34,952 nucleotides of DNA from a virus, in the IMG/VR virus record IMGVR_UViG_3300024520_000263, positions 1 through 34,952 of that record; one strand, given 5' to 3'. A program made the position numbers and the translations under genes. Of the stretch, positions 1-34,952 are shown piece after piece. Under the pieces are notes generated by a model. It searched no databases. It worked only from the letters and a program-made list of their open reading frames with translations, and had not been told where the DNA came from. The first letter of the stretch is position 1. Every line of letters begins with the position of its first letter.

Positions 1-403
1 GCTCGCGCTGGTCACGGGTGGGGTCGCCGACGCACAGTTCTACTCCAAGGGCAAGGCGACCATCGACAGCCAGACGATCACGTCCGACGGGAACTCGGCG
101 CTGGTCGATGCTTGGATCGTACCCAGGAACCCGGGGGGGCAGGTTACGGTCGCGTGGATCGGCGGAACGGCGGCCGCCACTTGGTCGCTGCAAGTCATCT
201 TCGTGTCTCGGAACGGTCGAGGGGAAGCTGGTTCGTTTGCCCCGGCGACGAGAGACACGACCTCGCTCTCCAACGTAGCCCGCCAGTACACGTTCACCTC
301 CACATACGGTGCGCCGATTGATTCTGTCGGCATCAACGCGCTGACGGGAAGTTCGGGTGGGTATCTGATTGTCACGACGGCCTACCCGGAGCGCAAGAAG
401 TGA
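1..403 (+). CDS. Structural protein, 3' fragment
   Basis: The reading frame is open from base 2 to a TGA at 401-403, so the N-terminus lies outside the window. About 133 residues are visible. They are rich in Gly, Ser, Thr, Ala and Val with few long helices, which suggests a beta-rich fold. I do not recognise a family. The gene sits just ahead of head-completion genes, and the right edge of the window ends in the capsid gene. A capsid decoration or other virion protein directly downstream of the capsid gene is therefore the likeliest role. The last base of its lysine codon and its stop overlap the GTG start of the next gene (GTGA), indicating translational coupling. Confidence 0.6.
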   Translation, partial: LALVTGGVADAQFYSKGKATIDSQTITSDGNSALVDAWIVPRNPGGQVTVAWIGGTAAATWSLQVIFVSRNGRGEAGSFAPATRDTTSLSNVARQYTFTSTYGAPIDSVGINALTGSSGGYLIVTTAYPERKK

Positions 404-1056
404 GGCGGGTACAGGTGGCGGGGTGGAAGTTCGCAACCCCGTGGCCCTTGCGCTTCCTGATCGTACTGCTGGCCTTGGTGCTGCTGGCCTACGCGGTCAC
501 GCCAGCGAGCGCGCAGCACGGGCCGGTGCAGGCTGTGTTCGATCCGCCCGAGGGCACCACGCCGCCCGACACGCTGGACGCCACGCGCTGGATCAACTCC
601 ACGAAGGGGGTCGAATTCGACTTCCATTCCTGGGCCGCGCTCTGGATGACCGGCGAGGAAGAATACTTCTTCAACTCGGCGGCGGACGACCTGGACGCCG
701 CACTGAAGATCGGCAACGGTTCGGTGTGCGATAGCAGTATCGTCTCGCCTCTCGGCTACTGGACAGGGGCCGACTCGCTTGTCATCACGCGGATGGCGAT
801 CAGCGGCGACTTGTCCACGGCCGGGCTTCCAGAAGCGGGATGCAACATCGAACTGTTCCAGTCGGTGCTGGACGACAGCACGATCAGCCTGCTGTCCGTT
901 TCGATGGTTGCCCGGGCCGCGATGGACAGCACGAAGATGCTGGTGCTCGTCGCCCCCGGCGCAATGCTCAATGCGAGAACGACGATCGGCTTTGAGAACC
1001 GAGGTATCGACAAGCCGGTCGTCCGCTTTTGGGGTCGCGGGTTCTACCGACCGTAA
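400..1056 (+). CDS. Secreted or membrane-anchored hypothetical protein
   Basis: The protein has 218 residues from GTG 400, which overlaps the previous stop; GTG 415 is an alternative start giving 213 residues. Near the N-terminus a basic patch is followed by a leucine-rich hydrophobic stretch (about residues 16-30) and an A-S-A-Q sequence resembling a signal peptidase I site. The remainder is acidic with several Trp and Cys residues and no motif I know. A signal peptide is unusual among head-completion genes; the protein may be exported, or the hydrophobic segment may anchor it in the membrane during assembly or entry. Function unknown. Confidence 0.7.
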   Translation: MRRVQVAGWKFATPWPLRFLIVLLALVLLAYAVTPASAQHGPVQAVFDPPEGTTPPDTLDATRWINSTKGVEFDFHSWAALWMTGEEEYFFNSAADDLDAALKIGNGSVCDSSIVSPLGYWTGADSLVITRMAISGDLSTAGLPEAGCNIELFQSVLDDSTISLLSVSMVARAAMDSTKMLVLVAPGAMLNARTTIGFENRGIDKPVVRFWGRGFYRP

Positions 1057-1086
1057 AGGGAACACCCACCGAAGGAGGAAGGGCAC

Positions 1087-1668
1087 ATGAGCGTACTTCT
1101 AACGGTCCCGGCTGGACCGGACGTTCAGATCTACAACGCCGATCTCGGAACGCCGCCGCCCATCAGCGGGCACATCGTACAGGACAGCGGGGCGGATCTC
1201 CTGGCGTTCGGGTTCACGCACGACCTACCGATCGGCCACCCAGAGAACCCAGGGGGCACCCCCCCGCAGTGGACGACGTGCCGCGCACTCGTCGGTGGCG
1301 GGAACGTGACGTTCACCAAGCAGCAGTGGCACGGCCAGTCCGGAACCTACGACACCGCTGATACGCTTCGGCTCCACGCCCTCGGATCGGTCTACGTCCG
1401 GGCGGAGTTGTACACCCAGGCCGCTTGGGGAGGTGGGGACGAACCTGACAACGCCCCCACCGCAGTTTCAAACGCGGTGTTACTTCATTCCGTTCAGACC
1501 CCCCGATCCAAAGCCGCCGTACCGGATGAAGGCGTTCGAGCGGTTCTGCCTGACGGCCCTGCGCGCGTGGTACAGGATGAGGGGGCTAACACTGGAACTG
1601 TGGCAGAAGGATCGGCAAGTGCTGTAGTGGACGAAGGCTCGAAGGAAGCGACCGACCTCGGAGATTGA
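1087..1668 (+). CDS. Hypothetical virion-region protein; 3' end frame uncertain
   Basis: The ATG follows a strong ribosome-binding site (GAAGGAGGAA, ending about 6 bases upstream). The 193-residue frame has a plausible beta-rich first 125 residues. From about position 1470 the codon character of this frame falls off: many codons end in A or T and the product becomes a low-complexity Ala/Val/Asp/Glu tail. At the same time the +1 frame (1433-1627) takes on the G/C-ending codons typical of this genome and encodes a normal-looking segment ending K-D-R-Q-V-L at a TAG. The native protein may therefore switch frame near the C-run at 1500-1504, or a separate small gene may overlap (ATG 1526). Function unknown. 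Confidence 0.6.
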   Translation: MSVLLTVPAGPDVQIYNADLGTPPPISGHIVQDSGADLLAFGFTHDLPIGHPENPGGTPPQWTTCRALVGGGNVTFTKQQWHGQSGTYDTADTLRLHALGSVYVRAELYTQAAWGGGDEPDNAPTAVSNAVLLHSVQTPRSKAAVPDEGVRAVLPDGPARVVQDEGANTGTVAEGSASAVVDEGSKEATDLGD

Positions 1669-1669
1669 G

Positions 1670-2035
1670 ATGGAACAGAAGATCGAGACGTTCGCCCGCA
1701 CCCAGCACCCGCAGGACTTTGAGGTGGTGGACGAGAACGGCGACGCCAAGGACCTGACGGGTTACGTCGTGACTGTGTACGTGCACGACAACCGCGAGGA
1801 AACCGATGGCACGAACGTCGTGGATGGCGCGGTGGTCACATACGACAACCGCGTCGGCGGGCTCGTCTCGTACATCTTCACCGAGGCCAATCTCGATGTC
1901 ACGGCCACGACCACGGTCGATGCGACGTGGCAACTGCTGCTCGACAACACAGGCTCCGGGGGCGACGTCAAGCGATTGACGCTCCCGGAGCCGTTCCTGA
2001 TTCGCCGCAACCGCGTGCTGGCCGCGCTTCCGTAG
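1670..2035 (+). CDS. Small beta-sandwich-like virion protein
   Basis: The protein has 121 residues. The ATG is 1 base past the preceding TGA, with GGAG about 8 bases upstream. Alternating hydrophobic and polar residues with D/N-G turns (V-D-E-N-G-D near residues 20-25) resemble the immunoglobulin-like modules seen at the N-terminus of some baseplate-upper or head-decoration proteins. I cannot assign it to a named family. Its place between capsid and connector genes suggests a head decoration or neck protein. The confidence reflects that the gene is real, not its role. Confidence 0.65.
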   Translation: MEQKIETFARTQHPQDFEVVDENGDAKDLTGYVVTVYVHDNREETDGTNVVDGAVVTYDNRVGGLVSYIFTEANLDVTATTTVDATWQLLLDNTGSGGDVKRLTLPEPFLIRRNRVLAALP

Positions 2036-2044
2036 GAGAGCGAC

Positions 2045-2686
2045 ATGGCCGACGGGACGACCGAGAACACATACGCGCTGACTTCGCTGGCGAAGGTCAA
2101 GGCGGCGATGGACAAGACCGATCTGACGGGCGTGAACGACACGCACCTGATCGACCTCATCAACGGTGTAAGTGCGTGGTGCGAGCGACACTGCAAGCGG
2201 TCGTTCAAGTCCCGGCAGTACGTCCACACCGAGGCCGGAGCCTACGATCTGCTGGCTGGCGTGGGCACGAACAAGCTGCTCCTACCGCAGCGCCCGGTCA
2301 CCGCCGTTACCAGCGTGAAGAAGACCCCCGACGAGACTGCGTTGACGGAGGGCTGGGATCAGGACTTCTCGATTCGGAAGGCGGCGGGCATCCTCGTGCT
2401 GAAGTCGGGCGCCGGATACTGGCCGACCAGCCCGACCATCGAGATCACCTACACAGCCGGATACCTCGCGGTCGCGGACGAGCAATTCGGCTGGCAGGAG
2501 AAATGCCGGGACCTGGAGAACAGCGTGATCCGCGCGGTGGCGTTCATGTTCGAGCGGTCGAAGCTCGGCGCGGCCTCGGGCATGACCGCCGTCTCGATGG
2601 AGGCTGGCTCGGTGTCGTTCGACCAGACACCCATGCTGGATGACGTCAAGCTCGTGTGGGATTCGATGGCCGGCCGGAGGTTCTGA
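2045..2686 (+). CDS. Head-tail connector, gp6-like adaptor
   Basis: The protein has 213 residues. The N-terminal half starts with a helical segment carrying L-T-S-L-A-K-V-K and an L-I-x-x-I-N-x-x-S-x-W-C-E-R-x-C pattern. This layout is typical of HK97 gp6 or SPP1 gp15-type adaptors, in which a small helical bundle precedes a beta segment with an I-T-Y-T-A-G-Y motif (near residues 138-144). Such proteins form a ring beneath the portal after packaging and prepare the neck for tail joining. The position ahead of a gp10-like and a tail-terminator-like gene fits. The stop overlaps the next ATG (TGATG). Confidence 0.75.
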   Translation: MADGTTENTYALTSLAKVKAAMDKTDLTGVNDTHLIDLINGVSAWCERHCKRSFKSRQYVHTEAGAYDLLAGVGTNKLLLPQRPVTAVTSVKKTPDETALTEGWDQDFSIRKAAGILVLKSGAGYWPTSPTIEITYTAGYLAVADEQFGWQEKCRDLENSVIRAVAFMFERSKLGAASGMTAVSMEAGSVSFDQTPMLDDVKLVWDSMAGRRF

Positions 2687-3147
2687 TGATCGACCTCCTG
2701 GTGCAGGGCCTTCCCGAGATGCGGGCTTCGCTGGAGATCCTGCAAAAGCAAGCACCGAAGGCACAGATACGGGCGCTCTCATTGGGCGCGGAGGCGCTGG
2801 CGAACTCCTGGAAGGACTGGTCCTCTGGACCGCGCGGCCCGCGTAGGATCGGGCGCAAATCTGGCTTCCACGTTCTCAGCATCCGCGCCCGCCCGCAGCG
2901 CGGAGGGATGCGCCAGGTCGTTTCGACGAAGGCGGGCTATGTGATCTATCACGAGATTCACCCGCAGCGACCTCGCCCGCACATGGCCCCGGCGCTGAAG
3001 GAGACCGCACCCGTACTTCAGAAGCTGTTCGAGGGGAAGACCAAGCAGGCCATGACGATTGCGGCGAAGGCCGCGGACCGGCACGCACAGTCGGCCCGTA
3101 GCATCCTGCTCGGGAAGGAGGTGAACGCCCGTGCCCGCTCCTTCTGA
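2686..3147 (+). CDS. HK97 gp10-like head closure/tail completion protein
   Basis: The chosen ATG at 2686 overlaps the upstream TGA and is served by GGAGG at 2676-2680. An in-frame start at 2656 would overlap the upstream gene further and lacks this site. The 153-residue product begins with an M-I-D-L-L-V-Q-G-L sequence, followed by long amphipathic helices and an R-P-R-P-H-M-A-P-A-L segment (near residues 99-108). That segment is typical of the HK97 gp10 family, where this part precedes the final helix. Family members act at the head-tail interface or in tail completion. The gene overlaps the next gene by 17 bases. Confidence 0.75.
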   Translation: MIDLLVQGLPEMRASLEILQKQAPKAQIRALSLGAEALANSWKDWSSGPRGPRRIGRKSGFHVLSIRARPQRGGMRQVVSTKAGYVIYHEIHPQRPRPHMAPALKETAPVLQKLFEGKTKQAMTIAAKAADRHAQSARSILLGKEVNARARSF

Positions 3148-3625
3148 GCACATCCTTATCGCGGCGATGAACCAGATCCGCCGGAACCTTCTCACCCTGG
3201 GTCGGCACAACGGGTACCGGCACGACTACCGGGGCGTGCGGACGTGGATGTACGACTATCCGATCGAGGCCGATCTGGAGCGTCCGTGGGTGCAGGCGGA
3301 GCTGGGGGAGGCGGCCAGCAACCTCGTCTCGAACACGCTGACACGGGTACAGCGCCGTCTGTACCTGCGCGCACACATCCTCGGAGACCACTACGGGGAC
3401 GGGGAGATCGACGTGAACACCCCGGCGCTCAACGTCATCGCGGACTTCGAGCAGCGCATGATGCTGGACCGCTCGCAGGGAAGCACGGTGCTGGACACAC
3501 AGTACGATCAGGACGAGTGTACGTGGGAACGGTTCATGGCGAACGACCAGCCCGGCGTCACCGTGACCGAAGCCTACATCTTGGAATATCATTGGCTCAC
3601 GGGCGACATGGGCACCGCGCCCTAG
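3131..3625 (+). CDS. Putative tail terminator / minor tail-joining protein
   Basis: The protein has 164 residues from a GTG at 3131, preceded by AAGGAGG at about 10 bases spacing. It is mixed alpha/beta and ends in strands that run to the C-terminus. No sequence signature is decisive. The assignment rests on gene order: adaptor, gp10-like, this gene, two small genes, tail tube. In siphoviruses this slot holds the tail terminator that caps the tail tube. It could instead be another neck component. Confidence 0.6.
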   Translation: MPAPSEHILIAAMNQIRRNLLTLGRHNGYRHDYRGVRTWMYDYPIEADLERPWVQAELGEAASNLVSNTLTRVQRRLYLRAHILGDHYGDGEIDVNTPALNVIADFEQRMMLDRSQGSTVLDTQYDQDECTWERFMANDQPGVTVTEAYILEYHWLTGDMGTAP

Positions 3626-3635
3626 GGAGGAAGTC

Positions 3636-3848
3636 ATGCCACACGTTGTGAGGATCGCCGGGGGCGCGCGGAAGCACACGCGCGGAGTGGCGGGACATGG
3701 GCCAGGACTGAGCGAGGAGGCGCGACCTCCGAAGGAAGTCACCGAGGCCCAGCGGGACAAGATGCTGCGCGCCGGTACACACGCCGAGGCGAAGCTGGAG
3801 AACATCGGGACGGCGTGGGACTCGCCGGAGCAGGAGCCGAAGGAATGA
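3636..3848 (+). CDS. Small basic hypothetical protein
   Basis: The protein has 70 residues, rich in Lys, Arg, Glu and Pro, and is probably largely disordered. A GGGAGG site lies about 6 bases ahead of the ATG, and the stop overlaps the next start in an ATGA junction. It lies between the presumed tail terminator and the tail tube gene. No family recognised; a small assembly factor is possible. Confidence 0.6.
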   Translation: MPHVVRIAGGARKHTRGVAGHGPGLSEEARPPKEVTEAQRDKMLRAGTHAEAKLENIGTAWDSPEQEPKE

Positions 3849-4108
3849 GCGGCGGCGGCGAGCACGTCGAGCCGGTACCGCAGCACCCGACCGACCCGCT
3901 GGAGCCAGTGGTGACGCTGGAGTTCCTAAAGGGATTCCCGTCTCTGCGGACGGCCTTCGGGATCGTGCGACAGCCGGGGGATCGTCTGTCGGACGTGCCG
4001 CGTCAGAGCGCGGAAGACCTGATGCGGATTCGATGCTTCAAGATCGTGACGGCGAAGGGCAAGACGGTAGCTGCCGAGGCGAAGGTGCCTCGCAAGAAAG
4101 GAACGTAG
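3845..4108 (+). CDS. Small hypothetical protein ahead of the tail tube gene
   Basis: The protein has 87 residues. I place the start at ATG 3845, which overlaps the preceding stop (ATGA) with AAGGA just upstream, rather than at an earlier in-frame start at 3815. Residues 20-60 look folded (V-V-T-L-E-F-L-K-G-F onward) and the C-terminus is lysine-rich. No known motif. The tail tube gene begins 4 bases after the stop, so the two are probably co-translated. Confidence 0.6.
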   Translation: MSGGGEHVEPVPQHPTDPLEPVVTLEFLKGFPSLRTAFGIVRQPGDRLSDVPRQSAEDLMRIRCFKIVTAKGKTVAAEAKVPRKKGT

Positions 4109-4111
4109 ACC

Positions 4112-5239
4112 ATGGCTGGCGAAGTCCCTGCATACGGCTGGGAGGAAAAGGTCGGCTTCGGGTTCGAGAACCCGCTTGCCGTCTACGGGACGGGCGTCAC
4201 TCCCACGTGGTGGCTTCGTCCGACGAGCTGGAACGTGAACAAGGATCACACGCCGGTAGCCCTTCCGGGGGCGCCTGGTGTACCCGTCGAGATCGACCGG
4301 ATGACTGCGGCTGACGTGCCGCGTGCGACATTGAACGCCGCGAAGGTCGCGGGCTCCTGCGCATTCGAGCTTGAGTACGAGACCATAGTACCGCTGATGA
4401 TTAGCCTGATGGCCTCGCACGATCACGCGGGACCGCCCGGCGCCTTCGTCGGATACGCGCACACCGCGTCTACCGGACCTGGCGGTGCCGTCGTCGGGAT
4501 GGGTAAGAACGTCATCACGCTGCCGACCAACGCTGCGAAGATGCCGCCGCCGATGACGATGGTGCGGTACACGGGCCAGCAGGACCGGACGGCCAAGGGG
4601 ATGTTCATTCGCTCGGCCGAGATCAAGGTCGTTGCGGATGGCTCCGCGACCCTTACGCTGGAGTGGATGGGCCAAGCCCTGACGCCGGGCGCGGGCGCTG
4701 GAACCCCTGCGTACACTTACTCGGAGACGATCCGACTCCAGCACCTCACGCTGAAATACTCGGCGACCGTGGGCGATGCGGCCCCGGCGAGCCAGACCAA
4801 CATTCACGAGCTGACGATTCGGATGGAGCGCCCGCTGCGAGAGATCGAGGCGTCCGGGGCGGCGGGTATCCGGTACCCGATCCTGGAGGACTTCTGGAAC
4901 ATCACGCTCGACTTCACCACCGATTGGGACTCGAATACGTGGAGCGGAATCAAGAACGCCGCCACGCTGGCTGGTCGGTTCGGGTGCCTGGAGGTCCACC
5001 TCGACTCCGACGACGACGTGCCCGGGATCGCCGGGTCGGAGCCGTACCATCAGATCTGGCGCTTCCCGTCGTGTATGTGCACGACGCCGGGCGACCCGGA
5101 TCACGGTGGCGGCGGCGGAGCGTTGCAGGAGAACATCTCGTTCAAGGTCACGAACTTCGACAACGCGGGCACGAACGAGATCGCGTCACTGACTGTGTAC
5201 AACGCACAGAACACGGCCATCGCGCCGTTCACGCCGTAA
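4112..5239 (+). CDS. Major tail tube protein
   Basis: The protein has 375 residues and is beta-rich, with the pattern expected of phage tail tube subunits: W-L-R-P-T-S-W near the N-terminus, a central domain with alternating strands, and a repeat-like second half (T-I-R-L-Q-H-L-T-L-K followed by I-H-E-L-T-I-R-M-E). The duplicated strand patterns suggest two tube-like folds in one chain, as in tail tube proteins of some Gram-positive and marine siphoviruses. Gene order (next are the frameshifted chaperone and the tape measure) makes this the tube subunit. It would polymerise around the tape measure to form the tail. Confidence 0.75.
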   Translation: MAGEVPAYGWEEKVGFGFENPLAVYGTGVTPTWWLRPTSWNVNKDHTPVALPGAPGVPVEIDRMTAADVPRATLNAAKVAGSCAFELEYETIVPLMISLMASHDHAGPPGAFVGYAHTASTGPGGAVVGMGKNVITLPTNAAKMPPPMTMVRYTGQQDRTAKGMFIRSAEIKVVADGSATLTLEWMGQALTPGAGAGTPAYTYSETIRLQHLTLKYSATVGDAAPASQTNIHELTIRMERPLREIEASGAAGIRYPILEDFWNITLDFTTDWDSNTWSGIKNAATLAGRFGCLEVHLDSDDDVPGIAGSEPYHQIWRFPSCMCTTPGDPDHGGGGGALQENISFKVTNFDNAGTNEIASLTVYNAQNTAIAPFTP

Positions 5240-5263
5240 CACACATAGCCGACGGAGGGCACG

Positions 5264-5743
5264 ATGTCGGACGAACTGCTGCAAGCGTTGGAGAGTCGAT
5301 CATGGGTTCAGACAACGGTCACGCTGGACGACAACTCGGTGCCGGTCTGGATTCGGAAGGTCACGGCCCTGGAGTATCTGTCGATTGTCGGGTGTGCGTT
5401 CGCGGCGTACCCGGAGCCGCCGCCAGCGCCGATCCCTGCGGGCCGGGAACACCAGCAGCCCGTACCGGACGATACGCCCGTGTCTCGCGAGTCGAACGTA
5501 ACCACGGCCCGGCGTCGTCTCCAGATCGCCGAGGGGATCGTGATGCTGGGTGTGGTGAAGGGACACGGATCGCACGAGGCTGTGCTGACCGAGCAGACGG
5601 TCGGGCAGCTCAAGGACGTGGAGCTGAACGAGATCGCCACCGCGATTATGCGGATCTCGGGGATCGGGGAGGAGGACCAGGCGGCCGCCGAGCACTTTCC
5701 GGACACATCGGAACGAGGCGCTGACCCTGGCGATGATGGGTGA
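5264..5743 (+). CDS. Tail assembly chaperone, short form (G-like)
   Basis: The protein has 159 residues and begins M-S-D-E-L-L-Q-A-L; the ATG is preceded by a GGAGG-type site. It sits between the tail tube and tape measure genes, where lambda gpG/gpGT-type chaperones are encoded. These bind the tape measure and recruit tube subunits but are absent from the virion. The last 20 residues of this frame (D-T-S-E-R-G-A-D-P-G-D-D-G) read as non-conserved sequence, while the frame one base later becomes coherent from about 5697. This indicates a frameshifted longer product; see the next entry. Confidence 0.75.
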   Translation: MSDELLQALESRSWVQTTVTLDDNSVPVWIRKVTALEYLSIVGCAFAAYPEPPPAPIPAGREHQQPVPDDTPVSRESNVTTARRRLQIAEGIVMLGVVKGHGSHEAVLTEQTVGQLKDVELNEIATAIMRISGIGEEDQAAAEHFPDTSERGADPGDDG

Positions 5744-5870
5744 GACCTTCGGGATCTCACCGCACGACTATCTGCACGGGCCGTTCGGACGACTGGCGTT
5801 CGACTTTATGATCTTCCAGATGTTGGCGGCGGCCCGCAAGGCGGAACGGGATAAGCTGACGCGAGGGTAA
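5697..5870 (+). CDS. Tail assembly chaperone extension (T-like), reached by +1 frameshift
   Basis: This frame is one base ahead of the G-like frame and stops at TAA 5868-5870. It encodes R-N-E-A-L-T-L-A-M-M-G-E-T-F-G then I-S-P-H-D-Y and a helical C-terminus, closing 4 bases before the tape measure start. The full product would be about 202 residues if ribosomes slip +1 at C-A-C TTT C (TTT 5696-5698). There peptidyl-tRNA-Phe can re-pair from UUU to UUC. Lambda-like phages usually use -1 here, but other shifts are known. The alternative is independent initiation at ATG 5733 or 5736, giving a protein of about 45 residues without a clear ribosome-binding site. Confidence 0.6.
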   Translation, partial: FRTHRNEALTLAMMGETFGISPHDYLHGPFGRLAFDFMIFQMLAAARKAERDKLTRG

Positions 5871-5874
5871 CGCC

Positions 5875-7959
5875 GTGGCCCGTGGAAAAGACTTCAAGAG
5901 CAAGGCGCAGTTCATCCTCGAAGGTAAGGATGAGCTGAAGGGTCCGTTCCGTTCCGCCAAGTCCTCTGTCGGTGGGTTCGTGAACGACCTCGGGCCTGCC
6001 AAGATTGCGCTCGGTGCCTTCGCGGTCGCCGGGGCCGCAGCGGCCGCCGCCGTTGTTCACCTCGGCTCCAAGATCGTGTCCACCGCTGGCGAAGTCTCCA
6101 TCCTGGGTGACCGCTACGACAAGCTGAGCACGCGCCTCGGAACCTCCGTCGAGGATCTGTCCCGGTACGATTTCATCGCCAAGCGATCCGGGATCACCAC
6201 GCAGAACATGACGCTCGCCGTCCAGCGAATGACGCGGCGCCTGGCCGAAGCCCAGGGCGGCACGGGTGTCGCTGTGAAGGCGCTGGAAGACCTGAACATT
6301 CCGATCGAGCACTTCGACGATATGGAACCCGCCGAGATGTTCCGTGCGGTGCTGTCGGCGATCGACGACGTGGAGGACCCGACCAAGCGACTCGCCACGG
6401 CGTTCAAGTTTTTCGACTCCGAAGGTACGGCGGTCCTTCAGACGCTCCAGGGTGGCATCGAAGGTTTCGATGCGATGGGAAAGAAGGCCGAGGAGTTGGG
6501 CGGGATCATGTCTACCGATCTCGCCACGTCCAGCGCGGTGTACCAGGACAGCCTGACCGACCTCGACACCACGATCCAGGGAATGAAGAATTCGCTGGCC
6601 GAGCAGTTCCTTCCCGTGATGACGGACGTGGTGGAGAAGGTCACGGGGTTCGCTGCGCGCATCGCCTCGAACGACAAGTTCGGAGAGTCGCTCAACTGGC
6701 TCGCCGAGCTGGCTGGCAAGACGACCACGTTTGTGATCGAGGCTACCGAGAAGACCGTCGAGACCGTGGACGGCCTGCACAGCTTCCTCGATCGCGTCAA
6801 GGAGTTCCAGGCGGGCCTGCACGAGTCGGCGGACCTCGTGACGAGCACAACCGGCTTCGGACGGATTGGTGGGAAGCGGGCTCTCCCGGAGGACGATCCG
6901 TTCATCCAGTTCCTGGAGAACCAGGCCAAGGAGCGTGCCCGGTTCAAGCCTCAGGGTGTGCTACCTCAGGCGCCGCCCGCGTTCGGCGACCTGAACCTTC
7001 CCCCACCCGTGCCGCCGGCCGAGCTGTGGGCGCAAGAGCTACAGGCGGCTCTCGAACAACTGCGGGCCATCGACGCTCCCGACTTCGTGCCCGCGCCGCT
7101 CGACGGTGTGCTGCCAGCGCCGTTCTTGCCCGGCGATACCGGCAACCCGCTCGGCGAGCTACCGCAAGGGCTTGAGGGTGGCCTGGGTGTCGAGTCGGCT
7201 CTGACGTTCCCAGAGCCAGACGAGATGGAAAAGATGCTGGAGGTCTTGACCACCGCCGAGGGTCTGGCGATCGACACCAAGGGCGGGATCATCACGCTGC
7301 CGAAGCCCGAGGAGATGGACAAGGCGACCCAGCAGATGGTCGAAGCCAAGATGGCCGTGGACAACTTCGGCGACGCGGCCGAGCAAGCGTTCATCGACGA
7401 CTTCTCCCGAGGCGTGGAGAACATGATCGAGGGCATCGGTCAGATGGCCGTGGAGTCGATCCGCACGGGCGAGAGCTTCGGCGACGCGATGCAAGCGATG
7501 TGGGACGGGTTCATCGACACGCTGCTGTCGTCGCTCATCACTCTAATCGTCAAGCTGACCGTGGCCGCGATCCTCCAGTCCTACCTCGGCATGGGTAATC
7601 CGAACGCCGCGTCCAACGTGAACAAGCTGCTTACTGGATTCCAGAAGGGTGGGCACGTTGGTCGCGAGTCCGGGATTGTTGGTCGGGGCGACATCGTTCC
7701 GGCGATGCTGGACCCGCGCGAGTTCGTGCTGAACCCGGCGGCCACAGCGTCGATCGGTGTGGCCGACCTGTACCGGCTGAACCGCGGACTGCCCATCGAG
7801 GCGGCGTCGGTCCCGCGTCCGGCCCCGGCGGATCTCATGGGAGCGAACGGTAGGATGGACCTGCACGTCCACACGATCTATGCCGACCAGTCAGGAGCGC
7901 GAACGATGGTTGAGGAGATTCACGCACACATGGTGGACGCTGGGTTGGTGGCGGCATGA
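5875..7959 (+). CDS. Tail tape measure protein
   Basis: The protein has 694 residues from GTG 5875 (GAGGG about 7 bases upstream). It has a lysine-rich N-terminus and an Ala-rich hydrophobic segment (residues 42-62). Long helices follow in the first 310 residues, then a proline-rich stretch (about 320-420). A hydrophobic C-terminal segment (about 545-575) is followed by G-G-H-V-G and a typical P-A-M-L-D-P-R-E-F-V tail. This last motif recurs at the C-terminus of many phage tape measures. The length corresponds to a tail of roughly 100 nm by the usual 0.15 nm per residue rule. The stop overlaps the next ATG. Confidence 0.9.
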   Translation: MARGKDFKSKAQFILEGKDELKGPFRSAKSSVGGFVNDLGPAKIALGAFAVAGAAAAAAVVHLGSKIVSTAGEVSILGDRYDKLSTRLGTSVEDLSRYDFIAKRSGITTQNMTLAVQRMTRRLAEAQGGTGVAVKALEDLNIPIEHFDDMEPAEMFRAVLSAIDDVEDPTKRLATAFKFFDSEGTAVLQTLQGGIEGFDAMGKKAEELGGIMSTDLATSSAVYQDSLTDLDTTIQGMKNSLAEQFLPVMTDVVEKVTGFAARIASNDKFGESLNWLAELAGKTTTFVIEATEKTVETVDGLHSFLDRVKEFQAGLHESADLVTSTTGFGRIGGKRALPEDDPFIQFLENQAKERARFKPQGVLPQAPPAFGDLNLPPPVPPAELWAQELQAALEQLRAIDAPDFVPAPLDGVLPAPFLPGDTGNPLGELPQGLEGGLGVESALTFPEPDEMEKMLEVLTTAEGLAIDTKGGIITLPKPEEMDKATQQMVEAKMAVDNFGDAAEQAFIDDFSRGVENMIEGIGQMAVESIRTGESFGDAMQAMWDGFIDTLLSSLITLIVKLTVAAILQSYLGMGNPNAASNVNKLLTGFQKGGHVGRESGIVGRGDIVPAMLDPREFVLNPAATASIGVADLYRLNRGLPIEAASVPRPAPADLMGANGRMDLHVHTIYADQSGARTMVEEIHAHMVDAGLVAA

Positions 7960-9887
7960 GCTTCTTCCCCATTCTCCAGTCGGCGCCTCGACGCCACGGG
8001 ATCGTCGCGACTCCGGTGCATAGTCCCTGGACGGGAACGTCGGAGCCTTACTACGGCGTCTGGTATCTTGGCGACGTCCCGGCGTCCCTGGTCCTCACGG
8101 CGCTGGGCACCGGCACCGTGGGTGCTGGGACCCTCGTGGTGTCGTACACCGACGGCCTGGGAAACACGGGCTCGTTCTCGATCGGTTCCGACTACACGGC
8201 CGACGATCCCATTCAGCTTGCGGACGGGACCGTTACGGTTCACTTCCCGGCTGGCACCACCGTCGTCACCAACGTGTCTACCGTCGCCCTGACTCCCTCG
8301 AACGAGATCATCCCGGGACACCAGAAGGTGGTCGGAGAGATGACTCCGACCGCTGTCGAGTTCGAGCGCACGATTCCGATGGACCGGGACGACGTGTTCA
8401 CCTCGTGGGACTACCGTGTGAAGAAGGCGGCGCGGGCGATCCTGCGCGCCCCGGCTGTGCGCCTCGACCACGTTGAGGAGGCTGGGCGCTTGGCGGTGCA
8501 GCGCATGAAACACAATCGGCATCTGGTGACGCTCGGGGAGAACTACGACGAGACCACGCAGCTCCTGTGGCGGGGTAGCAACGGCGCCATGCCCATCGTC
8601 GGTCCGTATCCCGTCTACACACACGATGTCTCCAAGGTGTACTTCGACCCGGACGTCCAGCTTCTGCGAACGGTAGCAGCCTCGACGGTCGGGCCGGGGG
8701 GGGCGCCGCTCAACGTCTCGGCCAGTCCGGCAGTCGATCGGATGCTCCAGCTTCACCATCCCGACGCCGACGAGAACCTGATCCAGCAGTCGCACCCGGT
8801 GACCGGCGCGAGCGGCTGGCAGATCCAGACGGGGACCCCCACCATCTCGATCGTTCGGGACGTGCCCGATGTGATCGACCTGGATGATGCTGGGTTCCCG
8901 GCTGGGTTCTCTATCGGGGTGGTCCGCTGTGACATGGACGCGACCGAAGCGGTGGAGTGTCCGAACACCACGGTGTCGAGCGGGATTTACTACGCCTCGG
9001 GTGTTTGGTTGCGCGGGCGCGGCTCGGTGGATGTGGAGTTCAACGCCGGAGGCACGAAGGACACCGCCGTCGTCACGCTTACCTCGTCGTGGCAGTGGGT
9101 AACCGTGAGCGGCCTCACGTCGGCCACGACGTTCAATCTGGAGATTGTCGCGAACGACAACTCCGTCGTGTACATCTCGATGGTCGGGCTGAACGCGGGC
9201 CGGGCGGCCGCGCAGCCGATGCCCACCAATGGCGGGGCGATCAACGGGGCCGGGGACGCCTTCCATTTCCCAATCGTGCCGTCCCTGGAAGCGGGGTCGA
9301 TCAGCCTGTGGGTGCTGGACCTCATGGACCCTGCGACGGGTAGCCAGCGTGCGATCTGCGACGGCGGCACGGGTGACTTCGCCATCCTGTACGACTACGC
9401 CAACAACGAGCTGGACCTACGACACCTGGCCGCCGGGACGCTGCTGTCTGGTTCGGCGGATATCACCGACGGTGAGATACACCAGATCGCCGCGACCTGG
9501 GAGAAGGGTGCGGGCAACACGATCTCCCGCTCCCTGTACTTCGACGGGGCTGTGATCGCCGGACCCACCACGACAAGCTCGTGGGACTACGCCTGGGCCG
9601 ACAAGCTCCGTCTCCTGGGCGACCTGGGTGCCGACATCGATTCGATGATGTTCGCGGAGGTGCGTGTCGATCGCCAAGCCTGGACCGCCGCCGAGGTGCT
9701 GTCGCAGTACGAGCGATTCACACAGTCCCATTGGATTGAGCTGCACCGCGAGCTGGCCGGTCGGCAGTTCTGGTTCCAGTCGTTGCAGGAGACCCGTCGC
9801 TCCAAGTCGAACCCCGGGCAGTGGCTCATCGACGCACAACTGCTGGAGGGTAACAGCGAAGACTCCGGCCTGGTGCTGATGCGATGA
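7956..9887 (+). CDS. Distal tail protein with LamG/ConA-like domain
   Basis: The protein has 643 residues. The first 250 include tail-type sequence (T-P-T-A-V-E-F-E-R-T-I-P and F-T-S-W-D-Y-R-V) in the slot normally held by the distal tail protein. Residues about 430-580 look like a concanavalin A/laminin-G jelly roll: S-I-S-L-W-V-L, then I-H-Q-I-A-A-T-W, L-Y-F-D-G and a final A-E-V-R-V-D-R-Q-A-W segment. Such domains bind carbohydrate, so this protein may contact host surface glycans as well as closing the tail tip. ATGA overlaps exist at both ends. Confidence 0.7.
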   Translation: MSFFPILQSAPRRHGIVATPVHSPWTGTSEPYYGVWYLGDVPASLVLTALGTGTVGAGTLVVSYTDGLGNTGSFSIGSDYTADDPIQLADGTVTVHFPAGTTVVTNVSTVALTPSNEIIPGHQKVVGEMTPTAVEFERTIPMDRDDVFTSWDYRVKKAARAILRAPAVRLDHVEEAGRLAVQRMKHNRHLVTLGENYDETTQLLWRGSNGAMPIVGPYPVYTHDVSKVYFDPDVQLLRTVAASTVGPGGAPLNVSASPAVDRMLQLHHPDADENLIQQSHPVTGASGWQIQTGTPTISIVRDVPDVIDLDDAGFPAGFSIGVVRCDMDATEAVECPNTTVSSGIYYASGVWLRGRGSVDVEFNAGGTKDTAVVTLTSSWQWVTVSGLTSATTFNLEIVANDNSVVYISMVGLNAGRAAAQPMPTNGGAINGAGDAFHFPIVPSLEAGSISLWVLDLMDPATGSQRAICDGGTGDFAILYDYANNELDLRHLAAGTLLSGSADITDGEIHQIAATWEKGAGNTISRSLYFDGAVIAGPTTTSSWDYAWADKLRLLGDLGADIDSMMFAEVRVDRQAWTAAEVLSQYERFTQSHWIELHRELAGRQFWFQSLQETRRSKSNPGQWLIDAQLLEGNSEDSGLVLMR

Positions 9888-11122
9888 TTTGGGCGCCGGA
9901 CGATGTTGTCGCATCGCTGCGGTCGTCTTCCTGCAAGACCCTGTTTCGCCTTCGGTGGACGCTGACCGACGGCTCGACCGTTCTCATCACCGACCGGCTG
10001 GACGTCAAGGGGATCGGCACACACCGCAGGTCGCTGGCGCCGTTCCTGGGAGACGTGGACCCGACCGGGATGTCGTTCCGCGTTCGGAATGACGATGGGT
10101 TCTTCAGCCAGCACGGGGTCAACTCGTTTCTGCGCGGACGTGGTACGCGGCCCGACCTCGACAGCAAGCTGGAGTTCGAGCAGGGCGTTCCGCGCAGCGG
10201 TGCCGACCCGTTCTGGTTTCCGATCTTCGGAGGGTACGTCGATTCCCTTACGAGCGCCGGGGCCTACGCGACCTTCAAGGCACACGACGCCATCAGCCTT
10301 CTGTACGGGATGCCGTCGCCGACCGAGTTCTCCATCCAGCCGAACACGGCCATCCTGACCCAGCTTCTAACCTTCCTGCTGGCCAACACGGCGATCCCGG
10401 TTGGTGACGTAGACCTGGCCGGAAGCTGGACGTACCTGACCAACATCCTCACCGCGATCGGGTGGCCGTGCTACGGGAGGCTCCAGCAGGACGAACCGAT
10501 CGCACCGTTCGTGTTCAACTGTGGTCGCTCGGCGCTCGGCTACATCGTGCCCGACGAGTCGGGTCTGATAAAGATCCACTCCCCGCTGCTGCCTCGAACC
10601 TGTGGGCCGTACACCCGTGAACCCGACACGATCATGGGTCCGTACAACAAGACGAACTGTGCGGACTTCACGACTCGCACAGATCGCGGGCTCGCAATCT
10701 CGGAGGCGAATGTTCACTACCAGGGCGTGAGCATCAAGTACCGAGACGCCACGCGGGAGACACAACTCGGCGCTCCTCGTCCGGCGAACGTGTACGCGCC
10801 CTTCATCGCCACGGCGCGTCAAGCGAACTGGATGGCGCGGCTCGTGTACGAGTCGGTGGATCCAGACGCGACCGAGGTCGTGCGGATCAGACCTCACGGG
10901 TGGTGGGGCCTACAGCCGCAACTGTACGACGTGGCGCGCATCGTCAATCCGAACGACGGCGACCACGATGCTCTGTACCGGATCTCCAGTAAGACCTGGA
11001 CACCGAAGGGCGTCATCCTCGAAGCTCGCCGCGAGCCACACAGGGACGCCATTCTCGAAAAGGACGATTGGTTCCAGTGGGCCTCGACGACCTGGGCCGA
11101 CGGAACGGAGATTATGCTATGA
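9884..11122 (+). CDS. Tail hub / baseplate protein
   Basis: The protein has 412 residues and follows the distal tail gene with an ATGA overlap. It contains F-R-L-R-W-T-L-T-D-G and then F-R-V-R-N-D-D-G-F-F, and later a pattern (G-W-P-C-Y-G, P-D-E-S-G-L-I-K-I) reminiscent of gp27-like hub proteins that form the ring below the distal tail protein. The assignment is by position and general beta character; no peptidase or lysin motif is visible. A tail-associated structural role is secure, the exact ring is not. Confidence 0.6.
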   Translation: MIWAPDDVVASLRSSSCKTLFRLRWTLTDGSTVLITDRLDVKGIGTHRRSLAPFLGDVDPTGMSFRVRNDDGFFSQHGVNSFLRGRGTRPDLDSKLEFEQGVPRSGADPFWFPIFGGYVDSLTSAGAYATFKAHDAISLLYGMPSPTEFSIQPNTAILTQLLTFLLANTAIPVGDVDLAGSWTYLTNILTAIGWPCYGRLQQDEPIAPFVFNCGRSALGYIVPDESGLIKIHSPLLPRTCGPYTREPDTIMGPYNKTNCADFTTRTDRGLAISEANVHYQGVSIKYRDATRETQLGAPRPANVYAPFIATARQANWMARLVYESVDPDATEVVRIRPHGWWGLQPQLYDVARIVNPNDGDHDALYRISSKTWTPKGVILEARREPHRDAILEKDDWFQWASTTWADGTEIML

Positions 11123-12684
11123 CCGGCGCGATGCACTCCCTGTCGCCCATGCGGCGCGCGCGAAGCAAGACGACCCAGTCGGCCTCCGTTCACCCGCTCG
11201 CGTCGGGCGTTCCAGGCGACCCGCCCGGGTACTTCGGTGTGCCGATCGTGGAGTGGGCGCGCCCAACGGTCAACGCGATCGGTACGCAGTTCCATCTGGA
11301 CCAGTCGCGGTGGGTGGACTTCCGAGCGTCCCTGGAGGTCAACGTCACCCATCGCTTCCCGCTAATCGACGCGAACAACATCCCGTTCGTCGATCCGGCC
11401 ATCCCTCCGATGACCACGGTGCTGTTCGATGCCACCGGCACCTACACGGGCACCCCGATAGATGAGGACGCGATTGGGCGCATGGGTACGTCGGTGTTCA
11501 GTCGGTGGTCCGAGATTCGGGCGATCCCGCCCGAGTTCACTTACTACGCCGCGTGTGACGTCTCGTTCAAGCCCGCCACGAGTCCCGTGCCGCACTGGGT
11601 GATGGAGGTTCAGATCACCTCGAACGACCCCGCCGATGTCGGCGCACACGTCGCCGTCAGCATGATCTCGAACGGGTGCAGCGAGACCCCGGCCGCCGAC
11701 CTGAATGTCGCGGGCGGCTGGGGCGACTGGGCCTTGCAGAACGGCTGGGGCGGGCACTCGTTCATGACGGCGAGCGACCGCGACATCCTGAACCAACGTC
11801 AGATGGTGTCGGGGATACTGAACAGCGGTACGCAGATCACGTTCGGTACGACACACCAGACACGCCTCGTCGATGCTGGTGGCACCAACCAAGTCCTCGA
11901 CTCGAATGCAGCGTCAGCGGGAGTTTCGATGTGGCGCATGATGAGGCACATCGCGCGGAACGTCACGCCCGCCACCGCCGCAGACTGGGCCGCATCCAGC
12001 TACGGCCAGGGGCAGCACGACTACTTTGTCGTGGGTGTGCCGGTCCCGCCGTGGCATTCGATGCACCAGAAGTACGGCCACTCTATCGTGGTGACCGGGT
12101 ACGACCTGGGGACTCCGTTCGAGCCCGTGGCGACTGTGGCGCTCGGGCCTGGGGCTCCAGGTGGGTCGATGGCTTGCTATATGTATGCCCTCGGGCTTCG
12201 GGATTCGGGCTCGACGGTGACGGTGACACACGACGGGCTCGATGCGCTGTGGACGTTACAGACGGCTGGGACGGCCAACTACAACGAGCTGGCGAAGGTG
12301 CACGTCCTGGGAGAGCTGTCGGATAGCCGGTCGCGCGTTCACCTGACCGACACGGGAGAGCCGGGCGGGACTAGCCTGTTCGCGGCCGGGACACTCCCGT
12401 GGATCGAGGTGATGGCCGCGGACGAGGCCGACCCGTCCCGCTTCACGTCGGCGAATCGTAGCGGCCCGTCCTACACCGACGGTGTGCTGACGACCGATAT
12501 GGAGGGCGGGTCCTTCTACTACAACTTGCTCCGAAGCGACAACGCCGCCGTGGTGCCGACCGTCTCGGGTGCGGCGCACTGGATGATCGAGCTGTATCCG
12601 CGTGGCGTGCTGGAGGGTGGGTCCGTCGCCGCGCACGGCCGCCGCCGGCCGATGGTGGTGCACGCGCTCGGCGAGGCCGCGTAG
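11119..12684 (+). CDS. Putative tail fibre / receptor-binding protein
   Basis: The protein has 521 residues from ATG 11119, which overlaps the preceding stop; upstream in-frame codons run into the hub gene. It is rich in Gly, Thr, Ser, Asp and aromatic residues, with several W-rich segments (G-G-W-G-D-W-A-L-Q-N-G-W-G-G-H near residue 200). It is the last and most individual gene of the tail module, directly before lysis genes, where receptor-binding proteins are commonly found. No collagen-like repeats, chaperone domain or enzymatic motif seen. Confidence 0.55.
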   Translation: MTGAMHSLSPMRRARSKTTQSASVHPLASGVPGDPPGYFGVPIVEWARPTVNAIGTQFHLDQSRWVDFRASLEVNVTHRFPLIDANNIPFVDPAIPPMTTVLFDATGTYTGTPIDEDAIGRMGTSVFSRWSEIRAIPPEFTYYAACDVSFKPATSPVPHWVMEVQITSNDPADVGAHVAVSMISNGCSETPAADLNVAGGWGDWALQNGWGGHSFMTASDRDILNQRQMVSGILNSGTQITFGTTHQTRLVDAGGTNQVLDSNAASAGVSMWRMMRHIARNVTPATAADWAASSYGQGQHDYFVVGVPVPPWHSMHQKYGHSIVVTGYDLGTPFEPVATVALGPGAPGGSMACYMYALGLRDSGSTVTVTHDGLDALWTLQTAGTANYNELAKVHVLGELSDSRSRVHLTDTGEPGGTSLFAAGTLPWIEVMAADEADPSRFTSANRSGPSYTDGVLTTDMEGGSFYYNLLRSDNAAVVPTVSGAAHWMIELYPRGVLEGGSVAAHGRRRPMVVHALGEAA

Positions 12685-12687
12685 GCG

Positions 12688-12999
12688 ATGGACGGTCCGG
12701 CGTGGCAGGGCTTGGCCCTGGGTTTGATTCTAACCGTGGGCGGCGTGATCCTCGGCATCGTGATTCGCATCGCCACCGACGTTCACGACTCGGCAGTATT
12801 CCGACGGACACACGCGAAGGACATCCAGCTCGTGGCCCAGCAAGTACGCGACCTGCACAAGTGGCACGACGTTCGGGACGATGACGGTGTGTTCGCTTGG
12901 TACATTCGCAAGTCGCTGGAGGAGCGCATCACGGACCTGGCGCACGCCATCGAGGAGCTGGCCCAGGCCGTGAAGTCAACTGGGAAGGGGGGCACATGA
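12688..12999 (+). CDS. One-TM protein of the lysis region (holin- or spanin-like)
   Basis: The protein has 103 residues. A hydrophobic helix spans about residues 8-29 (G-L-A-L-G-L-I-L-T-V-G-G-V-I-L-G-I-V-I). It is followed by a charged helical domain (F-R-R-T-H-A-K-D-I-Q-L-V-A-Q-Q-V) and a basic end. One N-terminal TM with a long charged helical tail is the layout of inner-membrane spanins and of some class III holins. The stop overlaps the lysozyme start (ATGA), which supports a lysis role. Function inferred from layout only. Confidence 0.6.
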   Translation: MDGPAWQGLALGLILTVGGVILGIVIRIATDVHDSAVFRRTHAKDIQLVAQQVRDLHKWHDVRDDDGVFAWYIRKSLEERITDLAHAIEELAQAVKSTGKGGT

Positions 13000-13424
13000 A
13001 TCTGATCGAGTCGATCGTGGCACACGAGGGTGTGGTGCGCTCCGGCAAGCTGCACATCGCTTACCGGGACCACAAAGAGAAGCTGACCATCGGGCACGGG
13101 TGCCTACTGGACGACCGTTTGGAAATCTCGGACGAGGTAGCCGAGCTGCTGCTCGTCGCCGAGATCGCAGAGAAGGCCGGGCGCCTTCGGAACGTGCGGG
13201 GGTGGGAAGAGGCTGGTCCGGTACGAAAAGACGTTCTGCTGGAGATGGCGTTCTGGCTGGGTGTCGGTGGCTGCCTTCGGTTCGTGAAAATGTGGAATGC
13301 GGTGCGGCATTCCGATTGGCCGAGGGCAGCCGCAGAGATGCGCGACTCTCGCGTGTGGAGAGATCCCAAGACGCGGGGGCGCATGAACACCCTCGCGAAC
13401 CGAATGGAGACGGGCACATGGTGA
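12996..13424 (+). CDS. Endolysin, T4-type lysozyme (GH24)
   Basis: The protein has 142 residues. The N-terminal part aligns by eye with T4 lysozyme: catalytic Glu11 in H-E-G, Asp25 in Y-R-D, and Thr31 in T-I-G-H-G. These match the Glu-Asp-Thr triad (E11, D20, T26) of the GH24 family. The C-terminal R-D-S-R-V-W-R-D-P-K-T-R-G-R segment matches the arginine-rich stretch before the final helix. It hydrolyses the MurNAc-GlcNAc bond of peptidoglycan. No signal or anchor sequence, so it needs a holin for release. The length is slightly short for the family. Confidence 0.88.
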   Translation: MNLIESIVAHEGVVRSGKLHIAYRDHKEKLTIGHGCLLDDRLEISDEVAELLLVAEIAEKAGRLRNVRGWEEAGPVRKDVLLEMAFWLGVGGCLRFVKMWNAVRHSDWPRAAAEMRDSRVWRDPKTRGRMNTLANRMETGTW

Positions 13425-13945
13425 AGAAGGCGACGGGCACGAACCACCTACACGCTCTGGACGTCGTGGCCATTGACATCGACGACCTGACGCTGGACCC
13501 CGCGAACGCCCGTGAGCACTCGGAGCGTTCCATCGCGGTGATCGAGAATTCCCTCAAGGAGTTCGGCCAGCGCAAAGCGATCGTGGTCCGCAAGTCGGGC
13601 ATGGTCGTACACGCGGGCAACGGCATGGTGACGGCGGCGAAGCGCCTGGGCTGGAAGCAGGTTGCGGCGACCGTCATGGACGAGGACGAGCTGCGTGCCG
13701 TCCGCTACGGCCTGGCCGACAACCGGACGGCCGAGCTGTCGTCGTGGAACGAGGTCGCGGCGCGGGAGCTGCTGGCGCTTCCCGACATCGACGTGGCGCA
13801 CTTCGGGTTCACCGACGAGGACCAGGCGCAGATCTTCCCGGCGCTCTCTGGTGCGGACGTGGGTGAGTTCCCCGACCCGGCCGGGGGCGAGGCTCCGTAC
13901 TGCTGTCCGAAGTGTGGGCACGAGTGGTCCGGTTCGGCGCGATGA
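13418..13945 (+). CDS. ParB-like nuclease-domain protein with C-terminal zinc knuckle
   Basis: The protein has 175 residues from ATG 13418, inside the last codons of the lysozyme gene. Residues 20-110 show the ParB/sulfiredoxin N-terminal pattern: L-D-P-x-N-A-R-E-H-S-E, then I-E-N-S-L-K-E-F-G-Q-R-K-A-I-V-V, then V-V-H-A-G-N-G-M-V-T-A-A-K-R-L-G-W. The usual Arg of the G-[HN]-x-R box is Met here (G67-N68-G69-M70). The C-terminus ends C-C-P-K-C-G-H-E-W (162-170), a single zinc-type knuckle common in phage ParB proteins paired with DNA methylases. It overlaps the methyltransferase gene by 4 bases. A role as partner or specificity factor for DNA modification is inference. Confidence 0.75.
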   Translation: MVKKATGTNHLHALDVVAIDIDDLTLDPANAREHSERSIAVIENSLKEFGQRKAIVVRKSGMVVHAGNGMVTAAKRLGWKQVAATVMDEDELRAVRYGLADNRTAELSSWNEVAARELLALPDIDVAHFGFTDEDQAQIFPALSGADVGEFPDPAGGEAPYCCPKCGHEWSGSAR

Positions 13946-14922
13946 AGGTCGCCTCCTTCTTCTCGGGATGCGGGGGCTCGTGCCTCGGCTTCGAGCAGGC
14001 AGGGTATGAGGTCGTGTACGCAAACGAGTTCATCCCGTCCGCCCGCCTGACCTACGCGGCCAACCATCCGAACGTGCCGATCGACGAGCGCGACATCCGC
14101 GAGGTGAAGGCCGAGGACATTCCCGAGACGGACGTCATCGAGGGCTCGCCCCCGTGTTCGTCCTACTCGACCTCGGGCAAGCTCTCCAAGGGCTGGGGGA
14201 AGCCCAAGCACTACTCCGACGGCGTGAAGCAGCGCACCGACGATCTGCTCGGCGAGTACGTGCGGATCGTGAAGGGCGTCCAGCCCCGCGCCTTCGTCAT
14301 GGAGAACGTGCCATCCCTGACCCGTGGGAAGTCCCTCGGTGTGTTCAAGAACCTGATGCGCGACCTGGCGGACGGCTACCACGTCGAGTCCCGTCTGATC
14401 GACGCGAGCTGGCTGGGTGTCCCGCAGGCCCGCGTGCGCCTGTTCATCATGGGCTTCCGCGACGACCTGGGTGTGACGGCGTGTCCCTGGCCGGCGCCGC
14501 TCCCGGAGCGCGCCACGATCGGGGAGCACCTTCCCTGGCTGCTGGACGGAGACCTGCCCCCGGATCTGGACGAGTGCCCCGTGTCCCTGGAGGGCTACAA
14601 GATCCGTGGGCACGCCGAGGCCCTGGTCCCGGGTGAGAAGTCGTGGAAGCGACACAACTTGCGGGTCGCGCACCCTGGCCAGCCCTGCCCGACCATCACC
14701 CAGGTGGGCGTCATCAACCCTGGCTCGGCTGGCGTGATCGCCCCGTGCGGCACGAGGAAGTTCACGCTGCTGGAGCTCCGACGGCTGTTCGGGTTCCCGG
14801 ACGACTTCAAGCTGGTGGGGACGTGCCCACAGAAGTTCGAGCGCCTGGGCCGCGCGGTGTGCCCGCCGGTGATGAAGGCGTTGGCACTCGGCATACGGGG
14901 AGTGCTAGATGAAGGTCGGTGA
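13942..14922 (+). CDS. Cytosine-C5 DNA methyltransferase with altered motif X (candidate DNA carboxymethyltransferase)
   Basis: The protein has 326 residues from ATG 13942 (ATGA overlap). C5-methyltransferase motifs appear in order: I, F-F-S-G-C-G-G (6-12); IV, G-S-P-P-C-S-S-Y-S (68-76) with nucleophile Cys72; VI, E-N-V-P (121-124); VIII, Q-A-R-V-R-L-F (162-168); IX, R-R-L-F-G-F-P-D-D-F (280-289); X, G-R-A-V-C-P-P (303-309). A short target-recognition region of about 105 residues lies between VIII and IX. Motif X is normally G-N-[AS]-V; here Asn is Arg304 (codon CGC 14851-14853). That Asn lies next to the SAM methyl group, and Lys or Arg there is reported to let an engineered enzyme accept carboxy-SAM. 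The CmoA-like gene that follows makes this the probable carboxymethyl donor user. No restriction partner is visible. Confidence 0.9.
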   Translation: MKVASFFSGCGGSCLGFEQAGYEVVYANEFIPSARLTYAANHPNVPIDERDIREVKAEDIPETDVIEGSPPCSSYSTSGKLSKGWGKPKHYSDGVKQRTDDLLGEYVRIVKGVQPRAFVMENVPSLTRGKSLGVFKNLMRDLADGYHVESRLIDASWLGVPQARVRLFIMGFRDDLGVTACPWPAPLPERATIGEHLPWLLDGDLPPDLDECPVSLEGYKIRGHAEALVPGEKSWKRHNLRVAHPGQPCPTITQVGVINPGSAGVIAPCGTRKFTLLELRRLFGFPDDFKLVGTCPQKFERLGRAVCPPVMKALALGIRGVLDEGR

Positions 14923-15610
14923 CGGGATCGACGCGGAACGCGGGGACTTCCGGTTCGACGAGAAGGTGGCCGGGAAGTTCGACGAGCACGTGGGCGCGAG
15001 CGTGCCCGGGTACGACGACGTGCAGACCCTCGTGTCGATCCTCTCCGACTTCTACAGCGCGGAGGGGGGCGTCATCTACGACCTGGGGTGCGCTACAGGA
15101 ACGACCCTCCAGCGCCTCCAGCGCCACGCAGAGACGTGTCGGCTGGTCGGGCTCGACGCCAGCGCCCCGATGTGTACCCGCGCCCGTCAGAAGGTCCCGG
15201 AGGCGACCATCCTCCAGAGCGACCTGGACGAGCGGCAGGAGTTCCCGGACGCGTGCCTCGTGATCTCGCTGTTCACGCTCCAGTTCGTGCGCCTCGATCG
15301 ACGGCGGGCTGTGCTGGAGTCGGTACGGCGCGGTCTGCTTCCAGGCGGGGCGCTGTTCCTGTTCGAGAAGGCGTGGCCCGACTCTCCCCGGGTCGCCGAG
15401 AGCATCCGGCAGTTCCACCACGAGCTGAAAGGCCGGAACGGCTTCACACCGGCCGAGGTGTGGGGGAAGGACCGGAGCTTGCGCGGCGTGATGACGCCGC
15501 TCACCGTGGGGGAGAACGCGCGCCTTCTGTCGGAGGCGGGCTTCACTACCGTGGAACGGATCTGGACACACGGGCCGTTCGCGGGCTGGCTGGCGGAGGC
15601 ACCGTTATGA
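14909..15610 (+). CDS. cmoA: CmoA-type carboxy-S-adenosylmethionine synthase
   Basis: The protein has 233 residues. It matches E. coli CmoA (247 residues) over its length by eye: F-D-E-K-V (16-20), S-V-P-G-Y (31-35, identical), motif I Y-D-L-G-C (57-61), motif II Asp83, F-T-L-Q-F (122-126), L-L-P-G-G-A-L and H-H-E-L-K-G-R-N-G-F (170-179), then A-G-F near residue 211. CmoA converts SAM plus prephenate to carboxy-SAM plus phenylpyruvate. The carboxylate-binding Arg199 of E. coli aligns with Asp188, but Arg189 follows directly, so the Arg may be shifted by one. No CmoB (the tRNA-modifying user of carboxy-SAM) is present. The start overlaps the DNA methyltransferase by 14 bases and the end overlaps the DAHP synthase fusion. 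Confidence 0.85.
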   Translation: MKVGDGIDAERGDFRFDEKVAGKFDEHVGASVPGYDDVQTLVSILSDFYSAEGGVIYDLGCATGTTLQRLQRHAETCRLVGLDASAPMCTRARQKVPEATILQSDLDERQEFPDACLVISLFTLQFVRLDRRRAVLESVRRGLLPGGALFLFEKAWPDSPRVAESIRQFHHELKGRNGFTPAEVWGKDRSLRGVMTPLTVGENARLLSEAGFTTVERIWTHGPFAGWLAEAPL

Positions 15611-16554
15611 GCCGAGAGCAATTGAACGAGCTGACGGAAGAGATCGACGACCTGATCGCCACGCGGGATGTGCTGGCGGCCAAGGTGATCCGGGAGAAGA
15701 CCGGGGCACCCTACGACCCACACAGGGAGGCGGAGCTGGGCTCAGAGGACGTCTGGCTCCCGATCCTGCGACGGGTGCGCACGCTCGTCGGAGCCGATGT
15801 CGGGTTGGGGCGCCTGCCGATACGGGAGCCCGCCATTCGCGGGCACGGGTTCCAGCTCATCGCCGGACCCTGCTCGGTCGAGAGCGAGGAGCACGCCAGG
15901 GTGACGTGTGCCGGGCTCTCCGAGTACGGGATTCTGTACGTCCGGGGTGGGTGCTGGAAGCCGCGGACGTTCGCCTCGTCCTGGAGGGGCCACGGGTTCG
16001 ACGCGGTGACCTGGCTGGGCGAGGCCGCACACGAGAACCAGCAGCGCACCGTCGTGGAGATCCTGGACCCCCGGCACTTCGACGACCCTGGCGTCCAGAC
16101 CTTCGTGGACGTGGTGCAGATCGGAGCGCGGAACGGCCAGAACTATGCGCTCCTCGAGGCGGCACGGGAGTTCGGTAGGCCGGTCCTTCTGAAGCGGGCG
16201 CCGGGCGCCACGGTCGAGGAGTGGCTGGGTGCGTCCGACTACCTGGGGGACGTCCCGGTGACGCTCTGCGAGCGAGGCGTGGTGGGGTTCGACCCGTGCC
16301 TACGGAACCAGCTCGACCTGCCCGGAGCGATCCTGGCGAGGGCGCTGGGCTCCGTCTCGGTGATCGTGGACCCGTCGCACGCCACGGGGATCTCGGCGCT
16401 GGTGCTGCCCCTGACGCTCGCGGCCAAGGCTGCTGGGCTCGACGGCGCGATGGTCGAGGCGCACCCGTGCCCGGTCGAGGCATTGACCGACGCCGAGCAG
16501 ACCGTCACGCTGGACTATGTTGGGGTGATGCTCCGGCACCTCGCCGACCTCTGA
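15607..16554 (+). CDS. aroA/aroG-type fusion: Chorismate mutase-DAHP synthase fusion
   Basis: The protein has 315 residues. Residues 1-62 align without gaps to the first helix of AroQ chorismate mutase. Arg3, Arg20, Lys31, Asp37, Arg40 and Glu41 match E. coli R11, R28, K39, D48, R51 and E52, so most active-site residues are kept; the third helix is shortened. Residues 82-315 are a type I-beta DAHP synthase: G-P-C-S-V-E-S (87-93, metal Cys89), R-G-G-x-x-K-P-R-T (113-121), Q-I-G-A-R-N (171-176), L-L-K-R (194-197), C-E-R-G (221-224), D-P-S-H (255-258) and V-E-A-H-P (283-287). This is the Bacillus AroA layout. It would drive carbon into the shikimate pathway and turn chorismate into prephenate, the co-substrate of the CmoA-type enzyme encoded just upstream. 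Confidence 0.9.
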   Translation: MSREQLNELTEEIDDLIATRDVLAAKVIREKTGAPYDPHREAELGSEDVWLPILRRVRTLVGADVGLGRLPIREPAIRGHGFQLIAGPCSVESEEHARVTCAGLSEYGILYVRGGCWKPRTFASSWRGHGFDAVTWLGEAAHENQQRTVVEILDPRHFDDPGVQTFVDVVQIGARNGQNYALLEAAREFGRPVLLKRAPGATVEEWLGASDYLGDVPVTLCERGVVGFDPCLRNQLDLPGAILARALGSVSVIVDPSHATGISALVLPLTLAAKAAGLDGAMVEAHPCPVEALTDAEQTVTLDYVGVMLRHLADL

Positions 16555-16568
16555 ACGGGAGTTGTGTG

Positions 16569-16796
16569 ATGGGTGGACCTGTCGATCAGGCGGCGCAGGC
16601 CGTCGAGCAGACGGCGGAAGTCGCTGGGGAAACGGCACAGTCGATGACCGAGAAGGCCGTGGATCTGTTCTTCGGTACCTGGGACCGGCTGGCCGAGGGC
16701 GACCCGATGGTGTGGTTCGCGTTCTTTGCGGTGGCGGGCTTCGTCCTGCTGATCCTCCGCGCCGTGTTCGTGTGGCGCAAGAAAGGAGCTGGCTGA
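16569..16796 (+). CDS. Small one-TM protein
   Basis: The protein has 75 residues from ATG 16569, with GGGAG about 8 bases upstream. A Gln/Glu/Ala-rich soluble N-terminal half is followed by a hydrophobic helix (about residues 47-66, W-F-A-F-F-A-V-A-G-F-V-L-L-I-L) and a short basic tail. One TM with a basic end is compatible with a holin, antiholin or other virion or lysis membrane protein. The stop overlaps the next ATG (TGATG). Function not established. Confidence 0.6.
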   Translation: MGGPVDQAAQAVEQTAEVAGETAQSMTEKAVDLFFGTWDRLAEGDPMVWFAFFAVAGFVLLILRAVFVWRKKGAG

Positions 16797-17062
16797 TGTT
16801 GGAGACCCTTCTGCCCCTGGCCGGGATGTGGGCCTTGGGCTGGTGGAAGAAGAACAAGACCAAGATCGACCACAAGGCCGTAGGCCCGGCGGTGAACGCG
16901 ATTGTCGGTACGGCCATCACCTCTGCGCTCGCGGCCGACGTGTCGATGGCGACGCTGAAAGAGGGCCTCACGCTCGCGGCGTATGCCGAGTTGGGTCTGG
17001 CTGGTGCGAAGTCCGCCACGCGCCTCCCGACCGTAATCCGAAACGGCGGACGGAAGGAGTAG
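16796..17062 (+). CDS. Small hydrophobic protein, possible holin
   Basis: The protein has 88 residues. The ATG at 16796 overlaps the upstream stop and has AAAGGAG at 16782-16788. A short hydrophobic start (L-L-P-L-A-G-M-W-A-L-G-W-W) is followed by K-K-N-K-T-K. Then come two weakly hydrophobic, alanine-rich helices (about residues 31-47 and 53-73). Two or three short hydrophobic helices in under 100 residues near an endolysin are consistent with a holin, but no family pattern is decisive. Confidence 0.55.
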   Translation: MLETLLPLAGMWALGWWKKNKTKIDHKAVGPAVNAIVGTAITSALAADVSMATLKEGLTLAAYAELGLAGAKSATRLPTVIRNGGRKE

Positions 17063-17065
17063 GGC

Positions 17066-17389
17066 ATGAAGTGGGCAGAGTTCAAGCAACTGACGGTGGG
17101 TGAGATCATCGACTTCACGCAGGTTCTGGCCGAGGCCAGCTCGGTCGAGGAGGGCGCCGTCGATCCGGGTCGCCAATGGGAAGGCGTGCCGATCGAGGAC
17201 GCGGCGAAGGAGCTGGTGCTCACGTTCATGGACGCGGCGACGCCGTTCACCGGAACGCTGGAGCTGCTGGCCGACACCGCGATCGCCGCTGTGTCCAACT
17301 CGACGGACTGGGTGGACAAGGCGCTCGGGCTCGCGCGGTTCGCGGCTCCGGCGCTCAACGCCCGGCCGCTGGCCAACCTCCCGTTCTGA
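17066..17389 (+). CDS. Hypothetical protein closing the late operon
   Basis: The protein has 107 residues, mostly helical and acidic, with no TM stronger than an Ala-rich segment near the middle. GGAG lies 5-8 bases ahead of the ATG. It is the last gene before a non-coding stretch of about 950 bases. No family recognised. Co-transcription with the two preceding small genes is likely from the 3-base gap. Confidence 0.6.
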   Translation: MKWAEFKQLTVGEIIDFTQVLAEASSVEEGAVDPGRQWEGVPIEDAAKELVLTFMDAATPFTGTLELLADTAIAAVSNSTDWVDKALGLARFAAPALNARPLANLPF

Positions 17390-17421
17390 CGTAGCCGGGG
17401 GGGTCGGTACCGTCGCCGGGG

Positions 17422-17444
17422 CACACGAACTCTCGGGTTGTGTG
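17422..17444 (+). terminator. Imperfect hairpin after the late block
   Basis: CACACGAAC (17422-17430) can pair with GGTTGTGTG (17436-17444) over nine positions with one mismatch and one G-U pair, loop of 5. It starts 33 bases past the last late-block gene. No U-run follows, so a rho-independent terminator is only a suggestion. Confidence 0.3.
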
Positions 17445-17540
17445 TTCGGGGTCGCCCGTTTCGTGCCCACGGGTCCCCGCCCCCCCTCTGCCCCTGGGGC
17501 GCGCGCGCCGCCCCCCGTGCCCCTGGGGACGGCCCCTCGC

Positions 17541-17687
17541 TCTCTCGTCTCTCTCTACGGCCACCAATCTCGACTCTCGAACCACGCCGAATACGGGCTA
17601 CAACCGCCCTACGGCCCCTGTACAGCGATCCTGGAAAGGATTACGCTTTAGCTCCACCAGTAGAAAAGACGAGAGAGAGACGAGAGA
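17541..17687. repeat. 16-base inverted repeat, CT/GA type
   Basis: Bases 17541-17556 (TCTCTCGTCTCTCTCT) are the exact reverse complement of 17672-17687. The arms are 115 bases apart and lie in a region of strong purine/pyrimidine strand bias. A long-range RNA hairpin or a binding site pair is possible; a low-complexity coincidence cannot be excluded. Confidence 0.6.
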
Positions 17688-17977
17688 TGGCGAACGAACC
17701 CCAGACGAGAGGAGATTCCCCGGGCTCGACAAACCGGCGAGAGAGAGCGATGACGAAACCCGACGCACACACCGGAAGATGCCAGCCCGCTTCGAGCGGG
17801 ACGCGAGAGAAGATCCAGCGAGCCAGCTTCGTGCAGGTCCGTGACGGCGCGAGTCGAGAGCGGGGCACGAAGGTCGAACACGCTGGGATCTCGATGGTGG
17901 GTGCAGAGTCGGAGACCAACGGCGGGATCGGTACACCCGCGTCGGTCGCTCTCCCGATGACCTGGATCGAAGGCTAG
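17687..17977 (+). CDS. Possible small gene in the control region
   Basis: An ATG at 17687 opens a 96-residue frame ending at TAG 17975-17977; ATG 17750 would give a shorter product. The second half (F-V-Q-V-R-D-G-A, then V-E-H-A-G-I-S-M-V-G) has codon choice similar to neighbouring genes, while the first half is Arg/Thr-rich and lies in GA-rich DNA. No good ribosome-binding site apart from GAGAG-type purines. It may be real or an open frame by chance. Confidence 0.35.
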   Translation: MANEPQTRGDSPGSTNRRERAMTKPDAHTGRCQPASSGTREKIQRASFVQVRDGASRERGTKVEHAGISMVGAESETNGGIGTPASVALPMTWIEG

Positions 17978-18004
17978 CCCACCGGCCCCATACCGATCGT
18001 GAAC

Positions 18005-18031
18005 GCTCCAGCGCCGACGCTGCGCTGGAGC
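18005..18031. repeat. Perfect 10-bp stem-loop
   Basis: GCTCCAGCGC (18005-18014) and GCGCTGGAGC (18022-18031) are exact reverse complements with a 7-base loop. No U-run follows. It could be an operator, an RNA hairpin in the early leader, or part of a terminator for the possible small gene ending 28 bases upstream. Confidence 0.6.
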
Positions 18032-18252
18032 TTGCGTGCCCGAGACGACCCGACGGCCGACGCGACCCACCAACCCCGAGAGCCCCAGACCCGCCTGACC
18101 GCGGACGCGGCCGGTAGGGTAGTAGCCGGTTGCTCGCACCACCAGACGGACGCGGCACGACCACGACAGAATCCCGGACGGAGACGAGCGGGCGCCCCAG
18201 GCGCCGCGCCCATTGCGATCGTACCCGTGCCGGAGCGTCACAGATGCGCCCG

Positions 18253-18275
18253 CGAAATATTCCACGAAATATTCC
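18253..18275. repeat. Tandem AT-rich 11-base direct repeat
   Basis: CGAAATATTCC occurs at 18253-18263 and again at 18265-18275 (12-base period). Each copy carries the palindrome AATATT. It is a conspicuous AT island in GC-rich DNA about 60 bases ahead of the first early gene, suggestive of a regulator or initiator binding site. Confidence 0.55.
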
Positions 18276-18276
18276 C

Positions 18277-18301
18277 GGGGGGCGGCAGCACGTCGCCCCC
18301 C
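18277..18301 (+). promoter_or_regulatory. G/C hairpin in the leader of the early block
   Basis: GGGGGGCG (18277-18284) pairs with CGCCCCCC (18294-18301) around a 9-base loop, directly after the AT-rich repeat and 34 bases ahead of ATG 18335. In RNA it would be a very stable leader hairpin; without a U-run it is not a classic terminator. Confidence 0.45.
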
Positions 18302-18334
18302 CTACTTCGGAACCTCAGAACGAGGTGCACCAAC

Positions 18335-18697
18335 ATGGAACGCCAAGCTCATCGTATCGCTGTGCTGGAAGACCTGATCGTAGCAACCACGGACTCGCTG
18401 GCGCAGACGTTCGCCGATCGCGAGATGGCCAAGCCGTCGGACTTCGACGAGCAGGACACACTGATCTCGGAAGCCGTCGCCGACGTCACGACGGAGTGCG
18501 AGTGGTTCTGCGACCCGCTCGATCTGATCAACGAGTTCGCCGAGCTGCTTGGGCTCGGAGGTTGGAACGGCCCGCCGCACACTTCGGACTGCTGGGAGCA
18601 GTTGATCGAATCGGCGTGGGCGCTCTCGCGTCTCTACTCGACCCACGCCAGTCGCCAGCGTGCTGCGGAACACCAGAAGGGAGCGGCGTCATGCTAA
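18335..18697 (+). CDS. Early-region hypothetical protein
   Basis: The protein has 120 residues. The chosen ATG 18335 has GAGG about 9 bases upstream; longer in-frame openings run into the repeat region. It is acidic and helical (D-E-Q-D-T-L-I-S-E-A-V-A-D-V-T-T-E-C-E-W), with an H-T-S-D-C-W-E-Q-L-I segment. No family recognised. It opens the early block and overlaps the next gene by 7 bases. Confidence 0.6.
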   Translation: MERQAHRIAVLEDLIVATTDSLAQTFADREMAKPSDFDEQDTLISEAVADVTTECEWFCDPLDLINEFAELLGLGGWNGPPHTSDCWEQLIESAWALSRLYSTHASRQRAAEHQKGAASC

Positions 18698-18909
18698 CCG
18701 TCGGCGAGCTGCGGGAAGCGATCGAGGAACTGGACGACGACGTGGAGGTGCGCCTGGCAGAGCAACCACGGTGGGCCTTCGAGCACAGCGTGACGGACGC
18801 ACACGTCGTGGAGTCGCCGAAGGGCGAGACCGTTGTGTACCTCTCGGAAGGTACGCAGATTGGCTACCTTCCGGGGCACGTGGCCGAAGCAATCGGATGG
18901 GGTGGGTGA
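18691..18909 (+). CDS. Conserved small phage protein, unknown function
   Basis: The protein has 72 residues, starting M-L-T-V-G-E-L-R-E-A-I-E-E-L-D-D-D-V-E-V-R. This N-terminus is common in small early proteins of phages of high-GC bacteria, but I know of no assigned function. A GGGAG site lies at 18679-18683. It overlaps the preceding gene and ends one base before the next ATG. Confidence 0.65.
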   Translation: MLTVGELREAIEELDDDVEVRLAEQPRWAFEHSVTDAHVVESPKGETVVYLSEGTQIGYLPGHVAEAIGWGG

Positions 18910-18910
18910 C

Positions 18911-19183
18911 ATGGAAGACACGCGGACGGGAAAGGAGATCGCCCAGGACGACGCGGGCGACCGCTGGGACGGAGCTACCATCCTGGCCCGGATGGGCTAC
19001 ATCGACGACGCGGGCGACCGACGGTTGCTGTTCGAGTTCTACGGGTACCTGAGTCGGCGCATCGCCAACAACTGCTCCGACAAGGGCGCCAGTTGTTCGG
19101 CGCGGGATCTCATCTTGCGCTGGGTGGCGAGCCACCGTTCGGAGTTCATCGAGCTGGAGGTGGACCGTGCCGCGCCCGAGTGA
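18911..19183 (+). CDS. Early-region hypothetical protein
   Basis: The protein has 90 residues from ATG 18911, which directly follows the upstream stop codon region. It is acidic with a folded core (L-L-F-E-F-Y-G-Y-L-S-R-R-I-A-N-N-C) and two cysteines in N-C-S-D-K-G-A-S-C. The 3' end overlaps the next gene by 17 bases. No family recognised. Confidence 0.6.
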   Translation: MEDTRTGKEIAQDDAGDRWDGATILARMGYIDDAGDRRLLFEFYGYLSRRIANNCSDKGASCSARDLILRWVASHRSEFIELEVDRAAPE

Positions 19184-19586
19184 CACACAGACGATCCGAC
19201 CCGTGGGCGGCTGGACGGTGCACAACCTCGCGGGCGACCGGCAGGGTGTCGTGCAGAAGGTCCTGGGCGACAACCGCGTCGAGTGGAGGGCGGACGACTG
19301 GGGACATACGGTAGTATCGTCCTGGCGGTGGGAGGACACACCCGCCGGGGTCTACCGCGAGGGCAACGAGAAGGTCGCATCCCTTCTCGCCGAGACCGAC
19401 AGCGATCGGATCGGAGACCTGACGACGGCCGAGCAGGCCGCCGCGATCATGCTCCGACGCTACGGTCGGAAGGCGCGCGGGAAGACACGCCGCCGGATCG
19501 ACCGCGCCCGCACTGGCGAGCGTCGGGACTTCTACCACGACGTGATGACGGAGATCGTAAACCTGGAGGGGTCCGACAATGGCTAA
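19167..19586 (+). CDS. Early-region hypothetical protein
   Basis: The protein has 139 residues from GTG 19167 (GGAGG at 19156-19160). The N-terminal 60 residues are strand-like with W-R-A-D-D-W and S-S-W-R-W-E. The C-terminal half has basic helices (R-R-Y-G-R-K-A-R-G-K-T-R-R-R-I), which suggests nucleic-acid contact. No known domain. It overlaps both neighbours. Confidence 0.6.
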   Translation: MPRPSDTQTIRPVGGWTVHNLAGDRQGVVQKVLGDNRVEWRADDWGHTVVSSWRWEDTPAGVYREGNEKVASLLAETDSDRIGDLTTAEQAAAIMLRRYGRKARGKTRRRIDRARTGERRDFYHDVMTEIVNLEGSDNG

Positions 19587-19848
19587 GACCGATGTTGGTT
19601 CTGGAACGAGTCCGCACTGGCCCGCGAAGGGCGACGTGGTGCGCATCGCGATGTGGTCGGGTGTTACCGAGCCGGTGAAGCTCGTACACATCCGACACGA
19701 GGCGCCCATGGGATTGGAGGCCAAGGTGGAGCGGTGGTCGGCCGAGACGATCCCGTCCGAGTTGAAGCGCGCCACGTCTCGGGTGAACGTGCTGGTGGCC
19801 GTCCGATTCGAGGAGGGAGGCGACGGTGGCACGCCAGCGATCGTATGA
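19579..19848 (+). CDS. Small early hypothetical protein
   Basis: The protein has 89 residues and is probably beta-rich (G-D-V-V-R-I-A-M-W-S, V-K-L-V-H-I). GGAGG lies at 19566-19570 ahead of ATG 19579. It overlaps its neighbours by 8 and 23 bases. No family recognised. Confidence 0.55.
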   Translation: MAKTDVGSGTSPHWPAKGDVVRIAMWSGVTEPVKLVHIRHEAPMGLEAKVERWSAETIPSELKRATSRVNVLVAVRFEEGGDGGTPAIV

Positions 19849-20026
19849 CGTGTACCTGCGCGGTCGGTGGGTCGATCGCGTCTTCTACACCGGCGGGACC
19901 GTCGATGAGGTGCGACACGACCTCGTGAACCACGACGGGTACTCCCCCGCCATCGTAGTGATCCGCGCACACGGCGTGCCCGCGACACGCGCGGCCCGCA
20001 CGCTTCGACCGGATCTCATCAAGTGA
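19826..20026 (+). CDS. Small early hypothetical protein
   Basis: The protein has 66 residues from GTG 19826 with GGAGG about 6 bases upstream. The sequence Y-D-V-Y-L-R-G-R-W-V-D-R-V-F-Y looks like a compact strand pair, followed by a helix V-D-E-V-R-H-D-L-V-N-H-D-G-Y. That layout is shared by many tiny phage early proteins with no known role. A 74-base gap with no clear gene follows. Confidence 0.55.
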   Translation: MARQRSYDVYLRGRWVDRVFYTGGTVDEVRHDLVNHDGYSPAIVVIRAHGVPATRAARTLRPDLIK

Positions 20027-20100
20027 ACACGAGCGGCGCGATTCCCAGCGGGGTGGTCGCGCCTCTCGCTTTCCACTCAGCCCCGCCGAGGTGACACACA
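20027..20100. other. Short intergenic gap, no strong signal
   Basis: The gap before DUF932 holds GCGCGA and TCGCGC arms separated by 15 bases and an AGGTG that serves ATG 20101. I see no promoter or terminator worth asserting here. Confidence 0.4.
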
Positions 20101-21165
20101 ATGGCACACATGATCCTGGGCGACAGGTTCGCCCACCGCAACGCTCCTGGCTGGCACAACATCGCTCGCAAGACCTGGGCGCCTGACGAGACCATCACCG
20201 CGACCGAGGCAGCGGTCGAGGTGGCCGGTGACGTTCACGTCGAGAAGTACCCGCTGTACTACCGGCGGAACGAGAACGGCATTCACGTCGAGAGCAAGTC
20301 GGCGCAGAGCGTCATCGTGCGCCGGCCGCTGCCGGACGACGACAAGTGGCTGGAGCTTGGAACGACTGGCGACCGATGGACGGCCGCGTCGTACAAGCAG
20401 CTCGCCGGAGCCCTCGACGGAATGGCGTATCCGATCGAGACGGCGGGCCTGCTCAAGCAGGGGGGCCTGATGTTCCTCTGCTTCCGCGCGCCAGACTGGG
20501 CCGTGAAGGGCGACGAGATGCGTTCCTACTTCGCGGCGAACTTCTCTCTCACCCCCGGTGTCGGACACAAGGTCTTCCACTCGCCGATCCGGGTCGTCTG
20601 CTGGAACACGAACACGGTCGCGGAGAACCAAGCCACGATCAACCTGTCCATCCCGCACACACCGGACGCGCTCCAGCGGATCAAGCTGGCGGCGGACCTG
20701 GCCATGCAGTTCGAGAGCGTGCGGAACAAGACCAAGGAGGTGTTCGAGTCGTTCGCCGGATACCACATCACAGAGAAGGAGGCGGGCATCATCTTCCGCG
20801 CGGCGTTCCCGGAGCCAGCACTTCCGGCCAAGCTCAGACTTCTCAAGCAGACGTTGTCGAGTACCGAAGCGGAGACGTTCAAGCAGGCGATGACGCCGGA
20901 CCTGCTGATGGGTCTCCAGAAGGAGGAGGAGAAGTACGAACGGAAGGTGCAGACGGTCGCGGCTCTGATGGAAGCCTCGCGCGAAAGGTTCGAGGTCTTC
21001 GAGCCCGCCAACATGAGAGGGACGGCCTGGGCAGCGTACAACGCGGTGACCGAGGTGTCCGACTGGCGCGAGGGCCGAGGGGCAGACGAGTCCCTGGTGA
21101 TGGGCAAGCGTGCTGGCGAGAAGGCGCGGGCGTACAGCGCGGCCAGCAAGTTGGTAACCGCGTGA
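20101..21165 (+). CDS. DUF932 / phage-plasmid-like protein
   Basis: The protein has 354 residues. It matches the DUF932 (phage/plasmid-like) family layout: an N-terminal M-A-H-M-I-L with W-H-N near residue 18, a central strand-rich part, then R-V-V-C-W-N-T-N-T-V (near 161-170), and a long helical C-terminus. In most members the last motif reads R-[IV]-V-C-x-N-T. Proteins of this family are widespread in phages and plasmids; their biochemical role is not firmly known, with links to recombination or DNA-protection functions suggested. It is followed by a GTGA-overlapping small gene. Confidence 0.8.
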   Translation: MAHMILGDRFAHRNAPGWHNIARKTWAPDETITATEAAVEVAGDVHVEKYPLYYRRNENGIHVESKSAQSVIVRRPLPDDDKWLELGTTGDRWTAASYKQLAGALDGMAYPIETAGLLKQGGLMFLCFRAPDWAVKGDEMRSYFAANFSLTPGVGHKVFHSPIRVVCWNTNTVAENQATINLSIPHTPDALQRIKLAADLAMQFESVRNKTKEVFESFAGYHITEKEAGIIFRAAFPEPALPAKLRLLKQTLSSTEAETFKQAMTPDLLMGLQKEEEKYERKVQTVAALMEASRERFEVFEPANMRGTAWAAYNAVTEVSDWREGRGADESLVMGKRAGEKARAYSAASKLVTA

Positions 21166-21338
21166 CCGTGCGACCAGATCCCGCAGCCGTGGTGATCTGG
21201 AGAGGGAACGCCTGCCGCTCGGATGCCTGGCAGCGAGAGCGGCGTCGGCGTCGAAGGGAGACGGCGGTCTGGGTCGTCGTCAACGTAGTGGTCTGGGGCG
21301 CCTTGCTCTGGGCCGGGCTCTCCCGAGCGATCTGGTAG
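21162..21338 (+). CDS. Small single-TM protein
   Basis: The protein has 58 residues from GTG 21162, overlapping the DUF932 stop (GTGA). An arginine-rich stretch (R-E-R-R-R-R-R-R-E) precedes one TM helix (V-W-V-V-V-N-V-V-V-W-G-A-L-L-W-A), a strong positive-inside topology signal. It is too short for the usual gene finders but the coupling and composition look genuine. Function unknown. Confidence 0.55.
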   Translation: MTVRPDPAAVVIWRGNACRSDAWQRERRRRRRETAVWVVVNVVVWGALLWAGLSRAIW

Positions 21339-21351
21339 GGCCACACACACA

Positions 21352-21375
21352 GGGGGCGGGCTTCGGCTCGCCCCC
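21352..21375 (+). terminator. UUCG-capped hairpin after DUF932 block
   Basis: GGGGGCGGGC (21352-21361) pairs with GCTCGCCCCC (21366-21375) over 10 positions, one G-U pair, closed by a TTCG tetraloop. It is preceded by a CACACACA run and lies 13 bases past a stop codon. There is no U-run, so it may act as a partial terminator or an RNA-stabilising 3' end. Confidence 0.6.
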
Positions 21376-21392
21376 GCATTTGGAGGTGACAG

Positions 21393-21617
21393 ATGGCAGA
21401 CGTACCGAAGGGATACCGGCCGGTGGCCAAGTGGTCGCTGGTGGTGCCGCAAGACGACGGCGACGTGCGAGTGACGTGTGGGTGTGGGTACTACGAGGCG
21501 AAGATGTCTCGCGCCAAGCTCCCCGAGTCCTGTCCCGAGTGCGGGTACTTCTTTCCGCAGAAGAAGAAGCCGGGCATGGACTACCGCACGAAAGAGGGCG
21601 GGGAGGTGTCGCCGTGA
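21393..21617 (+). CDS. Zinc-ribbon protein
   Basis: The protein has 74 residues. GGAGG is ideally placed (21382-21386) ahead of ATG 21393. C-G-C-G-Y-Y and C-P-E-C-G-Y-F-F (residues 29-52) give two C-x-C or C-x-x-C pairs that can bind one zinc ion; the C-terminus is lysine-rich. Small zinc ribbons in phage early regions often bind nucleic acid or host transcription or replication proteins. Which one applies here is unknown. The stop overlaps the next GTG. Confidence 0.65.
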   Translation: MADVPKGYRPVAKWSLVVPQDDGDVRVTCGCGYYEAKMSRAKLPESCPECGYFFPQKKKPGMDYRTKEGGEVSP

Positions 21618-21970
21618 GACACGATCCCGCGACCGGCCAGACACCATCCGGTGTGCCGCTGTACGACCCGACCAACCCCGGAAAGGGAATCGCGTTGTGC
21701 GGCGACTTGATGAAGCGGGCAGCGGGGTGGAACGCAACCCCGTGGCCCTCGGCGCTGCAACACGAGATTGCCCTGAAGATGCACCACGCCCGTCTCCGCT
21801 GCGACATGAAGCGAGCGGCCGCGCGTGTTCTGCGTGCGGCGACGGCGTTCGACATCATGGCGCCGAACGGGACGATTGAAACTGCGGTGGCGAACGCCGT
21901 CCTGGGTCCGGTGATGGATTACAAGGCGGCCATCGAAGCCGTCGAACGGGAGGGGGCACACGATGGTTAG
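21614..21970 (+). CDS. Early hypothetical protein
   Basis: The protein has 118 residues from GTG 21614 (GTGA overlap; an upstream in-frame start at 21380 would overlap the zinc-ribbon gene almost completely). It is helical in the middle (H-E-I-A-L-K-M-H-H-A-R-L-R-C-D-M-K-R-A-A-A-R) with no catalytic motif. The 3' end overlaps the following gene by 8 bases. No family recognised. Confidence 0.55.
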   Translation: MRHDPATGQTPSGVPLYDPTNPGKGIALCGDLMKRAAGWNATPWPSALQHEIALKMHHARLRCDMKRAAARVLRAATAFDIMAPNGTIETAVANAVLGPVMDYKAAIEAVEREGAHDG

Positions 21971-22343
21971 AGCGAAGCTGATTGAGATTCGCGACTCCGG
22001 GACGTTCATCCCGGCGCTCGCGGTGCAGATGGTTGGCGACACGCGCACGCCCGCCGACTGGTTGCTACGCCGCGCGGGATACGGTCGTGGAATCCTGCTC
22101 GTTCACTTGACGTCGAACCGAGCGGAGCTGCGCGCCGAGGAATGGGGCAGGGCCACGCGCACGATGATCGTGGCGCATCTGGCGCTGGAGGGTCGGTCGG
22201 CGATGGGTATGCTCCCGGACCGCGTCGAGGAATGCACGTTCGACAACCTCGTCCACGGTGCTGTGCTGGACGTCGAGTACCTGATCGGAGCCAGCGACCG
22301 TCCCAAGGTGTCCGAGCAGACGGTCGAGGTGCGCGATGACTGA
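21963..22343 (+). CDS. Conserved phage protein, unknown function
   Basis: The protein has 126 residues. The start K-L-I-E-I-R-D-S-G-T-F-I-P-A-L-A-V resembles a small conserved protein seen in the early regions of several GC-rich-host phages and prophages, with no known activity. GGGAGGGGG lies upstream of ATG 21963. It overlaps the nuclease gene by 8 bases, so it belongs to the same transcription unit. Confidence 0.6.
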   Translation: MVRAKLIEIRDSGTFIPALAVQMVGDTRTPADWLLRRAGYGRGILLVHLTSNRAELRAEEWGRATRTMIVAHLALEGRSAMGMLPDRVEECTFDNLVHGAVLDVEYLIGASDRPKVSEQTVEVRDD

Positions 22344-23217
22344 GCGTAATATCGTCAGCGTGTCGGAGTACAACTCGTGGCGGAACTGCGGCGAGGCCGC
22401 GTATCGGAAGTACGTGCTGAACGAGCGGGGAGAGCCCCCGACACCCGAGCTGGTGCGCGGTAGCGTCGTGCACCGCGTGGCGTGCATCAACCTGCGGGCG
22501 AAGAAGTCCGAAGCGGCGCGCCCGTGCGGTACCGAGGAGACGATGGCGCTGGCTGACGCCGCGTGGTCCGAAGCTCTCGACAAGAACGGCGTTCGGTTCT
22601 CCGGCGCGGAGCAGGAGGAGGGCTCGTCGGTCGTACTCGGGAAGGAACACGATCGGGCCGTCCGACTCTCTGCGCTGCACGTCGAGAAGATCGTGCCCGA
22701 GGTAACACCCATCGAGGTGGAGGAGGACTACACGAGCGAACACCCGCTGTCCATCCTGGGCGACCAACACCTGCGGGGCATCCTCGACCTCGTGGATCGA
22801 CCGAGCCCTGGGCCGAGTGGCATGACGGTGATCCGCGACATGAAAACGAGCAAGAGCAAGAAGTCGGCCTTCGAGGTGTACGGCTCGTTCCAGCTTGTGA
22901 TCCAGGCGATCCTGTACCGGCTGAAGACTGGGAAGCGCCCGGACGCGGCGCGACTCGATGTGCTGGTCAGCACGAAGGGAGGGAAGAACACCGCGCCGAA
23001 GACCTACGTGCAGGAGGGTCTGCCGTTGGTCACCGTGGAGGAAGACGACGAGGCCCGCGTGCTGGAGGCGATGGGTCGCGTGGTCGCGATGCGAAAGGCG
23101 GGCATACCGACGCCCCCGGCGACGACCGGGCGCGATTGGTTCTGCTCGCAGAAGTGGTGTCCGTTCACAGGCGACTGCCGGTTCTACAACCGGCGCGCCG
23201 ATTCCCACGCGAGGTGA
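22336..23217 (+). CDS. Cas4/RecB-like PD-(D/E)XK exonuclease
   Basis: The protein has 293 residues. Superfamily motifs: G-S-V-V-H (42-46), Asp151 in G-I-L-D-L-V-D, D-x-K at 168-170 (R-D-M-K-T), and Q-A-I-L-Y (190-194, the QxxxY motif). One Cys near the N-terminus (Cys18) and three at the C-terminus (Cys270, Cys275, Cys281) match the four-cysteine iron-sulfur clamp of Cas4 and AddB-type nucleases. It is likely a DNA exonuclease producing single strands for recombination. The next gene would be its annealing partner. Confidence 0.85.
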   Translation: MTERNIVSVSEYNSWRNCGEAAYRKYVLNERGEPPTPELVRGSVVHRVACINLRAKKSEAARPCGTEETMALADAAWSEALDKNGVRFSGAEQEEGSSVVLGKEHDRAVRLSALHVEKIVPEVTPIEVEEDYTSEHPLSILGDQHLRGILDLVDRPSPGPSGMTVIRDMKTSKSKKSAFEVYGSFQLVIQAILYRLKTGKRPDAARLDVLVSTKGGKNTAPKTYVQEGLPLVTVEEDDEARVLEAMGRVVAMRKAGIPTPPATTGRDWFCSQKWCPFTGDCRFYNRRADSHAR

Positions 23218-23219
23218 CG

Positions 23220-24149
23220 ATGAGCACGCACGAAGACATGACGGGCGAGAATGACGCTCCGTCGATTCCGGTACTGGCAGAACCACCGAAGCCGCAGTAC
23301 CTGCAGGCGGGTAGTTCGTCGATGGCGACCCTGCGGGTGACCTACGAGGCGATGGCCACACTGGCGATGGGCAAGACCCGGGACGACCGCGAGGTGATCC
23401 AGCGGTCGATCGACGGTCTGCGCGCCCACCCGGAGGCCGCGGCCAAGTCGGCGTACTCGATCCCGTTCAAGACGCACACGGACGACTGCAAGAAGCGACC
23501 GTGGGCCGCTCGCAAGAACTGCGCGTGTCCGATCTCCTGGGTGCGCGGACCGTCCGTGAACCTGGCGCTGTGGGTCGCGGGCGAGTGGAAGTATTGCGTG
23601 GAGGGCGCACGCGTGTTCCCGAGCGGCGACGACAACGGGGAGGCCACGGTCGAGGGGTTCTTCCTCGATCTGGTCAACGTCCGCATGGTCGTGCGCCAGC
23701 GCATCGTGAGCCGGTTCCGCAAGAAGCGGGACGGGTCCAGCTACCACATTAGCCAGGATGACTACTGGCAGGAGGTCGAACGGAACGCGAGCAAGATGCA
23801 CCGGAACGCTGTGCTGAAAGGAATCCCCCGCCATGTGATCCAGCCCGTGTACGAGACTGGGCTGGCGATTCACAAGGAGATGATTCAGGAGGAGGGCATC
23901 GCGGAGACCTGGGGACGTGTGCTCGGGTTCTTCTCGGAGCGCGGCGTCACCGAGGAGATGGTCTGTCGGCTGATGGGCAAGTCGGGGTTCGAGGAAGTCC
24001 GCGCGGAAGACGTGGCGAACCTCCGACACCTGGTGCAGTCGATCGGCGCCGGGTTCCAATCCATCGGGGAGGTCTTCCAGATGCCCGACAACGCCTCGCC
24101 GCCGGTCGGCGACGTGGGTGGTGCGGCTAGCACAGAACGGGAGGACTGA
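23220..24149 (+). CDS. Putative ssDNA-annealing recombinase partner
   Basis: The protein has 309 residues from ATG 23220, two bases after the nuclease stop. The central segment has V-R-G-P-S-V-N-L-A, then E-A-T-V-E-G-F-F-L-D-L, and R-N-A-V-L-K-G-I-P-R-H-V-I. This order (G-P-S, a strand pair, then a helix R-N-A-x-L-x-x-I-P) occurs in a phage family usually found next to PD-(D/E)XK nucleases and suspected to be RecT/Redbeta-like. Assignment is by pattern and neighbourhood; profile comparison would be needed to settle it. It could instead be a nuclease accessory factor. Confidence 0.55.
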   Translation: MSTHEDMTGENDAPSIPVLAEPPKPQYLQAGSSSMATLRVTYEAMATLAMGKTRDDREVIQRSIDGLRAHPEAAAKSAYSIPFKTHTDDCKKRPWAARKNCACPISWVRGPSVNLALWVAGEWKYCVEGARVFPSGDDNGEATVEGFFLDLVNVRMVVRQRIVSRFRKKRDGSSYHISQDDYWQEVERNASKMHRNAVLKGIPRHVIQPVYETGLAIHKEMIQEEGIAETWGRVLGFFSERGVTEEMVCRLMGKSGFEEVRAEDVANLRHLVQSIGAGFQSIGEVFQMPDNASPPVGDVGGAASTERED

Positions 24150-24174
24150 CCACTGGAGGATTCGGTCTGGACGC

Positions 24175-24244
24175 GTGCAGGCGATTCCTGCACACACGGA
24201 AACGATAGCCGTTACGGCGGGGGCGTCCTAAGATGGACGCTCCC
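24175..24244 (+). promoter_or_regulatory. Pair of hairpins between recombination and replication genes
   Basis: Two stem-loops lie in the 115-base gap. GTGCAGG/CCTGCAC (24175-24181 with 24187-24193) has a 5-base loop. GGGGGCGTCC/GGACGCTCCC (24219-24228 with 24235-24244, one G-U pair) has a 6-base loop. There is no U-run. They may terminate or process the upstream mRNA, or bind a regulator ahead of the next start at 24265. Confidence 0.5.
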
Positions 24245-24264
24245 GTCAGAGGAGGTGACACGAG

Positions 24265-24561
24265 GTGCAACGACACGCCTACATGGCGCGGTTCGGTAGA
24301 CGGACGTGGAGGAGACTCGCGGCGGTGATCGCGGGGTGTAGGGACATCGGAGTCTACGGCGACCAGTCGCCAAGCATTCGAGAGGTGATCGAGGAGGGAG
24401 TTGACCGAGAGTGCGCACGTCTGGAGAGAGCGCACAACGCCGGGCGGCGGTTCCCGCCCGTAACACGGCCTCCGACTGGGAGGCCCCGCAGGGTTCGAGG
24501 TGATGATGGCAGCGCACCGACTGCTGGGACGAGAGGTGGCGACGAGCCTGAGGTTGAATGA
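24265..24561 (+). CDS. Small basic hypothetical protein
   Basis: The protein has 98 residues from GTG 24265 (GAGGAGG 11-17 bases upstream; ATG 24283 is an alternative). The N-terminal 50 residues are basic and helical, and the end is Pro/Gly/Arg-rich. It overlaps the replication-type gene by about 59 bases in another frame, more than other junctions here. Either its true end function is trivial or only the first part is selected. Confidence 0.45.
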   Translation: MQRHAYMARFGRRTWRRLAAVIAGCRDIGVYGDQSPSIREVIEEGVDRECARLERAHNAGRRFPPVTRPPTGRPRRVRGDDGSAPTAGTRGGDEPEVE

Positions 24562-25561
24562 GCTTCCCGAGCGAACGGAGCTGGCCTACCTGAAGGCCAT
24601 CCCGTTCACAGATCGGGACGGCAGGCTCCCTGGAGAGGCACGCAAGCTCCGGGCTCTGTGCTATCCGATGCGGGACTGGACCGCGGCCGACGTCCAGAAG
24701 ATGACCAAGGAACTGGAAGGTGCCGGCCTCTGGCTCGCCTACCAAGACGACGAGGGACGGCACGCGATTCAGGTCCTCAAGCACCACGACCACCAGCCCG
24801 GGGTTCGCCCTGGGTCGGCACGCTACAACGGGGAGCGCCCATCGGTCTTCGGACCACCCCCGGACGCTCCCGACGCAAGTGCGACGCGCAACCAACGCAA
24901 GAGCGCCACGGGTGCGCGTGCTAACGTAAAGGAAGGGAATGGAACGAAAAGGGTAGTGGCCCCCGGCGCGGGGCGAGAGACGGCGCGAGACCCCCCCGAA
25001 GACCCCGAAGAACAACCCTCTGGCGAACCCCAGGGCGGGAACCCTGCTCTCGTCTGCGTAGACCGGGGCGAGAGCGATCGAGGGTCCGATCCCCCGGTGA
25101 CCCCACTGGCAGGGGTGGTCAACAGCGTCTTGGGTGGTCTACGCAGCCCAAGCGAAACATCGGCCTCTACACCCCTCGAAAGCGGGGCAGAGGCCGGTTT
25201 CCAGGGGCCAGATACCGCTGGGGCGCTGGCGGCCGTAGGGGAAGGAAGACGTATCGACCCCGAACGGCTCGCCGCTGGGGTCGGTCGGCTCGCCGGGCTT
25301 CCCGCGTGGGATCCACGGGTCGAGCGTCTGGTGCACGAGTACACCCAGGACGTCGCGGCGGCCGTGGCGCTGGACGACCTCGTGCAGCGACTCCTGCGGG
25401 AACGAGAGGGTGGGAAGACCAAGGACCTTCCCCTGACGTACCTCCGGCGCACCGTACCGATGCGGCGCGCGGAGCTCCGGGCGTCCGCAGTCGAGCGGGA
25501 GCTGGAGGAGCACCAATCGCGCAAGCCCTTGCGACATCGGCAGTACAACCCACAGGAGTGA
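24503..25561 (+). CDS. Replication-initiation-type protein
   Basis: The protein has about 352 residues. A GAGG site at 24497-24500 can serve ATG 24503 or 24506. The N-terminal 100 residues (R-E-V-A-T-S-L-R-L-N-E-L, then A-Y-L-K-A-I-P-F-T-D-R-D-G-R-L-P-G) follow a pattern common in phage replication or DnaD-like winged-helix proteins: small helical domain, D-x-D-G-R-L turn, then L-E-x-A-G-L-W. A long low-complexity linker (about 110-250) and a helical C-terminus follow. It probably loads or recruits host replication proteins, as no helicase or polymerase is seen. Confidence 0.6.
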   Translation: MMAAHRLLGREVATSLRLNELPERTELAYLKAIPFTDRDGRLPGEARKLRALCYPMRDWTAADVQKMTKELEGAGLWLAYQDDEGRHAIQVLKHHDHQPGVRPGSARYNGERPSVFGPPPDAPDASATRNQRKSATGARANVKEGNGTKRVVAPGAGRETARDPPEDPEEQPSGEPQGGNPALVCVDRGESDRGSDPPVTPLAGVVNSVLGGLRSPSETSASTPLESGAEAGFQGPDTAGALAAVGEGRRIDPERLAAGVGRLAGLPAWDPRVERLVHEYTQDVAAAVALDDLVQRLLREREGGKTKDLPLTYLRRTVPMRRAELRASAVERELEEHQSRKPLRHRQYNPQE

Positions 25562-25563
25562 CG

Positions 25564-25914
25564 ATGGTGAACAACACCAAGACCGAGGAACGTGTGATCC
25601 GGTATCGGCTTCTGGCAGGGCCGCTACAATCCAAGACGTTCGAGAGGAAGGTGCCGGTGGACACCGCGCCGGCCCATCGGATCGTGGTCGCCACCGCGCT
25701 GAACGGCGGGGAGCACCACGAGCTGGTGTTCACGCGCGACGCCAGCAACGAGGGAAAGGACTTCGTGCTCCACTTCACGCTGTCCGACTGCTACCGCGTC
25801 GTGGACGAGGATGGTGCGCCCGAATACTACGCACCCACCAAATGGGTACACAGAGCGTGCAGCTGCACGTGGGAGGGGGCAGATGAAGGGGAACGGCAGG
25901 AAGGGACCGAGTAG
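25564..25914 (+). CDS. Early hypothetical protein
   Basis: The protein has 116 residues and starts 2 bases after the replication gene. It is strand-rich in the first 80 residues (R-Y-R-L-L-A-G-P-L-Q, H-E-L-V-F-T-R-D-A). The C-terminal 20 residues (C-S-C-T-W-E-G-A-D) overlap the next gene by 32 bases. No known family. Confidence 0.6.
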   Translation: MVNNTKTEERVIRYRLLAGPLQSKTFERKVPVDTAPAHRIVVATALNGGEHHELVFTRDASNEGKDFVLHFTLSDCYRVVDEDGAPEYYAPTKWVHRACSCTWEGADEGERQEGTE

Positions 25915-26236
25915 CACCTGGCCGTGCCACACCTGCGGGAAGAACCCACGCAGGCCGGGCAAGACGAACTGTTACGAGTGCCACGCAGAGTGGTTCCGGG
26001 ACTACTGCTCGAAGCCAGAGAACAAGCTGAAGATCCGGGCACGTCGGCTCGCCGGTGCCGCGAAGAAACGTGGCGATCTGGTTCCCCAGCCGTGTGAGGT
26101 CTGCGGGAGCACGAACGTCGAGATGCACCACGACGACTACACCCACCCGCTTATGGTGCGGTGGTTCTGTCGGAAGCACCATCTGGAGCACGACGCCGCG
26201 GTGAAGCTCCAGCCGCAGAAAGGACTGTTCCGATGA
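25883..26236 (+). CDS. Double zinc-binding protein with HNH-like second half
   Basis: The protein has 117 residues from ATG 25883, preceded by a G-rich AGGGGG site. The first module is Cys15-x2-Cys18 with Cys30-x2-Cys33. The second is Cys71-x2-Cys74, His82-His83, Cys96-x2-His99-His100 and His103, like the zinc/HNH fold (H-H-D-D-Y then W-F-C-R-K-H-H). The catalytic Asn of typical HNH nucleases is not clear. A DNA-binding early protein or weak nuclease is possible. It overlaps the next gene by 4 bases if that gene begins at 26233. Confidence 0.65.
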   Translation: MKGNGRKGPSSTWPCHTCGKNPRRPGKTNCYECHAEWFRDYCSKPENKLKIRARRLAGAAKKRGDLVPQPCEVCGSTNVEMHHDDYTHPLMVRWFCRKHHLEHDAAVKLQPQKGLFR

Positions 26237-26310
26237 CAGGGCATCCCCTGGGTCGCCGATACCCTCCCCGGCGGCAACGGGCACGAAAGGGAGGGGACTG
26301 GAGGAGAGGC

Positions 26311-26847
26311 ATGGATCAGAAACCTGGCGTGTTCGGATCGTACCGGGAGCTGGGTCGCTGGCTTCTGTTCATCGGAGCGCCAATTGTCGCGCTGCTGGTC
26401 GCCCTGGTGCTGCTCGCTGGGTGCGTCGACACCGAGGACAAGGTGCCGGCGGCGTCCTTCTGCCCTGTGTGGGGCATCGCCTCGGACGGGCACATCGTGG
26501 CCGACTTCTACGCTCGGGAGCTGGACGGCGAGAAGGTTCGTCAGTTCGGTGTCGAGCTGCGGGTGGTCGGCCTGGAGTTCGCGCACATCTGGTCGCCCCC
26601 GGGCTCGCCGCTACATCGGTGGGCCGCGTTCGGAGGCCAGCAACACCCAACCGATGACCTCATCAGGATCGGCGGGTTCGACCCGCACCCCGAGAACATC
26701 CTTACCGTCTCGGGCGCGGAACCCATGTTCTCGGTTCACTTTACCGAGACGGGGGCTGGACCATTCTGGACAATCGAGGTCGTGAACACGTTCGACTCGG
26801 ACGCCATCGAAGGGCTGGCCGGGTGCGCGTTGAAGGGACCCGAGTAG
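26311..26847 (+). CDS. Putative phage lipoprotein
   Basis: The start is placed at ATG 26311, which has a strong GGAGGAG 4-10 bases upstream and yields a lipoprotein-type N-terminus. A TM segment (about residues 18-37, L-L-F-I-G-A-P-I-V-A-L-L-V-A-L-V-L-L) ends in L-L-A-G-C with lipid-modifiable Cys38. An earlier in-frame ATG at 26233 would place this signal 26 residues further in. The remaining 140 residues are beta-rich with several Trp and Phe. Membrane-attached early phage lipoproteins commonly block superinfection, but no sequence homology shows that here. Confidence 0.6.
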   Translation: MDQKPGVFGSYRELGRWLLFIGAPIVALLVALVLLAGCVDTEDKVPAASFCPVWGIASDGHIVADFYARELDGEKVRQFGVELRVVGLEFAHIWSPPGSPLHRWAAFGGQQHPTDDLIRIGGFDPHPENILTVSGAEPMFSVHFTETGAGPFWTIEVVNTFDSDAIEGLAGCALKGPE

Positions 26848-26863
26848 ACCAGGGGGCACACAC

Positions 26864-26891
26864 GGGGGGTTCGGGATCTGCCCGGCCCCCC
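26864..26891 (+). terminator. C/G hairpin before the glycosidase-like gene
   Basis: GGGGGG (26864-26869) faces CCCCCC (26886-26891), with an inner CGGG/CCCG pair and a small bulge. A CACACA run precedes it and it lies 17 bases past the lipoprotein stop. It resembles the hairpins at 21352 and 28192 but has no U-run. Confidence 0.45.
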
Positions 26892-26930
26892 ACACCATCA
26901 CGGACCGCTCTAGGCGGAGGAGGTGTCACC

Positions 26931-27761
26931 GTGACGCAGGCATTTTTCATAGCACAAGGCGACCACGCACGACTGGACGCGGAAGGCCGCAAGGCTCTGT
27001 TCGGCGAGATGGACCTGATCGTGTGCAACCCCGGGCTGGGTGATGGGTACATCGCGGCCATTCGAGAGTACGCGAAGCCGGGGGCGAGGCTCCTCGCCTA
27101 CGACAATCTCACGATCTGGCAGGCGACGACCTACGACGGTCCGTACTGGCAGGCGAAGCAAGCGGCGGTGAAGCCCGTGCTGTACACGGAAGCCCTCGTG
27201 CCCGGATACCCGTATCCCTTCTACCGGCTGGACGCACAGACGGCTCATCGACTCGCCGCCTTCCACGAGAGCGTGACGATGACCAAGGGAGCCCCGGGAC
27301 ACGACGGGTTCGACGGACTGTACTTCGACGACAACCACCACCGGATGCCAGCGCACAAGTACGAGATCCTGCGGGACGTCATCGGGGCGCGGAAGGCCAA
27401 GGAGTTCCACCTCGATTGGATCGAGGGTAAGTTGGTCCTGACCAGCGTCTTGCGGAATCGACTCGACCCCGGCACCATCCTGATCGCGAACACGGGTGGC
27501 GGGAGCGTCGATCCCAACCTGAACGGGATCACCCTCGAAGGCGTTGGCGATCGCTTCCCGACGGTCCAGGCCCTCGGGATGTTCATGAGCCACCGGACGA
27601 ACAACCCCCATGAACCCATCGGCGTATGCTGGAAGACGACACACGAGTCGGAGGCGATGTCCGATGCCGTGGCCTCGATCCCGTGGATCCACACGGGCAC
27701 CATGCACCAGGACGAGGACGAGGAGCCGGTGGAGGAGGCACCCACACCGGTGAAGGAATGA
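26931..27761 (+). CDS. TIM-barrel glycosidase-like protein
   Basis: The protein has 276 residues from GTG 26931, served by GGAGGAG at 26916-26922. It begins directly with a barrel-like series of strands: M-D-L-I-V-C-N-P-G, A-R-L-L-A-Y-D-N, and G-F-D-G-L-Y-F-D-D-N (126-135), then I-L-I-A-N-T-G-G-G. The last two patterns, an acidic pair after a G-[FY]-D-G strand and a later strand ending Asn, recur in GH114-like and other (alpha/beta)8 glycosidases of unknown substrate. The C-terminus is acidic and disordered. A role in surface-glycan degradation or cell-wall metabolism is inference. The position in the early/mid block is unusual for a virion glycosidase. Confidence 0.6.
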   Translation: MTQAFFIAQGDHARLDAEGRKALFGEMDLIVCNPGLGDGYIAAIREYAKPGARLLAYDNLTIWQATTYDGPYWQAKQAAVKPVLYTEALVPGYPYPFYRLDAQTAHRLAAFHESVTMTKGAPGHDGFDGLYFDDNHHRMPAHKYEILRDVIGARKAKEFHLDWIEGKLVLTSVLRNRLDPGTILIANTGGGSVDPNLNGITLEGVGDRFPTVQALGMFMSHRTNNPHEPIGVCWKTTHESEAMSDAVASIPWIHTGTMHQDEDEEPVEEAPTPVKE

Positions 27762-28081
27762 ACGCGGCGGAGTCCGCACGTCGAGGTCTGTTCGGTCCCT
27801 ACCGCGAGAGCGAGCAGGCCCGAAAAGACCGGCGGGAGGACCATCGTACCCACGCCTCGGCCCGAGAGGGCCAACTGAGAGAGGAGTGCGAAGCCCTGGG
27901 GTACGACCTCTCGGTGACGTGTACATCCATCGCGGCCAGCCCGAAGTACAAGTACGAGTATCGGCTGGTCGATGTCCTGGGTGAGTGCGGCCACGTCGCC
28001 AGGAACGAGAGAGAGCTGCGGGCGTTCCTGGAGGGCGTGGAGCAGGGGCGACGCACGAACAGAGGAGGGGAGGAGGGCTAG
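27758..28081 (+). CDS. Hypothetical protein closing the early block
   Basis: The protein has 107 residues from ATG 27758 (ATGA overlap). The N-terminus is highly charged (R-R-G-L-F-G-P-Y-R-E-S-E-Q-A-R-K-D-R-R-E-D) and the middle strand-like (K-Y-K-Y-E-Y-R-L-V-D). G-x-F-G-[PS]-Y-R-E also occurs at the start of the lipoprotein two genes upstream, an unexplained local similarity. No family recognised. Confidence 0.55.
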   Translation: MNAAESARRGLFGPYRESEQARKDRREDHRTHASAREGQLREECEALGYDLSVTCTSIAASPKYKYEYRLVDVLGECGHVARNERELRAFLEGVEQGRRTNRGGEEG

Positions 28082-28112
28082 GAAGGGGGTTCAGGTTCCT
28101 TCACGCTGGGAC

Positions 28113-28142
28113 TTGACTCGCTCGGAGTTGGGTGCGTATGCT
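28113..28142 (+). promoter_or_regulatory. Sigma70-like promoter
   Basis: TTGACT at 28113-28118 and TATGCT at 28137-28142, separated by 18 bases, match the -35 and -10 consensus at 5/6 and 4/6 positions. In this GC-rich genome this is the best promoter-like pair I found. Transcription would start near 28149 and reach the terminator at 28192-28227 after about 45 bases. Confidence 0.55.
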
Positions 28143-28191
28143 CTGGGCGTCACCTCCTGCGAAAGGGACCCCTCCCTGGAGCACACACACT

Positions 28192-28227
28192 GGGCCGGTC
28201 CTCCTGCCAGGGGCCGGCCCTTTTTTT
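28192..28227 (+). terminator. Strong intrinsic terminator
   Basis: GGGCCGGTCC (28192-28201) pairs with GGGCCGGCCC (28211-28220) over 10 positions, one G-U pair, 9-base loop, followed by seven T residues (28221-28227). It is the only classic rho-independent terminator in the window. It should end transcripts from the early block before the packaging genes, and would also stop the short transcript from the promoter at 28113. Confidence 0.9.
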
Positions 28228-28267
28228 GTCCCGTGATGGCGAAGGAAAGGCTGAAGGAGGTTGAGTG

Positions 28268-28561
28268 ATGGATGCTAAAGAACTGGTTGCGTTGAGCCCG
28301 AACGACCGGCTCATCGAACTCATGAAGCTCTGGGACACCGAACTGGTAGATGGACCAAACGGACGCTACCTGCCATGCGTCAACGGAGTCTGCTGTGACC
28401 ACTTTGCAGCCCTCCGCGACGCCGACGTAGCCGAGGGGAAGAGGCTGGGAGCGATTGAGGAATTGGAGAAGTTGGACAACGATTACGGCGAACATCCAGA
28501 CGAACGAGAAGATGACATTCGAGAACGCCTAAACGAACTCCGCAAGAACGAGGACCTCTGA
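28268..28561 (+). CDS. Small acidic protein ahead of the terminase genes
   Basis: The protein has 97 residues from ATG 28268, with GAAGGAGG upstream (GTG 28265 is also in frame). It is acidic and helical toward the C-terminus (E-R-E-D-D-I-R-E-R-L-N-E-L-R). Codons use more A and T than neighbours (for example GAA, AAC and CTA), hinting at recent acquisition. A C-x4-C-C near residues 37-43 could bind metal. No family recognised. The stop overlaps the next ATG. Confidence 0.6.
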   Translation: MDAKELVALSPNDRLIELMKLWDTELVDGPNGRYLPCVNGVCCDHFAALRDADVAEGKRLGAIEELEKLDNDYGEHPDEREDDIRERLNELRKNEDL

Positions 28562-28752
28562 TGCCCTTGTGCTTCACGGCGGTCGACCCATTACTGGAGC
28601 CACACGAGGAGCGCGTGCTGACGCTGCTGTACCTGAAGCGGCGGCTGGCCAAGGACGTGTCGGAGATCATGGGCATCCCGCCCAGCCGCGTGAGGTCGAT
28701 ACGGGATCAGGGTGTCCTCAAGCTCGTCCGGCAGGCGCTCGGCGATGGATGA
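28561..28752 (+). CDS. Sigma-region-4-like HTH protein
   Basis: The protein has 63 residues. Positions 15-58 resemble sigma70 region 4.2: P-H-E-E-R-V-L-T-L-L-Y-L, then V-S-E-I-M-G-I-P-P-S-R-V-R-S-I-R, and a final L-K-L-V-R-Q. There is no region 2, so it cannot act as a full sigma factor. Small region-4 proteins in phages usually act as late transcription regulators or bind core RNA polymerase (compare ArpU/RinA-type proteins beside terminase genes). Placement directly ahead of the terminase and downstream of the terminator supports a late-switch role. Confidence 0.65.
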   Translation: MPLCFTAVDPLLEPHEERVLTLLYLKRRLAKDVSEIMGIPPSRVRSIRDQGVLKLVRQALGDG

Positions 28753-29332
28753 CCACATCTACCAGGAGCTGATGGAATCGGGCTGGGACGAGGCCCGCAC
28801 CAAGCGCCGCCTGGAGGTGTTCACGCTACGCTCGCGCGGGCTCTCGATGCCCCAGGTGCGCACGCAGCTCGCCCGCCAGAAGATCGTGGACGAGGAGACC
28901 GGGGAGCCCGTCTCGGAGCGCACGCTCTGGAAGGACTGGTCGAAGATCCGGGAGCTGATGGCCAAGGCCACGGCACCCTACGTCACCGAGGTCCGCGACC
29001 GAGCTGCAGCTCGCCTCGAGGTATTGTTCGGCCTGACCATGGGCCAGCTCGGGCGGGACGCCCAGGACACGCTGGATCCAGACAGCGGGGAGATCATGGC
29101 CCGCGGCCGCGTGAACCACCACCTGGTCGAGACGGCCCGCCGTATCGTCGCGCTCCAAGCGGAGCTGTTCGGCGCCATCGACCGACGAGGCGCCCAGGTG
29201 AACATCAACGCCGGGCTGACGCCCCTGGAGTTGTATGAGCAGCGTAACGGGAACGGTAGCGGCCACGCCCACGGTCCATTCACACCCACCGTTGGGCGAG
29301 GCGTTTCGGAGCAAGTGGACCCGGACGACTGA
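28745..29332 (+). CDS. terS: Terminase small subunit
   Basis: The protein has 195 residues from ATG 28745, overlapping the preceding gene by 8 bases. An N-terminal helix-turn-helix (L-S-M-P-Q-V-R-T-Q-L-A-R-Q-K-I-V, then S-E-R-T-L-W-K-D-W) is followed by a long helical oligomerisation region and a disordered tail. This is the layout of phage small terminases that bind the pac or cos site. The 3' end overlaps the large-subunit start by 98 bases. Confidence 0.75.
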   Translation: MDDHIYQELMESGWDEARTKRRLEVFTLRSRGLSMPQVRTQLARQKIVDEETGEPVSERTLWKDWSKIRELMAKATAPYVTEVRDRAAARLEVLFGLTMGQLGRDAQDTLDPDSGEIMARGRVNHHLVETARRIVALQAELFGAIDRRGAQVNINAGLTPLELYEQRNGNGSGHAHGPFTPTVGRGVSEQVDPDD

Positions 29333-30587
29333 CCCAGAGGTTCGGGCCAAGCGCCTTCTGATGATGAACCGATGGGCGTCGTTCCGTGGGTACGAGCCAC
29401 ACCCAGGCCAGCTCGGGATGCACCTGGACCCGTGCCGGAATCGCTGTCTCGTGAAGGGCCGGAGAGGCGGGGGCACCACGTCCGCGGCCTTCGAGGGCGA
29501 GGTGGAGGTCCAGCTCTGGGGGGGCGGCCGCGACAACGCGGGCATCGGCGTGTTCGCTCCGAACGTGAAGAAGACCGAGCTGCTGTACGGCATGATCCAC
29601 GACAGCCTGATCCGCCAGACCCGATTCGGCCGGAGCCAGATCCGCAAGGCGACGTGGGCGCCCGGCAACCGCGTGATCGAGACGACCTGGGACGCGAGGA
29701 TCGCCGCGTTCTCCCTGCACGAGGAGAGCCCCGGCGAGGGCGAGGGCTTCCGGCTGGCCCTGGTGGACGAGACACAACTCATCAACTGGCAGACGTGGTG
29801 GACGTCGATCCGCCCGACCCTCTCCGACCTCCAGGGGCGCGCGCTGTTCGTGGGCAAGGCGGCCGGCGCGGGCTTCCGTCGGCTGGACGCGATGGCGCTG
29901 AAGCACCCGAACACATGGGGCTCGCACCACTACCAATCGGTGATGAACCCGATCATGGAGCAGAGCGAGATCGACGAGGCCAAGGCCGAGATGCCCGAGT
30001 GGATGTTCCAGCAGGAGTATATGGCGCAGTTCCAGGACTTCGGGGACGCGGTGTTCGCCAATGTCGAGCTGATCGTGGACGACGATCTGCCGGTCGGTGG
30101 TGTCGAGTACGACCCGGCCCTGTCCTACGTCGCCGGGTGCGACCTGGCGAAGAAGCAAGACCGCACCGTCATCCTGACGCTGTGTCGGTCGATAACACCG
30201 CACCCCGTCGTGAACTTCTGGCGCGGCTACAAGGAGCCGTGGCCCATCATCCAGAACCGAATCGAGCTGCGGCAGAAGGATTACAGTTCGCAACTATGGA
30301 TCGACGAGACGGGCATCGGCGATGCGGTAATCGACAACTTGGGGGTTCCCATCGGGCGCATCCACGGGTATGTGTTCACACCGAAGAGCAAATCGCTGCT
30401 TGTGTCGAACCTCCAGAAGATGATAGAGGATGGAGCGATTCGGATTCCGAGGATCCCGCAGCTCATCAAGGAGCTGGAGGAGTATCGGTGGGAGGATGAC
30501 CAACTCGAAACCGACTGCGTAATGGCACTAGCGTTGGCGGCCTGGGGTGTGCGGCAGCACCGCGCACCGAGAGCGAGGCGAGTGTAA
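29235..30587 (+). CDS. terL: Terminase large subunit
   Basis: The protein has 450 residues. The ATPase half has a Walker A-like K-G-R-R-G-G-G-T-T (74-82) and Walker B L-A-L-V-D-E-T (173-180; Asp178, Glu179). The nuclease half has Asp303 (A-G-C-D-L-A), Asp357 (L-W-I-D-E-T-G-I-G) and Asp427 (E-T-D-C), the usual acidic trio. It pumps DNA into the prohead and cuts it. The start lies inside the small-subunit gene. The stop (TAA 30585-30587) overlaps the portal ATG. Confidence 0.92.
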   Translation: MSSVTGTVAATPTVHSHPPLGEAFRSKWTRTTDPEVRAKRLLMMNRWASFRGYEPHPGQLGMHLDPCRNRCLVKGRRGGGTTSAAFEGEVEVQLWGGGRDNAGIGVFAPNVKKTELLYGMIHDSLIRQTRFGRSQIRKATWAPGNRVIETTWDARIAAFSLHEESPGEGEGFRLALVDETQLINWQTWWTSIRPTLSDLQGRALFVGKAAGAGFRRLDAMALKHPNTWGSHHYQSVMNPIMEQSEIDEAKAEMPEWMFQQEYMAQFQDFGDAVFANVELIVDDDLPVGGVEYDPALSYVAGCDLAKKQDRTVILTLCRSITPHPVVNFWRGYKEPWPIIQNRIELRQKDYSSQLWIDETGIGDAVIDNLGVPIGRIHGYVFTPKSKSLLVSNLQKMIEDGAIRIPRIPQLIKELEEYRWEDDQLETDCVMALALAAWGVRQHRAPRARRV

Positions 30588-33148
30588 TGGCAGGAAGTTT
30601 CGTGCGTCAGCCAACGGACCAGTCTCCGCGTGCCGATCGGTTCTTCAAGTCCCGCGCCTGGCGCCGTGTCGCCCCCGTCGCCCAGGCCGCGCTCAACCTA
30701 GTCCGCGGCAAGTCGAATCCCATCTGGCACGTCCGCGCCGACCAGCTCCGACACGCGGCGCAACGCGAGGGCGCTGGGTACACGGCCTACGATCAGGACT
30801 TCACGGCCTTCATCAAGACGCTCGGGCTGTTCCCCTGGGTCACCGCGTGTATCCGAGCCAACGCGACAGCCGGTGCGGGCCAGCCCATCGTGGTGCGCCG
30901 CAGGCTCGGGAACGACGAGTACGAGCCCCTTCCCGATCACCCGCTACAGGAGCTGTTCAACCGACCGCAGAAGGGCGTCGCCCTGGGCAAGGCTGGCCGG
31001 TCGCTGCGCTGGCATCTGTACGACCAACTGGAGTACACGGGCACCGCGCTCGCCGTGATCGAGGGAGACGAGATCCAGAACGTGGGTGTGGCCAACGCCC
31101 GCGAGATGTGGGTCATGCCGACACGACGCGTGTTCGTGGACATCACCGACGACCCCGAGAACCCGATTGCCGGGTACTGGTACAACGGCCCGATCCAGAA
31201 GCAGTACATCCCCTGGTGGAAGGTCGTCGCCTTCGGCTACCCGAACATCCTCGACGAGGACCCCGTGTTCGGACTCTCCAAGCTGCGCGGCCTGGAGCTG
31301 ACGCTGAACCTGCTGTTCAAATCCCGCCAATGGAATCACGCCTACTTCGCCAACGCCGCACGCCCGTCCTCCACGGTCGAGGTGCCGGGCAGCATGGACG
31401 CCGCCGAGTACGAACGGCTGAAAGCGGACCTCGATGCGCGCACGGGAATGAACCAGGCGCACCGTCCGTGGATCTTGGAGAACGGCGCCAAGATGAACAA
31501 GTCGGGGGGCACGCCCCAGGACGCCGAGTTCGTGGAGCTGTGGAAGCTGGGTCGGGAGGAAGTTCTCGCGTCCTTCGGGTGTCCCCCGGCGGTCGTCGGT
31601 CTGCTGGAGCAGTCGGGAGCGTTCGCCAATGTGCGCGAGCAGTTCCGCCGACACCTGACCGGCACCGTCATGCAGATGACCAACCTGCACGACGATGCGT
31701 TCAACACGTCCAGCATCGTGTCGTCCTACGGTGACGACATCGAGATCATGCACGACTTCTCGGGCGAGGAGGCGTTGCAGAAGGACCGCTTGCAGGAGGC
31801 CCAGGTGAACGCGGTCTACCTCGATCGCAACGTGATCTTCCCGAACGAGGTGCGCGGCGATCTCGGCAAAGAGCCCATCGACGCCGAGGGCATGGACGAG
31901 CCGAAGCCGCCAGGACCCAACCCGTTCGACCTGATGCAGTCCCTGCGAGACCGAGACGAGCGAGAGGATCCAGACGGGGCGGCCGGCGACGGAGAGGGCG
32001 GCGACGGGCAGGAGACCGAACCCGACGACCGCGACGACGAAGATGCGAAGTGGCAGCGTGCGCTCACATTCTCGGACGGCCTGATCGGCGCCACGATCTA
32101 TGTGGACGCGGCCTCCAAGATGAGCCCGGACGCGCTGCTCGACTGGTGCGAGGAACGTGGGTTCCACACCAAGGGACCGATGGACCTGATCCCCGGAGAG
32201 TTCCACGCCCTTCAGCTCCCGGAAACGATGGCGACCCGGATCACGCAGCCGGGGCTCTGGAAGACCTGCCGACACCCCGATGGTCCGGTGTTCGGCTTCG
32301 CCGTCCTGAAGGATGGCTCCGTCCCACTCTCCGGGCTCGGGCCGTACTCGACGAAGGCCGTGGACGACGGCTCGCCGCGTGCGAAGGAATGGCGCGAGAA
32401 GGTGCTCCGCCGCCAGCAGGTGATCGAGCGTGCCTGGATGAAGCTGGTGAAGCGCAAGATGGAGGACTACCAGGCGAACGTGCTGGCCGCGTTGCAGCGG
32501 TTCAAGACGGCGGGCCTGTCGCTCGGTCGCACGAAGACCGATGAGATCCCGGCGGACGTCCTCGACGCCATCGCCCGGGAAGCGGCGATCGCCGAGCAGT
32601 GGTTCGACGACTTCCTGGATATGTCGGAGGCGACGTTCAAGGACGTGGCCGACCACGAGTGGGCGCAGATCGCGTACACGGGGCCGACCGACCTCGACGA
32701 CCTGGGCCTGAGCCCGCTGATCCGCGAGCGTGTCGCACACACCGTCAGCTCCATCGAGAAGACCCAGGTGGAGACCCTACGCGCTCTAGTGTTCCAGGCG
32801 CAGGCGGACAGCGACTCGATCGACACGCTCACCAAGACCATCCGGGAGCGGTTCAAGTTCGAGAAGCGGTGGAAGGCCGCGCAGATCGCGCGCACCGAAT
32901 CGGTGTACCTGATGAACGCCGGGCAGAAAGAGGCGTGGCGCGTAGGTGGAATCGAGGAGAAGGAGTGGCTGTCGTCCCGCGACATCGACGTGCGGCCCTC
33001 GCACGAGAGCGCAGATGGACAGAAGGTCGGGATCGACGACAACTTCCAAGTCGGAGACGGAGCAGGGCCACACCCCGGAGCGATCGGGCTGGCAGAGGAG
33101 GATATCAATTGCCGTTGCGGAATGAAGGCGGGCTTGCCGAGCGAGTGA
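30587..33148 (+). CDS. Portal protein fused to MuF-like minor head protein
   Basis: The protein has 853 residues. Residues about 30-440 form a portal (HK97/lambda type: I-R-A-N-A-T-A-G, P-L-P-D-H-P-L-Q-E-L-F-N-R-P, W-V-M-P-T-R-R-V). An acidic linker (about 440-486) leads to an unassigned domain (about 487-592, with F-S-D-G-L-I-G-A-T-I-Y-V-D-A-A-S-K-M). A helical stretch follows, then a C-terminal MuF-like domain (about 761-845: A-R-T-E-S-V-Y-L-M-N-A-G, and I-N-C-R-C). MuF proteins are injected or scaffold-linked head proteins. The fusion would deliver the MuF part at portal stoichiometry. Confidence 0.85.
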   Translation: MAGSFVRQPTDQSPRADRFFKSRAWRRVAPVAQAALNLVRGKSNPIWHVRADQLRHAAQREGAGYTAYDQDFTAFIKTLGLFPWVTACIRANATAGAGQPIVVRRRLGNDEYEPLPDHPLQELFNRPQKGVALGKAGRSLRWHLYDQLEYTGTALAVIEGDEIQNVGVANAREMWVMPTRRVFVDITDDPENPIAGYWYNGPIQKQYIPWWKVVAFGYPNILDEDPVFGLSKLRGLELTLNLLFKSRQWNHAYFANAARPSSTVEVPGSMDAAEYERLKADLDARTGMNQAHRPWILENGAKMNKSGGTPQDAEFVELWKLGREEVLASFGCPPAVVGLLEQSGAFANVREQFRRHLTGTVMQMTNLHDDAFNTSSIVSSYGDDIEIMHDFSGEEALQKDRLQEAQVNAVYLDRNVIFPNEVRGDLGKEPIDAEGMDEPKPPGPNPFDLMQSLRDRDEREDPDGAAGDGEGGDGQETEPDDRDDEDAKWQRALTFSDGLIGATIYVDAASKMSPDALLDWCEERGFHTKGPMDLIPGEFHALQLPETMATRITQPGLWKTCRHPDGPVFGFAVLKDGSVPLSGLGPYSTKAVDDGSPRAKEWREKVLRRQQVIERAWMKLVKRKMEDYQANVLAALQRFKTAGLSLGRTKTDEIPADVLDAIAREAAIAEQWFDDFLDMSEATFKDVADHEWAQIAYTGPTDLDDLGLSPLIRERVAHTVSSIEKTQVETLRALVFQAQADSDSIDTLTKTIRERFKFEKRWKAAQIARTESVYLMNAGQKEAWRVGGIEEKEWLSSRDIDVRPSHESADGQKVGIDDNFQVGDGAGPHPGAIGLAEEDINCRCGMKAGLPSE

Positions 33149-33891
33149 GAGTGCCCGATCTGTTCATCCACACGAGCTGCAAGGTGCTGGGTGAATCGAA
33201 GGGTGACGATGGGATCGAGCGGGGCCACCTGGAAGGGTACTCCAGCACGAAAGACCTGGACCTGGTGCGGGACATCGTGCGGCCCGTGGCGTTCGAGGAG
33301 ACGCTACCCAAGTTCATGCAGAACCCCAATTTCTTCTGGATGCACAACCCGGCCGACCCGCTGGGGGAGATCACGAAGGCGCAGGTCGATGACGTGGGCC
33401 TCTACACATGGCCCGATGTGTTCCTCGACACGATCTCCGGGCGCGACCGCTGGGCGTTTATGAAGGGCGGGGTCGGGCTGTTCATGTCGATCGGGTACAA
33501 CGTGCCCGAGGGTGGCGAGGTCTACGACGCGGAGCGGGATGCCTGGATCATCAGCGAGCTGGATCTGAAAGAGATCAGCGCCGTCACGATGCCGGCCAAC
33601 CCGTTCGCGCAGATGTCGGTCGCCAAGCAAATGAAGTTCTGGGCCGAGGGCCTGCGACACGAAGGGAACCAGCGGTTCAAGTTCCTGGGTAATCGTCGCC
33701 AGCCCCCGCCCGTACCGAATCGCGGAGGGCACGACGCGAAGGACGAGCAGCAGTTGCTACAACTGAAGGCGCTCACCGCAGCAGCGGTCGCGCAATCGGT
33801 CGCTGCACAGTCGTCCGTACTGGATGCTTCGAGGGTGCTGATGTCGGCCACGCTCGGGGCGGGAACCGTTCCGCAGTCGAAAGGAGACTGA
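33145..33891 (+). CDS. Prohead protease (U35-like)
   Basis: The protein has 248 residues from GTG 33145 (GTGA overlap with the portal stop; GTG 33151 is possible). His67 (W-M-H-N-P-A-D-P-L-G-E) and Ser115 (F-M-S-I-G-Y) match the His and Ser of the prohead protease. The following L-D-L-K-E-I-S-A-V-T-M-P-A-N-P (139-153) is the usual C-terminal landmark, with Glu143. It cleaves scaffold and the capsid delta domain during maturation. The C-terminal 80 residues are low-complexity and may carry scaffold function. Confidence 0.88.
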   Translation: MRVPDLFIHTSCKVLGESKGDDGIERGHLEGYSSTKDLDLVRDIVRPVAFEETLPKFMQNPNFFWMHNPADPLGEITKAQVDDVGLYTWPDVFLDTISGRDRWAFMKGGVGLFMSIGYNVPEGGEVYDAERDAWIISELDLKEISAVTMPANPFAQMSVAKQMKFWAEGLRHEGNQRFKFLGNRRQPPPVPNRGGHDAKDEQQLLQLKALTAAAVAQSVAAQSSVLDASRVLMSATLGAGTVPQSKGD

Positions 33892-33893
33892 AA

Positions 33894-34952
33894 TTGGAAC
33901 TGACCAAGGAACAGCTCGCCCGGATTGATGAGCTGAAATCCGAGATGCGAGACCTCGGCGTGAACGTCGATGGCAAGGAGCCGGAGGCGCCGTCCGGGAA
34001 AGAGTCGCCCTCCGACGAGTACATGAAGGTGGTCAACGAGTGTACGACCGCCCTGCGGGAGAGCGTGGACGCACAGAAGAACATCGCGACCATGCTGGAA
34101 GCCATGAAGAAAGCGGGCTCCGGGAACCGGCAGATCATGGCCGGTGAGAAGTTCCGGACGCCGCTCGCCGTCAAGGGCGCGGGCCTCCAGGACGTGCTGG
34201 TGATGGCGAAGAAGGAAGGCGACCTCGAAGATGAGATCGCCCGTCTGAACGACGACTGCGTGAGCATCGCTTTGCATCGTGCGGGTCGGGCGGCCAACAA
34301 GGCGTCGATCGACACGCTGGCGACGACCCATTTGCAGATCATGGAATCGTCGGATGCGTTCAAGCAGCTCAACTCGCTGCGCCAGAAGGCCGATGAGTTC
34401 TGGCACACCGGGACCGCGCTGGCCGGAGCCAACTGGGTTCCGACCGGGTACGCGTCCAGCTACATCGACGTGTATCGACTGGCGCGGAACATCCCGGCGA
34501 TCTTCCAGAACACGCCCATGCCGAACCGCTCCGGCACGTTCCGTATTCCGGTGAAGTCGAGCCGGGCCGCGTGGGCGATCGCCGCCGAGTCGGATGGCTC
34601 GTCCTTCACGTTCCCGTATGGCTCGGGCGTGCCCTCCAAGGCCGCGACCAACCTGCTGGCCCTGACCGCTGTGAAGCACAAGGGGATCAGCGGTGTGTCG
34701 CGCGAGGAGGAGGAGGACGCGATCCTCATCGTCATGAACGTGGCGCGCGAGGAGCTGGCTCTGTCCGCGATGGACTGTCTGGAGACCTCGCTCCTGAACG
34801 GGCAGGCGTCCGGCGATGCCTCGCTGGACGGCGCCAACGGCCCGGCGGCCGCGAACGGCTATATGCCCTCGGCCAAGTACGGGCTGCGTGGGTACTCGGT
34901 CGTGACGGCGACGAACACCGTGAACGCTGCGGGCGACGCTCTGACGCTGGCG
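33894..34952 (+). CDS. Major capsid protein (HK97 fold), 5' part
   Basis: Translation from TTG 33894 with AAGGAG at 33881-33886 gives 353 residues open to the window edge. No upstream ATG or GTG fits the frame. The first ~100 residues are helical (L-A-R-I-D-E-L-K-S-E-M-R-D-L), like the HK97 delta/scaffold domain. Then T-G-T-A-L-A-G-A-N-W-V-P-T-G and an N-terminal arm, followed by the P-domain-like L-A-L-S-A-M-D and L-L-N-G, typical of HK97-fold capsid proteins. The C-terminus is cut by the window. Confidence 0.88.
   Translation, partial: MELTKEQLARIDELKSEMRDLGVNVDGKEPEAPSGKESPSDEYMKVVNECTTALRESVDAQKNIATMLEAMKKAGSGNRQIMAGEKFRTPLAVKGAGLQDVLVMAKKEGDLEDEIARLNDDCVSIALHRAGRAANKASIDTLATTHLQIMESSDAFKQLNSLRQKADEFWHTGTALAGANWVPTGYASSYIDVYRLARNIPAIFQNTPMPNRSGTFRIPVKSSRAAWAIAAESDGSSFTFPYGSGVPSKAATNLLALTAVKHKGISGVSREEEEDAILIVMNVAREELALSAMDCLETSLLNGQASGDASLDGANGPAAANGYMPSAKYGLRGYSVVTATNTVNAAGDALTLA

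Follow-up and report, generated by a model that had tools for sequence, protein, structure and literature searches.

The closest described system is that of Synechococcus phage S-B43, in which CmoA makes carboxy-SAM (Cx-SAM), CmoX uses it to write 5-carboxymethylcytosine (5cxmC) at GC, and CmoY adds glycine to the modified base (Yang et al., Nat Commun, 7 Dec 2025; PMC12783734). The structure of the S-B43 CmoX (SpCmoX), solved with Cx-SAM (PDB 8YF3), has Arg350 bound to the Cx-SAM carboxylate; replacement of this residue by Asn killed activity, and the wild-type enzyme takes Cx-SAM only (PMC12783734). Phage CmoX and CmoA genes number thousands, with 4,257 CmoA counted, and prephenate availability across hosts was named as needing investigation, in a main text that makes no mention of chorismate or DAHP (PMC12783734). 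Our search of the open-licence literature for CmoA, phage and chorismate mutase together found no paper. An initial annotation of the locus described here, made from its letters, had stated that no natural phage system of this type was known, which the publication of the S-B43 system makes out of date. The core CmoA/CmoX chemistry is therefore already known, and it is a prephenate-supply module, in several architectures, that appears, as far as we could find, to be new.

The window, that is, the whole stretch of DNA analysed, is a viral contig, 34,952 bases long and approximately 65% G+C. Because terminase, portal, protease, tape measure and endolysin genes are present on the record, positions 13418–16554 belong to a phage and not to a piece of bacterial sequence. 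At this site four genes, encoding a ParB-like protein, a cytosine C5-methyltransferase, a CmoA-like protein and a DAHP synthase (DAHPS), overlap successively by 4, 14 and 4 nt, a pattern that resembles a translationally coupled operon. The open reading frame coordinates and family matches bear out this arrangement as first annotated, the matches being clear for the methyltransferase, CmoA and DAHPS and moderate for ParB. The 175-aa ParB-like (ParB_N) protein (13418..13945, plus strand) matches PHROG 620 with E 1e-29 and the Pfam ParB_N family weakly (E 4.5e-5, below the cut-off); ParB proteins are frequent neighbours of CmoX, with 1660 ParBc neighbours counted (PMC12783734). Megablast of 10 kb returned no near relative among deposited phages.

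The second gene (13942..14922, plus strand) encodes a predicted CmoX-type DNA cytosine C5-carboxymethyltransferase of 326 aa (Pfam DNA_methylase, E 3e-54). The closest PDB sequence to this protein, METHYLTRANSFERASE, is 8YF3 (E 3e-44), and its identity to the S-B43 CmoX is 34%. Alignments place the catalytic nucleophile at Cys72, in the SPPC motif (GSPPCSSYS; codon at 14155..14157, plus strand). Motif X reads ERLGRAVCPPV, where Arg304 (14851..14853, plus strand) stands in place of the usual Asn (Asn304 in HhaI) and pairs with SpCmoX Arg350, so that the motif X change credited with admitting Cx-SAM is indeed present. The features by which we assign CmoX membership, namely the SPPC nucleophile, Arg at the Arg350 position and a CmoA in the cluster, its gene overlapping that of CmoX, were all found.

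The third gene (14909..15610, plus strand) encodes a predicted CmoA-type carboxy-SAM synthase of 233 aa that matches PHROG 4752 (E 9e-54), TIGR00740 (E 1e-39) and the E. coli CmoA structure 4gek (E 2e-32) and is 28% identical to the experimentally proven S-B43 CmoA. Its TIGR00740 score of 136 bits lies under the NCBIfam equivalog cut-off of 193, as do those of further phage CmoAs, and well above that of the runner-up, an unrelated family. In the E. coli enzyme Arg199 forms a salt bridge with the Cx-SAM carboxylate (PMC3663124); the window CmoA has Asp188 at the aligned position. We dropped Arg199 as a criterion, since it is absent as well from the S-B43 CmoA, an enzyme with demonstrated activity, and is therefore not diagnostic of phage CmoA.

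Profiles for CmoX, CmoA and DAHPS retrieved loci that revealed how motif X relates to the presence of CmoA. Among the matches listed, overlapping fetches included, approximately 164 CmoA-bearing loci with a readable motif X have Arg and not one has only Asn; Asn is the residue in 66 loci that lack CmoA. Clustering at 60% identity, again among the matches listed, gave 33 clusters with Arg and CmoA, 34 with Asn and no CmoA, one mixed and five with Arg and no CmoA. The Arg variant without any CmoA gene, an occurrence that the initial annotation had set against its own proposal, was looked for, and the outcome favoured the proposal: most exceptions have CmoA elsewhere, either on the same record (L254, L255, L380) or in the same MAG (L279, L324), and the rest (L270, L390, L397) sit at the end of a contig or on a short record. 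In these sequences, motif X Arg and CmoA thus coincide almost without exception.

The fourth gene (15607..16554, plus strand) encodes a 315-aa type I-beta DAHPS (PRK08673, E 9e-71; TIGR01361, E 7e-66; Pfam DAHP_synth_1, E 8e-45) with an AroQ-like N-terminal region. Taking as criterion the metal ligands Cys, His, Glu and Asp together with the Lys and Arg residues of the PEP/E4P site, all nine catalytic and metal-site residues are present (C89, K118, R120, R175, K196, R223, H258, E284 and D295). A scan of IMG/VR with the single protein found no relative; an alignment-based scan did. Of the chorismate mutase (CM)–DAHPS fusion originally proposed, the synthase stands and the mutase is weaker than claimed, making the CM domain the weakest part of the window's case. 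The putative, shortened AroQ CM-like region comprises residues 1–65 (15607..15801, plus strand), and its CM_2 (PF01817) match reaches 17 bits (E 0.007 against all Pfam), below the cut-off of 27. With a phage-CM profile, 1 of 10,000 shuffles outscores the window N-terminus and others come close. We take the AroQ active-site residues, in E. coli numbering, to be Arg11, Arg28, Lys39, Asp48, Arg51, Glu52 and Gln88; in a multiple alignment, R3, R20, K31, D37, R40 and E41 align with six of them. An apparent loss of Arg11, which had been paired with Thr10, was discarded, because the multiple alignment matches Arg11 to Arg3 at the correct distance. The domain lacks the C-terminal part of AroQ, and an equivalent of Gln88 could not be identified in the alignment.

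The N-terminus may accordingly be a leftover or a regulatory or assembly element and not an active mutase, with the host mutase making prephenate, a reading to which we give slightly less than an even chance. It fits the weak profile match, the missing C-terminal part and a structure model in which helices 3–32 and 46–65 have low pLDDT and the barrel is mostly confident. The CM domain of known bacterial fusions has a further role in regulating DAHPS, which likewise counts for a non-catalytic N-terminus. Against it, the six active-site residues are conserved and correctly spaced within each triplet (R3-R20-K31 and D37-R40-E41), and the phage CMs of L289 and L409 are similarly shortened; the CMs of Verrucomicrobiota phages are similarly short yet score above the Pfam cut-off. 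We put the odds that the window region is active near even.

The features of the locus allow us to propose, with a probability of roughly 0.8, that it is a 5cxmC-writing operon with a phage-borne prephenate booster. The phage DAHPS would condense PEP and E4P into DAHP and so send more flux through the shikimate pathway to host-made chorismate, which would be converted to prephenate by the AroQ-like N-terminus, if active, or otherwise by the host chorismate mutase; even without a phage mutase, DAHPS would increase chorismate and thereby, via the enzyme of the host, prephenate. CmoA would then make Cx-SAM from SAM and prephenate, and the Arg304 CmoX would use it to convert DNA cytosine into 5cxmC. 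Such a supply would keep prephenate from limiting genome-wide modification, the likely benefit of which would be resistance to host restriction. The CmoA and CmoX steps were shown in S-B43, and we infer them for this phage by analogy, from matching features; to that extent the initial annotation's proposal that the phage writes 5cxmC through CmoA and an Arg-type methyltransferase is supported. A role of DAHPS and the CM-like region in Cx-SAM synthesis we infer from family and linkage.

As drawn, this pathway ends at 5cxmC. Alternatively, 5cxmC may be an intermediate that an unrecognized ligase amidates, as CmoY does in S-B43, and ligases accompany many CmoX phages (PMC12783734), including L056, L253 and Streptomyces phage TurkishDelight. 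We consider this unlikely for the window: the record, over all its 34,952 bases, has no CmoY-type ligase (Asn-synthase-type, ATP-dependent), which makes 5cxmC a possible end product, and no ligase domain was found in ten open reading frames tested against Pfam, several of which belong to no known family.

Support for the prephenate booster comes from its recurrence. Scanning IMG/VR with a DAHPS alignment yielded L055, L056 and L108, in all of which DAHPS lies beside CmoA and an Arg-type CmoX, and CM scores above the Pfam cut-off; wider scans added the remaining loci. In L055 (CmoX..CmoA-DAHPS-CM) CM is a separate gene after DAHPS, in L056 (CmoX-ligase-CmoA-CM-DAHPS) a separate gene between CmoA and DAHPS, and in L108 (CmoA-DAHPS/CM-CmoX) a C-terminal fusion. 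The L108 order is found again in L251 and L255, also with a DAHPS/CM fusion, and L253 and L254/L265 have CmoA-DAHPS/CM-ligase-CmoX, in L253 with a terminase gene downstream. CM accompanies the pair by itself in L149 (CmoA-CM-CmoX), in L392 and L409 (CM-CmoX, then CmoA) and in many Verrucomicrobiota prophage loci (ParB-CM-CmoX-CmoA; L284 and L289 are such prophages), all of which came from CmoA/CmoX scans and not from DAHPS/CM searches. The supply genes occur as N- or C-terminal fusions, as separate genes in either order and as CM alone. CM_2 is above the Pfam cut-off in all linked cases tested except the window, and the nine checked DAHPS residues are kept in all unbroken CmoA/CmoX-linked copies. 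The search for co-occurrence of these enzyme genes in other phages, which had been suggested as a check, has thus turned up several further lineages, among unrelated phages, with differing architectures, and the recurrence of DAHPS and CM beside CmoA and CmoX strongly supports, at the level of gene content, the prephenate-boost idea. Matches to DAHPS in GenBank phage records were set aside, being mostly unverified, unannotated, host-like assemblies, with one annotated as KdsA.

CmoA occurs on 8 of approximately 62 DAHPS-bearing viral contigs. Given 517 CmoA matches in 2.9 million contigs, the expected number of such contigs is approximately 0.01, or approximately 0.1 if the published figure of 4,257 CmoA is used; we estimate that unequal contig sizes could lift this expectation few-fold, not hundred-fold. 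Among 86 CmoA clusters (70% identity), 9 have DAHPS, CM or both within the flanks retrieved, a share that is not an unbiased rate among CmoX phages because several of the nine were found via DAHPS, and 77 carry neither. CM was absent from the 28 CmoA records of the first scans. Since the flanks retrieved for most CmoA/CmoX phages contain neither gene, the supply is optional. In a maximum-likelihood tree of DAHPS barrels, L108, L251, L253, L255 and L192 group with Hymenobacter and Telluribacter enzymes (support 100/100), and the window, L055, L056 and L240 fall outside that group. The tree resolves this split and not the branching within the second group, in which the window, L055 and L056 DAHPS may or may not share one origin. 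The 100/100 split between the groups supports at least two recruitments of DAHPS.

These counts also bear on the possibility that CmoX and CmoA write 5cxmC and that DAHPS (with CM elsewhere) acts more generally, as an auxiliary metabolic gene that increases aromatic amino acids for the making of phage proteins, its linkage being incidental. DAHPS is the entry step common to Phe, Tyr and Trp, and DAHPS-family genes occur without CmoA on many viral contigs. The companion of the linked DAHPS, however, is repeatedly chorismate mutase, the prephenate step, which is found on just 3 of the 50 DAHPS records that lack CmoA and which accompanies CmoA and CmoX alone in L149, L392, L409 and the Verrucomicrobiota prophages. 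The supply genes overlap or abut CmoA or CmoX, and neither a prephenate dehydratase nor a dehydrogenase was seen next to them on casual inspection, as distinct from a systematic search. We therefore regard an incidental linkage as improbable. Least probable is an ordinary 5-methylcytosine enzyme beside a CmoA that serves tRNA cmo5U modification, for although the methyltransferase is broadly similar to HaeIII/HhaI-type C5-methyltransferases and E. coli CmoA works in tRNA modification, the motif X Arg is tied to CmoA, the CmoX and CmoA genes overlap, and SpCmoX uses no cofactor other than Cx-SAM (PMC12783734).

These clusters suggest the phages' own answer to the question of prephenate availability left open by the 2025 5cxmC paper. 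If the supply module works as proposed, phages would here be using an entry enzyme of central metabolism to modify bases and not to grow, in a module that, as the clusters show, was assembled more than once. DAHPS or CM beside an Arg-type C5-methyltransferase could serve as a sequence handle for carboxymethylated phage genomes, Verrucomicrobiota prophages included, and the genes may provide new parts for in-cell Cx-SAM production for DNA labelling. The supply role is testable by single-gene experiments.

The window locus shares with S-B43 a CmoA-type synthase beside a C5-methyltransferase that has SPPC and the Cx-SAM-binding Arg; ParB, present in the window, is in general a common CmoX neighbour. 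In S-B43, the glycine ligase CmoY lies between CmoA and CmoX, and no DAHPS or CM is annotated there; the window, in contrast, has DAHPS with the AroQ-like region and no recognizable ligase, and the proteins of the two phages are 28–34% identical. Like the window, the actinophage TurkishDelight (gp121–125) has ParB, an Arg-type CmoX and CmoA in one run; it differs in its glutamine-amidotransferase/Asn-synthase ligase, with no CM on the record and no DAHPS in the fetched stretch. The M.MpeI N374K carboxymethyltransferase, cited in PMC12783734, resembles the phage enzymes in accepting Cx-SAM through a basic residue that replaces the Asn of motif X; it is engineered and CG-preferring, whereas the phage enzymes are natural and Arg-based, with SpCmoX reported there as Cx-SAM-only. 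Bacterial DAHPS/CM fusions, with an N-terminal CM in B. subtilis and Listeria and a C-terminal CM in Bacteroidota, combine the same two families by the same fusion logic and with the same DAHPS catalytic residues. Unlike these, the phage copies lie within CmoA/CmoX operons, in the window with a shortened CM region, and the DAHPS of L108, L251, L253 and L255 group with Bacteroidota-type enzymes.

Genome contigs of Verrucomicrobiota MAGs contain related prophages, several to a MAG, that carry a ParB–CM–CmoX–CmoA gene set, comprising a ParB-like protein, chorismate mutase (CM), the DNA cytosine C5-carboxymethyltransferase CmoX with Arg in motif X, and the carboxy-SAM (Cx-SAM) synthase CmoA (L283–L285, L289–L291, L294–L296, L298, L300 and L301). 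At L289, DNA polymerase, terminase and portal genes adjoin this set. On contig L255, the 3′ end of CmoA (positions 2–118) is followed by a DAHP synthase (DAHPS)/CM fusion and two tandem CmoX genes (118–3277), which differ from each other, both carry Arg and possibly serve two target sites.

Contig L192, a 74.6 kb virus sequence, encodes CmoA and, 5 kb away and separated from it by three ParB-type genes, a complete DAHPS/chorismate mutase fusion (the two loci at 1225–2295 and 7550–8302). CmoX was not found on the whole contig, and a different transferase may use CmoA there. At L240, consecutive genes (6062–8612) encode CmoA, a C5-methyltransferase whose motif X (CSGVPS) is of neither the Arg nor the Asn type, and a DAHPS broken across two frames.

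Mutually overlapping CM and DAHPS genes (1407–2361) lie on L057, a 9.3 kb phage fragment that also carries UDG-like, dCMP-deaminase-like and DNA-polymerase-like genes, with neither CmoA nor CmoX on that fragment. Unverified GenBank 'phage' assemblies with full-length, bacterial-type DAHPS genes (OR844993, OR846630, OR848333 and others) probably represent host DNA. In the window, positions 20101–21165 encode a DUF932 protein (Pfam, E = 1e-22).

Arg199 of E. coli CmoA reportedly holds the Cx-SAM carboxylate (PMC3663124). Alignment of the window CmoA, the CmoA of Synechococcus phage S-B43 and others (A9) revealed that this residue is missing from most phage CmoAs, including the experimentally proven S-B43 enzyme; these enzymes must hold the carboxylate by other means.
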